Under the pieces are notes generated by a model. That model worked only from the letters and a program-made list of their open reading frames with translations, was not told the origin of the DNA and did not search any database. From Asaia prunellae JCM 25354 (GTDB lineage: Bacteria; Pseudomonadota; Alphaproteobacteria; Acetobacterales; Acetobacteraceae), in contig NZ_BAJV01000005.1 of assembly GCF_000613885.1 (NCBI RefSeq), forward strand, positions 62,001-126,000: DNA of 64,000 nt, written 5' to 3'. Position 1 is the first letter of the stretch, and each line of letters opens with the position of its first letter. Shown here in pieces: positions 1-64,000 of the stretch. Position numbers and translations under genes: made by a program.

Positions 1-72
1 CCTCTGCTCTTGACCCCGAAGCCCGCATCTTCGCATAACTCGCGGTTCCCTGACTCCGTCGAATGATCGAAG

Positions 73-2958
73 ATGCCTGATTCCAAAAGCCCCGATCCTC
101 AGGACCGTTATCGCGACACGGTCTTTCTGCCTCGCACCAGCTTTCCGATGCGTGGCAACCTGCCTATGCGCGAGCCGGAAATTCTGGCGCGATGGGAATC
201 GATAGGGCTTGATGAGAAGATTATCGAGGCAGGCAAGGGCAAGCCGGTCTTCACCCTGCATGATGGGCCGCCTTATGCGAATGGCCATTTGCATATCGGA
301 CATGCGCTGAACAAGATCAACAAGGACGTCATCAATCGTGCCCAGCGCATGAATGGCGCCCGTGTGCGCTACGTGCCGGGCTGGGACTGCCATGGCTGCC
401 GATAGAATGGCGTGTTGAAGAAGAATACCGCAAGGCAGGCAAGAACAAGGATGATGTGCCTGTTCTGCAGTTCCGTGCCGAATGCCGCGACTATGCGCGT
501 CGCTGGCTGGATACCCAGGCCGAGGAATTCAAGCGTCTTGGCGTACAGGGGGAGTGGAAGAACCGTTACGCCACGATGGATTTCAGTTCGGAATCAGCCA
601 TTGTGGCTGAAATCGGCAAATTCCTGCTCAATGGTGGGCTCTATCGCGGTTTGCGTCCAGTCATGTGGAGCCCGGTAGAGAAGACGGCCCTTGCCGAAGC
701 AGAAATCGAGTATCACGACATCACATCGACCACGATTCATGTGGCTTTTCCAATCGAGGCCGATCCTACACCCGGACAGGCTCTGCAAGGAGCGTCCGCA
801 GTTATCTGGACGACCACGCCCTGGACCATTCCGGCCAATCGTGCCATCGCCTATGGTCCCGAAATTGCGTATGCCGTAATCCGCGCTGACCTGCTGGAAG
901 AAAGCAGTCTTGTAGCGCCGGGGTCGCGCTTCCTGATTGCCGAAGAGCGTCTGGTAGATTTCTGCGCTCAGGCAGGGATTCAGGAATATCATACCCTTTA
1001 TACCCTCCCCGGCGAGGCTCTCGAAGGCACGATCTGTGCCCATCCCTTGCGTGGTTGTGGCTACGAATTTGATGTGCCCATGCTGCCGGGCGATTTTGTG
1101 ACGACTGATGCTGGTACGGGTCTTGTGCATATGGCCCCCGCCCATGGTCAGGACGATTTCCTGCTGACACGTCAATACGGAATTGAAGTGTCCGAACTGG
1201 TGCAGGACGATGGCACCTATGCCCCCTGGGTACCGCATTTCGCCGGTATCCATGTGTTCAAGGCGGCCGATCCGGTTTGCGCAGCCCTGACAGAAGCAAC
1301 GCAGCGCTGGGCTGCGAATGGCGATGCCGCAGCCGGCCTCGTCGCGCGCTCAAGCATTGTGCATTCCTATCCGCATTCCTGGCGTTCACGTAAACCGATC
1401 ATCTTCCGCGCGACCCCGCAATGGTTCATTCGCATGGATGGTGATCAGGCGCTGCGCCGCAAGGCACTCGATGCGCTGGCTGATGTCACTTTTGTGCCTG
1501 AAGCTGCGCGTAACCGCCTGACTTCCATGATTGAACAGCGCCCCGACTGGTGCATCAGCGTCAGCGTGCCTGGGGCGTACCGATTGCGGTCTTCGTTGAG
1601 AAGAGCACCGGTGAAGTGCTGCGTGACGCGACGGTGATGCAGCGTATTGTGGACGCGATGGCCGAGCATGGTGCCGATATCTGGTACAGTGCCGATCCGG
1701 CGGAGTTCCTTGGTGAAGGACGTGATCCGTCGCAATACGAACAGGTTTTCGACATCGTTGATGTCTGGTTCGAGAGTGGCTCGACTCACAGTTTTGTTCT
1801 GGGTGAAGACGGGCTGAATTTCCCGGCCGATCTCTATCTGGAAGGGTCCGACAGCATCGCGGCTGGTTCCAGTCTTCTTTGCTTGAGAGCGTCGGAACAC
1901 GCGGCATGGCGCCCATGAAGGCGATTGTCACAAACGGTTTTGTGCTCGACGAGCAAGGCCGCAAGATGTCGAAGTCACTGGGTAATGTGATTGCGCCCAA
2001 GGAAGTGACCGACAAGCTTGGCGCGGATATTCTGCGTCTGTGGGTCGTCAATTCTGACAGTAATGAGGATCTGCGTATTGGTAACGAGATTCTCAAGCAG
2101 CAGGGCGAACTCTATCGTCGTTTGCGCAACACGCTGCGTTGGCTGCTAGGGGCACTTGACGGCTTTGCGCCTGAAGAGGCCGTACCTTATGAACAGCTGC
2201 CGGAGCTGGAACGTTATATCCTGCACCGGCTGAGCGATCTGGGTGGTTTGCTGAAGCAGGCGGTACATACCCATCAATGGGTTGGCGTCTATCCGATGCT
2301 CCACGGTTTCTGCACGACCGATCTCTCCGCTTTCTATTTCGATGTACGAAAGGACGCTCTTTACTGCGATGCGCCCGGCTCGATGCGTCGTCGTGCCGCC
2401 CGTACTGTACTGGATATTCTTCATCGCGCGCTTGCCACCTGGCTTGCGCCAGTGCTGGTCTTCTCGGCTGAAGAAGCTTGGACAGCCCGTTTTGGCGAAG
2501 AAAGCTCTGTTCATCTTCAGACGTTTCTTGAACCCGATCCGCTCTGGCATGATTCTGCCCTTGGCGAACGCTGGACCCAGATCCGTGCCCTGCGCCGCGT
2601 GATCACCACGGAGCTGGAAGGGGCGCGTCGTGGTGGTGTGATCGGGTCTTCGCTTGAAGCACGTCTCAGTCTGCCTCTTACGGAACAGGAACAGGTCGTA
2701 TTCGGCGATGTGGACTGGGCCGAGCTGGCGATTGTCTCGCAGGCCGACGTTCAGCTCCTGACCAATGCACCTTCTCTCTATATTGATGATGGTGCCGATC
2801 CCGATCGCGAAGGCGTTGTTGCTGCCCATCCCGGCCCGAGCGTCAGTGAGGCAGAGGGCACCAAGTGCCTGCGTTGCTGGCGTGTTTTGCCTGAAGTCGG
2901 GAGTTATGCCGAGCATTCGGGTCTGTGCCTGCGTTGCAGCGATGTGGTGTCGATGTGA
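73..2958 (+). CDS. ileS: isoleucyl-tRNA synthetase (three frameshifts)
   Basis: Charges tRNA-Ile with isoleucine in the cytoplasm; class I aminoacyl-tRNA synthetase. The HIGH-type motif (GHLHIGHAL) lies near residue 75, the KMSKS motif ([10 protein letters not shown]) about two thirds along, and the C-terminal zinc knuckle shows as CLRCW...CLRC. The reading frame breaks near 396, 1559 and 1852. At each point one C is missing from a CC pair (GGCCTG, AGCCGT and GACCAG expected), and restoring them gives an uninterrupted protein of about 962 aa, normal for the family. Because the gene is essential, sequencing error is much more likely than decay. The stop overlaps the lspA start. The first 72 bases hold no gene I can identify. 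Confidence 0.95.
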
Positions 2959-3536
2959 CGCGCGCGAAACTCACCGTTTCCTTTGGACGCCCGGCGACAC
3001 TGATCGCCGGGATTATTGCTTTCATGGTCGTGCTCTGTGCCGACCAGGCTAGCAAATGGTGGATTCTTGATGTTTTTGATCTGCCTGCCAAAGGGAGCGT
3101 GGCCATCCTGCCAGGATTGAATTTCACTATGGTGTGGAATCACGCTGTTACTTTCGGCTTGCTTGGGGGCGTGGGGTCTTACGGTCCGCTGATTTTCTGC
3201 ACCGTTGCACTCATCGCAGTTCTGGTCCTGCTCTGGCAGACGCTCACCACCTCACGTATGGTCGTGGCTATTGCCTCTGCAGCCATTGCCGGTGGGGCAG
3301 TAGGGAACGTGATCGATCGTGTACGCTTCGGCGCGGTGGTCGATTTCATCCATGTCCATGCTTTCGGCTGGAGTTGGTATGTCTTCAACGTTGCCGATTC
3401 CGCCATTGACTGCGGTGTTGCTGCCTGGATTATCGGATCGATTTGGGCTGATCGACGCGCAGAAGGGACACGCAGCGGGGGTGGCAAGAATTCGTTGCAC
3501 TTATCCGGCTCTGCAACAGCACCGCGGGATCATTGA
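2955..3536 (+). CDS. lspA: lipoprotein signal peptidase (signal peptidase II)
   Basis: Inner-membrane aspartic protease that removes signal peptides from diacylglyceryl-modified prolipoproteins. Four hydrophobic segments are visible. The two catalytic Asp motifs are present: GNVIDRVRFGAVVDF and the downstream FNVADSAID. The start chosen is GTG at 2955, which overlaps the ileS stop (GTGA), a normal coupling for ileS-lspA. The protein is about 193 aa, slightly longer than usual because of a hydrophilic C-terminal tail rich in Ser and Gly. The next gene encodes a lipoprotein, a likely substrate of this enzyme. Confidence 0.93.
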   Translation: MTRAKLTVSFGRPATLIAGIIAFMVVLCADQASKWWILDVFDLPAKGSVAILPGLNFTMVWNHAVTFGLLGGVGSYGPLIFCTVALIAVLVLLWQTLTTSRMVVAIASAAIAGGAVGNVIDRVRFGAVVDFIHVHAFGWSWYVFNVADSAIDCGVAAWIIGSIWADRRAEGTRSGGGKNSLHLSGSATAPRDH

Positions 3537-3579
3537 TCTCTTGTCGATGCCGAAACGCTCCATTAGGATCGAGACCGAT

Positions 3580-4116
3580 ATGGCTCAGCTCTCCCTCCCG
3601 ACCGTCCTTCGTGTCCTGCCGGTTCTCGGCCTGACAGCACTCCTTCCGGCTTGCTCCGGTTCCGACGTCTCGCGGGCTTTTGGCCTCGAACGGTCGATGC
3701 CCGACGAGTATACGGTCACCACGCGAGCACCGCTCTCGATGCCGCCTTCAGAAAAACTGAGCCTGCCGGGTCAGGGCGAGCATACGGCGGATGAGAATCC
3801 CCGTACCCAGGCGCTTGAAACCCTGTCGCCCAATGCGGCATTGCATTCGACAACAGGCAGCAACAGCGCAGGTCAGCAGGCACTTGTCGGCGAGGTCGAT
3901 CAGGCTTCCAGAGCACCCAATAACGCCGAGCTGGGGGCTGCGGGGGCCGGTCTGACCGATGAGCTGATGTTCTGGCGCGGTGGTAATGCCGGTAGTGTTG
4001 TCGATAGCGAGGCCGAAAACCGTCGCATCCAGCGCGCTTCGGCACTTGGTCAGAAACCCTCGACAGGGGCAACGCCTACCAAGAAGTCAAAGAGCTCGTT
4101 TCTCGGCGTCTTCTGA
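3580..4116 (+). CDS. DUF3035-type lipoprotein
   Basis: Predicted lipoprotein of about 178 aa. The N-terminus has a hydrophobic stretch ending in a lipobox (LLPAC) with the acylated Cys at about residue 25. The rest is low-complexity, polar and rich in Ser, Ala and Gly, ending in a Lys/Ser-rich tail. Length, composition and the position after ileS-lspA fit the alphaproteobacterial DUF3035 lipoproteins; the precise role is unknown. ATG 3580 is preferred because it places the signal peptide at the N-terminus; an in-frame ATG at 3547 would add 11 residues. mutL begins 10 bases after the stop, so ileS-lspA-lipoprotein-mutL probably forms one transcript. Confidence 0.7.
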   Translation: MAQLSLPTVLRVLPVLGLTALLPACSGSDVSRAFGLERSMPDEYTVTTRAPLSMPPSEKLSLPGQGEHTADENPRTQALETLSPNAALHSTTGSNSAGQQALVGEVDQASRAPNNAELGAAGAGLTDELMFWRGGNAGSVVDSEAENRRIQRASALGQKPSTGATPTKKSKSSFLGVF

Positions 4117-4125
4117 TGCCTCTTC

Positions 4126-5968
4126 ATGAAACCTGCTGAGCACGTCCTTCCTCGTCCCACGCTGCGTCGTCTATCCAATCATGTCATCGATCTGATTGCT
4201 GCGGGTGAGGTTGTCGAGCGTCCTGCCGCGGCGCTCAAGGAACTGGCGGAGAACGCACTCGACGCCGGTGCGACCCGACTCGAGATTTCTCTCCTCAATG
4301 GCGGTTGTGACCGTATCGAGGTCACTGACAATGGTTGCGGCATGACGCCGGATGACCTTGTCATGGCTGTAGAGCGTCATTGCACGTCAAAACTTGCCGA
4401 TGAAAGCCTGACCCGTATTGTCACTCTTGGTTTCCGTGGCGAGGCGTTGCCTTCTATCGGTGCCATTGCCCGACTGGGTCTGACATCCCGTCAGCATGAT
4501 GCTGATACGGCCTGGATGCTGCGTCTTGAAGGTGGCCTCCTGACTCCTCCCGTTCCGGCGCCAGGGGCGCCGGGGACGCGTGTCGTCGTGGAAGACCTTT
4601 TTTTCGCAACGCCGGCACGACGCAAATTCCTCAAATCTGCCCGCGTGGAAGGAGGGCATGCCGAAGCCGTCATGCGCCGCCTTGCACTTTCGGCACCGCA
4701 TTGTGCCATGCGCTTCACACTCGATGAGCGGCTGGTTTTTGATTTCCCGGCCCAGACCCTTGTTGAGCGTGTGCAGGCCGTTCTGGGCGAGAGTGACTCC
4801 CTGATTACGCTGGATGAAGAACGCCATGGCCTGCGTCTGACGGGTTTCGTCTGCGGCCCGGCTGCAACGCGTGCTACGGCAGCCTCACAGTTCCTTGTGG
4901 TCAATAACCGGCCTGTTTCTGATCCTCTGCTGAGAACGGCCATACGTGTGGCCTATCGCCCGGTCATTGAACCTGGCAGGCACCCGGTTCTCGCTCTTCA
5001 TCTGCAATTGCCGCATGACAGGGTGGATGTGAATGTTCATCCCGCCAAGACGGAGCTTCGTTTTGCCGATGAGGCTGATGTGCGGGGTCTCATGATTGGG
5101 GCCATTCAACGCGCTCTGGGTCATGGAGCGGGTGAAGGCGGGGTAAGGATGCGTTTTGCAGCGCCCGCGCGCCAGAATATCCAGTATCCGGTTTCTGCCC
5201 CGGTGCGTCCTGAACCCGGTTTCCTTTCATCACATGAAACACTTGTCGGTATAGGTGCCAGCTTCACAGGGAGGGGCTGCAACTCCCCGGGGCTTCTCCG
5301 AAGGTCTCGGCAGTTTTATGCCGGTAGCCCGTCCGGCCATCCAGCCGGATGCCGGTCAGCTTGGGTCTTTCCCGCTGGGAGCCCCGGTTGCCCAGATTTT
5401 TGATACCTATATTCTGGCACTTGGTCAGGACGGCGATCTGATCCTCGTGGATCAGCATGCAGCTCATGAGCGTCTGACCCATGAAAAGCTGCTTGCCCAA
5501 CATGCCTCTGGTGCACTGAAAGCCCAGCGCCTGCTTTTGCCTGAAGTTGTGGATCTGCCACCCGGACAGGCCGTACGTCTGCTCGAATGGAAAGGGGCTC
5601 TGGAGTCCCTGGGACTGGAAATCGAATCCTTTGGCGGGGGGAGTGTACTGCTGCGAACCATGCCAATGCTGTTGCAGGGAGGGGATGGTGTAGCGCTGTT
5701 GCGTGATCTGTCTGAAGAGCTGGCTTCCGACCCTGATCTTGTGCCGGGAGACAGCGTTGCACTGGAACGACGTATTGACTCGGTTATCGCGCGTATGGCG
5801 TGTCACGGAAGCATCAGAGCTGGCAGACGCCTTCAACGGGAGGAAATGGCAGCTTTGCTACGCCAGATGGAGCAGACGCCTCGTGCCAATACCTGTTCAC
5901 ATGGCCGACCAACCTGGCTTCGTCTGGGCCGTGATGAACTCGAGAAACTGTTTGGCCGGATTCGCTGA
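4126..5968 (+). CDS. mutL: DNA mismatch repair protein MutL (one frameshift)
   Basis: Couples mismatch recognition by MutS to strand incision. The N-terminal GHKL ATPase motifs are clear: ELAENALDAGAT, DNGCGM and GFRGEALPSIG. The C-terminal half carries DQHAAHERLTHEKLL, which matches the DQHA(X)2E(X)4E metal-binding motif of endonuclease-type MutL, and also ACHGSIRAG and CSHGRPT. This MutL is therefore expected to nick DNA itself, as in organisms without MutH. The frame changes in the interdomain linker between about 5245 and 5262, by one extra base or two missing bases. The corrected length, near 613 aa, is typical. A perfect hairpin covers the stop codon. Confidence 0.93.
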
Positions 5969-6000
5969 AGGCGATTCATCTCTGGACGTATCGCCTTCAG
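5965..6000. terminator. hairpin terminator after mutL
   Basis: A perfect 11-base inverted repeat (CTGAAGGCGAT / ATCGCCTTCAG) overlaps the mutL stop and has a 14-base loop. It is followed by a short TTTA stretch and lies between the convergent ends of mutL and the yfdX-like gene, so it may serve both. Confidence 0.6.
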
Positions 6001-6009
6001 TTTATGCTG

Positions 6010-6708
6010 TCAGGACGGGTTGTGAGCCATTCTGTGACGCTTTGCTGTAACGGGGTGAGTTACTGCTACGACATCGCCTGAAACGTAGAGTACCGAATCG
6101 ACCGCATTCTGCAGCGCGTCTGTTGCCGATTTGGAGTCGCCCCCATCCATGAAAACTGAGGCGCGATGTACGTCGCCCGAAATCATTTCCAGAGGTGCAA
6201 GGGCGATCACATACTGGACTTTGGTCCCTACAACCTGAAGATCCTGATTGACCAGTCGGGTCTCGCCGGTTTTCAGATGCTGATTGGCACTGGAAAGGGC
6301 GGTTTGCTGCGCAGGAGCCAGAGCATCCGTGACCATATATTCTCCGCCAACAGGGAGCCAGTGAACCGGAACACCATTGGCGACAACACGTTTTGGTGCG
6401 CCATGACTTGGAACCGGCTGCATGGCATCTTCGGCTCGTACAAAGGCGCGGTCATCCTTTGCAGCCTTTTCCAGTCGGGCTTCAGCTTCATTGATCAGGC
6501 TCTGGGCCTGCCCGTTCTGGTTGTTCGCCAGAGCCTGCTGGGCAAGCAGAATATTGGCGAGTGCTTTTTGTCCATCCTTGGAGAGACGGGCGAAATCCTT
6601 GTCGGCATGGGCCTGTTCGGCGCCTGTGACATTCTGAGATGTCGCGGCGTAGGCCGGAACCCCGGCCAGGGTCAGTAGGGCAGAGCCGGCAATCATCAGG
6701 CGGCGCAT
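6010..6708 (-). CDS. YfdX family periplasmic protein
   Basis: About 232 aa with a clear signal peptide (LMIAGSALLTLAGVPAYA) followed by an alpha-helical, Ala/Gln-rich mature part. The overall layout and the segment VPVHWLPVGGEYMV match the YfdX family, which in enterobacteria is tied to the EvgA acid- and multidrug-response regulon. A role in acid tolerance would suit an acetic acid bacterium but is inference. ATG 6708 is chosen over an ATG 15 bases upstream because GAGGAG lies at good spacing before it. The gene appears to stand alone. Confidence 0.7.
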   Translation of the reverse strand: MRRLMIAGSALLTLAGVPAYAATSQNVTGAEQAHADKDFARLSKDGQKALANILLAQQALANNQNGQAQSLINEAEARLEKAAKDDRAFVRAEDAMQPVPSHGAPKRVVANGVPVHWLPVGGEYMVTDALAPAQQTALSSANQHLKTGETRLVNQDLQVVGTKVQYVIALAPLEMISGDVHRASVFMDGGDSKSATDALQNAVDSVLYVSGDVVAVTHPVTAKRHRMAHNPS

Positions 6709-6819
6709 CGTTTTTCTCCTCAATGGTCATCTCTGTTTTCTGGAGATGTTGAGTCTAGAACGGAAGCAACGCGCTGCTGTTGCATGACAACCCTGTTAAC
6801 ACGCAGCCAGAAACGACAA

Positions 6820-7725
6820 TCAGAGAGGGGGCGGTGTCTCTCCATCCGGGGGAGGTTTGCGACTGGTCAGCACATTGCCTGCCGATGCGCCTGCAATGCA
6901 GAGAACACCGAGCCAGCGGGCGACAGAAAGAGACTCACCCAGAAGCAACAGCCCCGAGATCGAACCGAGTACCGGTTCGAGGCTCAACAGGATACCAAGA
7001 TCACGCGGGCCAAGCTTGCGCATGGCCATCATGTCCAGAATATAGGGTACGGCAGAAGAAAGGATGGCTACTCCTACAGCGGCAATCCCCTGATGAGGAT
7101 GGGTGACAGCCGGTACAAGGGCCGGGAGCAACCAGGGGAGCAGCAGGATACCTGCGGTCGTCATACCCAGTGTTGTGGCCTGGGCAGCAGGCATGACCCG
7201 TCCGATTCTTGTACCGGTCAGGATATAGACCACCCAGCCAACGGCACTGATCAGGGCGGCGATAACCCCGATCGGGTCAAGGTGCCCTGCGACATGATCA
7301 GGGCGCAGAAGGAGATAAAGTCCTGAAACCACCATGCCTGCCCAGAGCAGGTCAAGCAGCCGACGTGAACCGATAAGGGCGAGTGAAAGCGGCCCCATGA
7401 ATTCAAAAGCCACCACCAGCCCCAGAGGCAAACGCACCAGAGCGACATAGAAGGCAAAATTCATGACGGCCATTGACGCGCCATAAGGCAGAAGCAGGCG
7501 CCACAGGCCAGGACGCAGGACAGAAGGGCCAGGCCGAACCACGATCAGAAGGATGACAGCAGCCAGGCCGACACGCAGACCGACCATACCCTCTGCGCCG
7601 AAGAGAGGAAAAAGCCCCTTGGCCAGCGCTGCGCCGATCTGGAAAGAGGAAATGCCTCCTATCAGAAGGGCCAGGCCGCCGAGCTTGTCGAGGCGTGTCG
7701 ACGTCGGATGATCGAGAGAAACCAT
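6820..7725 (-). CDS. EamA/DMT family exporter, RhtA-like
   Basis: Inner-membrane transporter of about 301 aa with roughly ten hydrophobic segments arranged as two EamA repeats, so a drug/metabolite transporter. The closest recognisable type is RhtA (threonine/homoserine exporter), judged from the N-terminal GISSFQIGAALAKGLFP and the region PLGLVVAFEFMGPL. The actual substrate cannot be read from sequence. The start ATG shares one base with the parE stop (TGATG), so translation may be coupled to parE. Confidence 0.75.
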   Translation of the reverse strand: MVSLDHPTSTRLDKLGGLALLIGGISSFQIGAALAKGLFPLFGAEGMVGLRVGLAAVILLIVVRPGPSVLRPGLWRLLLPYGASMAVMNFAFYVALVRLPLGLVVAFEFMGPLSLALIGSRRLLDLLWAGMVVSGLYLLLRPDHVAGHLDPIGVIAALISAVGWVVYILTGTRIGRVMPAAQATTLGMTTAGILLLPWLLPALVPAVTHPHQGIAAVGVAILSSAVPYILDMMAMRKLGPRDLGILLSLEPVLGSISGLLLLGESLSVARWLGVLCIAGASAGNVLTSRKPPPDGETPPPL

Positions 7726-9742
7726 CAGACGTCAAGCAGTTCGGCTGAACGCGCATGGTCCTGAATGAAACGAAAGCGCAGTTCCGGTTTGCGTCCCATG
7801 AGGCTTTCGACACGATCACTTGTCAGCGCGCGATCTTCCGCCGGAGTCACAACACGCAGGAGCGTGCGTCTGGCAGGGTCCATGGTTGTCTGTTTCAGAT
7901 CCTTGACCGGCATTTCGCCCAGCCCCTTGAATCGTGAGATTTCGACTTTCGCGCCTGTTTGAAATCGCGTTTGAGGCGGCGTACGCGATCATCGTCATCC
8001 ATGGCGTACACAGTCTTGGCGCCGTGGGTCAGGCGATAGAGGGGGGGCTGCGCCAGATAGAGATGTCCCTTGCGGACCAGTTCGGGCATTTCACGATAGA
8101 AAAAGGTCATGAGCAGTGAGGCGATATGGGCACCATCCACGTCAGCATCCGTCATGATGATCACGCGCCCATAACGCAGGCGTGTCAGATCAAAGGCTGA
8201 TCCTGAACCGCAGCCCAGTGCTTCCACCAGGTCACGCAGTTCCTGGTTGGCTTTGAGCTTGTCTGCTGTTGCCGAGGCAACGTTGAGAATTTTCCCGCGA
8301 AGCGGCAGCACAGCCTGTGTCTCGCGATCGCGCGCCTGACGGGCGGAACCTCCAGCCGAGTCGCCTTCGACCAGAAAAAGTTCGGTATCGGCAGCATTCT
8401 CGCGCGTGCAATCGGTCAGCTTGCCAGGCAGGCGCAGACGACGCGTGGCGCTCTTGCGTGGCGTGTCCTTGCTTTCCTTGCGACGCAGACGTTCTTCGGC
8501 GCGCTCAATGATAAAGGCCAGAAGATTATCAGCCTGGGCCGGGTTACCACCGAGCCAGTGATCCAGTCGGTCGCGCAGGGCGCCTTCCACGAGGCGGCTC
8601 GCTTCCTGCGTAGTCAGCTTTTCCTTTGTCTGTCCCTGAAAATGTGGGTCGCGAATGAAAACAGAGAGTTTGGCAGAAAGCGTTCCTAGGACATCCTCGG
8701 CCGTGATTGCCGCTGCCCGTTTGATACTGCGGCTCTCGCCCCAGGCACGAAACCCTTTGACAAGCGCAGTGCGGAACCCTGCCTCATGCGTGCCGCCTTG
8801 TGGTGTGGGGATGGTATTGCAGTATGATGTCATGCCCGACACGCCCTGCTCCAGAAACGCCACAGCCCATTCCAGCTTGCCACCAGTCCGTCCATCGGCC
8901 GCCTGAGGCAGTTCGGCCTCGCCGGACCAGAGGGGGCTCAGCAGGGCAGGTGTCGCGCCGAGTTCGGCATTCAGACTGTCGGCCAGACCATTGGGAAAAT
9001 GGATCGTCGCTTCAGTCGGGGTCTCGTCACCGCTTTTGATCAGTGTTGGCTCGACGCTCCAGCGAATGGTTACCCCACGAAAGAGAGCCGCCTTGGAGCA
9101 GCAGAGCCGATAAAGACGCTGTGGCGAAAAGCTCAGGCCGCCGAAAATCTCCGGGTCGGGTGCAAAGCGGATTGTTGTACCGCGCCTGTTGGGCGCATTG
9201 CCGATCTGCTGCAGAGGCGTGAGAGGCTTGCCGCGTGCATAGTCCTGTCGCCACAGAAGTTTCTCTCTCGCGACCTCGACCTCGAGCTTCTCGGACAAGG
9301 CATTGACCACAGAAGAACCGACGCCGTGCAATCCGCCCGACGTATCATAGGCTTTGCCTGAAAATTTTCCGCCCGCGTGAAGCGTTGTGAAGATCACTTC
9401 CAGCGCCGAGCGATTCCTGAATTTCGGATGAGCATCGACAGGAATACCGCGCCCGTTATCGCGCACCATAAGGAGTCTCGCTCCTTCCAAGGCCACATCA
9501 ATGACGCTGGCATGGCCTGCAACGGCCTCATCCATGGCATTGTCGAGAATCTCGGAAGCGAGATGGTGATAGGCGGTGTCGTCCGTACCACCAATATACA
9601 TGCCAGGGCGGCGGCGGACCGGCTCTAGTCCTTCAAGGACTTCGATCTGGTCGGCACCGTAATTTTCCGGCACCGGAGCCTGCGTCGTCTTGCGGGGGCG
9701 ACGTGCAGGCTTGTCATCACTCTTGAAGAGGTCGTCGTTCAT
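7725..9742 (-). CDS. parE: DNA topoisomerase IV subunit B (one frameshift)
   Basis: ATPase subunit of topoisomerase IV, which decatenates chromosomes with ParC. It has the GHKL ATPase motifs (EILDNAMDEA, DNGRGIPVD, GGLHGVGSSVVNAL), the TOPRIM segment with ELFLVEGDSAGGSA, and the acidic triad region IMTDADVDGAHI. The compact size (about 672 aa corrected) and the segment RRRPGMYIGGTDD fit ParE rather than GyrB. One G is missing from a GG pair near 7946, just before the conserved KGLGEMP segment; restoring it completes the C-terminus. ATG 9742 gives the usual N-terminus; an upstream in-frame start at 9778 is possible. Confidence 0.93.
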
Positions 9743-9805
9743 ATTGCGTTCTTGACGGCCTCGCCGGGGCGCCGTCAAGCACCCCGTGCAGGTAGGGGTC
9801 AGATT

Positions 9806-10390
9806 TTAGGCGCGGGTCTTGCGACGGGCGCGAGTTTTGCCGGTTGAACGGCTATGGGCGACAGCCGCCGGGGCCGAGCAGGTTTCGAAGGAGGCAGGCT
9901 GAATGATATCCTTGGCATCTGCATAATGGGCCAGATCGGCGCCGTCATCGAGAGCGTCTACCTCATCGAACATGGCAACGCGCTGCTGACAGAAAATCGT
10001 ACCAGCCTTCAGACCACCCTCAGACTGCACATTGGCGAGCTGTGTGATGTAGTCGTCATGCGCCTTCATGGCGTTGCGCCCGTAAGCCGATTTGAAATAG
10101 GTATTCAGGCGTTCCTCCTCGGCAGCAAGCTTCGGGCGGAACTTGGCTACAAATGAGTTATAGCGGTCCTGGGCGCTGCATGAGAGTGCGGTCACCATGA
10201 GTTCGCTTTTCAGTCCCTGCACGTTGAAAGCCTCATGCGCGGGAGATTCGCTGCATCCTGCCGCATAGGCAGCACCGGAAACGGCAAAGGTGCTGGCAAG
10301 CAAGGTGCAGGCAGTAAGGCGCGCAAACGGACGCAGGAGCGTTGCCGGGCTGAAAGCGACATCAGGGGACTCCACAAGGGCGAGTGACAA
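9806..10390 (-). CDS. secreted hypothetical protein
   Basis: About 194 aa, with a hydrophobic N-terminal segment ending GAAYAAG that reads as a signal peptide. The mature part has four Cys (after GAAYAAG, then ALSCSA, TIFCQQ and ETCSAP) that could form two disulfides, and a very basic C-terminal tail (KTRARRKTRA). I do not recognise a characterised family. The only start in frame that keeps the signal peptide is TTG at 10390, with no obvious ribosome binding site, so the true start is uncertain. The segment FNVQGLKSE resembles part of another secreted protein in this window (57934-58398). Confidence 0.55.
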   Translation of the reverse strand: MSLALVESPDVAFSPATLLRPFARLTACTLLASTFAVSGAAYAAGCSESPAHEAFNVQGLKSELMVTALSCSAQDRYNSFVAKFRPKLAAEEERLNTYFKSAYGRNAMKAHDDYITQLANVQSEGGLKAGTIFCQQRVAMFDEVDALDDGADLAHYADAKDIIQPASFETCSAPAAVAHSRSTGKTRARRKTRA

Positions 10391-10692
10391 GAGCGTTGCG
10401 CCGTCAGGGCGCGGGCAGGGCAGGGAAATGCCATTGGATTATGACGTAGCAATTACGGCGAGAAAATGCCCGCAGGCAAGGAAGAAGGCCATTTTCTCAA
10501 AAAAAAACCCGGACGTTCTTTTCTTTCGTTTCCATCGTCGGTTCCCCCTTCCGGTAGCGCTCTGCTTGCGCTAGGGCCATTGACGAATTTGTCTCCGGAG
10601 GCGTTGATCATGCCGGGAGACATCCGGTGTCGGGCCTGCTGGTATAACAAATAGCAGTATCGATTTTCGATGACATGTGATCAGTGGAGTTG
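10391..10692. other. intergenic region, divergent promoters
   Basis: About 300 bases between two divergent genes for exported proteins. It holds an A-run near 10498-10508 and a TTGACG hexamer near 10583 that could be a -35 element for the downstream lipoprotein. I see no convincing RNA gene or coding sequence; short open frames here have no family features. Confidence 0.3.
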
Positions 10693-11229
10693 ATGGTGCG
10701 ACTGCGTGGTTCTGCAATTACTCTCGTTTCGGCTCTGACTCTGGCGGCTTGCGCGCAACAGCCCGTCGTACAGCGCGTCGTTCCTCCCAACCCCTTCGGT
10801 TATCAGAAAGTCTCTGCTGTCTGTACGACGACTCCGGTCAAGACGGCGCCTGATGGCAGCATGAGCGTTGAAATGACGGTGCGCAGCGATGACGGTCTTT
10901 GTGCCCTCGCCGTGCAGAAGCCGGGCAACACCAATTACCGTTCTTTCGGCGTTGCCCCTGCGCCTCAGCATGGCAAGGCCTTCATGTATAATTTCGACGA
11001 TCACACCTACATTACCTACACACCGAGCACCGCCTATGCAGGCAAGGACAGCTTTACCGCCGTTCTGATTCCCGGCGGGACCGAAAAGCGCACCAGGCTG
11101 ACTGTCAATGCAACGGTTGATGCAACGGGCGTTACCATTGCGGCCCCTCCGAAGGCTACAGTCGCTCCGGCAGCCAGGAAACCTGTCGCCAAGCACACGA
11201 CGTCACGTCGCAAGACCACCAAGAAGTAG
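10693..11229 (+). CDS. small lipoprotein of unknown function
   Basis: About 178 aa. The N-terminus carries a lipoprotein signal (LVSALTLAACAQ) with the acylated Cys near residue 20. The central part (residues 40-140) is predicted beta-rich, with segments such as YITYTPSTAYAGKDSFTA that recall Ig-like/cadherin-type beta domains. The C-terminus is a basic Lys/Arg/Thr tail (TTSRRKTTKK), which could bind a polyanion or peptidoglycan. No specific family is recognised. GGAG precedes the ATG at 10693. A hairpin follows the stop. Confidence 0.6.
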   Translation: MVRLRGSAITLVSALTLAACAQQPVVQRVVPPNPFGYQKVSAVCTTTPVKTAPDGSMSVEMTVRSDDGLCALAVQKPGNTNYRSFGVAPAPQHGKAFMYNFDDHTYITYTPSTAYAGKDSFTAVLIPGGTEKRTRLTVNATVDATGVTIAAPPKATVAPAARKPVAKHTTSRRKTTKK

Positions 11230-11238
11230 GAATCCGTT

Positions 11239-11276
11239 TCTCCCCTGCTTCTGCGTCTGGCGAAGAAGCAGGGAGA
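11239..11276. terminator. bidirectional hairpin between convergent genes
   Basis: TCTCCCCTGCTTCT pairs with AGAAGCAGGGAGA with one bulged C. It lies between the ends of the lipoprotein gene and the Rrf2 gene, and there is no long T-tract. Confidence 0.5.
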
Positions 11277-11288
11277 CTGACTCGCATG

Positions 11289-11738
11289 TCAGATCGAGAA
11301 TGAAATAGGCTCGTGGACCGGTCGACGCAGTCCGGCAGCTTCTGCTCTCCTGACCATCTCCTCCAGGGTAAGCGTCGCCATCTCACCGCGTATCGTTTCA
11401 TCGAGGACCTGCCAGCAAGGCTCGATGACATTGCGAAACAGTGCACCCTGAGCGGCTTCTTCACTCGCTGTGTCTTCGGAGACAACGACACGCACAATCT
11501 CATCAAGCCCGATATCGCGTTGCGGTCGGCCCAGGCGATAGCCGCCACGTGGTCCACGGACACTTTCGAGAAGGCCGGAGCGCGACAGTGCCTGAAGCAG
11601 TGGTTCGATCCCCCTGCGGGCCAACCCGGCCCGCTCGGCAATATCGCCGCCGCTGACAAGGCTGGAGCGTCCGGCATGAAAGGCCACATCGACCATGATG
11701 ATCACAGCGATCATCGCCCTGTCCCTGCGAAGATACAT
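11289..11738 (-). CDS. Rrf2 family transcriptional regulator (CymR-like)
   Basis: Winged-helix DNA-binding repressor of about 149 aa. The helix-turn-helix (SGGDIAERAGLARRGIEPL) and the wing (VRGPRGGYRLGRP) are typical of Rrf2 proteins. IscR and NsrR hold an iron-sulfur cluster through three Cys around residues 90-110. Here only a single Cys (EPCWQV) is present, so this one probably does not carry a cluster. It is divergent from a cysteine synthase gene, as CymR is functionally linked to CysK in Firmicutes. Regulation of cysteine synthesis is therefore the best guess, by inference from context. GAGG precedes the ATG at 11738. Confidence 0.75.
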   Translation of the reverse strand: MYLRRDRAMIAVIIMVDVAFHAGRSSLVSGGDIAERAGLARRGIEPLLQALSRSGLLESVRGPRGGYRLGRPQRDIGLDEIVRVVVSEDTASEEAAQGALFRNVIEPCWQVLDETIRGEMATLTLEEMVRRAEAAGLRRPVHEPISFSI

Positions 11739-11765
11739 CCAGATTTTTCCTCAATGACAAATTAT

Positions 11766-11789
11766 CCGCAATATAGCAGTTATTGCCGG
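11766..11789. promoter_or_regulatory. possible operator between Rrf2 gene and cysK
   Basis: An imperfect inverted repeat (CCGCAATA ... TATTGCCGG) sits in the 112-base divergent gap between the Rrf2 gene and cysK. Rrf2 proteins bind dyad sites in such positions. It is not tested beyond the symmetry itself. Confidence 0.35.
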
Positions 11790-11850
11790 GAAAACACAGA
11801 TGCGCATCGCAGGAACGAACGCGCTGCCATATTGCAAGAAGGATTTGCCC

Positions 11851-12852
11851 ATGACGACCCCTACGGTGCCTGGTGAGAAAACGCGTACGGCGTCAGGCTA
11901 TGCCGCACCCAGAGGCCAGATTTTCGACTCGATCCTGCAAACCGTAGGGGGCACACCGCTTGTGGCTGTGCCGCGCCTGACCCAGGCTGACAAACTCAAG
12001 GCCCGGCTTTTGCTCAAGCTGGAGTTTTTTAACCCGCTGGGCTCTGTAAAGGATCGTATCGGCGTTGCCCTTATCCAGCAGGCAGAAGCACGGGGAGAGA
12101 TCACGCCGGGGCGCACGGTACTGGTAGAGCCGACCTCCGGTAACACGGGTATTTCCCTGGCATTTGCATCCGCTGCGCTTGGTTATCGGCTGATTGTCAC
12201 CATGCCGGAGAGCGCGTCGATCGAAAGACGCAAGATGTTGCGTCTGATGGATGCCCAGCTGGAACTGACTCCGGCGGCACGAGGAATGGCAGGGGCCATT
12301 CTGCGTGCTGAAGAGCTGGTGGCTTCTCTCCCTGATGCCTGGATGCCAAGTCAGTTTGATAATCAGGCCAATCCCGAGATCCATGCGCTAACGACAGCTG
12401 AGGAGCTATGGATCGATACGGATGGGACAGTGGATCTTGTCGTTGCCGGGGTGGGCACAGGGGGAACGTTGACCGGTATCGCGCGCACTCTCAGGCCGCG
12501 CAAACCATCAATGGAGTTCTGGGGCGTGGAACCTGCGGAAAGCGCGGTGCTGAATGGTGATGACCCGGGTCCGCACGGAATTCAGGGCATTGGCCCCGGT
12601 TTCTGTCCCAATACGCTCGATTCATCCCTGCTGGATGGTGTGCTTGCTGTCTCGGAACGTGATGCCATGGCGGCATCACGGCGTTGCGCGCGTATTGAAG
12701 GTATTCCCATCGGGATTTCTTCCGGAGCCGCGCTTCATGCGGCCCTGACGCTGGCACAACGCGATGAGAACGAGGGGAAGACGATCGTGTCAATCGTTCC
12801 GTCATTTGCCGAGCGCTATCTCTCGACATCTCTTTTCAACGGACTTGTCTAG
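11851..12852 (+). CDS. cysK: cysteine synthase A (O-acetylserine sulfhydrylase)
   Basis: PLP enzyme that makes L-cysteine from O-acetylserine and sulfide. The PLP lysine lies in NPLGSVKDRIG. The substrate loop is TSGNTGIS, the phosphate loop GTGGTLTG, and the segment GIGPGFCP matches the CysK family. The length, about 333 aa, is slightly over the usual 310-325 owing to an N-terminal extension. ATG 11851 is chosen because AAGGA lies 8 bases upstream. It is divergent from an Rrf2 regulator that probably controls it. Confidence 0.92.
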   Translation: MTTPTVPGEKTRTASGYAAPRGQIFDSILQTVGGTPLVAVPRLTQADKLKARLLLKLEFFNPLGSVKDRIGVALIQQAEARGEITPGRTVLVEPTSGNTGISLAFASAALGYRLIVTMPESASIERRKMLRLMDAQLELTPAARGMAGAILRAEELVASLPDAWMPSQFDNQANPEIHALTTAEELWIDTDGTVDLVVAGVGTGGTLTGIARTLRPRKPSMEFWGVEPAESAVLNGDDPGPHGIQGIGPGFCPNTLDSSLLDGVLAVSERDAMAASRRCARIEGIPIGISSGAALHAALTLAQRDENEGKTIVSIVPSFAERYLSTSLFNGLV

Positions 12853-12905
12853 AATCGGACCTGCTGGTCTGCGGAACGGGGGCGGTATCTCCCGTTCTGA
12901 CGGGT

Positions 12906-12926
12906 GGGAGAGGGATACCCTCTCCC
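12906..12926. terminator. hairpin after cysK
   Basis: A perfect 9-base stem (GGGAGAGGG / CCCTCTCCC) with a 3-base loop is followed by GTTAT. It lies between the convergent ends of cysK and the OmpA-like gene. Confidence 0.6.
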
Positions 12927-12935
12927 GTTATCCTG

Positions 12936-14147
12936 TCAGTTCAGAATAATCTCGACCCGGCGGTTCTGAGGTTCCCGCGTGTTCGGCCCTGTCTGGACCA
13001 GAGGGTTACTTTCGCCATAGCCCTTGGTTACGATCAGCCCGCCTGGCACACCATCACGGATCAACTCGGCGCGTACGGCATCAGCGCGACGGACCGACAG
13101 TTTCATGTTGTAGCTTTCACCGCGCGAACCGGGATGAGCGGCGCTGTTATCGGTGTAGCCATTGACCTCAATGCGCGTAAGCTGCGTATGGGTCGAGTTC
13201 TGGGCGGCAGTGCCGACAATGGCGCGAGCACGATCAGTCAGATCGGCACGATCCCAGTCAAAGAAGACGAGATAGCTGCGCGCCGGGGCAGGAGCAGGCG
13301 CTGTAACGACGGGCACACTGCGCGGTGGGGGAGGGGCCGGATTGAACTCGTAGCGCAGTCCCAGCAGCAGGGAATGATTGAAGTCGGTACGGGTAACACG
13401 GTTACCTTCCATGGCACCTGCAGGGCGCGGGGTGTCATACCCGCCTATGCTGCCATAGCCACTCGCGTAATGCCCGTTTGGTCCAAGCATCGAGTAGAAG
13501 CGATATTCGGTTGTAAATGACAGTCCGACAGCAAACGGAACCGGAAAGGAAAGACCAAAGATACCCTGATAGGCAAAATTGCTGGTCGTACCGCCGATTT
13601 TCTGGTTGAGATAGTTATTCGGAGCACGAACAGAGGCATTCATGGCCTGCCAGCCATAGCCTACACCGGCTCCGAAATAGGGATAGACCCAGTTCGCGCC
13701 GATATCCATGTCAAACAGGGCGTTGACCATTACGCCATATTGCTGCTGACGACCCCCGGCAGAAGACGGGAAATAGCTTGATTTGAACTGTTGCAGACGG
13801 TTGTTGCGGTAATTGCCTTCCACTTCAACACGAAAGCCGTTGCCCAGACCCCAGCCGACAGAACCAAGGCCGGTTACGCCCGCATCATAGTGGTCGCGCC
13901 CGCTGGGCAGGACCGGTGAAAGGCGTACGGTCTGATCCTGATTGAAACTTGCGCCACCTGCGCCTGCCGCATAAAGCCCTTTCACCACCTGAGCCTGTGC
14001 AGGAGCAGTCAGAAGGCAGAAGCCGCCCAGAGCGCTCAGGCCCAGGAGACTCCTGCGGAAAAAGCGAGAAAGCGATCCGACCGCCTGCGGGACATCGGAA
14101 AACGGGCGGTAAACGGCTTCACCGCGCGTTCGGTGCTCCAGGGTCAT
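12936..14147 (-). CDS. OmpA-family outer membrane protein
   Basis: About 403 aa. A long n-region and hydrophobic signal (LGLSALGGFCLLTAPAQAQ) is followed by an eight-stranded beta-barrel domain, a Pro-rich linker (NPAPPPPRSVPV), and a C-terminal OmpA peptidoglycan-binding domain. The last shows FDWDRADLT, NGYTDNSAAH and TREPQNRRVEI, including the Asp and Arg that bind meso-diaminopimelate. It should tether the outer membrane to the wall. ATG 14147 is preferred because GGAGAAGA lies just upstream; the frame stays open further up, but without family similarity. The roughly 230 bases upstream look like an untranslated leader. Confidence 0.88.
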   Translation of the reverse strand: MTLEHRTRGEAVYRPFSDVPQAVGSLSRFFRRSLLGLSALGGFCLLTAPAQAQVVKGLYAAGAGGASFNQDQTVRLSPVLPSGRDHYDAGVTGLGSVGWGLGNGFRVEVEGNYRNNRLQQFKSSYFPSSAGGRQQQYGVMVNALFDMDIGANWVYPYFGAGVGYGWQAMNASVRAPNNYLNQKIGGTTSNFAYQGIFGLSFPVPFAVGLSFTTEYRFYSMLGPNGHYASGYGSIGGYDTPRPAGAMEGNRVTRTDFNHSLLLGLRYEFNPAPPPPRSVPVVTAPAPAPARSYLVFFDWDRADLTDRARAIVGTAAQNSTHTQLTRIEVNGYTDNSAAHPGSRGESYNMKLSVRRADAVRAELIRDGVPGGLIVTKGYGESNPLVQTGPNTREPQNRRVEIILN

Positions 14148-14379
14148 ATCGTCTTCTCCATCCTTTTCACGCGGCAGACTGAGAGGAGGCCGGTCAAGCA
14201 GCCTTCCGCAGCGATCTGAATGCCGTCTTTTCGCTGAACTGTCATCCCCGTGCAACGTCTGTTTCCGGTCGGGGTGCATTCGCTTTGTTGCGCCATTCTT
14301 TCTTCCTGCTCCGAGTGTGGGATGGTTGCAACAGTCGCAGAAGCCTGCCTCTGCATTTTTTAATGCGGCCTGCATGGAA

Positions 14380-14712
14380 TTACCCGTTCCGGCCAGGTAA
14401 AATACTTTCGACAGGCGCGGTTATGTCATCGAGGGTGAATTCCAGAATCCATAAATCCGGGTCATAGCGTTTCTGACGTTCGAGATATGTATCGAGTGCT
14501 TCATGGCTTTCCATGGTGATGCGCTCCCAGCCCGCACCGAAGGCCGCATCACGCAGCACGGCGCAACGTGCCATACGGTCAACCAGAATGACCAGCACGG
14601 CGCCGGCATCGTCATCACCACGTTTGATCATCATGGCTGAGCCCCCCTGCGTCTCGATCAGTCGCATGAGACCACGCGCCCACAGGCCGGATTTGAGACG
14701 GGCTTCAGTCAT
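14380..14712 (-). CDS. DUF1491 family protein
   Basis: About 110 aa, cytoplasmic, with the recognisable DUF1491 pattern: ARLKSGLWARGLMRL near the N-terminus, RGDDDAGAVLVILVDR in the middle and DPDLWILEFTLDD near the C-terminus. The function is unknown. It overlaps the upstream protease gene by 4 bases (ATGA), so the two are co-translated; this pairing is common in alphaproteobacteria. Confidence 0.85.
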   Translation of the reverse strand: MTEARLKSGLWARGLMRLIETQGGSAMMIKRGDDDAGAVLVILVDRMARCAVLRDAAFGAGWERITMESHEALDTYLERQKRYDPDLWILEFTLDDITAPVESILPGRNG

Positions 14713-16316
14713 GGCCGCGCATCATCCATATCGTCCGGCATGGCGGCAATTGCAGCATGATAGCTTTCCGGTCGATGAAGAAGAAGCGCAGCTGTATCGA
14801 GATCGGCATCGGTACCCAATGCTGCAGGGCAGTGACGCCTGATATCAAGAATACGCGAGACGGAAACCGGAAAGCGCAGGGCGCGACTGGCGGTGACGCT
14901 TTCGCTGTCAAGAAGCTTTCCCTGAGCAAGTGATTGCAGTTGCTGTTTGAGCGCTTGGGCTCCGCGTGAAGTGCAAATTTGCGGTATGACTCCCAGTCCC
15001 TGCAGTGGCCAGCCCAGAGGCGCCAGAACACGGCTCCAGGTAACAAAAAGCTCGCCGCCATCCGGCATTTGTCCGACAGCCTGAACTAGTCCCTTGCCCA
15101 GTGTTGCGCTGCCGACAACTACAGCACGGCGATGATCAGACAGGCTGCCGCCATAATCTCTGCTGCACTTGCCGTACGGCCATCAACAAGAGCCACGATG
15201 GGCAGGCCATTGGTCATGTCCCCTCCCTGTACTGCCCATATATGATTGGATTTTGGATCACGGCCCTGGGTAACGACTGCAATACCCTGATCGAGCACGA
15301 GGGCTGTCGCAGTAACCGCCTGTTGAAGCACACCTCCACGATCGCCGCGCAGATCGAAAATCAGCCCGGTCAGTTTCTTGTCTTCAAGAGCCTGATCGAT
15401 ATTCTGACTCAGCTCTTCAGCTGTATCCGAGGAAAACGAGGCGATACGCAGTATCACGATATGATCGTGCATACTGGCAAAAACTGTCTGGGGTGGGACG
15501 ATCTGGCGTTCTATTCGCATGATCGCACCGTGATGGCCGGGGTCGGCAAGCAGAAGCTTGACCTTGCTTCCCGGTGCGCCGGTGAGCCAGCTCTCGACTG
15601 TCGCAGGGTCCTGGTTCCGCGTCGAGCGGCCATCGACGGCAAGCAGTCTCTGGCCGATATTGGCACCAGCAGCCCAGGCAGGCCCATTGGCATTGATGGC
15701 AGTTACGACGATCGCAGAGTTCTCACGCGCAAGAGAAAGCCCGACACCCGCCTGGGCGCCTGTTCGGTTCGCCCTGTCATTCCCTGCGGGAGCCGGGGCG
15801 ACATAGCGTGAATAGGGGTCGAGATGGTTGAACAGCTCGTCGAAAAAACTCTGAAGCAGAGCGTCACGTCCGGCGGCACGCAGGGAGGCCGAACCATGCC
15901 ATGCCACATCCATGCTCGAAACAATCAGCTTTACCCAGTTGAGCGTGTCATTCTCGCCCGGTTCCCGAAATTCCGAGACAGTTTTCTGGCCGATAGACAG
16001 GCGCAACATTGCCGGATGGTTGGGATCATGGGGCGGTTCGACCACGGTGATCGACGGATCGATTGCTGTCAGCCCGTCGAGCCCCCACAGACTATAGGTC
16101 TTGCTTGAATGAACCTCGAGAGTACGCGGTGTGAGAAACCGGAAGGCGCTCGACAGAACGGAGTTCAGCAACCCCGTATCAAGTGCGGGCCCTTCCTGTG
16201 CCTGCGCTGTTTCCAGGCAGGCAATGAAGGATAGCGCCGCAATCGTGCCCAGGCTGCACCGGGATAACGCGCCAGACAGGAAAGGAACGTGTTTCAGAGC
16301 CAGTAACCTTGACCAT
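14709..16316 (-). CDS. S41 family C-terminal processing protease (frameshifted)
   Basis: Periplasmic serine protease of the tail-specific (CtpA) type: signal peptide, S41 N-terminal helices, a PDZ domain (AGVGLSLARENSAIVV to GQRLLAVDG) and the catalytic S41 domain. The nucleophile Ser sits in DGRTASAAEIMAAAL, and the Lys is expected downstream in GSATLGKGLVQ. A C is missing from CCC near 15143, right after the catalytic Ser. A second problem lies at the start: removing one T near 16306 joins ATG 16316 to a good signal peptide ending ETAQAQ, whereas without that change there is no ATG. The corrected length is about 535 aa. It is coupled to the DUF1491 gene. Confidence 0.85.
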
Positions 16317-16431
16317 CAGGAAGATGGCTTCCCCCTAAGAATTCCGCTTTAGCGACCCGTCAGGAGGCGCGATAGAAGCCTAGCAGGACGAGCGATGTTT
16401 TTGCCACGGTCTGTGGCATCAAAAGCGCAAA

Positions 16432-19162
16432 TTATTCTGTTTCTTCACCACCTGTTGTTTTGGCCTGGCGTGTTTTCCTTACAGGCTTGGTGGCGGATTC
16501 TGAGGACTCTGCTTTTTTTCTGGTGCTTGTGGCTTTCCTGGCAGCTGGTTTCTTCGTTGATGTTGCCCTGGACGCGGACTTCTTTCCGGGTTCGGCCTTC
16601 TCACCCTTTTCGACAGGGGTCGATTTCGTGGCGGTCTTGCGCGTTGCCTTTGTCTTGGCTTTGAGGGGCTTGCCTTTTTCGGACAGTAGCGTCAGGGCCT
16701 CGTCGAACGTTACATCGTCCATTGCCTGCCCCTTGGCGAGATTGGCAACGATCTGCCCGTGCTGGACATAGGGACCAAAGCGTCCCTTGCGTATCATGAC
16801 CGCCTCGCCGTCCTTCGGATGCGCACCAAGATTGCGTATCGAAGCCAGCTTCTTGGCAAGTGAGTCGATGGCACGATTGAGCCCGACTGTCAGTACGTCG
16901 TCATCCGCGTCGAGCGTACCGAAAATTGCGCCCATCTTCACATAGGGACCAAAACGGCCAAGCCCTGCTTCTATCATCTCTCCTGTTTCGGGATGGGGTC
17001 CGAGCTTGCGTGGCAGGGAGAGCAGGCCAAGCGCCTGATCAAGTGTGAGCTTGTCTCCTTCCAGTCCCTTGGGGATGGTAGTGCGTTTTGGCTTGATCTT
17101 CTTGTTGTCAGGATCGGCTTCGCCACGCTGGATATAGAGACCATAGGGGCCACGGCGTATCGTGACGTCCTCTCCCGTTTCCGGGTCTTGGCCGAGGCTC
17201 TTCATACCTTCCTTGAGGGTCTCGCCTTCTCCGCCGTCTTCAGCGACCAGACGACGGGGTAAACTGACAGCCGGGGTAATTCGAACAGCCGATAAAGGCG
17301 CCGAATTTACCAAGTCGCAGCCCAAGGCGTCCCGTTCCGCAGGCCGTACACTGGCGTGGATCGCCCCCGTCCTCGCGGGTCGGAAAGAAATGCGAACCAA
17401 GATCCTCATCAAGCGCGTCAATGACATCCGAAATCTTCAGATCCTTGGTCTGCGCTACGGCTGCCGAGAAATCGCGCCAGAAGGCGGCCATGATGTCGTG
17501 CCAGTCGGCACGGCCATCGGAAATGTCATCAAGCTGCTCTTCGAGAGTCGCCGTAAAGTCCGTATCGACGTAGCGTTCGAAAAAGGATGTCAGAAACGCA
17601 GTGACCAGGCGGCCGCGATCTTCGGGAATGAACCGGCGGGCATCGAGGCGTACATAATTGCGGTCGCGCAGAACGGTCAGGATCGAGGCATAGGTCGAAG
17701 GACGTCCGATCCCGATTTCTTCCATACGCTTGACGAGGCTGGCTTCAGAGAAGCGCGGCGGCGGCTGGGTGAAATGCTGGTCAGCTTCGACACCACGAAT
17801 GGAGAGCGCGTCACCCTCACTCATGGCAGGCAGAACGCGGCCTTCATCCTCGTCAGATTTCGTATCGTCGCGGCCTTCGCTGTACAGCTTGAGAAAGCCG
17901 TCAAAAGCGATGATCGAGCCGTTGGCACGCAGGACGGACCGGTTTGTGGAGTCGGACAGATCAACCACCACCTGGTCGAGTTCCGCCGACTGCATCTGCG
18001 AGGCGACAGCGCGCTTCCAGATCAGTTCGTACAGGCGCATCTGCTCGCCCGAGAGATGGCGCGCCATGGATTCGGGTGTGCGCGTGACATCGGTTGGGCG
18101 GATCGCCTCATGCGCTTCCTGCGCGTTTTTTGCCTTGCTGGTATAGACGCGGGGCTTTTCGGGCAGATAGGGCGGGCCATAGCTGCTGGTTATCATGTCA
18201 CGAATGGCATGGACGGCCTCGGCTGCCATGGTGACGCCATCGGTACGCATATAGGTGATGAGACCGACTGTTTCGCCTCCGAGATCGACACCTTCGTAGA
18301 GCTGCTGGGCCGCGCGCATTGTCGATTGCGCGCTCATGCCGATCTTGCGCGAGGCCTCCTGCTGAAGGGTTGAAGTAGTGAACGGTGCAGGCGGGTTGCG
18401 ACGGGCTTTTTTCCGCTCGACAGAACGCACAGTAAAGGCGCTGCGCGCTACCAGATCACGCGCGGCATGGGCTTTCTCTTCATTGTCCAGATCGAACTGG
18501 TCGAGCTTTCGTCCGTCAAGATGCGTAAGGCGCGCTGAGAACGCTGCGTTGCGTGGCGTGGCAAAACCGCCGGTGACCGACCAGTATTCGCGGCTTTTAA
18601 AGATCTCGATCTCGGCTTCGCGCTCACAGATCAGCCTGAGTGCGACCGATTGTACACGCCCTGCGCTGCGACTGCCAGGCAGCTTGCGCCACAGCACAGG
18701 AGAGAGCGTGAAACCTACAAGATAATCCAGTGCGCGGCGGGCCATATAGGCATCGATCAGGGGTTGATCGAGCGCGCGTGGATTGGCCATCGCTGTTTGC
18801 ACAGCCGATTTTGTGATTTCGTTGAAGGTGATCCGCTGCACGTTTTTGCCACGCAGCAGGTTTTTCTCCTCAAGTGCCGCCCGCACATGCCAGGAAATGG
18901 CTTCGCCTTCGCGATCCGGGTCAGTGGCGAGGTAGAGCGTGCTGGCGCTTTTGACTGCCTTGGCGATAGTCGCGATCTGCTTGGCACCGCGTTCATCGGT
19001 CTGCCAGTCCATAGCGAAGTTTTCGTCAGGCCTTACACTGCCATCCTTGGGCGGCAGGTCACGGACATGGCCAAACGATGCCAGAACGATGAAATTATCG
19101 CCCAGATATTTGTTGATGGTCTTCGCCTTTGCCGGGCTTTCGACCACTACGACATCAGTCAT
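16432..19162 (-). CDS. topA: DNA topoisomerase I (one frameshift)
   Basis: Type IA topoisomerase that relaxes negative supercoils. The N-terminal TOPRIM has VVVESPAKAKTINKYLG and the active-site Tyr is in GLITYMRTDG. A four-Cys zinc motif (CTACGTG ... CSNYPGC) is followed by repeated C-terminal modules with the signature GRFGPYV, and then by a Lys/Ala/Thr-rich basic tail of about 80 residues. The frame changes at a CCCC run near 17256-17259; removing one C gives a smooth join and a protein of about 909 aa. It is the last gene of the gltX-to-topA block, 41 bases after dprA. Confidence 0.94.
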
Positions 19163-19203
19163 CTCTACTCCAGAACCGCTCCGGCCTGCTCGGAACCGGC
19201 GGA

Positions 19204-20331
19204 TCAGGCTGATAGAACAACCTGCCCCCCGGGAAGGAAAGTCGCTACGCCGCCAAGTTCAAGGTCTGACAGGGCGGATAGCACCATGGATACCGAGAAC
19301 TGGCAGCGCGCCACGATGTCGTCAACTGCTACGGCCGCAGGAGAGAGCAGATCGCGAACTGTTTGACGCACTTCATCAGGGGTGGGCGTCGGTGTGACGC
19401 CGGGGGAAGCTGCCTCTGAGAACCCGGGAAATCCGGTCCATTCCGGCGCGACTCGCGGATTGCCCGGGCTTCCGATCTGGCTCAGAACGTCCTCGGCGGT
19501 TTCTGTCAGGATTGCACCCTGACGTATGAGGTCATTGCCGCCACGAGAGCGTGGATCAAGGGGGGACCCCGGCACGGCAAAGACATCGCGACCATAATCA
19601 AGGGCAAGGCGGGCTGTGATCAGGGTGCCGGAACGCAGAGCCGCTTCGATCAGGATAACCCCGAGGGACAGCCCTGCAATAAGACGATTGCGCCGGGGGA
19701 AATGACTGGCCTGCGGGATAGTGCCAAGAGGTGCTTCGGTCACGATGCAGCCACGTTCGGCTACAGCGCGGTAGAGACTCTCGTTTTCAGGAGGGTAGAA
19801 ACAGTCCAGCCCCCCTGCTGCTGCACCAATGGTCATCCCGGTATGGAGTGCTGCCCGATGGGCGGCAGAATCGATGCCACGAGCAAGGCCGGAGACAATC
19901 ACACATCCCTCGAGAGCTAGGGCACCGCTCAGACTTTCTGCGATACGCAGTCCTCCTGCCGAAGCATTGCGCGCGCCGACAATACCGATGGCATGTTCTG
20001 AAAGTAACGCAACCCGTCCCCAGACACCCAGAACGGGCGGGGCATCCGGGAGGCGCGCCAGGAGGGGCGGATAATCAGGATCGCCGAGAACAAGCAGCTG
20101 TCCTCCAAAGCGTTCAAGAGCTTCCTGTTCCTCGGCAATCGACTCGCGCGTTGGAATAATGACACCGGCCCGCCTACCTGCCTTGCGGACACGTTCTGGA
20201 AGGATGTCAATGGCCGTTGTGGCCGAACCATACTCTTTCAGCAGGCGTCGGAAATTGACCGGCCCGATCCCGTCAGTACGAGCGAGGCGCATCATGTCGA
20301 TGCGTTCGCTGGCTGAGGGCGGTGGGATCAT
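19204..20331 (-). CDS. dprA: DNA processing protein DprA
   Basis: Loads RecA onto incoming single-stranded DNA during natural transformation. The Rossmann-like DprA core shows GIVGARNAS, VSGLARGIDSAAH, FPRRNRLIAGLS and AVPGSPLDPRSRG. An N-terminal helix-hairpin-helix-like region and a C-terminal winged helix (the DML1-like part, about residues 315-375) complete a 375 aa protein of normal length. It is intact. With comEC nearby, it suggests that the organism can take up DNA, though the other competence genes are outside the window. Confidence 0.93.
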   Translation of the reverse strand: MIPPPSASERIDMMRLARTDGIGPVNFRRLLKEYGSATTAIDILPERVRKAGRRAGVIIPTRESIAEEQEALERFGGQLLVLGDPDYPPLLARLPDAPPVLGVWGRVALLSEHAIGIVGARNASAGGLRIAESLSGALALEGCVIVSGLARGIDSAAHRAALHTGMTIGAAAGGLDCFYPPENESLYRAVAERGCIVTEAPLGTIPQASHFPRRNRLIAGLSLGVILIEAALRSGTLITARLALDYGRDVFAVPGSPLDPRSRGGNDLIRQGAILTETAEDVLSQIGSPGNPRVAPEWTGFPGFSEAASPGVTPTPTPDEVRQTVRDLLSPAAVAVDDIVARCQFSVSMVLSALSDLELGGVATFLPGGQVVLSA

Positions 20332-20337
20332 CTGGCG

Positions 20338-20988
20338 TCAGATTTCCCGCTTTGTCTGCGGAGGGGGGTCTATATTGATACGCGTTTCCCGGCCTGTAAT
20401 CAGACGTTTTATATTGCCTGTGTGCCGCAACAGAATGATGAGCGTCAGAATCAGTGTGGCGACAGGCAGTGGACTGTGTATCGGCTGCATGGCCAGTGGC
20501 GGCATGATGAAAGGCGCGACGGCAAAAGCTGCAAGGGCACCTGCCGATGAGATATGGGAGAGTTTGGCAACAGCAAGCCAGACAATGCAGCAGGCAATGC
20601 CGACAGGCCAGCACAGGGCAAAGAGGACGCCCAGCCCGGTCGCAACGCCCTTACCGCCACGAAAACCCAGCCAGACCGGGAAACAATGGCCAATCACCAC
20701 GCTCACACCAGCGACCGCCATGCCGGTCTGCAGATCGGCAGAAAGCAGAAAGCGAACCATCAGAACAGCCAGCGCCCCCTTGAGACCGTCAAGAAGCAGC
20801 GTGGCGGCAGCAAGTCCTTTGCGACCGGTACGAAGCACATTGGTCGCACCAATATTCCCCGAGCCGATCTTGCGAATATCCCCGGCTCCGCCAACATGGG
20901 CAATCAGCAAACCGAAAGGAATGCTGCCGAGCAGATAGGCAAGCCCGGCACAAAGAAGGAAATCAGGCTTCAGCAAGGTCTGGATCAT
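20338..20988 (-). CDS. plsY: glycerol-3-phosphate acyltransferase PlsY
   Basis: Inner-membrane enzyme that transfers an acyl group from acyl phosphate to glycerol-3-phosphate, the first step of phospholipid synthesis. The three PlsY motifs are present: LLGSIPFGLLIA, GSGNIGATNVLR and GHCFPVWLGFRGGKGVATGLG. About 216 aa with multiple transmembrane segments, of usual length. The start overlaps the stop of the pyrC-like gene by 4 bases. Confidence 0.95.
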   Translation of the reverse strand: MIQTLLKPDFLLCAGLAYLLGSIPFGLLIAHVGGAGDIRKIGSGNIGATNVLRTGRKGLAAATLLLDGLKGALAVLMVRFLLSADLQTGMAVAGVSVVIGHCFPVWLGFRGGKGVATGLGVLFALCWPVGIACCIVWLAVAKLSHISSAGALAAFAVAPFIMPPLAMQPIHSPLPVATLILTLIILLRHTGNIKRLITGRETRINIDPPPQTKREI

Positions 20989-22277
20989 ACAGAAGCCTCA
21001 CCATAGACGTGGAGCCCGGCTTTCCATGTACCCACGACCCGGCCCTTGAGCCTGCGTCCGTCAAAGGGGGTATTCTGGGCCCGGCCGGGCTGGTTACCTG
21101 CCTCGACGATCCATTCGGCATCGGGATCAAACAGACACAGATCGGCGCTGGCGCCTTCCTGCACTGTCCCGGCCTCACTGCCCAGCAGATGCCCCGGGTT
21201 GCGTGTAACCAGGGTGATGAGTTGCGTCAGGCTGAGGTGACCTTCATGCACGAGGGAAAGTCCCACGGCGAGCAAGGTGGTCAGACCGGTGCCTCCTGCG
21301 CTGGCCTGGGCGAAGGGCAGACGCTTGTCATCGGCATCCCAGGGGGCATGATCTGAGGCGATGGCATCGATTGTGCCATCAGCCAGCGCTGCACAGACGG
21401 CCAGACGGTCTTCTTCTGCACGCAGAGGCGGAGAGAGTTTGGCATAGGTGCGAAATTCGCCGATCGCTTCTTCGTTCAGCGCGAAATAGGGAGGTGCTGT
21501 GTCGCAGGTGATGGCCAGTCCCCGTGCCTTGGCCTGCCGGATCAGGGCCAGACCTTCGCCGGTCGAGACATGACCAAAATGCAGTCTTGCCCCCGTCATT
21601 TCTGCGAGGCGGATATCGCGTGCGATCAGGATGGCCTCAGCGGCTGCCGGGATCTGGGCCAGACCCATGCGTGTGGCGAGGGCTCCGGCCGTAGCGGTGC
21701 CGCCTTTGGCAAGGGACGGATCTTCCGGGTGCTGTACAACAAGGGCGTCAATGCCCCTGGCGTAGGCCAGAAGCTGCCGCATGCGTTTGGTGTCGGCTAT
21801 GGCATGGATGCCGTCCGTAAAGGCTACGGCACCTGCCTCACGCAGCATGCCAAGTTCGGCCATTTCCTCACCATTGCAGCCTTTTGTCAGAGCGCCATAG
21901 GGCAGGATGCTGACAAGACCCGTCTCTTCGCCACGGCCGCGCAGCAGACGTACAAGTGCGGGCTCGTCAATAGCGGGTTTGGAGTTCGGCAGAGCCGCCA
22001 GAGTGGTTATTCCCCCTGAAACGGCAGCGCGGGCACAGGAGGCGATGGTTTCGCGATATTCGAACCCCGGCTCGCCTATGGCCACACGCATATCCACCAG
22101 GCCAGGCGAGAGAACAGCACCCTTGCCGTCAATAATCTGTGCGTTTTCCGGTTTGCCCTCGGCGCCGCGCTTGTCACGGCCGGCAATGCGGCCACCCCTG
22201 ACTAGAAGGCGACTGATACTGTCCGTACCGGCCGCGGGGTCGATCAGGCGGACATTTTCAAAAACGAGTTCGGTCAT
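20985..22277 (-). CDS. dihydroorotase-like protein, probably non-catalytic (PyrX type)
   Basis: About 430 aa with the amidohydrolase fold of type I dihydroorotase, encoded directly after pyrB with a 4-base overlap. Active enzymes have a metal-binding HxH in GLVDxHVHLREPG. Here the same place reads [15 protein letters not shown], so both His are lost, although the later ASDHAPWD segment remains. This matches the inactive dihydroorotase homologues (PyrX/PyrC') that assemble with aspartate carbamoyltransferase as structural partners. The organism should then have a separate active PyrC elsewhere, which is inference. Confidence 0.85.
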
Positions 22278-23206
22278 GATGCGGTCCGCATGCGTGAAAG
22301 TCGGTCGAGAACGGCCATGCGCACGGCGACGCCCATTTCTACCTGTTCCTGAATGACGCTCTGCACCGAATCAGCCACGTCCGAAGCGATTTCAACACCA
22401 CGGTTCATGGGCCCCGGATGCATGACCAGTGCGCTTGGCTTTGCCAGTGCAAGGCGACGGCTATCGACGCCATAAAAGCGGAAGAACTCTCGAGCACTTG
22501 GCACCAGCCCGGCGCCCATGCGTTCGCGTTGCAGACGCAACGTCATGACCACATCAGCGTTACGCAGTCCGCTTTCCATATCATGATGGATCGACACCGC
22601 GCGAGAGAGGCCATGGCGGCAGGCACCAGCGTCGGCGGTCCGACAAGACGCACATGACTGCCCATGGCAGTCAGGAGATGGATGTTCGAGCGGGCCACAC
22701 GACTATGGCCGACATCGCCGCAGATCGCGACATTCAGCCCCTTTAGCGTACCAAGATGGCGTTTGATGGTGAGCGCGTCGAGCAGGGCCTGTGTCGGGTG
22801 CTCATGCATGCCGTCACCGGCATTGACCACGCTGGCCTCGACCTTTTGTGCCAGCAGGGCGGGAGCGCCGGATTGTGCGTGACGCACCACCAGCAGATCG
22901 CAACGCATGGCGTTGAGTGTTGCGGCCGTATCGAGAAGCGTCTCGCCCTTGTTCACCGAAGATGTGGCCACCGTCATGTTGATGACATCGGCCCCCAGAC
23001 GCTTGCCGGCCAGTTCAAAACTGGTGCGGGTGCGGGTGCTGTCCTCGAAGAACATGTTGATCACGGTGCGGCCGCGCAGCGCATCACGGGGCGCGGTGCG
23101 CGAGCGGCTCAGCAGCGCATAATTCGCCGCGAGATCGAGAAAAGGCGTGATCTCTTCGGCGCTCATGCCTTCGAGGCCGAGCAGATGGTGCTTCCGGGCG
23201 AGCGTG

Positions 23207-23214
<8 letters not shown>
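22274..23214 (-). CDS. pyrB: aspartate carbamoyltransferase catalytic chain (one frameshift)
   Basis: Condenses carbamoyl phosphate with aspartate, the first committed step of pyrimidine synthesis. The carbamoyl-phosphate motif is [26 protein letters not shown] and [12 protein letters not shown] are also present. A G is missing from GGG near 22598, in the segment that should read [12 protein letters not shown] or similar; restoring it gives about 313 aa, the normal length. It overlaps gltX upstream by 8 bases and the pyrX-like gene downstream by 4. No regulatory-chain gene is nearby, consistent with a dodecameric PyrB-PyrX type enzyme. Confidence 0.94.
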
Positions 23215-24610
<1,396 letters not shown>

Positions 24611-24940
24611 GGCGGCTGCATAGCATGATTAGGGGCGGCACACTATGGGATGGCATCTTGTTGTGCGGATCGCAGCCCGCTTATGAGCTCGTCCTGAGAC
24701 GTGAGAACAAAGGTGCTTTCAGCCAGCTGTGGTTTGTTCAGCAGAAAGGAAGAAGGAAAGATCCCCAATCATGCATCGTGAATAGATATCAGTATTATTT
24801 TCAATAATCGTAATATAAAAATTCGTTTTCGGTTGTTTATGAAAAATCCGTGACGGGTGGTCGGGGCTGAATGTCTCCCTTGCGGTACCCAAATCGAATG
24901 TTTCCACAAGGCAGTTAGCCTTTGATCGAGGCAACACGTC
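24611..24940. other. divergent intergenic region between gltX and comEC
   Basis: About 330 bases. The part from 24780 to 24845 is AT-rich (AATAATCGTAATATAAAAATT) and is probably where promoters lie. A reverse open frame across 24719-24937 has no family features, and I do not accept it as a gene. No RNA gene is seen. Confidence 0.35.
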
Positions 24941-27039
24941 GTGAGTCTGACGCGTATTACAGCCTTTTTCGACTCCCTGCTGATGATTCAGGGGCGTGCT
25001 CTTGTCGCATGGCTGCCTGTTGCCTGGGCAGCGGGGAGTCTGATCTATTTTCTGCCTCGATACGAGCCTGGTTTCTGGCAGGCCTGTATTTGCGCTGCAC
25101 TGGCTCTGCTGATGCTGCTTTGCGGCTGGCGACAGCTCACACTACGCAGTCTGGGTTTTGCTGTGCTGATGACCAGTCTGGGGTTTCTGGCGGCACGCGA
25201 TCAGGCCAGGCGTCAGCCGCCAATGCCAGCCCTGCCTTCTCTCGCTGTGACACTGCATGGCACGATTGCCGATGTTTCCAGCAACGGAGAGACCGGTCAG
25301 AATCTGCAACGCCTGCGTATCCGCAAGGCCGTGTTTGAAACCGGGGTCGATATCGGTATGGCTCCTCTGAAACGCGATCTGCTGGTTTTTACTCATGACG
25401 GGCAGAATTACGTCCCGGGCATGATGCTGCGTCTGCGTGCGGTGCTGCGCCCGCCTGACTGGCCGGATTTTCCCGGTGGACGTGACCGTCAGAGAGAGTT
25501 CTGGTTTGACGGTCTGGCCGGAACAGGGCGCGTGCTCGGAGTGCCTGATATTCTGAAAGCACCGCAGGGTTATGTGCTTGGACGATGGCGAATGCAGATC
25601 GCTACCGAGATTGCCCGTCATCTTTCCGGACAGCGCGCCGCAATTGCCTCGACACTGATCGCTGGTCATGGCGAGGGAATCAGTCGGGAGACGCGCGCGG
25701 CTTATGCAGCGTCAGGTCTTGCCCATATTCTTGCCGTTGCCGGGCTGCATCTGGGTCTGGTCATGGGGGCAGTATTTGTTGTGACAAGACAGGTCCTGGT
25801 ATTGTGGCCCTGGCTTGGATTGCGTCTGCCTGTCGGGAAATGGCAGCCTTCTCTGGCTTATGTGCCGGACTGGTCTATGTTTCGCTTACCGGGTTCCATC
25901 TGCCCGCCTTGCGCAGTCTGGGAATGGCCGGATTGGCAACCCTTGCCCTTCTGAGTGGGCGGACCGTGCTGTCAATGCGTTCATTGGCGCTGATCGCTCT
26001 CGCGTTACTTATGGTCTCTCCGGTTCTTGTGCTCGATCTGTCCTTTCAGATGTCGTTTGCCGCTGTCATGGCGCTGATTGCCGGATACGAAGCGCTAAGG
26101 CCGCATTTCATCAGAAGGGCCGAACAAGGAAAGCGAAACGGGGCGGGGTATCATCTCGTGCTGCTTGCCCTGACCAGCGCCCTTGCAGGTGGGGCTACCC
26201 TGCCTCTGGTCATGGCAGGGTTCGGCAGTTTTCAGCCTGGTTCGTTCTGGCCAATCTTCTGGCAGTGCCGATCGCGGCCTTCTGTGTCATGCCTGCCGGG
26301 CTCTGTGCCCTGTTGCTCATGCCGCTCGGCCTGTCAGGACTGCCACTCCAGATAATGGGGCAGGGGATTGGCGTGATCTCTTTCCTGGCATGTCATGTCG
26401 CTTCTCTGCCGCTGGCACATGTTCCGGTGCCTCATGTGAGCTGGTGGGCGCTGCTGTTGTACATGACAGGGCTTGCAGGGCTCTGTCTGTGGCGGGGGGG
26501 GGATGCGGGTCGTTTTTTTGCCTCTGATCCTGGTCGGGGTGGTGTCGTCAGTTTTTGTCAAAAAGCCTGCCCTGCTTGTATCCCCCGATGCCGGTCTCAT
26601 TGCCTTTCAGGAAAACGGGTCCTGGATTGCCGGGCCGCATAATGGCCTTGAAACACATGTGCTGGATGCCTGGCGACGGGCCTGGCCGTTGCCGGTTCAG
26701 GCAAGTGTCAGCACGTCTTCGTGCAATGCGACGGAATGCGATCTTGCCATAGGCAGACGGTTTGTTGCTCTGTGGTTTGCTCTGCCACCTTCCGAGGCTC
26801 GCCCGGAAGCCTGTCAGGGAGAAGAGTTTGTGATCAGTGCCGCGCCTTTGCCCGAAGACTGTCATCCGCCCCTTTACATCGATCGATTTACTGTCTGGCG
26901 TGAGGGGGCGATAGCCGTCTGGGTTCAGAGTGACGGTCTCAGGCTCGTCTCCGACCGCTCCTGGCGTGGAGCGCGTCTCTGGGTGCCACGCCCTGGCTTC
27001 AGGGGGGTGCCGAACTTGCCGCTGGCCCGGTCGGAGTAG
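24941..27039 (+). CDS. comEC: ComEC/Rec2 competence membrane channel (three frame breaks)
   Basis: Polytopic inner-membrane protein thought to translocate single-stranded DNA during transformation. It has an N-terminal DUF4131-like region, the competence core (HILAVAGLHLGLVMGAVF and GFHLPALRSLGMAGL), many transmembrane helices, and a C-terminal soluble domain of the Rec2 type. Frame breaks occur near 25834 (missing C), 26239 (missing C in CCC) and at a 9-G run near 26494-26502 (one G too many). With all three repaired the length is about 699 aa, normal. GTG 24941 is chosen for its upstream GAGG. The poly-G tract could also vary naturally. Confidence 0.88.
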
Positions 27040-27042
27040 CGG

Positions 27043-28293
27043 CTATCTGGTCCTGGGATAGAAATGCAGGGCTACACGCTCCATGGACAGGCCTTGCACC
27101 AGAATTGTGAACACCACGATCCCGTAGCAGATCGGTGCCAGAATATCCTTCATTGGTCCTGCGGGCAGGGTGAGGGCCAGTGAAAGGGAAATACCGCCCC
27201 GCAGGCCACCCCAGGTGAGAACAGCCAGCATGCGCCCGCGGTCCTCGCCATAAAGATGGATCGGCAGGATTGCCAGAAACACGCTGAGCGCGCGCGCAGC
27301 GATGGAGAGAGGAATACCAAGAAGTAGGGCCCAGAGTGCATGCATGCCCGGTATGGTGGCCAGCACTTCAAACCCGATCATCAGGAACAGCAATGCGTTC
27401 AGGACCTCATCAACCAGCGTCCAGAAGCTGTTGAGTTCTTCGCGGGCATGTTCGTCCATGCTGTTCTTCGCTCGCTCGCTGCCGAGGCACAGCCCGGCGA
27501 CGACTACGGCAATCGGGCCGGACATGCCCAGCGCATGAGCAAGACTGAACGTGCCTGCCGCAAGGCTGAGGGAAACGAGAAGCTGAAGATGGCTGTCGCG
27601 TACGGCCCGGAAACAGAACAGCGCGACCAGCCCGGCAACAAACCCCAGTAAGCCGCCTCCGATAGCCTCGACTCCGAACGCCTCCAGTGCGTCGAGCAGG
27701 GTCAGATGATGTGCCTCTCCGGTGACCAATGTCATGGCCAGCCCGAAAATAACGATGCTGACCCCGTCATTGAACAGGCTCTCCCCGGCAAAAATAGCCT
27801 GTATTGGTCCCGGTAAACCGAGGCGTCTGAGCATGCCCACCACAGAGACCGGATCAGTCGGGGCCAGAATGGCACCCAGCACCACGCACCACAGAAAGGG
27901 AATTGGCAGTCCCACCAGTGCCATAACCCAGTACATGGCCCCCCCGAGCAGGAAAACCGCCAGAATGGTTCCGACAATCGCAAGGAAGAGAACCGAGAAC
28001 TTACGTTCTATGAGATGACGTGTATCAACCTGCAACGCGCCAGCAAAAAGCAGGAAGGAGAGGGCGCCATCCAGCAGGTTTCCGGGTAAATCGGCTGAGT
28101 CCAGCAGATGCATCGGCAGCGTATGGAGATCGACGTTCGGCAGTACGATGTCGAGCCCCTTGATTACCAGTGATCCCACCATGGCAATCAGCAGGATGCC
28201 GATGGTCATGGGCAGGCGCAGCAGTTTGTAATTGAGAATACCGCAGATAGTGCAAAGCGTCAGCAGGATCGCGAACAGGCTGAGTGATGACAT
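27043..28293 (-). CDS. Na+/H+ antiporter, CPA1/NhaP family
   Basis: About 416 aa with 12 or so hydrophobic segments. The ion-binding region shows AILAPTDPVSVV and the strongly conserved GESLFNDGVSIVIFG of the NhaP/NHE family. TWGGLRGGISLSLAL near the C-terminus is another family mark. It exchanges cytoplasmic Na+ or K+ for H+ and helps pH and salt homeostasis. It is convergent with comEC, with only 3 bases between the stops. The gene is intact. Confidence 0.9.
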   Translation of the reverse strand: MSSLSLFAILLTLCTICGILNYKLLRLPMTIGILLIAMVGSLVIKGLDIVLPNVDLHTLPMHLLDSADLPGNLLDGALSFLLFAGALQVDTRHLIERKFSVLFLAIVGTILAVFLLGGAMYWVMALVGLPIPFLWCVVLGAILAPTDPVSVVGMLRRLGLPGPIQAIFAGESLFNDGVSIVIFGLAMTLVTGEAHHLTLLDALEAFGVEAIGGGLLGFVAGLVALFCFRAVRDSHLQLLVSLSLAAGTFSLAHALGMSGPIAVVVAGLCLGSERAKNSMDEHAREELNSFWTLVDEVLNALLFLMIGFEVLATIPGMHALWALLLGIPLSIAARALSVFLAILPIHLYGEDRGRMLAVLTWGGLRGGISLSLALTLPAGPMKDILAPICYGIVVFTILVQGLSMERVALHFYPRTR

Positions 28294-28492
28294 GAAACCT
28301 ACGACTCTTGAGGGGCGAAACCAGATTGTTCTAGCCCAAGAGAACGTGAATGAAGACGTTTTGTCCCGCCTCTCACATTATGTCATTTCGAAAGCTATGC
28401 TGACGGGCATTGCCAATGGTGATTGTCGGTATCTGGACTGTTTCTCAGCGACGTTTTTCTGCTGCGGTCAGAAAAGCAAAAAAGAGTGCCCT

Positions 28493-29185
28493 ATGAAGCC
28501 TGTCAGAAGATTTTTGCTTTTGTTCGTCTTCTCTCTGGGCATAGTGCCCCTGAAGGTTTCAGCGACCCCCAGTACGGCATTGCTGCGTGCCTATCATGAA
28601 AAACTCAAGGCGATGAACCTCCCGCCTGGTCTGGAGGAAATCGCCCGTCAGCCGGAAGCCATTCGTGAGGTGACGCTGGCCCCTCTTTTTGATCAACCTT
28701 TTGTCTGCAGTGAACATCCGCTTGGTCAGATGACCACGGTCGGCGATGCTCTCGGTACGGATTGTATGGTGGTAGGCGGTGTGACCAAGGCCGGTGGCTT
28801 TTTTCAGCTCTTCAGAGGGTCAGGGCGAAACAACAAGGACTGGTACGGCTGGCATGTGGGTATTCATGCGCCTTTCGATGGTACTGTGACCTATGTGCAC
28901 GTCAATCCTGTAACCAATCGGCCCGGTATAACGGGCAAGTCACCTGCTGGCATGATAGTTTTCCGGCGTGATGACGGGATGATGGTCGTATATGCCCATG
29001 TGCAGGATATACGTGTGAAAGAGGGCGACCGGGTGAAGTCAGGCGACGTTATTGCTTTCGGAGGAAATAATGGCCTCGCGCGTAATCCTTATATTCATGT
29101 GGGGGCCTATCAGGGGCTTGAGCCCTTCCAGATCCGGTGGGACCTTGCCGCTATGGGGGCAATCCCGACACTGCGCTCGAATTAG
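28493..29185 (+). CDS. exported M23-peptidase-like protein with altered active site
   Basis: About 230 aa with a signal peptide (FLLLFVFSLGIVPLKVSA). The C-terminal half has the LytM/M23 fold signature: WHVGIHAPFDGTV, then VYAHVQDI, EGDRVKSGDVIAFGGNNG and NPYIHVGAY. Two zinc-site positions differ from active enzymes: the Asp of HxGxD is His (HVGIH), and the first His of HLH is Tyr (YIH). It may therefore bind peptidoglycan without cutting it, or be a divergent enzyme, as with EnvC/NlpD-type activators. ATG 28493 is chosen because it starts directly at the signal peptide. A hairpin follows. Confidence 0.7.
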   Translation: MKPVRRFLLLFVFSLGIVPLKVSATPSTALLRAYHEKLKAMNLPPGLEEIARQPEAIREVTLAPLFDQPFVCSEHPLGQMTTVGDALGTDCMVVGGVTKAGGFFQLFRGSGRNNKDWYGWHVGIHAPFDGTVTYVHVNPVTNRPGITGKSPAGMIVFRRDDGMMVVYAHVQDIRVKEGDRVKSGDVIAFGGNNGLARNPYIHVGAYQGLEPFQIRWDLAAMGAIPTLRSN

Positions 29186-29194
29186 GCAGGTTTT

Positions 29195-29220
29195 CTGACC
29201 GGATGGCGTCATCCGGTCAG
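29195..29220. terminator. bidirectional hairpin
   Basis: CTGACCGGAT and ATCCGGTCAG form a perfect 10-base stem with a 6-base loop. It is preceded by TTTT on the plus strand, and lies between convergent gene ends. Confidence 0.6.
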
Positions 29221-29234
29221 GCTTGGGCAGAATA

Positions 29235-29522
29235 TCAGACGCCCTCTACGAGGGTCGCACGATATTTTGCACCGCGGAAACGATGCTCTCGCACCTTGCG
29301 GTAGGCATCGCCATCGTACCAGGCCAGAGCGGAGGCTCTGTCCGGGAATTCAACGACAACAACTCCTTCGGGCTCGCTGCCTTCGAGAGCCTTCTGGTCG
29401 CCATAGGCTACGATCGGCTTGATCGGATGGCCCTCAAAGGTTTCGGCGACGAGAGAGGAATAGGTATCGAGTTCCTTCTGATCGAGGGTCTCTTCGCGGG
29501 TGAAGATGATATATGTGCTCAT
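29235..29522 (-). CDS. DUF1330 family protein
   Basis: Small protein of about 95 aa with the alpha/beta-barrel dimer fold expected for DUF1330 (segments VVVEFPDRASALAWYD and YRKVREHRFRGAKY). The role is unknown. The start ATG 29522 is preceded by GGAGAG and overlaps the nth stop by 4 bases, so the two are translated together. A stress link with the repair enzyme is possible, but the coupling may be incidental. Confidence 0.8.
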   Translation of the reverse strand: MSTYIIFTREETLDQKELDTYSSLVAETFEGHPIKPIVAYGDQKALEGSEPEGVVVVEFPDRASALAWYDGDAYRKVREHRFRGAKYRATLVEGV

Positions 29523-30229
29523 ACAGACTCTCCTTTTGCCTTCAGCATCTGGGCCTTGAGGGGAAAAAGACAAGGCGTAAACCCAACGCAACGCCAGCAT
29601 TCGGGGCTGCGTGCCTTGCAGACATAACGACCGTGCAGGATCAGCCAGTGATGTGAAGGGCGCAGCATATCGGGCGGAATGCGTTTGATCAGACCCTCTT
29701 CAACAGCCCGCGTGGTCTTGCCCGGTGCCAGTCCGGTGCGATTGCCGAGACGAAAGATATGCGTATCGACTGCCATCGCGCTTTCGCCAAACATGACGTT
29801 CAGAACGACACTGGCTGTCTTGCGTCCGACCCCTGCCAAAGCCTCTAGTGCGGCCCGGTCGGCGGGAACGGCGCCCTCATGCAGGGCCAGCAGCTGTTCC
29901 GACAGTCTGAGAACATTCTTCGCCTTGGCGCGCCACAAACCGATAGTGCGTATGTGGCTGGCTATGCCTTCCTCCCCGAGTGCCACCATAGCGGCGGGGT
30001 CGGGCGCATCGGCAAATAATCCGGCAGTGACCTTGTTGACCGATTTGTCTGTTGCCTGGGCTGAGAGCACGACTGCAACCAGCAACGAGAAGGCGTCGCT
30101 ATAGTCGAGCTCGCTTTCCGGATCGGGGTTGGCCTGGGCGAGCAGAGTGATGAAATCGCGTGCCTGGGCGCGAGTCATGGCACGCTTGGCCGAAGGAAGA
30201 GACATCAGAACCGTTTCATCATGTTGCAT
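29519..30229 (-). CDS. nth: endonuclease III
   Basis: Base-excision repair glycosylase/AP lyase for oxidised pyrimidines. The helix-hairpin-helix LAGVGRKTASVVLN carries the catalytic Lys, and the catalytic Asp is in AVDTHIFRLGNRTG. The C-terminal 4Fe-4S motif is intact: C-x6-C-x2-C-x5-C read from CKARSPECWRCVGFTPC. About 236 aa, with an N-terminal extension of some 20 residues over the core, so a start at ATG 30205 is also possible. It is divergent from an ABC exporter gene 50 bases away. Confidence 0.94.
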   Translation of the reverse strand: MQHDETVLMSLPSAKRAMTRAQARDFITLLAQANPDPESELDYSDAFSLLVAVVLSAQATDKSVNKVTAGLFADAPDPAAMVALGEEGIASHIRTIGLWRAKAKNVLRLSEQLLALHEGAVPADRAALEALAGVGRKTASVVLNVMFGESAMAVDTHIFRLGNRTGLAPGKTTRAVEEGLIKRIPPDMLRPSHHWLILHGRYVCKARSPECWRCVGFTPCLFPLKAQMLKAKGESV

Positions 30230-30279
30230 AAGGACGCTTGAAACCCCACAATAAGCGCTTCCCGATCAAGACTTCCAGT

Positions 30280-32148
30280 ATGCCCGCCCGGTTCAATCAT
30301 CTGGCGGAGGAGCTTTCTTTCGTGTCCGAGCCCGACCAGACCGATCTCACTCACCGAACAAAGCCGCGCGATATCGCCTTTGTTGATATTGTGCGCTTTG
30401 TCATGCGCCGCTGGCTGGAGCACCCGGCTTTTCTGGCACGCACGGTGCTGGGCATTGCACTGGCGACGATTGCCGATGTGGCGACCCCCGTTCTTTCAGG
30501 GCGACTGGTAACCGATATCTCCAGCCATAGCGGGGGAGCGCCGCATGATGCTGCCCAGCTTGCTCTGCGTAATGATGCGCTGATGATGGCAGGGGGGCTG
30601 ATTGCCCTGGGGCTTATCGGGTTGCTCGGGCGTCGTTCTTCCTATCTCGGAATTACCCATCTGAGTCTGGCGATCATGCAGCGCGCCCTGTCTCAGGGTT
30701 TTGCTCGTGTGCAGCGTTTCTCGACCGACTGGCACGCCAATAATTTCGCGGGCTCCACCGTGCGCAAGCTGACGCGTGGCATGTGGGCCATCGACACACT
30801 TGATGATACGCTGCTTCTGCTTATTGCTCCTGAAGTGCTGGTCCTGACGGGCACGACACTGGTTCTGGCCTGGCACTCGCCGCTTATGGGAGCGGTACTG
30901 GCCCTTTCAGTCGTGCTTTTTACCTGGCTCTCGGTCATGCTGACGCTGCGTTATGTGGCGCCCTCAGCGCGTGCGGCCAATCGGTGGGATACCAAGGTAG
31001 GGGCGGCGATTGCCGATGCGGTGACCTGTAATGCCGTGGTCAAGGCCTTTGGTGCAGAGCGGCGTGAGGAACGTCGTCTGGGACGCGTGCTGAAAGCATG
31101 GAGCGCGCGTACGGCCCGCACCTGGATCAGGGGAACAAACAGCGCCAATCTCCAGGGTTTCTCATCGCTGGTCATGCGTATGCTGCTGGTGGTCATGGTT
31201 GTCTGGCAGTGGTGGCAGGGCAAGGCGGGCCCGGGTGATGTCGCCTATGTGCTGACCATGGTGTTTCTGGTGCAGGGCTATCTGCGCGATCTGGGCCAGC
31301 AGGTCAGTCAGGTCCAGCGTTCGGTCAATGAAATGGAAGAACTGGTCGCAATTTTTGACGAGGCACCAGGCGTTCAGGACCGCAAGGGGGCGAAAAAGGC
31401 TGCCTTTACAACCGGTCGTGTCCGTTTCGAGAAGGTTACCTTCCAGTATCCGGGTCAGGACACGCCGCTTTACGAGGATCTGGATGTCACCATTACGCCC
31501 GGATCACGTGTGGCTCTGGTCGGGCCGAGCGGCTCGGGCAAGACAACCTTCACCAAGTTGATCCAGCGCCTGTATGACACGAACGAAGGCCGGGTGCTGA
31601 TTGATGATGTGAATGTGCGTGATGTAACCCAGGACTCGCTGCGTGCCCGTATTGCCATAGTACCCCAGGAACCGATGCTGTTTCATCGTTCTCTGGCGGA
31701 GAATATTGCCTATGGCCGTCCCGGTGCCAGCCAGGCGGAAATCGAACGTGCGGCCAGTCTTGCCAATGCCAGCGCCTTCATCGAGCGGCTGCCTGATGGG
31801 TATGCCACGCTTGTTGGTGAGCGCGGTGTAAAGCTGTCGGGTGGCGAGCGTCAGCGCGTAGCCATTGCCCGCGCTTTTCTTGCTGACGCCCCCTTGCTGA
31901 TCTTCGATGAGGCCACTTCCAGTCTGGATTCTGAATCTGAAGTCCTGGTGCAGGAAGCCATGCATCGACTCATGGCGGGGCGCACAGTGATTGTCGTTGC
32001 GCATCGCCTTTCAACCGTTATGGAACTTGATCGCATTCTCGTATTCAGCAAAGGCAAGCTGATGGAAGACGGGACGCATGGTGAACTGGTCCAGCGTGAG
32101 GGAGGAATTTATCGTCGTCTATTCGAGCTGCAATCTCTGGAAGGCTGA
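30280..32148 (+). CDS. ABC exporter, MsbA/multidrug type
   Basis: Half-size ABC exporter of about 622 aa with six N-terminal transmembrane helices fused to a nucleotide-binding domain. Walker A is LVGPSGSGKTT, the signature LSGGERQRVAIARA, Walker B LLIFDEATSSLD and the switch His VVAHRLSTV. It would act as a homodimer. The substrate is unknown; lipid, drug or peptide export are all possible. ATG 30280 is preferred over the earlier TTG 30238. It is convergent with the peptide exporter gene, but its sequence does not suggest that they work together. Confidence 0.85.
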   Translation: MPARFNHLAEELSFVSEPDQTDLTHRTKPRDIAFVDIVRFVMRRWLEHPAFLARTVLGIALATIADVATPVLSGRLVTDISSHSGGAPHDAAQLALRNDALMMAGGLIALGLIGLLGRRSSYLGITHLSLAIMQRALSQGFARVQRFSTDWHANNFAGSTVRKLTRGMWAIDTLDDTLLLLIAPEVLVLTGTTLVLAWHSPLMGAVLALSVVLFTWLSVMLTLRYVAPSARAANRWDTKVGAAIADAVTCNAVVKAFGAERREERRLGRVLKAWSARTARTWIRGTNSANLQGFSSLVMRMLLVVMVVWQWWQGKAGPGDVAYVLTMVFLVQGYLRDLGQQVSQVQRSVNEMEELVAIFDEAPGVQDRKGAKKAAFTTGRVRFEKVTFQYPGQDTPLYEDLDVTITPGSRVALVGPSGSGKTTFTKLIQRLYDTNEGRVLIDDVNVRDVTQDSLRARIAIVPQEPMLFHRSLAENIAYGRPGASQAEIERAASLANASAFIERLPDGYATLVGERGVKLSGGERQRVAIARAFLADAPLLIFDEATSSLDSESEVLVQEAMHRLMAGRTVIVVAHRLSTVMELDRILVFSKGKLMEDGTHGELVQREGGIYRRLFELQSLEG

Positions 32149-32178
32149 GTTGCAGGCCACCGTTTTTTACTGCAGGGC

Positions 32179-34314
32179 CTATGATACCCGACCCTGTGGA
32201 ATATATTCCTGCAGAATACCGCCTGGCTGAAAGACGTAGATCCGGTCTGCATGCGCGATGGTGGCCGGACGATGGGCGACGATAATCTGGGTGATCCGCA
32301 TTTCCCGTAAGGCCGAGGCAACATGCGCCTCTGTCGTCTCGTCCAGATGACTGGTTGCTTCATCGAGGAACAGGATATCGGGTTTGCGATAAAGGGCGCG
32401 GGCCAGAATAATACGTTGTTTTTGTCCTCCCGAGAGGCCGGCACCCATATCGCCAATCAGCGTATCAAACCCCATAGGCATATGCTCGATATCCTGCAGG
32501 ATAGCTGCATGGGTGGCACATTGCCTCAGCCAGTTTTCATCAGGTTCTTCTGCAAAACCGCTGATATTTTCAGCAATTGAACCCGAAAACAGCCCATCAT
32601 CCTGCAAGACTCCGGCTATCCGGTTGCGATAGCCCTCAAGGGTCAGCGCTGTGATGTCGTTACCATCAAGCGTGATCCGGCCACTCGGGATTTCCATCAG
32701 TCCCATGAGTGCTTTGAGAAAAGTGGTTTTGCCGCAGCCTGACGGTCCGACGATAGCAATAATGCGTCCTGCTGGAACGCTCAGCGACACATTCTGGAAA
32801 ATCCAGGGATCATGGGCTCCATATCGTGCAGAAAGATCTTCGCAGGTGAGAGCACCTCTTGCTGAGCCGGGTGTCCCGCTGACAGGACTGGACGGAGCTT
32901 CCTGAGGCTCTGTAGCTGTCATGACAATATCAGACAGACGTTCAGTCTGAACGCTGAGCATGCGGATCTGGAAAGCGCTGTTGATCAGGCTGCCAATCCG
33001 TCCTGCAAACTGATCCTTGTAGGAGAGAAAGGCCACCAGCATACCTACGGTCATGGCTCCTTTCATGACAGCAAAGGCGCCAAGCACCATCATGATCAGG
33101 CGATCTGCCCCGAAAATCAGTTCAGCAAGACGTCCGTAGACAAGGTCATAACGTTGTATGCGCAGCCGGACATTGATGCTGTCTATGATAAGGTTAAGCC
33201 AAGATGCGCGTCGTCGTTCGCGTAACCCCAGCAATTTGACGCTGGCCATGTTGCGGATGGTCTCGATGAAATGGCTTTGCTGACGTGCGTCGAAGACAAT
33301 CTGCTCTTCATTTGCCTCGCGATAAAGACGATAGGTAAACAGACGCAAGGCAACATCAAGAGCGACTGCTACGAAAGCAACGGCGCCCAGCCATCCGCCA
33401 TAGATGAACAGCATGATGCCCATGCCTACAGCCATCAAACCATCCATGATCGTCTGGACCATATCGGTTGTCATGGTTTTCTGGATTGAGGCAATCGCGT
33501 TGAAGCGAGAAAGAACGTCGCCCACATGGCGTTTTGTAAAATAATCGAGCGGTAGGCGTGACAGATGGTTGAACAACCCTGCACTCCACTGCAGCCCGAC
33601 ACGGGTGCCAAGAATGAGCACCGACCATTGTCGCACACAGGAGATCAGCAACTGCAAAAGGAGGAGGAGCGCCACTCCGGAAGCGATGGTAATCAACAAT
33701 TCATGGTCGGATGTCACCACGACTTCATCGATGATCACCTGTGAAACCATCGGCATGATAATGGCAATAGCTTCCAGCCCAAGAGAAAGAACCCCAAGCA
33801 TCAGAAGCGACGAACGCAGTCCCGAGATATGCTGAAACAGGTCACGCAGACGCAGGGTTTCCCGTGCATCTTCTTTGCGGAAATTCTCGTTTGGAAAGAC
33901 TTCGAGCGCTATGCCGGTAAATTCACGTGAAACGACATCGAGACCGAGTACGCGTCGACCGAAGGCGGGATCGTGGATGACAATTTTGTTGCCGGAGACT
34001 TTTGTCAGAACGACAAAATGGGTCAGGCTCCAGTGCAGGATGCATGGCAGACGCAGACCGGACAGCTCATCCAGATCAAGACGTACGGCGCGGGTTGCAA
34101 GCCCGACCCGGTCAGCCGTCATCATCAGATCTTTCAGTGTGCTACCCTTGATTGAAAGCGAGAAACGCCGTCTCAGTGTGGGCAGATCGATGCGATTGCC
34201 GTGATGACCCATGATCATGGCCAGGCAGGCCATGCCGCATTCAGCAGCTTCAACCTGCAGGATCACCGGTGTTTTTGACTGAAAGCCGAACTCAATCGCG
34301 TTAAGCGCTTTCAT
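32179..34314 (-). CDS. peptidase-containing (C39) bacteriocin ABC exporter
   Basis: About 711 aa with three parts: an N-terminal C39 cysteine peptidase (residues 1-130), a six-helix transmembrane domain (about 170-440), and an ATPase domain (about 500-711). The catalytic residues are visible: Gln20 and Cys26 in QVEAAECGMACL, His99 in SLTHFVVL and Asp115 in IHDPAFG. The ATPase has VGPSGCGKTT, LSGGQKQR and LFLDEATSHLD. Such proteins cut the leader of double-glycine peptides and export the mature part. The start overlaps the stop of the HlyD-like gene by 4 bases, and a matching peptide gene lies at 35734-36030. Confidence 0.93.
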   Translation of the reverse strand: MKALNAIEFGFQSKTPVILQVEAAECGMACLAMIMGHHGNRIDLPTLRRRFSLSIKGSTLKDLMMTADRVGLATRAVRLDLDELSGLRLPCILHWSLTHFVVLTKVSGNKIVIHDPAFGRRVLGLDVVSREFTGIALEVFPNENFRKEDARETLRLRDLFQHISGLRSSLLMLGVLSLGLEAIAIIMPMVSQVIIDEVVVTSDHELLITIASGVALLLLLQLLISCVRQWSVLILGTRVGLQWSAGLFNHLSRLPLDYFTKRHVGDVLSRFNAIASIQKTMTTDMVQTIMDGLMAVGMGIMLFIYGGWLGAVAFVAVALDVALRLFTYRLYREANEEQIVFDARQQSHFIETIRNMASVKLLGLRERRRASWLNLIIDSINVRLRIQRYDLVYGRLAELIFGADRLIMMVLGAFAVMKGAMTVGMLVAFLSYKDQFAGRIGSLINSAFQIRMLSVQTERLSDIVMTATEPQEAPSSPVSGTPGSARGALTCEDLSARYGAHDPWIFQNVSLSVPAGRIIAIVGPSGCGKTTFLKALMGLMEIPSGRITLDGNDITALTLEGYRNRIAGVLQDDGLFSGSIAENISGFAEEPDENWLRQCATHAAILQDIEHMPMGFDTLIGDMGAGLSGGQKQRIILARALYRKPDILFLDEATSHLDETTEAHVASALREMRITQIIVAHRPATIAHADRIYVFQPGGILQEYIPQGRVS

Positions 34315-35626
34315 CGTCCACGCACCATTCCACCACTGACCATGTAGATATCGTCACGAACGCTGATCAGAGGGTCGAAAAGCCATTCGTAGAGTTTCCG
34401 TGTGTCAATGGCGATATCTGCCTGAACCGCCATTCCTGCCTGTAGTGGCTTTCGTTTTGAATAAGCCATGACATAGGGCTTATCGGGCAGGATACGTATG
34501 CGATACAGGTTCTGGGCGACGTCGTTACCCTGTCTGACAGGTGCGGGAGGCGAACCGCTATTGGCTGTTCCGCTGATTTCAGTCACTGAAACAGGAGCCC
34601 GCGTAACTTCGACCACTGTGCCGCGGTAAAGGCCAAAGCGTTGATAGGGGTAGGCGTCATAGCGAAGCAGAACCGGTTCGCCTTCGTGTAAGAAGCCGAT
34701 CGAAGCACTGCTGACGAACAGCATCGCTTCAAGCGTATGTCCTGTAGGCAGAAGTGTGGCGAGTGTCTGTCCGGCCTGGACATGCTGACCGCGATTGCTC
34801 CGAATGGCGGTTAGAATGCCATCATCAGGAGCGATGACTACATTGCTTCGCTGGGCCTCGCTTTCGATGGTTTGTTGATCGATTTGGGCAATCTGTTTGT
34901 CGAGGTCGTTCAGATCGTGAGCCTGTTGACTGTCATAGCGTATGAGCCTGGTTGTAAGATCGGCTATCTGGCCTTCGATACCGGAGAGATTTTGCAGGAA
35001 CTGTGCATGACTGCTGAGTAGCTGTGCATAAGTATAGAGCTGGTTCTGAAACTGTGTCTCTGTGACGATATGCTCGGTCTTTGCGGCCTGCATTTTTTTC
35101 ATTGCCGATTCCACGACGGGCAGGACCTTGTTGTCATTATCGATCTGGTGCCGAATTTCTTCATGCTGCTGGGTGAGAAAGCGGATCTGCGTCGCGATAG
35201 ATGTTTTTTCGATCGGGCCATCCTTGATCCTGAGTGCTTTCTGTTTTCTCAGAATCGCACTTTGCTGACGAAGCTGGTTGAGTACCCGTTCCTGCGTCGG
35301 ACCAGAGCTGGATGTGGATTCGATGTTGATGACATACAGCACGTCACCTTTATGGACGTGTCTGCCCTCCTCGGCATTCTGGCAGATATGACGCCTGTGG
35401 AATTGACGGCGATTGTGATGAGGCCTGAAGGCGGTGCCATATATCCTGTAGCATGAACACGCCGTGTATAGACGCCGAGTGCTACATATAGCGCCAATGC
35501 AAGACACAGGATGAGTGTGGCAAAGGCAACAAGACGGAAGGAGAGGGGCTGGATAACTTGAACCCGGCCAAGCCAGGAATGACGTCGAGCGTCGATTGAC
35601 TCCTGTCTGAAAAGATCAGAAGACAT
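34311..35626 (-). CDS. HlyD-family membrane fusion protein of the peptide exporter (one frameshift)
   Basis: Periplasmic adaptor linking the inner-membrane ABC exporter to an outer-membrane channel. A single N-terminal transmembrane helix (ATLILCLALALYVALGVYT) is followed by a lipoyl-like half, a long coiled coil (about residues 110-230, Gln-rich) and a beta-barrel domain. The C-terminal RGR end fits CvaA/NHLM-type adaptors. A G is missing from a GG pair near 35376, where the frame moves from the ISARM segment to EEGRHVHKGD; corrected length is about 438 aa. No TolC-like gene is in the window, so a shared outer-membrane channel is assumed. Confidence 0.87.
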
Positions 35627-35687
35627 CAGAGGTAGGCATTCGGGTCAAAAATCCGGGACTCACGCATAGATATGGATGACTGAAATA

Positions 35688-35727
35688 CCGGTCTGGCAGG
35701 CTGACAATGCCTGACCCGCCAGACCGG
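35688..35727 (-). terminator. hairpin after peptide gene, possible attenuator
   Basis: A perfect 10-base inverted repeat (CCGGTCTGGC / GCCAGACCGG) lies just after the peptide gene stop and before the adaptor gene. On the minus strand it is followed by TATTTC, a weak tail. Partial termination here would give more peptide mRNA than exporter mRNA, as in many bacteriocin operons. Confidence 0.5.
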
Positions 35728-35733
35728 AACCTG

Positions 35734-36030
35734 TCAGGCCTGATTGGCCTTGGCTGCTGCGATGATCCCAGTAATACCAAGCCCTATTGTCTGAACGGCT
35801 TGTGGAACGCCGTTCAGGTTGCGTGATGCAAGGGTATCGACAACTTCGCCAATACCGGTTCCGAGTGTAGTGGCTGGAGTAAGCGCGCTCGCCTTCGGTG
35901 CAGAACCGTTTATGGCGGTGCTTGCCCAGTCGACGATGTTGCCGATTGCACTTCCAAGCTGAGAGCCAAAATTGCTGAAAAAGCCAGCGCCGCTGACGGA
36001 GTCAATTTCGACGATATTCAATTCGCGCAT
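35734..36030 (-). CDS. double-glycine-type bacteriocin/microcin precursor
   Basis: Precursor of 98 aa. The 15-residue leader MRELNIVEIDSVSGA fits the double-glycine rule at every key position: Leu -12, Glu -8, Ile -7, Val -4, Gly -2, Ala -1. Cleavage after Ala15 by the C39 exporter would release about 83 residues starting GFFSNFG. The mature part has no Cys, is rich in Gly, Ala, Ile and Thr, and has repeated small-xxx-small patterns (GSQLGSAIG, GTGIGEVV, GLGITGII) that suit membrane-inserting helices. AAAGG precedes the ATG. No immunity gene is evident. Activity against other bacteria is inferred from leader and context. Confidence 0.8.
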   Translation of the reverse strand: MRELNIVEIDSVSGAGFFSNFGSQLGSAIGNIVDWASTAINGSAPKASALTPATTLGTGIGEVVDTLASRNLNGVPQAVQTIGLGITGIIAAAKANQA

Positions 36031-36378
36031 GGTTTTGACCTTTCGTTCTGAGTTTGAGTCCCTATCCTGACCCAGTTATTTATAATGTTTGTTAAACACG
36101 AATAACTCCACTGATAATTTTTCAATATTTTGCTACTATTATTTTTATATAAAATTATTAGTTATATAGATTGATGAATAGAAGAAAACTGTTCTGTTTT
36201 CCGGAGATCTGACAAGTATCAGGTCCTGATGCCTCCCCCGCTTGGAAAAGAGCAGATCATTGCCTATCAGGGCTGACCCGGATCGTGGTATTTTTTTGAC
36301 GGGATAAATACAGATCTGCTTCGCGATCATCGACTATCGCAAGCCGGTTTCTGTCTTCTCCGGTTTCAGGCAGGTGGA
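36031..36378. promoter_or_regulatory. AT-rich divergent regulatory region
   Basis: About 350 bases between the peptide operon and the LysE gene. The part from about 36060 to 36180 is strikingly AT-rich compared with its surroundings (for example TATTTTTATATAAAATTATTAG) and probably holds the peptide operon promoter. Several TATAAT-like hexamers are present, so I do not assign one. A 61-codon reverse open frame at 36145-36330 shows no coding features. Confidence 0.4.
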
Positions 36379-37017
36379 ATGCTATCCATGACCATGCAGA
36401 CCTGGTGGCTTTTTGTAGTCACCGTTTTCTTCATTTCGGCTACACCAGGGCCTAATATGATGCACGCATTAAGCCGCAGCGTGCAGGTGGGTTTCAAACG
36501 TAGCACTGCTGCCATGGCCGGCTGTGTATCGGCACTGCTTATCGCTCTTGTACTTTCGATGGCTGGTGTTGGTGCTGTTCTGGTTGCCATGCCTCGTCTG
36601 TTCGACGCCATCCGTTATATGGGAGCGGCTTATCTTGTTTATCTGGGAATAAAGGCGTGGCGGTCGAGCGATGAGCAGACCAGACTGCCCAGCGGAGAGA
36701 GTCGCGTCTGTCGGACAGGTATCTGGACCTTATATCGTAATGGCTTTCTGGTCGGAATCAGCAATCCGAAATTGCTGCTTTTTGCGGCAGCGTTTTTTCC
36801 GCAGTTCATAGACCATCACAGGCCGGTACTGCCGCAGTTCGGTATTCTGCTTGTTACCTATCTCTGTTCTGATTCACTCTGGCTTTCGGCCTACGGTCTG
36901 GGCGGCCAGTCGCTCTCGCGCTTTCTTAGCCGCCGTCCCATCAGACGGGCATTCAACCGCGTGACCGCTGTTGTTTTCGTGGCATTTGGTATTGTGATCT
37001 TACGTGCGAAGGCCTGA
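36379..37017 (+). CDS. LysE/RhtB family amino-acid exporter
   Basis: Inner-membrane exporter of about 212 aa with five to six hydrophobic segments. The N-terminal ATPGPNMMHALSRSVQVG and the central RNGFLVGISNPKLLLFAAAFFPQF are hallmarks of the LysE/RhtB family, which exports lysine, homoserine, threonine or similar. The substrate is unassigned. The start could be ATG 36379 or ATG 36391. The 3' end overlaps the convergent alginate-lyase-like gene by 127 bases as currently read; see that entry. Confidence 0.85.
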   Translation: MLSMTMQTWWLFVVTVFFISATPGPNMMHALSRSVQVGFKRSTAAMAGCVSALLIALVLSMAGVGAVLVAMPRLFDAIRYMGAAYLVYLGIKAWRSSDEQTRLPSGESRVCRTGIWTLYRNGFLVGISNPKLLLFAAAFFPQFIDHHRPVLPQFGILLVTYLCSDSLWLSAYGLGGQSLSRFLSRRPIRRAFNRVTAVVFVAFGIVILRAKA

Positions 37018-37712
37018 GCCAGAAGTACCATGCTTGCGCTCAGACCCGTAAGGGTGACGGTCACAGTGTCAGGTGTCGTTCCGATATCTTCAACCGCATG
37101 GGCACCTGTACGAAACACGACTGGAATGGAGAGAGCCTGGCGTGTCAGATGCAGCTGGCTCTGTGTTCCATTGACAAGGGTGGTCAGCTGTCCGTCAGCC
37201 TGTGTCTGAAGGGCAATATGCACCTGATGTGTGGCGTCAACCGTACCGACAGTCACGCCACTGGCTGGTGCATCGTCAATCATGCCGCGGAGCACTATTC
37301 GATCGCCGTCAACCATCAGTCTCAGCAAAGGTGCGCTGTCGTTATCAGGGCCGAGTTCAGCCAGAACAATCTGTCCCGATTTGGGAAAGCGATCGATGTG
37401 GAGGGTCGCGCTGAGAAAAGCAGGAGCATCCTGCACGCGCCAGATACGGCTTTCCGAGAGCTCGGTACGGGGTTGACGGGCGTGGTAGGAAGTTGGTTTG
37501 CGGGCCTCACTGCTGAGCATGATACCGCCCGGCATCAGGCGATAGGACACTGTCTGCGCAGAGCTGAGTGCCGTGGCTGGCTGCACCGAGATGCTGAAAG
37601 GCTGCGTTTCACGCAGCTCAAATCCTGTCGGGTCGAAAAGCGGTGCAGCAAGAGCCTTCGTCACGAAGGGGGCAAGCGCACAGGCCATAAGGAGAAACGA
37701 GCTTGTCTTCAT
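36891..37712 (-). CDS. exported protein resembling PL7-type polysaccharide lyase
   Basis: About 273 aa with a signal peptide (FLLMACALAPFVTKALA). The mature part is beta-rich. The segment ARQPRTELSESR resembles the RTELR motif of alginate lyases of family PL7, and the strand HIDRFPKSGQIVLAELG lies where those enzymes have their QIH strand. The QIH motif itself is not seen, so substrate and activity are doubtful. GGAG precedes ATG 37712. The last 40 or so residues lie inside the convergent LysE gene. An undetected frame error near 37030 would give a shorter end at about 37050 and avoid the overlap. Confidence 0.55.
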   Translation of the reverse strand: MKTSSFLLMACALAPFVTKALAAPLFDPTGFELRETQPFSISVQPATALSSAQTVSYRLMPGGIMLSSEARKPTSYHARQPRTELSESRIWRVQDAPAFLSATLHIDRFPKSGQIVLAELGPDNDSAPLLRLMVDGDRIVLRGMIDDAPASGVTVGTVDATHQVHIALQTQADGQLTTLVNGTQSQLHLTRQALSIPVVFRTGAHAVEDIGTTPDTVTVTLTGLSASMVLLAQAFARKITIPNATKTTAVTRLNARLMGRRLRKRESDWPPRP

Positions 37713-37732
37713 GATGAAAACTCCAAACATAG

Positions 37733-38350
37733 TCAGACAGGATCCGGGGTTACGCAGCTCTGTAAAAACCGGGTCAATGCGCGCCCGCGATGACTGGTCG
37801 CATTCTTCTCATCAGATGAGAGTTCGGCAAAACTGCGGCAATCGCCCTGCGGGACAAAGATCGGATCATAGCCATGACCCTGATCACCGCGTGGTGGCCA
37901 GCAGACCTCGCCTTCGCAACGTCCTTCGGTAAAGCGTGTTGTACCATCGGGCCAGGCAAGGCAGAGTACGGCGACGAAAGCGGCTTTTTTGTCGGGCGAT
38001 GCGCCCATTTCGTCGTGAACACGCTGCATGGCGAGCGTCATGTTGCCGTCTGGCCCGGCCCAGCGTGCCGAATAAACACCAGGGCGACCGTCGAGTGCCG
38101 CAACGCAAAAGCCGGAATCGTCGGACAGTGCGGGTAAACCGGTAGCTTTTGCAGCAGCCAGAGCCTTGATGGCGGCATTGCCTTCAAAACTGTCTGCCGT
38201 TTCTTCCGGCTCGGCTAGTCCAAGTTCGGCAGCGGAGACAATTTCAATCCCGCTTTCGGCAAGCAAGGCGCGGAATTCAACCAGCTTTCCCTTGTTATGG
38301 CTGGCGAGCACAATGCGCTCGCCCCTTTGCAGACGCCGCTCGCTGCTCAC
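37733..38350 (-). CDS. rdgB: XTP/dITP pyrophosphatase (RdgB/HAM1)
   Basis: Removes non-canonical purine nucleoside triphosphates from the pool. The family motifs are present: [33 protein letters not shown] and [11 protein letters not shown], followed by SHRGRAL. About 205 aa, the usual length. The start overlaps the rph stop by 4 bases; rph-rdgB is a common bacterial pair. The gene is intact. Confidence 0.95.
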
Positions 38351-39078
38351 TTGACGCTCTCAAGAGCGGCGCGCTGGGCATCGAACAGGCGTGACGTGCC
38401 TGTCTTGGCCAAGGCCATAAGGGCATTGAACTCGGCCTCGCTGAATGGCGCGTCTTCAGCCGTGCCCTGAATTTCGACAATGCCGCCTTCGCTGGTCAGG
38501 ACGAAATTCGTATCGGCCTGGGCTGAGCTGTCTTCGATATAATCCAGATCGAGCACCGGGCCAGCTTCGGTCAGGCCACAAGACACGGCAGCCACCTGAG
38601 CGCGCAGCGGCGAGCGTTTGAGCGTGCCAGCCTTGATCTGCTTGTCGAGCGCAATGGCGAGGGCCACCCAAGCGCCGGTAATGGCCGCGCAGCGTGTGCC
38701 GCCATCGGCGTTCAGCACGTCGCAATCGAGTGTGATGGTCATTTCACCAAGAGCACGCAGGTCAACGCAGGCGCGCAGGGCGCGACCGATCAGACGCTGG
38801 ATTTCCTGTGTGCGGCCCGATTGCTTGCCCTTGGCGGCTTCACGATTGCCGCGCGTGTGAGTGGCGCGGGGCAGCATGCCGTATTCGGCAGTGATCCAGC
38901 CCTGCCCCTGACCGCGCAGGAAGGGCGGTACACGGTTTTCAATCGAGGCGGCGCAGAGAACTTCCGTACCTCCTACGCGGATCAGCACCGAACCTTCAGC
39001 GTGGCGGGCAAAGCCCGGCTCGATCGAGACAACGCGGTTTTCATCGGCTTTGCGGCCGGAGGGGCGGATGCTGGACAT
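38347..39078 (-). CDS. rph: ribonuclease PH
   Basis: Phosphorolytic 3' exoribonuclease that trims tRNA precursors; forms a hexamer. The protein (243 aa) starts with [11 protein letters not shown] and contains [33 protein letters not shown] and the catalytic region [20 protein letters not shown], all typical. Length is normal and the frame is intact. It is followed by rdgB with a 4-base overlap. Confidence 0.96.
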
Positions 39079-39167
39079 GATATTCTTTCTGTTCGGGCGT
39101 GTGCACGCTATCGGAAAGAAGCCTTAGCGCGTCAGGCTCCGATTGACAAAAATTCTGGCCATAAAAT

Positions 39168-39998
39168 TCAGGCGAGACATTCGACCTGATCACCCAGTCT
39201 AATAACGCCGGCTCGACGGATGATGGCGTTCTGACCGAACATGACTCCACCTGGTCGGTGTCGGAACGCTGTCATGGTTCTGAGTGGCTCACGAGGTACA
39301 GGAATATGACCGGTTTCCTGATCAATGGTCGTGACGATGCAGCGACTGCATGGTTTGACAAGTTCCAGCTCTACCATCCCGATCTTCAGAATGCGCCACT
39401 CATCTTCGGCCCAGGGTGCTTCGGTTTCGACTACAATATTGGGTCTGAACCGCTCCATGGGTACAGGTTGGTCAAGGCGTTCGTTCAGTGCTGCAAGAGA
39501 GGCCGTGCTGGTTACGAGAAGCGGAAAACCATCGGCGAAGCTCACACTGCCGAACCCGGTGGGTCTTGCCTGTTCCGGTGTTGCCATATGGACGATACGA
39601 CAGGGTGTTTGCAGGACCTTGCTCATCCAGTCTGCGGCCTGTTCTCCTGCATCACGGGCCTCGATGTTGCGGTCCTTCCAGACACTGACAGAGAGAACAG
39701 ATGCATCCGGGCCTGGAGGGGCAAGTCGCAAGGGAGGAACCGCCTCGGCTGAAAGGATGAGTCCGTCAGCGTCAAGGAAGGTCCTGACAGGGGCCATGGC
39801 AGGATGCTGGCGCTGGGTCATGAATATGCCTTCTGGTGAAACCACCAGCCAGCGCCTGTCTCCCTTTGGTCCCCAGGGTTCCAGATCCAGTGTCTCAACG
39901 TCAATGCGGTGCAGGCTTTTGACTGGATGGATGTATAAGGCAGCGATGCGGGTCAAGAACAGGACTCCAGATCCGGGTGGTACAGTCCGTCGGACCAT
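39168..39998 (-). CDS. MOSC domain protein (YcbX/mARC-like)
   Basis: About 276 aa with an N-terminal MOSC beta-barrel (ALYIHPVKSLHRIDVETL, WGPKGDRRWLVV) and a C-terminal MOSC domain. The latter has FRPNIVVETEAPWAEDEW and the conserved Cys in KPCSRCIVTTID, which in this family binds the molybdenum cofactor. The relatives YcbX and mARC reduce N-hydroxylated compounds. ATG 39998 is chosen because AGGAGG lies 5 bases upstream. It is divergent from hrcA by 39 bases. Confidence 0.85.
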   Translation of the reverse strand: MVRRTVPPGSGVLFLTRIAALYIHPVKSLHRIDVETLDLEPWGPKGDRRWLVVSPEGIFMTQRQHPAMAPVRTFLDADGLILSAEAVPPLRLAPPGPDASVLSVSVWKDRNIEARDAGEQAADWMSKVLQTPCRIVHMATPEQARPTGFGSVSFADGFPLLVTSTASLAALNERLDQPVPMERFRPNIVVETEAPWAEDEWRILKIGMVELELVKPCSRCIVTTIDQETGHIPVPREPLRTMTAFRHRPGGVMFGQNAIIRRAGVIRLGDQVECLA

Positions 39999-40037
39999 GG
40001 CCCCTCCTGTAGAGCACGTCACGTGAAAGGGCAGTGT

Positions 40038-41084
40038 ATGATCGATCTTTCAAGCCTGCCGGGCGGTATGGATGCCCGATCAGCCAAGATCCTGCGTGAG
40101 ATTGTCGAGCAATATATGGAGACGGGTGATCCGGTCGCCAGCAAGACTCTTGCCCAGCGGCTTACGCCTTCTCTTTCTCCCGCCACCATTCGCAATGTCA
40201 TGGCTGAGTTGACCCAGGCGGGCCTCCTGTTCAGTCCTCATGTTTCGGCTGGGCGTCTTCCCACAGAAAAAGGTGTTCGCCTTTTCGTGGATGGGCTTTT
40301 GCAATTCGGTGCCCTTGATGATGTGGAAAGGGCTCACATTGCCAGCAGATTGGCGCTCAAGGGGCGCTCGATGCAGGAAACTCTTGCCGAAGCCTCGTCA
40401 ATGTTGTCGGGGCTCTCCGCGGCTGCCGGGCTGGTTCTGGCACCGAAAGGCGACGGAGCACTCAAACATATCGAATTCGTGGCTCTTGGGCCGGGAAAGG
40501 CTCTGGTCATTCTGGTAGCGGCTGATGGTCAGGTAGAAAACCGCATGATCGAGACTCCTCCCGGTCTGCCTCCTTCCGCCTTGGTCGAAGCGGGGAACTA
40601 TCTGAACTCGCTTCTGGGTGATGTGACACTCAGTGCACTTCGCCAGCGCGTTTCGGAAAACCTTCAGCAGAACAGATCAGATCTCGACTCGCTGGCTGCC
40701 AGCGTGATCGAAAGCGGCCTGGCCATGTGGGATGAGCAGCACGGTACGCTGTATCTGCGTGGTCAGGGTAATCTTCTCACTGATATTACCGAGATCGAGA
40801 AACTGACTACGATCCAGATGCTCTTTGAGCGGCTCGAAGCGCAGGAAACCATGTTGCGTCTGTTGCAGCTCGCGCAGGACTCGGATGGGGTACGAATCTA
40901 TATCGGCGCGGAAAGCGGGTTTTTCGGAATGTCGGGCGTCTCGATGGTGGTTGCTCCGGCGCGCAACGAAACCAACAGGATTGTAGGGGCAATCGGGGTA
41001 ATCGGCCCTACGCGCCTCAACTACGGTCGGATTGTACCGGTTGTGGATTACACGGCCAGGGTTATAGGCCGTCTCCTGAGCTGA
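40038..41084 (+). CDS. hrcA: heat-inducible transcription repressor HrcA
   Basis: Repressor of groESL and dnaK-type operons through CIRCE sites. About 348 aa. The N-terminal winged helix shows LREIVEQYMETGDPVASKTL and SPATIRNVMAELTQAGLL, followed by HVSAGRLPTEKGVRLFVDG. The C-terminal part ends with GVIGPTRLNYGRIVPVVDY, typical of HrcA. No CIRCE element is visible upstream, and the usual downstream partner grpE is absent; bfd follows instead. Start ATG 40038 is preferred over GTG 40023 because AAAGGGC lies just before it. Confidence 0.95.
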   Translation: MIDLSSLPGGMDARSAKILREIVEQYMETGDPVASKTLAQRLTPSLSPATIRNVMAELTQAGLLFSPHVSAGRLPTEKGVRLFVDGLLQFGALDDVERAHIASRLALKGRSMQETLAEASSMLSGLSAAAGLVLAPKGDGALKHIEFVALGPGKALVILVAADGQVENRMIETPPGLPPSALVEAGNYLNSLLGDVTLSALRQRVSENLQQNRSDLDSLAASVIESGLAMWDEQHGTLYLRGQGNLLTDITEIEKLTTIQMLFERLEAQETMLRLLQLAQDSDGVRIYIGAESGFFGMSGVSMVVAPARNETNRIVGAIGVIGPTRLNYGRIVPVVDYTARVIGRLLS

Positions 41085-41095
41085 GATATTTTTTA

Positions 41096-41130
41096 AGAAT
41101 CACTCGCAATTTACAGTTGCGATTGGTTCT
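41096..41130. promoter_or_regulatory. Fur-like dyad upstream of bfd
   Basis: AGAATCACTCGCAA and TTGCGATTGGTTCT form an inverted repeat (11 of 14 pairs) with a 7-base spacer, between hrcA and bfd. Each arm resembles the Fur half-site family TTGCGAATGATTCTC. Similar arms occur upstream of bfr. Confidence 0.55.
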
Positions 41131-41172
41131 CAAACGCTGTTACGGTCGGGCCGTTCTGAAGTGGAATGGCTG

Positions 41173-41403
41173 ATGATCGTCTGTTCGTGTAATGCCCTGA
41201 CCAATCATGATATCGCTGATGCGGTCCGCCGGGGCGCTTCCAGACCCAAGGATGTCTACGCCGCAAAGGGATGCAAGGCGCAGTGCGGCAATTGTGTTCC
41301 CGGTGTTGTGTGCGCACTGCGTAGCCTGATGCGTGAGCGCAAGGAAAATGCCCATCTGTATCAGCACGCCGAACAGGGGGGCGGGTCAGCCGCCTTCGCC
41401 TGA
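41173..41403 (+). CDS. bfd: bacterioferritin-associated ferredoxin
   Basis: Small 2Fe-2S ferredoxin that donates electrons to bacterioferritin to release stored iron. With the start at ATG 41173 the cluster ligands are Cys4, Cys6, Cys38 and Cys41 (VCSCNALT ... CKAQCGNC), the same spacing as in E. coli Bfd. The roughly 76 aa length includes a polar tail of about 15 residues. It faces bfr tail to tail, with a strong terminator between them. A Fur-like dyad upstream suggests induction under iron limitation. Confidence 0.92.
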   Translation: MIVCSCNALTNHDIADAVRRGASRPKDVYAAKGCKAQCGNCVPGVVCALRSLMRERKENAHLYQHAEQGGGSAAFA

Positions 41404-41426
41404 ACGGACCGAATCCGCAAAACGCA

Positions 41427-41460
41427 AAAAACCCGGCACGCCAGAAGGCTGCCGGGTTTT
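41427..41460. terminator. bidirectional rho-independent terminator
   Basis: AAAACCCGGCA pairs with TGCCGGGTTTT around a short loop. The A- and T-runs on the two flanks let it end both bfd and bfr transcripts. Confidence 0.85.
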
Positions 41461-41522
41461 CTGTCAGTCAGACTTTATCTTCCGGCTATGCGTCGCAACG
41501 CTGGCCGGAGAAGGCTGCTATC

Positions 41523-42014
41523 TTACTCTGCTGTCTGCTCGGGGGCAGGTGAAGAGTTCAGCGTGATGTAACGCTGGATGCCAACCTGCTTGATCAGATC
41601 AAACTGACGGTCGATGAAGTCTTCATGCTCTTCCTCATTGGCGAGGATGCGGATCAGAAGATCGCGTGACACGTAGTCACGGACGCTTTCGCAATACGCA
41701 ATGCCTTCGCGCAGATCGGCCAGAGCCTTTTCTTCGAGCTTCAGGTCGCAGGCCAGAATTTCCTCGACGCTTTCGCCGATCAGGATCTGGTTCAGACGCT
41801 GCACATTCGGCAGGCCGCCGAGATAGAGGATACGTTCGATCAGCCAGTCAGCATGACGCATCTCTTCGATGGACTCGTCATATTCCTTCTTGCCGAGCTT
41901 GGTTACGCCCCAGTGGTTCAGGGTACGGGCATGGAGGAAATACTGGTTGATGGCAGTCAGTTCGTTCGTCAGCTGGATGTTCAGATGCTCGACGACTTTC
42001 GGGTCCTTAAGCAT
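41523..42014 (-). CDS. bfr: bacterioferritin
   Basis: Iron-storage protein forming a 24-subunit haem-containing shell. At 163 aa it aligns from its first residue with E. coli Bfr. The haem ligand Met52 is present in IEEMRHADWL. The ferroxidase residues Glu18, Glu51 and His54 are visible, and the second set lies in DLLIRILANEEEHEDF. It is the storage partner of the neighbouring bfd. Its upstream region is AT-rich and has Fur-like elements. Confidence 0.95.
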   Translation of the reverse strand: MLKDPKVVEHLNIQLTNELTAINQYFLHARTLNHWGVTKLGKKEYDESIEEMRHADWLIERILYLGGLPNVQRLNQILIGESVEEILACDLKLEEKALADLREGIAYCESVRDYVSRDLLIRILANEEEHEDFIDRQFDLIKQVGIQRYITLNSSPAPEQTAE

Positions 42015-42155
42015 GGCATGTTCCTTTCTTGATATCTGTCCTGTTGCGCCCGGTCAGCACATGGCTGTCCGTCGCTGGCTCTATGGCGCTCTTCAAGCAT
42101 GAAAAATAAAACCACGCAATAGAAATAACGAATATAATAATTATAGTATCGGAGA

Positions 42156-42214
42156 TGAGAATCAATCGCTCTATTAATACAGACTCAGTAAACGAAGTTG
42201 ATTTTCATTCGCAA
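42156..42214. promoter_or_regulatory. Fur-like elements upstream of bfr
   Basis: TGAGAATCAATCGCT at 42156-42170 and TTGATTTTCATTCGCAA at 42198-42214 resemble the half-sites seen upstream of bfd (reverse complements GCGATTGATTCTC and TTGCGAATGAAAATC). They are separated by 27 bases in the bfr upstream region. Confidence 0.5.
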
Positions 42215-42251
42215 CAATATGCTATTTCTTTTTTGGACTTCAAAACGAAAA

Positions 42252-42274
42252 ACGCCCCGCTTTGGGCGGGGCGT
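42252..42274 (-). terminator. rho-independent terminator of the helicase gene
   Basis: ACGCCCCGC and GCGGGGCGT form a perfect 9-base stem with a 5-base loop. On the minus strand it is followed by TTTTCGTTTTG. Confidence 0.8.
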
Positions 42275-42346
42275 CTGAACAGGGCAGTGCCCTGATTCTA
42301 ATGCTTTATCGGAAGTGACGCTGCACTGGGCGTCATGTGGCCTGCA

Positions 42347-44157
42347 TCAGTAGCGCTTGCGAGACGAACCCTTGCCGTTGCCGACACCGCTGCTCTTGCG
42401 GAAGGCCGGTCGATCGCCGCCACGGTCGCCACCGCGATCACCACCCCGGTCTCCTCCACGGAAACCACCCTTGCCACGGGGGGCGAATCCGCCTTCACGG
42501 GGGCGGCGTGGACCACGTGGCGGGGCAGACGGGCCGGTCGGTGCGGAAGCCGGCTCGATCTTGGCTTCGTCGGCATCGGCACCGGCAACACAGGAGCGGA
42601 AACGCTCAGCGCTGTCTGGTGCGATTTCAAAGAGGGTATGATCCGTGTCGATATGGATGGCGCCGATTTCGCTCTTGGTCACGCCGCCCAGGCGGCAGAT
42701 CAGCGGTACCAGCCATTTCGGATCGGCGCGCTCGGTGCGGCCAATCGCCAAGCTGAACCACTCGCCACCCATGCGATCAATACGGCCGGTGAATTCACGC
42801 GGGGCGCGATCGTCACGCATGCCACGAGCAGGCGCCTCGACGCTGACAGGGCGAATATTCTCAACACTTGGCAGGCGGCTCTTGTAAAGGCGTACCAGTG
42901 CGGTTGCCACTGATGCGAATCGTGCGTCTCGGCCAGTTTGGAAGCCAGAACATCCTCGTTGGCCTGGGACGGCGCAAAGAGCGTCTGGTCTTCCATCAGG
43001 CGCTTGGCATCCTGTTCGAGGATCGCATCAGCGGACGGAACACTCTCCCATTCAGCATTGCTGATCTTGGCCATAGTGAGCAGGCGCTCTGCCTTGCGGC
43101 GCTGGCTCAGCGGCACCATGACCACGCAGGTACCTTTGCGTCCTGCACGACCTGTGCGGCCAGAGCGATGCAGCAGAGTTGCGGCTTCACTCGGCATGTT
43201 GGCGTGAATGACGAGAGACAGAGCCGGAATGTCGATACCGCGAGCGGCAACGTCGGTCGCCACGCAGACGCGTGCCACGCCGGAACGCAGGGCCTCGATG
43301 GCGCGTGAACGCTCGTTCTGACCCATTTCGCCCGAGATTGCGACCGAGGCGAAGCCGCGCTCGACAAGGGCTGCCTGCACCTGTGCGACCATGGCGCGCG
43401 TGTTGCAGAACAGCATGGCTGTCGGGCTCTCGTAGAAGCGCAGCACATTGACGATGCCACGGCCGATATCATTGGGCGCAGTCAGCACGCATTTATAGGT
43501 GATGTCGTCATGCTGCTTGGAAGTCGAGGCGGTGTTGATTCGCTCGGCATTCTTCTGGAAGCGACGTGCCAGATTGGCGATTTCCTTGGCGATAGTCGCC
43601 GAGAACAGCAGCGTGCGGCGTTCGACCGGGGCAGCATCCAGGAGCTGCTCCAGCTCGTCGCGGAAGCCCAGATCGAGCATCTCATCTGCTTCGTCGAGTA
43701 CGACTACACGCAGATCAGACAGGTTCAGTGCGCCGCGAGACAGATGGTCGCACAGGCGGCCAGGTGTGCCGACAACGATATGAGCGCCGTTTGACAGGTT
43801 GCGGGCTTCGCGACGGGCATCGGTGCCACCAATGCAGCTTACGATACGTGCGCCGGTCTCGGCATAGAGCCACTGGAGTTCGGTCTGCACCTGCAGGGCC
43901 AGTTCGCGCGTTGGCGCCACGACCAGAGCCATCGGGCTGTTGGCGGGGGGCAGGCGTTCGCTCCCCTCGGGAATAAGGGTTGGGGCAAAGGCCAGACCAA
44001 AGGCAACCGTCTTGCCCGATCCCGTCTGGGCGGAAACAAGCAGATCCCGTGTTTCGAGGCCCGGCTGCAGCACAGCTTCCTGCACGGCGGTCGGCGTTTC
44101 ATATCCGCGTGCCGCCAGAGCGCGACTGAGAGACGGGACGGTATCGGGAAAAGGCAT
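42347..44157 (-). CDS. DEAD-box RNA helicase, DeaD/CsdA type (one frameshift)
   Basis: ATP-dependent RNA helicase for ribosome assembly and RNA decay. It has the Q motif (YETPTAVQEAVL), motif I AQTGSGKT, motif Ia PTRELALQ, motif II VLDEADEML, motif III SAT and motif VI HRSGRTGRAG. The C-terminus has a DbpA-type RNA-binding domain (about residues 470-545) and a Gly/Arg/Asp tail with four GGDR units. The frame breaks near 42910, where one G of a GG pair is missing just after ETHDSHQ; the corrected protein is about 603 aa. The long 5' leader would fit cold-shock control, but this is not shown. Confidence 0.9.
42410..42457 (-). repeat. four 12-base GGDR-coding units in the helicase tail
   Basis: Four tandem units each encode Gly-Gly-Asp-Arg but use different codons, so the repeat is kept at protein level more than at DNA level. 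RGG-like tails bind RNA. Confidence 0.8.
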
Positions 44158-44412
44158 GCGGTTCGGACTCGATCAGGATCTTGCGAAGAAAGAACGCCGT
44201 TACAGAGCTTCGCTGTGCCGAGCATGGCTCGCGGCGTAAGGAAGGCGGTCAATAGAGAATATGCAGGATGAAATCTAGGATTAAACAGCAGGGAGGCTGA
44301 AAACGCTGATCCTCGAGATGTTACCTTGCATGAGTTCAATATATGGGAAAGGAGAAAGGTTTTGAAGCGACTGTCTTCATGTAAACCCTAAAATTCGGGT
44401 AAGACGCCGCGC

Positions 44413-46569
44413 ATGATTGTTGATTTTCTTGCCCGTCAGAACGAGGCGCTTTCCCGTCTGAACGGTCGTTCCTGGCCTTTCAGATGGCTCTGGGCGCCGA
44501 GTGGCAATGCGGTTGAATTTGCTCTGCGCAATACGATTGCGTCCCTGTTTGCGCTGGGCATTGCGTTCTGGATGGAGCTCGGGGAACCGCAATGGGCGGC
44601 CATGACCGTCTGGATTACGGCCCAGGGCTCCCGGGGTGAAAGCCTTTCCAAGGGGCGCTGGCGTCTGGTTGGCACGCTGCTCGGTGTGATCGCCGCTATC
44701 ACCCTGGTTTCCGGGTTCCCCCAGGCTCCTTGGCTGTTCATTCCGGTGCTTGCCCTCTGGGCTGGGCTGTGCACTGGCCTTGCGACGCTGCTGCATAATT
44801 TTCGTGCCTATGCATTCGTTCTGGCAGCCTATACCTGCGCTATCATTGCGACAGGTTCGCTGAGCGCGCCCGATCATGTATTCGAGATTGCGATGGCACG
44901 GGGGACATATATCGTCCTCGGTGTTCTGTGTGAGATGGCGGCAGGCCTTATTTTTTCTGCTTCGCTGGCGGTCAAGGCCCGTCGCACCATGCGGGCATGG
45001 CTGATAGAAGGTATCGAGGGCGCTTCTCATGTGATTAGTGACGTCCTTGCTGGTGCAGCCCCACCTGAGGCAGCCATACGCGCTGTTTTCAGTCGTACGC
45101 TCAAACTCAATGAACAGCTCGAATTCACTGTGGTGGAGGTGGGACGCAGTGATCACGCCATAGCCTGCGCCTATGCGACGATTGGTATTCTCTCGAAAAT
45201 CGTCTCACGCGGCCTTGGAATGCAGGCCCGTCTTTCAATCACGCCTGTGGTTTCCGAAATGACGCGAAAGATGCAGGCTGAAGTGGCAGCGTTTATCAGG
45301 GGGCTGACAGCTCGCCTCGGGGATGCGGCGCTTGTTGTTTCACTGAGGGAGGATCTCAGGGTGCTTCAGGCGCGTCTCGATATTCTCTACAGACAGGCTG
45401 ATAATGGTGGGGGTGAGTCCTTTACGCCGGATGACCGGATTATCCTGCATGGTATCAGGCTTATTCTGGAAGAATATGAAACGCTTCTGGTCTATTTCGA
45501 GGCGAAACCCGATGAAGCTCTCACACCCGCGAGGTTCCGTCTGCGACGGGTGATGCATTTTCATGCGGCTTTTCATAATGCGATGCGATCAACCGCTGCG
45601 ATCCTGCTGGCAGGTTTGTTCTGGGAGGTGACCGCCTGGTCTCAGGGGGCAGCATTCATCTCCTTTATTGCTGTAGTCGTGGCAGGGTTTGCCACGACAG
45701 ATAATACGGTGCTGGTCAGTAACCGTTTTTTTTATGGTGCCTGTTTCGCGGCACTTGCTTCGATCGTACCCGTTTTTTTCCTGATTCCTCTGGGATCCGG
45801 GTTCGAGGCTCTGGTCGTGGCAGTGGGACCTCTGATGTTCATAGGTGGTCTGGCCATACGCAATCCGGCCACAGCGACGGCAGGGAGCGCGTATAATACG
45901 TTTCTACCAGCGATCATCGGGCTTGATAATCAGACACGCATGAGTGAGCTGGGCTGGTTCAATGCCACGATGGCGCTTCTCCTTGGTCTTGGGGCCGGTG
46001 TGCTGGTCTTCCGGTGTATTCTGCCTTTCAATATGCATCAGGTCTGTGTTCTGCTCAGGCGTCGCGCCCTCAAGGGGCTGGTGCGTATCTGCACGTCCAG
46101 GCGACGCCTTCCGGAGGAGAATCGCTGGATCGGCCTTGTCACCCAGGGGATGGAACGGGTGATACGTTACGCGGGTACAGGATTGACGCCATTCATCGAG
46201 CTGAATCTGCATGGTCTCCTCTCTGTCATGACGCTGGGTCGTAATCTGCTTTTTCTCAGAGGCTTTGCCTCGCGTCCCACTCTGCCTCCGGCGCTTGCCG
46301 ACATACTCACGGATTTTTTCAGAGAGATCGGGCCGCACTGGCTGCGCATGCCTTCGACGGAAGAATCTGCTTTTTCAGTGAGGCTGGAAACGGCCATAGC
46401 GACGTTGCGTGAACAGGCATGTTCTGCCTCTGAGAGCGAACGCCTTGCCTATGCTGAAGCGCTGGGCAGCTTTATTGTTGTGCAGCATGAATGGGCAGGA
46501 AATCAGCTCTGGCTTGATAATAGAAGCTTTCGTTCTGCCTTGCAGAAAGCCAGTAACCAGGATGCCTGA
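44413..46569 (+). CDS. FUSC family aromatic-acid/efflux membrane protein
   Basis: About 718 aa. Two bundles of transmembrane helices (roughly residues 30-190 and 390-540) are each followed by a cytoplasmic helical region, the FUSC layout seen in AaeB and fusaric-acid resistance proteins. The segment WAAMTVWITAQGSRGESLSKG is characteristic of the first repeat. It probably exports hydrophobic or aromatic acids, which would be useful at low pH. Partner HlyD-like genes of the AaeA type are not adjacent. It is divergent from the helicase with a 255-base gap. Confidence 0.8.
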   Translation: MIVDFLARQNEALSRLNGRSWPFRWLWAPSGNAVEFALRNTIASLFALGIAFWMELGEPQWAAMTVWITAQGSRGESLSKGRWRLVGTLLGVIAAITLVSGFPQAPWLFIPVLALWAGLCTGLATLLHNFRAYAFVLAAYTCAIIATGSLSAPDHVFEIAMARGTYIVLGVLCEMAAGLIFSASLAVKARRTMRAWLIEGIEGASHVISDVLAGAAPPEAAIRAVFSRTLKLNEQLEFTVVEVGRSDHAIACAYATIGILSKIVSRGLGMQARLSITPVVSEMTRKMQAEVAAFIRGLTARLGDAALVVSLREDLRVLQARLDILYRQADNGGGESFTPDDRIILHGIRLILEEYETLLVYFEAKPDEALTPARFRLRRVMHFHAAFHNAMRSTAAILLAGLFWEVTAWSQGAAFISFIAVVVAGFATTDNTVLVSNRFFYGACFAALASIVPVFFLIPLGSGFEALVVAVGPLMFIGGLAIRNPATATAGSAYNTFLPAIIGLDNQTRMSELGWFNATMALLLGLGAGVLVFRCILPFNMHQVCVLLRRRALKGLVRICTSRRRLPEENRWIGLVTQGMERVIRYAGTGLTPFIELNLHGLLSVMTLGRNLLFLRGFASRPTLPPALADILTDFFREIGPHWLRMPSTEESAFSVRLETAIATLREQACSASESERLAYAEALGSFIVVQHEWAGNQLWLDNRSFRSALQKASNQDA

Positions 46570-46724
46570 GGGGGGCCGGGAGGACTTTGCAGAGTGGATC
46601 ACAGCCATATGATAGAGTAATAACGAATTAATGTTCCGATTCCTGAGGAAGAAGAGAATATAAATTCTCATTCCAACGCTGCCTCTGCATGGCGGCGCGG
46701 TTTCACAGGAATGGTGCTTGCGTC

Positions 46725-47684
46725 ATGAAGATCGGATTTGTTTCAGACAGCCTCGGGACACTCTCTTTCGACGACATGCTGGATCAGGCCGTCGCTCTCG
46801 GTGTTTCGGGGGTGGAGGTCAATACGGGTGGATGGTCTCACGCCCCTCATATCGATCTGCCGCTTCTGCGGGGAAGCGCCGCAGCCAGGCAGTCCTTCAT
46901 GCAGGCTTTTGAAAGCCGGGGTCTTGAAATCATTTCCCTCAATGTAAACGGTAATCCGCTTCATCCTGTTGATTGCAAACAGAGTGAGGATCTGCACGAG
47001 ACGATCCGGCTGGCGGGCGATCTGGGTATCACCAAGATCTGTACCATGTCTGGTCTGCCCGAGGGGCGGGAAGGTGATCTTCTGCCTAACTGGGTTGTGA
47101 GTTCCTGGCCACCGGAAGGCCAGGTAGCCAAGGAATGGCAGCTCAAGGAACGTCTCATTCCGTATTGGGAAAAGGTGCTTGAGATGGCGCCACAATGCGG
47201 TGTCACACAGTTTGCACTCGAAATGCATGGTGGGCAGTGGGCCTATAACGTGCCCAATCTGCTTCGTCTGCGCGAGGTGCTTGGTCCGATGATCGGTGCC
47301 AATCTCGATCCCTCTCATATGTTCTGGATGGGGGGGGATCCGATTGCGGCCATCGATGCGCTGGGTGACGCAATCTGCCATGTCCATGCCAAGGATGCCG
47401 GGTTCAACGAAGCACGACACGGTGTCACGACGAGCCTTGAAAACGGACCGCTTGGTTTGCCCTCTGATCGGGCCTGGTCCTTTCTCACGCTTGGTTATGG
47501 TCATGACACGCTCTGGTGGCGACAGTTCTGCTACCGTCTGCGGATGGTCGGGTATGATGGCTGGCTTTCGATCGAGCATGAGGATTCACTGCTCGATCCG
47601 ATCGAAGGGCTTGAAAAATCTGTCGCGCTACTGCGTGAAGTCATGCCGGTCAGGATCGGCGGCTTTACCCAGCTGGAGATCTGA
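46725..47684 (+). CDS. sugar phosphate isomerase/epimerase (TIM barrel)
   Basis: About 319 aa of the xylose-isomerase-like TIM-barrel family. Metal-binding positions are visible in FALEMHGGQW, GANLDPSHMFWMGGDP, CHVHAKDAGFN and LSIEHEDSLLDPIEG, four acidic/His ligands in the usual order. The substrate is not predictable; relatives act on keto sugars or inositols. Start ATG 46725 begins directly at the first strand (MKIGFVSDSLG). It lies alone between the FUSC gene and a convergent methyltransferase gene. Confidence 0.8.
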   Translation: MKIGFVSDSLGTLSFDDMLDQAVALGVSGVEVNTGGWSHAPHIDLPLLRGSAAARQSFMQAFESRGLEIISLNVNGNPLHPVDCKQSEDLHETIRLAGDLGITKICTMSGLPEGREGDLLPNWVVSSWPPEGQVAKEWQLKERLIPYWEKVLEMAPQCGVTQFALEMHGGQWAYNVPNLLRLREVLGPMIGANLDPSHMFWMGGDPIAAIDALGDAICHVHAKDAGFNEARHGVTTSLENGPLGLPSDRAWSFLTLGYGHDTLWWRQFCYRLRMVGYDGWLSIEHEDSLLDPIEGLEKSVALLREVMPVRIGGFTQLEI

Positions 47685-47714
47685 CGTCGTTGATACGGTC
47701 AGCCTGACGGATTG

Positions 47715-48361
47715 TCAGGCAACTGTCTTCTTACGACCGATCACAGCATGGACGGTATCGTTCCATGCTGTCAGATCTTCAGGGGGAACAACTTCGCCTG
47801 TATCAAGATCACTGAAACCGGCGCGGTCGAGCAGAAGGGTGATCAGTCGTGTACGATCGGCGGGCTCAAGAGCCTGCCAGAGTGCTACGGCCTTCTGCGG
47901 AATGAAATTGTCCGAAAAAGTGATGATGATCGGTGCGCCGGGGCGGAGGAGGCGGTTGATCTCCTCCAGTACAGTGGTCGGATCTGTGAGATAGGCAAAA
48001 CCATCGCACAGACAGACGGCATCCAGGGTGGAATCGGGTAGATCGATTAGTGGAGTTTCGTTGAGATCCTGTTCGATGCGCTGGGTCAGGGCTGTATTGC
48101 TGTCGAGTGCGCTCTTGTTCACATCGAGTCCGATTACCGTCTCATGACTGCTCTCCGGCGGGATATGCTGAGAGATCCTGACATGAGATCGAGCACAACT
48201 CCCGATGCCGGTAGCGTTGTCTGATAGAGAGCCGTGACAGCGGTTCGAGCTCCGACATCCATCTGGCTGGAATCGCTGCGCCCGTTATAGAACAGGCGAT
48301 CTGGATCATTGTTGGCGCGGGTGAAGGCCGCAGGATGCAGCCCTGATGGGGTGTCGGCCAT
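47715..48361 (-). CDS. SAM-dependent methyltransferase (one frameshift)
   Basis: About 215 aa. The class I methyltransferase motif I region is VVLDLMS, followed by an acidic strand end (IGLDVN) and motif IV-like LDAVCLCDGFAYLTDP. The N-terminus (LFYNGR, then AVTALYQTTLP) matches a family of uncharacterised alphaproteobacterial and cyanobacterial methyltransferases. The frame shifts near 48176, between the DLMS and HIPPESSHE segments; one base is missing. Start ATG 48361 is chosen because AGGAAG lies upstream. The substrate is unknown. Confidence 0.75.
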
Positions 48362-48439
48362 AGGTGTCTTCCTGACTGTCTCAACGAGGAAACAAGGAGG
48401 GATGCAACCGCCTTCGTTTCTCGTCAAGTCAGGGATGGA

Positions 48440-49066
48440 TCAGAGCGCGGCGCCGTGCCATTCAAACGGTCCGTGCGAGATGCCGGCTACCCGGGCATGG
48501 CTCTCGAGCGGTATAGCCTGCTGACGCAGCAGGGGCATCAGCACTTCGCCTGCGCTTCGGTAGGGTGCGCGATCTGCGGGGGCAGTCAGTATCACATCGT
48601 AAAAGCCGAGCTTGCGGTAATCATTCAGACGCAGGGCTATTTCCTGTGCGGTACCGATAAGCGCGGCAGCGGCAATCTGTGACCTGAGGCCGAGGGCAAT
48701 GAGAGTCTCAGCCTGTTCCCATGCTTCCTCTGTATTCTCGTCGAGAACAATATCAAGGGCGATGGCCGAGCGGGTAGGGTGATCGACGATCTGTGATGGC
48801 AGGCAATGTTCATAAAGAGCCATGGTCTCGGCAACGCTGCCATCGGGCCGAAGGCGTTCTACCCCTGTCAGGCCTAGGCGCAACAGGTTGTGACGCGGTG
48901 CCTGAGCACGAAGCCAGCCGATATCGCTCTGATCGACAAGAAGGTTTGACCCTGAGGAAGTTTGTGACAGGCAGACTTCGATCTCGTCACGACTCATTCC
49001 CAGACACGACCAGATCAGACGCATGTGACGTGTAATGGCAGGCGTGTCGTAAGGCGCAACAAACAT
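48440..49066 (-). CDS. short luciferase-like (LLM) flavin oxidoreductase-like protein
   Basis: About 208 aa, little more than half the length of a usual luciferase-like monooxygenase. The C-terminal part (AALIGTAQEIALRLNDYRKLG, DVILTAP) resembles the LLM family segment that closes the barrel. The N-terminal strands with the FMN site are not evident. It may be a shortened relative, a fragment, or an unrelated protein that resembles LLM locally. ATG 49066 has AGGA about 10 bases upstream. It is divergent from dapF, with a palindrome between them. Confidence 0.45.
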   Translation of the reverse strand: MFVAPYDTPAITRHMRLIWSCLGMSRDEIEVCLSQTSSGSNLLVDQSDIGWLRAQAPRHNLLRLGLTGVERLRPDGSVAETMALYEHCLPSQIVDHPTRSAIALDIVLDENTEEAWEQAETLIALGLRSQIAAAALIGTAQEIALRLNDYRKLGFYDVILTAPADRAPYRSAGEVLMPLLRQQAIPLESHARVAGISHGPFEWHGAAL

Positions 49067-49122
49067 GGATCTCGTATTCCTGCGTCGCATGGAGCGGCGC
49101 AACGGTTTTGAAAATTTACAAA

Positions 49123-49141
49123 GGAAAACCTGAGGTTTTCC
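49123..49141. promoter_or_regulatory. 19-base palindrome between the LLM-like gene and dapF
   Basis: GGAAAACCT-G-AGGTTTTCC is perfectly symmetric around a single central base. It lies 37 bases before dapF and 57 before the LLM-like gene, a fitting place for an operator. Confidence 0.45.
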
Positions 49142-49177
49142 GTGCCGGAACGGCTCGGAGCCTCTATAACTGCGAGC

Positions 49178-49963
49178 ATGATGATCCGGTTCCATAAGAT
49201 GCAGGGCCTGGGTAATGACTTTGTCATTATCGACAGGCGTCACGGGCCTTTTGAGGCAACATTACATACTATGTCGCAGCTCTGTGACAGACGCTTCGGT
49301 ATTGGCTGCGATCAGCTCGTTCTGCTCGATGCAGCGGATCGTGAAGGGGCTGATGTGCTGGTCCGGTTCTTCAACCCAGATGGTTCCGAAGCAGGGGCGT
49401 GCGGTAATGCTTCACGCTGCGTCGCGGCTCTGGTGGGAGGGGCGCCTGTTCTGCAGACGCGTGCCGGTCTGTTGCCCAGTTTTGTGACACCGGACGGGGA
49501 AATCGGGGTTGATATGGGGCGCCCCGTGTTTGAATGGCAGAGCATACCGCTGGCGCATGCCATGAATACGCTTGATCTGCCTTTGTCTGGCAATCCGGCT
49601 GCCTGTTCGATGGGGAATCCCCATGTGACCTTTTTTGACGGGCTGGAGCGCGCAGAACGTGAGGGTGCAGCGCTGGAGCGCAACGCGCTTTTTCCCGAAC
49701 GGGCCAATATCGGCTGTGTCGAGATCCTGTCGAGACAGGCTGTCAGGCTGCGCGTCTGGGAGCGTGGCGCGGGGTTGACCCTTGCCTGTGGGTCAGGTGC
49801 CTGTGCCGCTGTCGTCAATGGGGTGCGTCGGGGTCTGCTTGACCGGCATTGCGACGTGACGATGGAGGGTGGCAGTCTTCGTATCCATTGGCGTAAGGAC
49901 GATGATCATGTGCTGATGATCGGCCCTGCCACCCATGTGTTTGAAGGGCAGATTCACCTGTGA
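49178..49963 (+). CDS. dapF: diaminopimelate epimerase
   Basis: Converts LL- to meso-diaminopimelate for lysine and peptidoglycan. The two catalytic Cys are in GACGNASRC and LACGSGACAA, and the N-terminal MQGLGNDFVIID is typical. About 261 aa, slightly short but within range for alphaproteobacteria. Two ATG codons in tandem (49178 and 49181) could both serve. The stop overlaps the mtaB GTG start (GTGA). Confidence 0.94.
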   Translation: MMIRFHKMQGLGNDFVIIDRRHGPFEATLHTMSQLCDRRFGIGCDQLVLLDAADREGADVLVRFFNPDGSEAGACGNASRCVAALVGGAPVLQTRAGLLPSFVTPDGEIGVDMGRPVFEWQSIPLAHAMNTLDLPLSGNPAACSMGNPHVTFFDGLERAEREGAALERNALFPERANIGCVEILSRQAVRLRVWERGAGLTLACGSGACAAVVNGVRRGLLDRHCDVTMEGGSLRIHWRKDDDHVLMIGPATHVFEGQIHL

Positions 49964-51204
49964 GCGGGGCAAAGCTCCTGACATTCGGCTGTCGTCTGAA
50001 CCTGCATGAGAGCGAACGCATGCAGGCTCTGACAGGGCATCTGGATGATGTGGTGGTGGTCAATACCTGTGCTGTGACGACAAGTGCGGAACGCCAGGCG
50101 CGTCAGGCGATCAGGCGAACGCATCGCGAGGACCCCTCCAAAAGGATCGTCGTGACAGGTTGTGCGGCCCAGATCACGCCGCAAAACTGGCTCAGCCTGC
50201 CAGGCGTTGCCCATGTGATGGGCAATGCCGAGAAGCTCGAAGCCGGGAGCTGGACCGATACGGCCCTGAAGCAACAGGCCAGTGTTGCCGACATCCTTTC
50301 GGCCCCGGCAGTTCCGGCTGCCCCGGTGACTGAAACGGGTGGTCATGTTCGTGCCCTGCTTCAGGTACAGCAGGGCTGCGATCACCGCTGTACCTTCTGC
50401 ATCATTCCCTATGGGCGAGGCGCGTCGCGGTCGGTACCTGTGGCTGATGTCATTACGCGCGCGCGTCAGCTTGTCGCGGCAGGGCATCATGAAGTCGTGC
50501 TGACAGGTGTTGATATTGCGTCATGGGGGCGTGATCTCGATGGCAACCCGGCTCTGGGCACGCTGTGCCGCGCCGTACTGGATGCTGTGCCGGAATTGCC
50601 GCGTTTGCGTCTGTCCTCGCTTGATCCGGCTGCCGTGGACCGTGATCTCTGGGTGCTGCTGGCCGAAGAGCCGCGTTTTCTGCCTCATCTCCATCTGTCG
50701 CTTCAGGCTGCAAGCGACATGGTTCTCAAGCGCATGAAGCGCCGGCATTCGGTACATGATGCGGCCTCTCTTATAGAAAGAGCGCGGCGCCTGCGTCCCG
50801 ATATCGCCATCGGGGCCGATCTTATTGCCGGGTTCCCGACCGAGACGGAGGCGCAGGCGCAGGAGACGCTTGCTTTCGTTACCGACTATGCTCTGCCTTA
50901 CCTGCATGTCTTTCCCTATAGCGAGCGACCCGGCACTCCGGCGGCGCGCATGCCCAGCGTACCCAATGCACAGCGGCAGGCGCGCGCTTCCGCCTTGCGT
51001 GAGGCGGGGGAAGTCAGTCGCCGTGCCTATTGGCAAAGCATGATCGGACGTGAACTCGATGTTCTGATGGAGGGGCCCGAACGCGGGCACTCGGCTCATT
51101 TTGTGCCTGTGCGTCTTGCCGGCGGTCAGGCAGAACGGGGAGCACGCCTTGTTCTCAGGGCCCACACTCTTGACGAAGCCGGGCTGGTAGCAGAGATCAA
51201 CTGA
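49960..51204 (+). CDS. mtaB: tRNA t6A methylthiotransferase MtaB
   Basis: Radical-SAM enzyme that turns t6A37 into ms2t6A37 in tRNAs reading ANN codons. The N-terminal UPF0004 domain supplies Cys ligands (TFGCRLN, NTCAVTT, TGCAAQ). The radical-SAM motif CDHRCTFCIIPYGRG is intact, and a C-terminal TRAM-like region ends the protein (414 aa). GTG 49960 overlaps dapF by 4 bases, and ftsY follows directly. The dapF-mtaB-ftsY order is common in alphaproteobacteria. Confidence 0.93.
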   Translation: MSGAKLLTFGCRLNLHESERMQALTGHLDDVVVVNTCAVTTSAERQARQAIRRTHREDPSKRIVVTGCAAQITPQNWLSLPGVAHVMGNAEKLEAGSWTDTALKQQASVADILSAPAVPAAPVTETGGHVRALLQVQQGCDHRCTFCIIPYGRGASRSVPVADVITRARQLVAAGHHEVVLTGVDIASWGRDLDGNPALGTLCRAVLDAVPELPRLRLSSLDPAAVDRDLWVLLAEEPRFLPHLHLSLQAASDMVLKRMKRRHSVHDAASLIERARRLRPDIAIGADLIAGFPTETEAQAQETLAFVTDYALPYLHVFPYSERPGTPAARMPSVPNAQRQARASALREAGEVSRRAYWQSMIGRELDVLMEGPERGHSAHFVPVRLAGGQAERGARLVLRAHTLDEAGLVAEIN

Positions 51205-51205
51205 C

Positions 51206-52153
51206 ATGGCTGGATTTTTCTCACGTCTCAAACAGGGGCTGACGCGTTCGACGCAGAAGCTTAACGCAGCTCTTACCCATCGCTATCTCGACGAGACAGC
51301 GTTGGAGGAACTCGAAGATGAGCTGATCGCTGCCGATCTTGGTCCTGCCGTGGCAGGGCGTGTGATCGAGGGGTTTCGAAGCTCACGCTTCGGGCGCAAT
51401 GTGACGACAGAAGAAATCCAGGAGGCGCTGGCAACTGAAATAGCCCGTGTTCTTGAGCCTGTGGCCCAGCCTTTCGAACTCCGGACCGAACACAAGCCGC
51501 ATGTTGTGCTGGTGGTTGGCGTCAACGGCGTCGGCAAGACGACGACCATTGGCAAGATGGCCAAATGGTTCCGTGATCAGGGCCGTTCGGTCATGATGGT
51601 GGCAGGCGATACTTTCCGTGCTGCTGCCGTAGAGCAGTTGCAGGTCTGGGGCGAACGCACCGGTGCGCCGGTCATTGCGGGCAAGCCTGGCGGCGATGCG
51701 GCTGGTCTGGCCTATGAAGGTATCAAGCAGGCCCGGGAAGCAGGTACGGATCTGCTTTTTGTCGATACGGCCGGTCGTCTGCACAACAAGGGTGCGCTCA
51801 TGGAGGAGCTCGCCAAGATCATTCGTGTCATGAAGAAGTTTGACGAGACAGCACCGCATTCCGTGTTGCTCGTACTTGATGCCACAACCGGTCAGAACGC
51901 CATGGAACAGGTGCGTGTCTTCCGGGAGCTGGTCAATGTAACCGGCCTTATCGTCACAAAGCTTGACGGCTCGGCGCGGGGCGGGATCGTGGTGGCGCTG
52001 GCTGATGCCTTCAAGCTGCCGGTGCATCTGGTCGGTGTGGGAGAGCAGGTCGAGGATCTGCGTCCTTTCTCTGCCACGGAATATGCTCGTGGTCTGGTGG
52101 GGCAGGCGGGGGGCGACCTTGCCGGGCATCTGGTGGACGATTCTGAACACTGA
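51206..52153 (+). CDS. ftsY: signal recognition particle receptor FtsY
   Basis: GTPase that docks the signal recognition particle at the membrane. The four-helix N domain (residues 1-95) is followed by the G domain with GVNGVGKTTTIGK (G1), AGDTFRAAAVEQL, DTAGRL (G3) and TKLDGSARGG (G4). At 315 aa it lacks the long acidic A domain of E. coli FtsY, which is usual in this group. The frame is intact. Confidence 0.95.
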   Translation: MAGFFSRLKQGLTRSTQKLNAALTHRYLDETALEELEDELIAADLGPAVAGRVIEGFRSSRFGRNVTTEEIQEALATEIARVLEPVAQPFELRTEHKPHVVLVVGVNGVGKTTTIGKMAKWFRDQGRSVMMVAGDTFRAAAVEQLQVWGERTGAPVIAGKPGGDAAGLAYEGIKQAREAGTDLLFVDTAGRLHNKGALMEELAKIIRVMKKFDETAPHSVLLVLDATTGQNAMEQVRVFRELVNVTGLIVTKLDGSARGGIVVALADAFKLPVHLVGVGEQVEDLRPFSATEYARGLVGQAGGDLAGHLVDDSEH

Positions 52154-52395
52154 GTTTCCGGAAATGTATCTCCGGCCCTGTCAACTGGGCTGGATGGGCG
52201 GATAATATCGTGTCTTTTTCGCAACGATAATCCGGAGCACGTCAGTTGCTTTGACGATTATTTAACGTTACGACGCTGTTTCAATTATAATTTATAGTTC
52301 GACACAAATAAGCAACAAAACGTCGCACACAGGCTTTTATCGTTATGACAGCGTCACGTTTCGATTGAATTTCGTTACGTTGGAGCGTTCTGTTA

Positions 52396-55234
52396 ATGGC
52401 GGCGTCACTGCGCAAATCCCTCTTATTGACGTTTACGGCTGTGGCCGGGCTTTCAGCACCCGTTGCCGTGGCGGCCGATGTGCCAAGCGATGCCACGGTT
52501 TCAAAGACCAGCACGACGGTCTCGAAGAAGAAGACACTCGCCAAGACGAAGCAGGCGACCGCCAAATCCGAAACCATCATGGTAACCGGTTCGTATCTGC
52601 GCAGCTCGAATAACAGCTCGGCCAATCCTGTTCAGATTGTAACAGCCAAGCAGATTCAGCAGACCTCGGCCACCTCTCTCGGTGACTATCTGCAGCGTCT
52701 GCCTTCAGTTGGTTCCTCGGGTACCCCCAACCAGCAGACAAATGGCGGTGGTGGCGTGAGCTGCACCGATATCCGCAATTTCGGCTCCAAGCGCGTCCTC
52801 ATCCTGATTGATGGCAAGCGCACGGCGATCAACGCGGCCACATCCTGCGTCGATCTCAATACGATCCCCATCGAAGAGATCGCGAGCGTTGAAATGCTCA
52901 AGGATGGTGGTTCCGAGCTTTACGGTGCCGATGCTGTTTCTGGCGTGATCAACATCAAGCTGCGTCATGACGTCACCAAGGCAACCATCACCATGCGTGG
53001 TGGCATCTCGCAATATGGCGATGCCAAGACCGGTCTGCTCTCGGCCATGAAGGGCTTCAATTTCGATCATGGTCGCGGCAACGTCACCCTGTTCGGCCAG
53101 TACAACACGTCCGGCGGGATCATGAGCAAGGATCGTGACTGGGCGGCCAATCCCCAGCAGAGCAACCCCGTGACCGGCACACCGCTCTATGGCTCGTCGA
53201 TCATTCCTGCCGGTCGTGTCACCAATCCGGTTACCGGCACCAATCTGGTTTCGAACGGCGATGGCACATTTCATCGCTACAGCAATGCCGATCGCTATAA
53301 TTTTGCCAAAGACACAATGGTGCAGAATTATAACCAGAATTCTGCGCTGTCAGGTGATGCGCATTACGACGTTGACAGCCATTTCAAGCCTTACGCCAAT
53401 GTGCGCTACAGCCATACGACCACGGCGCGTCAGATGGCGGCTTCACCGGTCTCTGGTGGTATCAAGCCGTCGCCTCTGCTCTCGTCATGGACCATTCCCG
53501 CAGGCAGTCCCTATAATATCTGGGGCAAGGACGCGGTCATGTCGCGTCGTATGAACGATCTCGGCCCGCGCAAGATGGATTACGCGACCGATACCTGGAC
53601 TGTGATTGGTGGCGCCAAGGGCAAGATCTGGCGCAGCTGGGAATACGATGCCTCAATGACCTATGGTCAGAGTCGCTGGACAGCCAATACGCAGAATATG
53701 GGCAATTACCGTCATCTGCTCCAGATGACCGGTGTGCGCCAGCTCGATCCCACCAATCCGGGCAGCAAGATCGTTTATGATCCGACGGTCTGCACCAGCC
53801 AGCCGGGCTGCGTGCTGTCCAATCCGCTGGCGCCGCTATCGCCCGAGGCTGCGGCCTATGGCAAATTCACCCAGCATGACCACGCTGAATACCAGCTGCG
53901 CGACTTCAACCTGCGCATCAATAACAGCGAACTGGTCAAGATGCCCTACGAGCATGGCGGCAATGTCGGCGTAGCTTCGGCATGGAGCATCGCAGCGAAC
54001 AGCTGAGCAGCAGCCTGATCCGATTGTGGTGAGCGGTGACTCGACGGGTAACGCGTCAAGCTATAGCGGCGGCGGCTTCAATGTGAACGAGGTCTATGCC
54101 GAAGGACAGATCCCGCTCCTGCAGAACGCGTTTCTTGCAAAAGATCTGACAATCGACGGTCAGGGCCGCTGGTCTGATTACAACACGTTCGGTTCTACCA
54201 AGAACTGGAAGGTGTCGATCAACTGGGCACCGGTGCGCGATATCCGCTTCCGCGCCACGCTGGGCACGTCCTATCGTCAGCCCAATGTGTACGAACTCTA
54301 TGGTGGTCAGAGCCTCGGTTATCCCTCGGCTTACGATCCCTGCAGCGCGGTTTCGAGCTATGGGGCGCAGGCGGCTGCTGTGCAGGCACGTTGCGCGGGT
54401 GAAGGTATCAACACCGCGACCTTCGTGCCGCAGAATACCGGACAGGTGCCGACGATTTCAGGAGGTAACGCCAAGCTGCAGCCCGAAAGCGGTCGCACCT
54501 ATACGATCGGTACGGTCGTAACGCCGCGCTGGGTGCCGGGCCTGTCGGCTTCGGTGACTTATTGGCATTACTCGCTGAACAACACGATCAGCACGCTGGG
54601 TACGCAGTATATTCTCGACCAGTGCTATACAGGTGCAGATACCAGCAATTGCGGTGCGATTGCCGCACGCTCCTCGTCGCAGCAGCTTACGTCGGTCAAT
54701 GCATTCTATCAGAATCTTGGTGGGATCCGTACGAGCGGTATCGATTTCGATCTCGACTATCATGTGCGTGTGACTGCGCATGACTCGCTCAACCTCTCCA
54801 ACAACATGCAGCAGCTTGTCAGCTATCTGCAGCAGAACGTGCCGAATGGTCAGTGGTACAACTATACCGGTCGTCTGTTCTATTCAGGGGGTAGCGGTCA
54901 GCCGCGCGTGAGCGATTACGCGCAGGCGACATGGCAGCATGACGATTTCAGCTTTACCTATATGATGCGCTACATCGGCGGTATGGTCTGGAATAACGGC
55001 GTGACCGATCTGACGGCCAAGACGGCTGGACAATACAAGACACCTGGTATCTTCACCCATGACATTACGCTCGGCTATCGCCTGAATCGCTGGAATCTTG
55101 AAGCCGGTGTCAGCAACCTGTTCGACAAGAAGCCGCCTTTCGTCATGGATGCGGCGACCAATACCAATATCTATCAGTATGGCAGTCTGATTGTCGGTCG
55201 TTATGCCTTCCTTCAGGCGGGTGTCAGCTTCTGA
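52396..55234 (+). CDS. TonB-dependent outer-membrane receptor (two frame breaks)
   Basis: Outer-membrane active transporter of about 946 aa. A signal peptide and a Lys/Thr-rich spacer are followed by a TonB-box-like segment (SETIMVTGSY). The plug domain (VLILIDGKRTAINAA, MLKDGGSELYGADAVSGVIN) comes next, then a 22-stranded barrel ending in Phe. The two frame breaks lie close together, near 53984 (GGG read as GG) and 54014 (CCC read as CC). The 30 bases between them read correctly in the third frame (EHRSEQLSSS), which supports two missing bases. The type resembles the large sphingomonad/acetic-acid-bacterial receptors. The ligand is unknown. Confidence 0.9.
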
Positions 55235-55251
55235 TCGTCAGATCCTTTTAC

Positions 55252-55309
55252 CTGCACGCTTCTCCGCAGCGTGCAGCGGAAGGCGCCATGTCCCTATCAT
55301 GCGCCTTCC
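55252..55309 (+). terminator. two tandem hairpins after the receptor gene
   Basis: CTGCACGCT/AGCGTGCAG (55252-55276) and GGAAGGCGC/GCGCCTTCC (55278-55309) are perfect 9-base stems in tandem. The second is followed by TGTTC. They probably end the receptor transcript, leaving the next two genes with their own promoter. Confidence 0.55.
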
Positions 55310-55410
55310 TGTTCACATCAGGTTAATGGCGCAGGGCAGACGAAAACGCGGTCTGATGGTCACGGTTGTGTGATATCTTGTCCGGAACTGTCTTTAACCT
55401 TCCGGATTCC

Positions 55411-56184
55411 ATGCGTAATCTGTCTGCTACATTTCCCGCTTGTCGAGCCTCCCTTCGTACCCTGTCCTGTGTTCTTCTGCTCTGCGCAGCAATACAGGCC
55501 GCCCATGCCCAGCGGGCTGAAAACGCCCAGGCGGCTGGCGGTTTTTCGCCCGGTGCGCGTGCTTCGGCTTCGGCCAATGCGACGCTCGACAGTGTGGTAG
55601 GCAATCGCCCTTCTCCTGTGAAAAAAGAAGTCAGCCTTGGAGGAGCCGTTTATCGCGTTACCCCTCAGGCGACAGTGATCGGTCCTGACGGAAAGGCCAT
55701 ATCGGGCGGCTGCCCGGCACCGGATACTCTTGCCGAAGGGCAATTTGTGGCAGGTGGTGCACCAGCCGAGCCCGCTTTGCGTGGCAATGGCGGCGCGGGG
55801 ACAAATTCCAGGAAAAGTGAAACCGTCATGATAGGCGTGACGGACCAGCGCCCTGCCGGCGTAGCGGGTAATGGGGCGCATGTCCCGTTAAAGCCCGCCG
55901 CGACCATGAATGCTTCGTTCGGGCCCGCAGGAGTCTATGTCCTGCCTGTTCCCTGCCGCCAGAGCGGCTCGGACAGACAGGCAATGATCAACGATGCAGC
56001 CGCTTCACTGGCTTCGGCGGGAGGCAATGCTTTTGCGCTGGCGGGTAACCGCGACGGTATGAAGGAAGCGACGCAGGCCACGACGCTTGCTGATGGCGAT
56101 ATCATGCTTTCTGTAGCACAGCCGGACAACGCAGCGCCACGGCTCGTTCAGATCGATACGGCGCATCAGGGCGCAGTCAGATGA
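55411..56184 (+). CDS. secreted protein coupled to a TpsB-type transporter
   Basis: About 257 aa with a signal peptide (TLSCVLLLCAAIQAAHAQ). The mature chain is rich in Ala and Gly, with predicted beta segments such as EVSLGGAVYRVTP, and two Cys (GGCPAPD, PVPCRQ). It has no recognised domain and lacks the NPNL/NPNGI motifs of classic TpsA exoproteins. Its stop overlaps the TpsB start by 4 bases, so the two are made together. It may be the exported cargo or an accessory protein; this is inference from the coupling. Confidence 0.6.
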   Translation: MRNLSATFPACRASLRTLSCVLLLCAAIQAAHAQRAENAQAAGGFSPGARASASANATLDSVVGNRPSPVKKEVSLGGAVYRVTPQATVIGPDGKAISGGCPAPDTLAEGQFVAGGAPAEPALRGNGGAGTNSRKSETVMIGVTDQRPAGVAGNGAHVPLKPAATMNASFGPAGVYVLPVPCRQSGSDRQAMINDAAASLASAGGNAFALAGNRDGMKEATQATTLADGDIMLSVAQPDNAAPRLVQIDTAHQGAVR

Positions 56185-57913
56185 GGCTGCTTCTTTCTCT
56201 TGTTGTGTTTCTCGCGCTCGCGCCTCTGGGCGTTCAGGCTCATACCATTCTGCGGCCCGGAATGGATGAAGGAGAGGCGGCTTTACCTGCTCGTATGGCA
56301 CCGGCGATCAAATCGCCCGGCCTTGCGCCTCAGCCTTTCGGTTCATCCGGTCAGGTTCTGCCCTTACTTCGTGCGATCATCATTCAACCCGCTGGCAAGA
56401 CAGCCGCACAGACCGGCTCACGCGTGCTGAGTACCGAGGGTCTGGCCTTGCTGAGCTCCCCGGATTTTACCCGTCTCATGATGCCCTTCATCGGGCATTC
56501 CCTGAATTTCGGTCAGATGCAGACACTGATCAATCAGGTTACGGGATATTACCGGACAAAGGGCCATGCTTTCGTGACGGTAACGGTCCCGCCGCAGCGT
56601 GTGCATGAAGGCGTGCTGCATCTGGATGTGATGGAATATCGTGTTGGCAGCATTCAGGTTGTAGGCAATCGCTGGTTTTCGGCGCGTACCATACGTAACC
56701 AGAGTGGTCTTGAGGCGGGGCAGACGCTCTCGCTTAATACCCTTCAGACTGATCTGAGCTGGCTCAATACCAATCCGTTTCGCACGGTCGATATGGTCTA
56801 TCGGCCCGGCCGGTCCCCCGGTCTTACCAATGTCGATCTCAGAGTGGCAGATCGTCTGCCACTTTATGTCTATGGGGCGTATAACAACCAGCTTGATCCA
56901 ACCCTTGGGCGTCTGAACTGGGATATCGGGCTTTCATGGGGAAATGCCTTCAATCTGGGGCATATTCTTACCTATCAGCTGCAGCGAAGTGTTTCCGGCC
57001 GTTTTACAGGGCATAATGCCAGTTGGGAAATTCCGCTTACATCGCGCGATGCGTTGCTCGTCTATGGCAGTTATTCCGTCTCCTATCCCGTTGCTGATCA
57101 GCCCCTGACCAATAAGGGCGTGTCTGGTCAGGCCTCCTTGCGCTGGCTGCATATGCTGCCTCATTTAGCTGTCGGACCACGTCTGGGCATTGATGGCACC
57201 GTACAGGCCGGGTTCGACTGGAAATCGACCATTTCCGACCAGTTCAGCGCAGCAGTGCCCCTGATTCTGGCAAATGCCGAAACCAACCAGTTCGTTCTGG
57301 GCTTTATCGGTTCCGTACAGGACCCGTGGGGAAAAACCGAGATCAATAATCAGATCGTCTACGGGCCACCCGGCATTTCCGCCTACAACAAGCGTGGCTG
57401 GTACGAGACGATCTTTCCGAATGCAAAGCCGAACTATGTCTATGACCGCCTTGCGCTGAACCGCGCCATCGCCTTGCCGGGCAAATTCAAGGCCAACACC
57501 AAATTCTCGTGGCAGGGCGCGACTCACAATCTCCTGTACAGCGAGCAGCTCATGATTGGCGGTATGGGTACGGTGCGTGGGTACTACGTCAATACGTCCT
57601 TCGGCAGTCGCGCCCTGACATTCAGTGAGGAAATCACGACGCCGGGTTTCTCGCTCGGCAAGACGCTTGGCATAGGTCAGCTGGAAGATACCAACACAGC
57701 TGGCGTTTTCTGGGATTGGGGCGACAATTCGCAGGTTCATCCTGCCGGGATAGGGCGCGTGTGGTGACCTTGTCGAGTCTGGGCGCGGAACTGAACAGCA
57801 AGATCAATCGCACGCTGAATGCGACGGTCGACGCAGGATGGCGTCTGAGACGGGCAGCCAGTCGGGGGAGTCGCGGTATTTTCTGTGATTTCAATCTGAT
57901 TGCGGGGTTTTGA
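56181..57913 (+). CDS. ShlB/FhaC/HecB-type (TpsB) outer-membrane transporter (one frameshift)
   Basis: Omp85-superfamily pore of the two-partner secretion type, about 577 aa corrected. A signal peptide is followed by two POTRA domains (about residues 70-230, with VMEYRVGSIQVVGNRWFSA) and a 16-stranded barrel. The barrel holds the family motif GGMGTVRGYY and the C-terminal strand ends in Phe (NLIAGF). The frame breaks near 57758, where a C is missing from CGCCGT; the last 50 residues follow in the next frame. The cargo is unknown; the only candidate in the window is the coupled small protein upstream. Confidence 0.88.
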
Positions 57914-57933
57914 CGCTGACGTAAAGTGCCGTG

Positions 57934-58398
57934 TCAATCCAGTGGAATAGCCACGGCGAGGCCGGCCGCCATGGATCCGTGGCCGCGCCTTTGATCGTTG
58001 ACTGCAGCACCCCCGGCAAGGGCATCGCCAACCTGATGATGATTACGCTGGAAAAAATCAGCCTTCAGGCTCGTATCGCGATCTGTATTGGGCATTCTGG
58101 GCGCCTCGACTTCATCATCCGGAAGGGGGGCCTGGGTGAAGCCATCCTTGCTTGCTGCGGCAGGGGCCCTGACGGTCAGGGAAGCCTGACGGATGAGAGG
58201 CTCTTCGGTTGTGACGGGCTCAAGCGAGTATGAGGAATTCGACTTGAGACCCTGAGCGGTAAAACAGGAGTTTCTGGCGGCGGACCTTTGTGATGAGGGC
58301 CCGTCGCTTGCGGCCAGCGCAGCAGGAGATGCAAGACTGGCAAGCAGACCGATAGCAAGAAGAACACGCAAGAAAGCGTTCCTTTTTTCCGGTTTCAA
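57934..58398 (-). CDS. secreted hypothetical protein
   Basis: About 154 aa with a signal peptide (VLLAIGLLASLASPAALA) and a polar mature part with a single Cys early (NSCFTAQGLKS). No family is recognised. The start must be TTG 58398 to include the signal peptide. It is convergent with the TpsB gene. The AQGLKS segment resembles VQGLKS in the secreted protein at 9806-10390, but the two are otherwise dissimilar. Confidence 0.5.
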   Translation of the reverse strand: MKPEKRNAFLRVLLAIGLLASLASPAALAASDGPSSQRSAARNSCFTAQGLKSNSSYSLEPVTTEEPLIRQASLTVRAPAAASKDGFTQAPLPDDEVEAPRMPNTDRDTSLKADFFQRNHHQVGDALAGGAAVNDQRRGHGSMAAGLAVAIPLD

Positions 58399-58529
58399 CG
58401 GGAATTATCGCAGGCCGGACGTTTCCGGATGCAAATACTGTATCCGTGCGGAAAAAAGGAAAGCAATCATAACAGGCCGATTGTATCACGAAGACATGAA
58501 ACGTGATGCAACCAGCCTGTCTGGCAGGA

Positions 58530-59746
58530 TCAGAGCGGGAACGCGTTGTGGGCTGCGTCGGTCAGTACCGAAATCCCGGGAAGCAGCTTGCCTTCGAGCC
58601 ATTCAAGGAAGGCACCGCCAGCGGTCGAGACATAGCTCATCTGGTCGGCTGCGCCAGCGTGACGCAGGGCGGACACCGTGTCACCGCCACCGGCAATGGT
58701 CTTCAGAGCGCCAGCCTTGGTCAGCTTTGCTGCTTTCTGGGCGACGGCTACAGTGGCTGCGTCGAACGGCTTGATCTCGAATGCGCCCAGAGGGCCATTC
58801 CAGACCAGTGTCTTGAGCTCTTCGAGCTTGGACTCGATCAGCGCAACTGTTCTGGGACCGGCATCGAGAATCATGCATCAGCCGGGACAGCATTGATGTC
58901 ACAGACTTCCGAAGGCGCGCCTTCGCGGAATTCGCGGGCAATCACGGCATCGATCGGCAGAATGATCTCGCATTTGCCATCACTGGCCTGTGCCATGATC
59001 CTGCGTGCCGTTTCATGCATCTCGGCTTCCTGCAGCGACTTGCCGACAGAAACGCCCTGCGCCGCCAGAAAGGTATTGGCCATGGCGCCGCCGATGAACA
59101 ATACATCGACCTTGCCAAGCACGTTGCCGATCAGGTCGAGCTTGGTCGAGATCTTGGCACCGCCGATAAGCGCACCGACCGGACGATCGGGCAGCTCGAG
59201 CGCGGCTGAAAGCGCGTTCAGCTCGGCTTCCATCAGGCGACCTGCATAGGCAGGCAGATGACGGGCCAGACCCTCGGTTGAGGAATGGGCACGATGTGCT
59301 GCCGAGAAGGCATCATTCACATACACGTCGCCCAGACGGGCGAGCATGGCGGTGAATTCGGGGTCGTTCTTCTCTTCGCCGGCATAGAAGCGCGTGTTTT
59401 CAAGCACGCAAACCTCGCCATCCTTGAGATTGGCGACCGCTTCTTCTGCCTTCGACCCAACGCAGTCGGAAACAAAGTGAACCTTGTGCTGGATCTTGGA
59501 TTCCAGCATTTCGGCCACCGGAGCAAGCGACATGCTGGGCACGACCTGCCCCTTTGGACGGTCAAAATGGCTCAGCACGATCACGCGTGCGCCCTTGTCG
59601 GCAAGTTCGCAGATCGTGGGAATCACGCGGTCGATACGTGTCGTATCGGTAATGGCCCCTTCGCGCACGGGCACGTTGAGGTCAGCGCGTAAAAGAACGC
59701 GCTTTCCCTCAGGAGACAGATCATCGAGCGTATGGAAACTGGCCAT
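58530..59746 (-). CDS. pgk: phosphoglycerate kinase (one frameshift)
   Basis: Transfers phosphate from 1,3-bisphosphoglycerate to ADP. It has [13 protein letters not shown] at the N-terminus, then SHFDRPKG and [14 protein letters not shown], and the nucleotide-binding GGGDTVSAL near the end. The frame breaks near 58875, where one C is missing from GCCATG in the DAMILDAGP region; corrected length is about 405 aa, as expected. It follows gap by 27 bases, so the two form an operon for the lower part of glycolysis or Entner-Doudoroff. Confidence 0.95.
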
Positions 59747-59773
59747 GCTCTTTTCTCCCGTTACTGGGGGTTT

Positions 59774-60792
59774 TTACAGGCTGCCGAAAAGAGCTGCCGT
59801 GTCGGACATGCGGTTCGAGAAGCCCCATTCATTGTCGTACCACGAGCAGATGCGCACCATCTTGCCGCCATTGATCAGCGCGGTCTGTGTGGCGTCAAAC
59901 GTGGACGAGGCATAGGAATGGTTGAAGTCGGTGCTGACCAGCGGGGCTTCGTTATAGTCCAGCACGCCCTTCAGTGCGCCTTCTGCGGCAGCGCGCACGG
60001 CGTCATTGATTTCCTGAACCGAAGCCGGAGCGCGGTTAGGGATGAAATCAAGCGAGACGACCGAGACATTGGGCGTCGGGACGCGGATCGAGGTGCCGTC
60101 GAGACGACCCTTGAGATGCGGCAGGACCAGACCGATCGCCTTGGCTGCACCCGTCGAGGTCGGGATCATGTTCAGCGCGGCAGCGCGTGCACGGCGGGGG
60201 TCGCGGTGATGCGTGTCAACCGTGCGCTGATCGCCTGTGTAGGAATGGATCGTGACCATGTAGCCGCAATCGATGCCGAAGGCTCATCCAGCACCTTGGC
60301 GACAGGTGCCAGACAGTTGGTGGTGCAGGACGCATTGGAGATAACGGTCATGTCCTTCGTCAGCATGGCATTATTTACGCCATAGACGATGGTTGCATCG
60401 ACATCGGTGCCGGGAGCGGAAATGATCACCTTGCGTGCGCCAGCCGTGATAAGGGCTGCTGCCTTTTCCTTGCTGGTGAAGAGGCCCGTGCATTCCATGG
60501 CCACATCAACGCCGTCGAAAGGCACCTTGGTGGGGTCGCGTTCGGCAGAAACACGGATCGGGCCATAGGTACGGCCATTGGCTTCGATGATCAGGTTGGT
60601 GCCATCGACGCGGATTGTGCCGGGGAAGCGTCCATGAACACTGTCATAAGCCAGCAGATGGGCACTTTCCTCAACCGAGCCGAGGTCATTGATGGCGACC
60701 GGCACGACATCCGTGCGTCCGCTTTCGATGATACCACGCAGCACCAGACGTCCGATACGTCCAAAACCGTTGATCGCGATTTTCACAGCCAT
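59774..60792 (-). CDS. gap: glyceraldehyde-3-phosphate dehydrogenase (one frameshift)
   Basis: Oxidises glyceraldehyde-3-phosphate to 1,3-bisphosphoglycerate. The NAD motif is INGFGRIGR, and the Asp in VAINDLG supports NAD preference. The catalytic Cys is in SNASCTTNCLAP, and WYDNEWGFSNRM is near the C-terminus. A G of a GG pair is missing near 60283, in LDEAFGIDCGY; restoring it gives about 339 aa. ATG 60792 follows GGAGA. It is the first gene of the gap-pgk operon. Confidence 0.95.
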
Positions 60793-60962
60793 TGTAGTCT
60801 CCCGGCCAGTAGGCGGTTTCGTTATAAGAGGTGAAACCATAGCATCCCTGTAAGAAGAGACGAGGGGGGCGCTCAAAAATCTTACCGATATTTTCGTGAA
60901 AACTGTTCTTTCTGTTCCCGCTCTCTTGCGTGTGTCAGTTCTACCTGCAAGGTCTCAAGGTC

Positions 60963-61447
60963 ATGACGATGACGAATGCTACAAATCGTGGTCCGCTGAA
61001 TTTCCGCTTTCTGGCAGCTACGGGCCTGTGCCTGATTTCGGGCGCCTGGGGGGGTGTACACCGCCAGATCAGCGCTTGTTCAACCCCAATGCGGGTAAAC
61101 CGCCCCAACCCTATATTCCGCCGCCGCCACCATCCAAACCGCCGCCAGCGCCCTTTTTGCAGATTGTTGCAGGGACACCGAAATCAGAATGGGCTCCCGC
61201 TGTGACACGCAGCGTCAAGCTGGCCTTGTCGCGTAAATCGACCATTATTTTTGTTGTTTCTGTTCTATCGCCGGAGGCAGGTAGTCCTGCCGCCCAGGTC
61301 AAGGCACTCGGGACCCTCACAGAGCAGGATGGTCAGGCAGTAGCAGACCAGATTGTCTCTTCCGGTGCACCAGTCAGTCAGGTCCAGCTCGAGGCAAAAA
61401 CCGATCCTTCCTTTCCCAAAGGGAGGATTCGTATCGATTTGCGCTGA
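60963..61447 (+). CDS. proline-rich exported or lipoprotein-like hypothetical (one frameshift)
   Basis: About 161 aa if one G is added to the 7-G run at 61048-61054. Before the run the frame encodes a hydrophobic N-terminus (FRFLAATGLCLISGAWG). After it come GCTPPDQRLFNPN, a proline block (YIPPPPPSKPPPAPFLQ) and a small beta-like domain ending GRIRIDLR. A Cys directly after the hydrophobic part suggests a lipoprotein, though the lipobox is not ideal. No family is recognised. The upstream part of the other frame (from 60896) encodes no signal and is probably not translated. Confidence 0.5.
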
Positions 61448-61537
61448 TTGCCAGGTCATATGACTTTGTCGTGCTCCCTGTTTTGGAAAGCGGATGCAGG
61501 TGGTGTAACCACGGCCCATTGAAACAGGGAGAAAGTC

Positions 61538-62455
61538 ATGAGTTTGCGCAAGGATATCTGGCGAACAGGCATTCTCGAAGCGCCTCTGACCAGTCTGCTG
61601 GCAATGCCTGACTGGTCGCAGATCCCCTGCCATTTCCTGCCTGACATGCCGCGTGCCTTCCAGTTCCGTGCCGATCCGTTCGGCGTATGGCACGACGACA
61701 AGCTCCATGTTTTTCTTGAGATCTACGATTATCGCAATCGCATCGGCGAGATCGAACTCCTCGTCTATGATCGTGCCTGGCATCTGATCAGAAACGAGAT
61801 CGTGCTACGCGAGCCCTGGCATCTTTCCTATCCACAGATCATGGAGTCCGAGGGCTCTTTCTGGATGCTGCCTGAGGCACATCGCTCCGGCACACAGACC
61901 CTTTATCGCGCAGAGCGTTTTCCCGATCGTTGGGTGCCTGACTGCGAAATTGATCTGGGCGGAGAAATCGCCGTGGATGCCACGTTGTGTTTTCGCGATA
62001 ATCTGTGGTGGCTTATCTACACGCCGGTTGAAGCAGCCAAGAAAGCGCCGAGCCGACTGCATCTGGCCTATGCCAGAAGTTTGCGAGGACCATGGACGCG
62101 ACATACGCAGAATCCGATCCGGCTTGACCCTTCAAGCGCGCGCGCCGGGGGAACGCCTGTCGAAATCGATGGCAGGCTGATGCTGCCGGTACAGGATTGC
62201 GCCAAGACCTATGGCGGCGCCATCCGCCCGCTATGGTTCGATGCCATGACGCCCGAACATGTTGTCACCCATACCGGCCCGGCACTTCCGATAGCGTCTC
62301 ATTTTTCGCCTTATATCGAGGGTATGCACACGCTCTCGGCGGCAGGTGACGTGACATTGTTCGACATCAAGAAAACTGTCCTGTCGCCGCATGGCCTGAT
62401 GATCGAGGCCGGACGTGAGATCCGTAAACTGCGCAAACGGATCGGACTCGCCTGA
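61538..62455 (+). CDS. beta-propeller protein (glycosidase/glycosyltransferase-associated)
   Basis: About 305 aa and intact. Repeated motifs, with strands such as RADPFGVWHDDKLHVFLE and LSYPQIMESEGSFWMLPEA, are those of the five-bladed propeller related to GH43. The same fold forms the N-terminal part of plant glucosamine inositolphosphorylceramide transferases. Bacterial relatives are often near surface-polysaccharide genes. The enzymatic role is unproven. GGGAGAAAG stands just before ATG 61538. A convergent hydrolase gene ends 32 bases after its stop. Confidence 0.65.
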   Translation: MSLRKDIWRTGILEAPLTSLLAMPDWSQIPCHFLPDMPRAFQFRADPFGVWHDDKLHVFLEIYDYRNRIGEIELLVYDRAWHLIRNEIVLREPWHLSYPQIMESEGSFWMLPEAHRSGTQTLYRAERFPDRWVPDCEIDLGGEIAVDATLCFRDNLWWLIYTPVEAAKKAPSRLHLAYARSLRGPWTRHTQNPIRLDPSSARAGGTPVEIDGRLMLPVQDCAKTYGGAIRPLWFDAMTPEHVVTHTGPALPIASHFSPYIEGMHTLSAAGDVTLFDIKKTVLSPHGLMIEAGREIRKLRKRIGLA

Positions 62456-62486
62456 CCCGTCTGTATCGTTTCGGAATAGGCGGTTT

Positions 62487-63437
62487 TCAGGGTGTTGCCT
62501 GAAGAGCCGCCTCAACGGCGTGGCCAAATTTCTCCGGCTGGTCGATCATGACGAAATGATAGCTGCCATCAATGCGTTCGAAATGGACATGAGGCGTTGT
62601 GCCATAGGCCGTGCGATAAAGCGTATCAACCATCGAAGACGGGATTCCGTAGCTCGAATCATAGGCATAAATCACGCTTACCGGCGCGGTGATTTTCGAC
62701 AATGCAGGCCGCAGATCGGTTGTCATGTCGTCATAAAGTGCGTTGGCTACGGTTTTTTTGTCTGATTTCAGCCCTGCCTCGACCAGCGCCGGGCGGGCAG
62801 CTTCGGTCTTGACCAGTCTCGCGATGGTCTGTTTCTCGATGGCCTCACGCTGGCTTTCAGGCTGTTCCTGCACTATTGCGCGTTTATACGCTTCGGCTTG
62901 CGGCAGCATTGTTTCCCTCGTCGCCAGAGGATTATAGATCAGGGGGTAGAAGGGCAGGGCATCGACTATGACGACCTTGCCGATCTGATCCGGGTGTTCG
63001 CTGGCTACCATCAGGGCCAGAGCTCCGCCGAGGGAATGGCCGATTACTGTCGGCGCCTGAAGATGCCGGGTAGCGATATAACGCGACAGGGCAGAGGCAA
63101 CGGGTATCATGACCTGATCAGAAGCGTCTTTTTGTGTGGGTTCTCCTGCAAAGCCAGCCAGTTGCACAAGATGTAGACGGTAATGCGCCTTGAGCCGAGT
63201 TGCGAGATCACGCCAGACCGAACGAGACGATGCCAGTCCCGGGATGAGAATGATATCCGGCCCGTGTCCTTCGATGATGATTGAAAAAGCCTGCGTGGCT
63301 GGGGCGGCTGTCATGTGTGTTTCTGCATGGGCTTCAGAAGAGGAAAGCACACAGAATGCAAGTATGAAGCCGAAGGGACGATATCTCATAATCAGGCGTA
63401 TTCCTTTTTTCCTGACCGAAGCAGGCATAGGTATCAT
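62487..63437 (-). CDS. exported alpha/beta hydrolase
   Basis: About 316 aa with a signal peptide (FGFILAFCVLSSSEAHA). The alpha/beta-hydrolase nucleophile elbow is GHSLGGAL, the oxyanion-side motif is LIPGLASSRSVW, and the catalytic His is likely in DGSYHFVMID near the C-terminus. The substrate is unknown; small esters are the usual guess. ATG 63437 overlaps the stop of the upstream membrane-protein gene by 4 bases (ATGA). That supports this start, although ATG 63390 would give a more standard signal peptide. Confidence 0.75.
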   Translation of the reverse strand: MIPMPASVRKKGIRLIMRYRPFGFILAFCVLSSSEAHAETHMTAAPATQAFSIIIEGHGPDIILIPGLASSRSVWRDLATRLKAHYRLHLVQLAGFAGEPTQKDASDQVMIPVASALSRYIATRHLQAPTVIGHSLGGALALMVASEHPDQIGKVVIVDALPFYPLIYNPLATRETMLPQAEAYKRAIVQEQPESQREAIEKQTIARLVKTEAARPALVEAGLKSDKKTVANALYDDMTTDLRPALSKITAPVSVIYAYDSSYGIPSSMVDTLYRTAYGTTPHVHFERIDGSYHFVMIDQPEKFGHAVEAALQATP

Positions 63438-63916
63438 TTTCTGTTCAGTCTTCTCAGGACATGTCGCCAAAAACGGGCTTCAGCAATCATGAGGCGAGCC
63501 AGGACCGATGGGATACCATGGGCTTCAAGAGAACGTGGATCGCAATCACGGCCAAAGCTCACGCGCAGAATGGCAACCAGAATGGTACCTTCACAGATTA
63601 ATACAAGGCAGACCTCTGCAGTCCTGAGCCAGCGTGTATGAGCTGGTAGTCCCGAAGACACACCTGGCAAGGTCGCTTGTGCCAGCCAGAGCGCAGAACC
63701 GCCAAGGGTTAGGCAGCGGAGAAATGTTCTTTTTGGTGAGCAAGGGCGGTAACATGTAAGAAATGCCACTAAAAATGTACCAATCCATAAACAGACGTAC
63801 CATAGGCGTTCAGGCTGTGCGGGAGGATTCAGGGCCAGACCTGAAAACCAGCACAGAAGAAAAAGGTATGATAATATCCCGTATATATAGAACCAATTAC
63901 TGCAAAAAACTTTCAT
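63434..63916 (-). CDS. small membrane protein of unknown function
   Basis: About 160 aa with three or four hydrophobic segments (for example YLFLLCWFSGLAL, LWIGTFLVAFL, VCLVLICEGTILVAI) and a basic Arg-rich C-terminus. No family is recognised. It overlaps the hydrolase gene by 4 bases and probably forms an operon with it. Its upstream region (63917-64000) is AT-rich and runs to the window edge. Confidence 0.5.
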   Translation of the reverse strand: MKVFCSNWFYIYGILSYLFLLCWFSGLALNPPAQPERLWYVCLWIGTFLVAFLTCYRPCSPKRTFLRCLTLGGSALWLAQATLPGVSSGLPAHTRWLRTAEVCLVLICEGTILVAILRVSFGRDCDPRSLEAHGIPSVLARLMIAEARFWRHVLRRLNRK

Positions 63917-64000
63917 AAATTGACTCCGTTCTGGAGTCGAATCATAAATTATTATTATATTTAGTTTGTTACTTATAAATTCAAAGAACCGTGAACGGGG

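What the first reader, a model, noticed from the sequence alone, without database searches (positions are those of the whole stretch)
32179..36030. Compact double-glycine peptide secretion operon (precursor, adaptor, C39 exporter)
Seen: a 98-residue precursor, an HlyD-like adaptor and a C39-ABC exporter lie in this order on one strand, the last two overlapping by 4 bases. The exporter keeps its catalytic Cys26, His99 and Asp115. The precursor leader matches the canonical double-glycine positions (Leu -12, Glu -8, Ile -7, Val -4, Gly -2, Ala -1). Established: such exporters cleave and export class II bacteriocins and microcins. Inference: this is a Gram-negative bacteriocin system that I cannot match to any named one.
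Basis: partly seen in the sequence, partly recalled or inferred. Interest (0 to 1): 0.78.

Follow-up and report, generated by a model that had tools for sequence, protein, structure and literature searches.

The report
Broken glycine-zipper peptide export operon
An acetic acid bacterium (Asaia) carries a small operon for making and exporting a glycine-zipper peptide, probably a weapon against neighbouring bacteria, but in this copy the middle gene of the export machine is out of frame, so it may not work.

Summary
In 30 of 30 related operons examined it is one frame. Selection still looks purifying (dN/dS about 0.06), so the break is recent or an assembly error. The precursor (98 aa, leader ending GA) belongs to a family with two LGxxIGxxVD boxes, with strong matches in 12 of 397 sampled genomes of the bacterial family: Asaia, one Acetobacter and one unnamed genus with up to ten copies per genome. 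All 17 genomes with any profile hit also have the exporter. A relative near its own adaptor and exporter sits on a Klebsiella plasmid from a fruit fly. The peptide meets the sequence criteria published for Cdz-like glycine-zipper bacteriocins and weakly resembles class II microcins. No immunity gene was recognised. Best reading: a Cdz-like / class II microcin-type system with, in this genome, a damaged exporter. New member of a known kind; killing is inferred, not shown.

The parts
35734..36030 (-). Precursor peptide, 98 aa; leader residues 1-15 (ends GA), predicted mature part 83 aa from Gly16
   Evidence: dN/dS 0.056 against A. siamensis
35986..36030 (-). Double-glycine leader MRELNIVEIDSVSGA
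   Evidence: M1, R2, E8, G14 invariant in 23 aligned precursors
35929..35958 (-). Glycine-zipper box 1, LGSAIGNIVD (residues 25-34), overlapping GSQLGSAIG (GxxxGxxxG, residues 22-30)
35836..35865 (-). Glycine-zipper box 2, LGTGIGEVVD (residues 56-65)
   Evidence: with box 1 the best internal repeat, 0 of 1000 shuffles as good
35627..35733 (-). Intercistronic gap with a strong stem-loop after the precursor stop (transcript stabiliser or partial terminator; inferred)
   Evidence: -39.7 kcal/mol, z -2.9; equivalents in A. siamensis z -3.9 and G149 z -4.0
35249..35626 (-). Adaptor, N-terminal piece (about 83 true residues, with a hydrophobic stretch, then an out-of-frame tail)
   Evidence: 81.9% identical to A. 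siamensis adaptor over residues 1-83
34311..35507 (-). Adaptor, C-terminal piece; HlyD-like from about residue 43 of this ORF; what lies before is out-of-frame reading
   Evidence: HlyD_3 E=7.6e-12, type_I_hlyD E=1.2e-32, below its cut-off; 84% identical to A. siamensis over residues 43-398
32179..34314 (-). C39 peptidase / ABC exporter, 711 aa, intact, catalytic Cys26, His99, Asp115
36031..36378 (.). Divergent intergenic region between precursor and LysE gene; ribosome-binding site before the precursor ATG conserved, rest poorly conserved; holds one 61-aa ORF (36145-36330 -), not seen to be conserved

Best explanation
A Cdz-like / class II microcin-type operon. Shown by sequence: a short precursor with a double-glycine leader, a stem-loop, an HlyD-type adaptor in two frames and an intact C39 exporter. 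Inferred for intact relatives: the C39 domain cuts after Gly14-Ala15, exporter, adaptor and a TolC-type channel encoded elsewhere carry the 83-residue glycine-zipper peptide out, and its GxxxG helices insert into the membrane of neighbouring cells or assemble on the producer surface, as CdzC does. Inferred for this genome: the break, if real, leaves an anchor fragment without most of its periplasmic part, so export is probably off although precursor and exporter are intact. The operon is probably ancestral in Asaia and was lost in several species (inference).
For: Leader and triad. Cdz-like sequence criteria of PMC5380434: length, leader ending and uninterrupted glycine zipper met. All 17 of 397 genomes with a precursor-profile hit also have the exporter, which is in 71 of 397. 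MccV model matches 10 of 23 members at E<=0.1, best 1.4e-4; lactococcin G-alpha 5 of 23, best 2e-5. Plasmid relative near its own adaptor and exporter in Klebsiella michiganensis. TolC-family proteins in the genome: 25 PF02321 stretches, 24 over cut-off. Break seen only in the window: 30 of 30 other operons have one-frame adaptors; no second adaptor of this type in the held genome, only a 26% relative. dN/dS 0.056 precursor, 0.054 exporter, 0.063 adaptor C-part against A. siamensis. Exporter 90/85% and msbA-like neighbour 93/90% identical to A. siamensis/G149; site empty in 6 of 9 genus genomes.
Against: No immunity gene recognised; class II microcins and Cdz have one. Window precursor far below the MccV cut-off (14.7 against 27 bits) and without any NCBIfam match. 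Some family members match unrelated glycine-zipper models as well (Gly-zipper_Omp 3 of 23; YiaD 3 of 23), so composition may explain part of the bacteriocin matches. The mature peptide evolves slowly among Asaia (dN/dS 0.056 and 0.129), whereas the Cdz authors report substantial cargo variation. No activity, expression or secretion data. If the break is an assembly error, the 'off' part is wrong.
Confidence: 0.6

Rival explanations
1. The adaptor break is a one-position assembly or sequencing error and the operon is complete and working in this strain.
For: Selection on all three genes looks undiminished; a single gap column separates the window from three relatives in the DNA alignment; the genome is a draft of 38 contigs.
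Against: No long homopolymer at the gap, the usual place of such errors (seen; that this is the usual place is recalled). No reads to check.
Confidence: 0.45
2. The peptides are not weapons but surface-assembling or signalling peptides (for example adhesive, amyloid-like material), exported by the same machine.
For: No immunity gene recognised, although one genome of unnamed genus g41 has ten strong precursor hits, five in tandem with no ORF of 45 aa or more wholly in the gaps. Slow evolution of the mature part in Asaia. CdzC aggregates on the cell surface (PMC5380434). A Hint-domain protein cluster lies near 8 related operons, Hint found in 4 of 4 members scanned.
Against: Weak matches to microcin V and lactococcin G-alpha models. 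The Cdz precedent is lethal. Immunity genes are hard to recognise (PMC9746304). One operon pair in g41 has mature dN/dS 0.32, so slow evolution is not general.
Confidence: 0.22
3. Programmed -1 frameshifting joins the two adaptor pieces.
For: The two frames overlap and the offset is of the -1 kind (from the coordinates).
Against: No heptamer of the form XXXYYYN in 35249-35626 on the gene strand (one search printed none); 30 of 30 relatives have one frame.
Confidence: 0.03

Closest known systems
Cdz system (CdzABCDI) of Caulobacter crescentus and Cdz-like systems (PMC5380434: abstract, sections 13, 18, 32 and passages seen)
   Same: Small glycine-zipper peptide, leader ending G[GAS], adaptor plus ABC exporter without a TolC gene in the cluster, alphaproteobacterial; most Cdz-like systems have a single peptide
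   Different: One peptide instead of CdzC+CdzD; no immunity gene recognised; adaptor out of frame; zipper holds polar residues, where CdzC/D have only small hydrophobic ones. No direct sequence comparison with CdzC/D was made
Class II microcins, microcin V type (PMC9746304: passages seen)
   Same: Double-glycine precursor, C39 exporter with the catalytic triad, adaptor family, TolC-family proteins in the genome
   Different: No immunity gene recognised; MccV model score far below cut-off; different bacterial class
Class IIb two-peptide bacteriocins (lactococcin G / enterocin 1071)
   Same: GxxxG motifs; 5 of 23 family members match the alpha-peptide model weakly
   Different: One peptide; the window's own precursor has no NCBIfam match; Gram-negative three-part exporter
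Solved exporter 4ry2, 'ABC-type bacteriocin transporter' (PCAT1; that name is recalled)
   Same: Aligns over residues 11-702, E=7.6e-94, catalytic motifs shared
   Different: From a Gram-positive host, no outer-membrane route (recalled)

Membership tests
Cdz-like glycine-zipper systems | Peptide of 60-151 residues | tested here: met
   98 aa
Cdz-like glycine-zipper systems | Leader ending in G[G/A/S] | tested here: met
   ends GA
Cdz-like glycine-zipper systems | Glycine zipper not interrupted by proline or charged residue | tested here: met
   GSQLGSAIG at residues 22-30; 17 of 23 family members have such a run
Cdz-like glycine-zipper systems | Type I secretion genes within 10 kb | tested here: inconclusive
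   Exporter intact, adaptor present but out of frame in this copy
[quoted passage not shown]
   C-terminus AAAKANQA; judged by eye
Cdz-like glycine-zipper systems | Immunity protein (CdzI in Caulobacter) | tested here: inconclusive
   None recognised; the Cdz authors also found them hard to identify
Cdz-like glycine-zipper systems | Contact-dependent killing | not testable with these tools
   needs culture work
Class II microcins | C39 exporter with Cys/His/Asp triad | tested here: met
   Cys26, His99, Asp115
Class II microcins | Membrane fusion protein | tested here: inconclusive
   HlyD family, but in two frames
Class II microcins | TolC-type channel in the genome | tested here: met
   25 PF02321 stretches in own genome, 24 over cut-off; which one serves is unknown
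Class II microcins | Cognate immunity gene next to the precursor | tested here: inconclusive
   Neighbours are LysE and msbA-like genes, present also in the 6 genus genomes without the operon; the only other free ORFs are 61 and 35 aa, in a region not conserved in two relatives
Class II microcins | Over the Pfam MccV cut-off | tested here: not met
   14.7 bits against 27
NHLP/NHLM peptide export | Exporter over the TIGR03796 cut-off | tested here: not met
   495 against 853 bits
Class IIb two-peptide bacteriocins | Two adjacent precursor genes | tested here: not met
   One family precursor in the own genome

The most novel reading that the evidence does not exclude
A family of glycine-zipper peptides in acetic acid bacteria that have one exporter, scattered precursor genes and no immunity genes, and that serve as self-assembling surface or adhesion peptides rather than toxins. 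The genome with ten strong precursor hits, five in tandem with nothing but short gaps between, would then hold a repertoire of surface peptides, and the Asaia operon a minimal one-peptide form.
Probability: 0.2. Interest if true: 0.65.

Novelty: new member of a known kind. Interest (0 to 1): 0.42.

Why it matters
It places a Cdz-like / microcin-type peptide family in acetic acid bacteria, a group in which one published BAGEL4 screen (22 Bombella genomes) reported no bacteriocins and a Commensalibacter study reported only a bacteriocin exporter gene in all genomes (PMC9147383 and PMC10149009, passages seen). Precursors without recognised immunity genes make the question 'toxin or surface peptide?' directly testable. 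The window copy also shows that a neat operon read by eye can hide a frame break.

Tried and rejected
One recent gain at the site: not favoured, because a tree of the neighbouring msbA-like gene puts occupied G149 with empty G259 and G085 (97/98 support), apart from the other two occupied genomes; the deeper forks are weak (30/19) and it is one gene. Loss in several species, or exchange at the site, fits as well or better. The operon stretch has G+C 0.52-0.54, most flanking windows 0.55-0.62, some lower (0.48 just upstream), which would fit an older acquisition. Matches between intergenic DNA of empty and occupied sites: none at E<=0.05. Programmed frameshift: no XXXYYYN heptamer. Pattern scan: 5 promoter-like sites, 3.8 expected; 7 terminator-like, 3.7 expected. 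PDB search with the precursor profile: 0 matches at E<=1. PHROGs and PADLOC were not searched.

The precursor's structure could not be predicted: the machine was busy at each of six tries.

Literature (open-licence full texts only; listings seen unless stated): searches (19 papers, 10 listed; 226, 10 listed; 29, 15 listed; class II microcin + Acetobacteraceae: 0; 0; 88, 12 listed; 13, 12 listed; 370, 12 listed; Asaia + bacteriocin: 40, 15 listed), 80 (Acetobacteraceae + glycine zipper: 0). Passages or sections were seen in five papers: PMC5380434, PMC10149009, PMC9147383, PMC9746304, PMC7690452. No listed title reports such a system in Asaia; most papers were not opened, so this is weak evidence of absence.

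Full report
What is there. The window is from an Asaia species: its genome shares the genus label g1 with G192, whose contig has the same length (294,913) as A. siamensis record NZ_BMCH01000005.1. The precursor is 98 aa with a typical double-glycine leader; a pattern made after seeing it fits 1 of 2275 ATG starts in the window. The exporter is intact, with C39, membrane and ATPase domains and the catalytic residues in place.

The adaptor is broken or mis-assembled. Its first ~83 residues are in one frame (35249-35626) and the rest in another (34311-35507); the start of the latter ORF is out-of-frame reading. In 30 of 30 other operons examined the adaptor is one frame of 430-471 aa. These come from 28 of the 71 exporter-bearing genomes, one with two operons, plus A. 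fallax; L138 is the same contig as L032 and was dropped. No second adaptor of this type was found in the held, 95% complete genome, only a 26% relative. dN/dS between window and A. siamensis is 0.056 for the precursor, 0.054 for the exporter and 0.063 for the adaptor C-part, so there is no sign of long decay; against G149 two of the three values could not be computed for saturation.

The precursor family. tblastn found it in 15 of 397 genomes of the bacterial family at E<=0.01, the own genome included, several weak. A profile of 23 members found 17 of 397 at E<=0.001: 12 strong (three Asaia with the own genome, one Acetobacter G030, eight of unnamed genus g41) and five weak (3e-6 to 9e-4). In a class-wide sample it hit 2 of 385, the own genome and one g41 genome. 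g31 is taken as Acetobacter because G316 has a contig of the length of the A. orleanensis record. g41 has no name in the tools; Commensalibacter is a guess from genome size. Across the 23 members M1, R2, E8, G14, G26, G30, G57 and G61 are invariant; they were picked by similarity and leader, so part of this is built in. A loose box pattern occurs at least twice in 20 of 23. In the window precursor the two boxes are the best internal repeat and 0 of 1000 shuffles did as well; in 11 of 23 members more than 5% of shuffles did as well, so the repeat is clear only in part of the family.

Cargo and exporter go together: 17 of 17 genomes with a precursor-profile hit have the exporter at E<=1e-100, against 71 of 397 overall; related genomes are not independent. 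In some genomes precursors lie far from the exporter (G030, G214, G299, and several in G246, which has eleven profile hits, ten strong). Related exporters sit next to other peptides with the same leader type, such as Cys-rich ones in A. fallax and G374/G295; in A. orleanensis I saw no leader peptide upstream. The exporter therefore seems to serve a leader, not one cargo (inference).

A relative outside the family. A 72-aa peptide with this leader type and both boxes lies on plasmid NZ_CP048111.1 of Klebsiella michiganensis from Bactrocera dorsalis, about 2.4 kb before an HlyD gene and a C39 exporter, with transposase genes around. It was the only plasmid record with a match of 72,556. Its exporter is 42% identical to the window's.

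Operon anatomy. A strong stem-loop follows the precursor stop in the window (z -2.9), A. siamensis (-3.9) and G149 (-4.0). Long hairpins were seen by eye in four of five further loci folded without shuffles; L045 has none of that strength. The ribosome-binding site is conserved among three Asaia; the rest of the upstream region is not.

Site history. LysE and an msbA-like ABC gene flank the operon in 3 of 9 genus genomes and are direct neighbours, 97-268 bp apart, in the other 6. One of those six, G259, has a different exporter (53%) elsewhere. Exporter and neighbour diverge in step; the neighbour-gene tree does not group the three occupied genomes.

Immunity. Around the window operon the only free ORFs of 30 aa or more are 61 and 35 aa long. 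Neighbours were clustered in 33 loci, 32 of them distinct. No small non-precursor gene near the operon recurs across genera. Within g41 a 168-183 aa gene on the other strand follows the exporter in 7 loci, beside a 457-490 aa membrane protein; one member scanned had no Pfam match, so it cannot be excluded as an accessory. An 84-aa gene shared by three g41 loci lies about 5 kb off. Other recurring neighbours: a 472-589 aa protein in 8 loci, with a Hint domain in 4 of 4 scanned, and a 454-473 aa protein in 5 loci, an outer membrane efflux (TolC-type) protein in the 1 scanned. Immunity proteins diverge fast, so this is weak negative evidence.

Comparison with the known. The peptide meets the length, leader and zipper criteria published for Cdz-like proteins and shares parts with class II microcins, but misses the MccV cut-off and has no recognised immunity gene. 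I file it as a probable new member of the Cdz-like / class II microcin kind by how it is built, not by tested activity.

Noticed in passing
L048 (G246), 9720-11963: Five family precursors in tandem upstream of adaptor and exporter; no ORF of 45 aa or more lies wholly in the gaps; more copies elsewhere in the same genome.
   Followed up: partly
L155 (NZ_CP048111.1), 7001-12989: Klebsiella michiganensis plasmid from a fruit fly carries a two-box glycine-zipper peptide near adaptor and C39 exporter genes, among transposases.
   Followed up: partly
L033, 927-2666, and seven other loci: A 472-589 aa protein (Hint domain in 4 of 4 scanned) lies upstream of related export operons, on the opposite strand in seven of the eight.
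   Followed up: partly
L042, 10915-11466, and six other g41 loci: A 168-183 aa protein of no known family follows the exporter on the other strand.
   Followed up: partly
L033, about 6854: The A. fallax exporter changes frame near its C-terminal end in the tblastn match.
   Followed up: no
L045 11034-11303 and L057 12831-13100: Histidine-rich 89-aa peptide with a double-glycine-like leader a few kb from the operon.
   Followed up: no
L151, L152 (unnamed genus g33): Larger glycine-rich peptides (136-146 aa) with MREL leaders beside related exporters.
   Followed up: no
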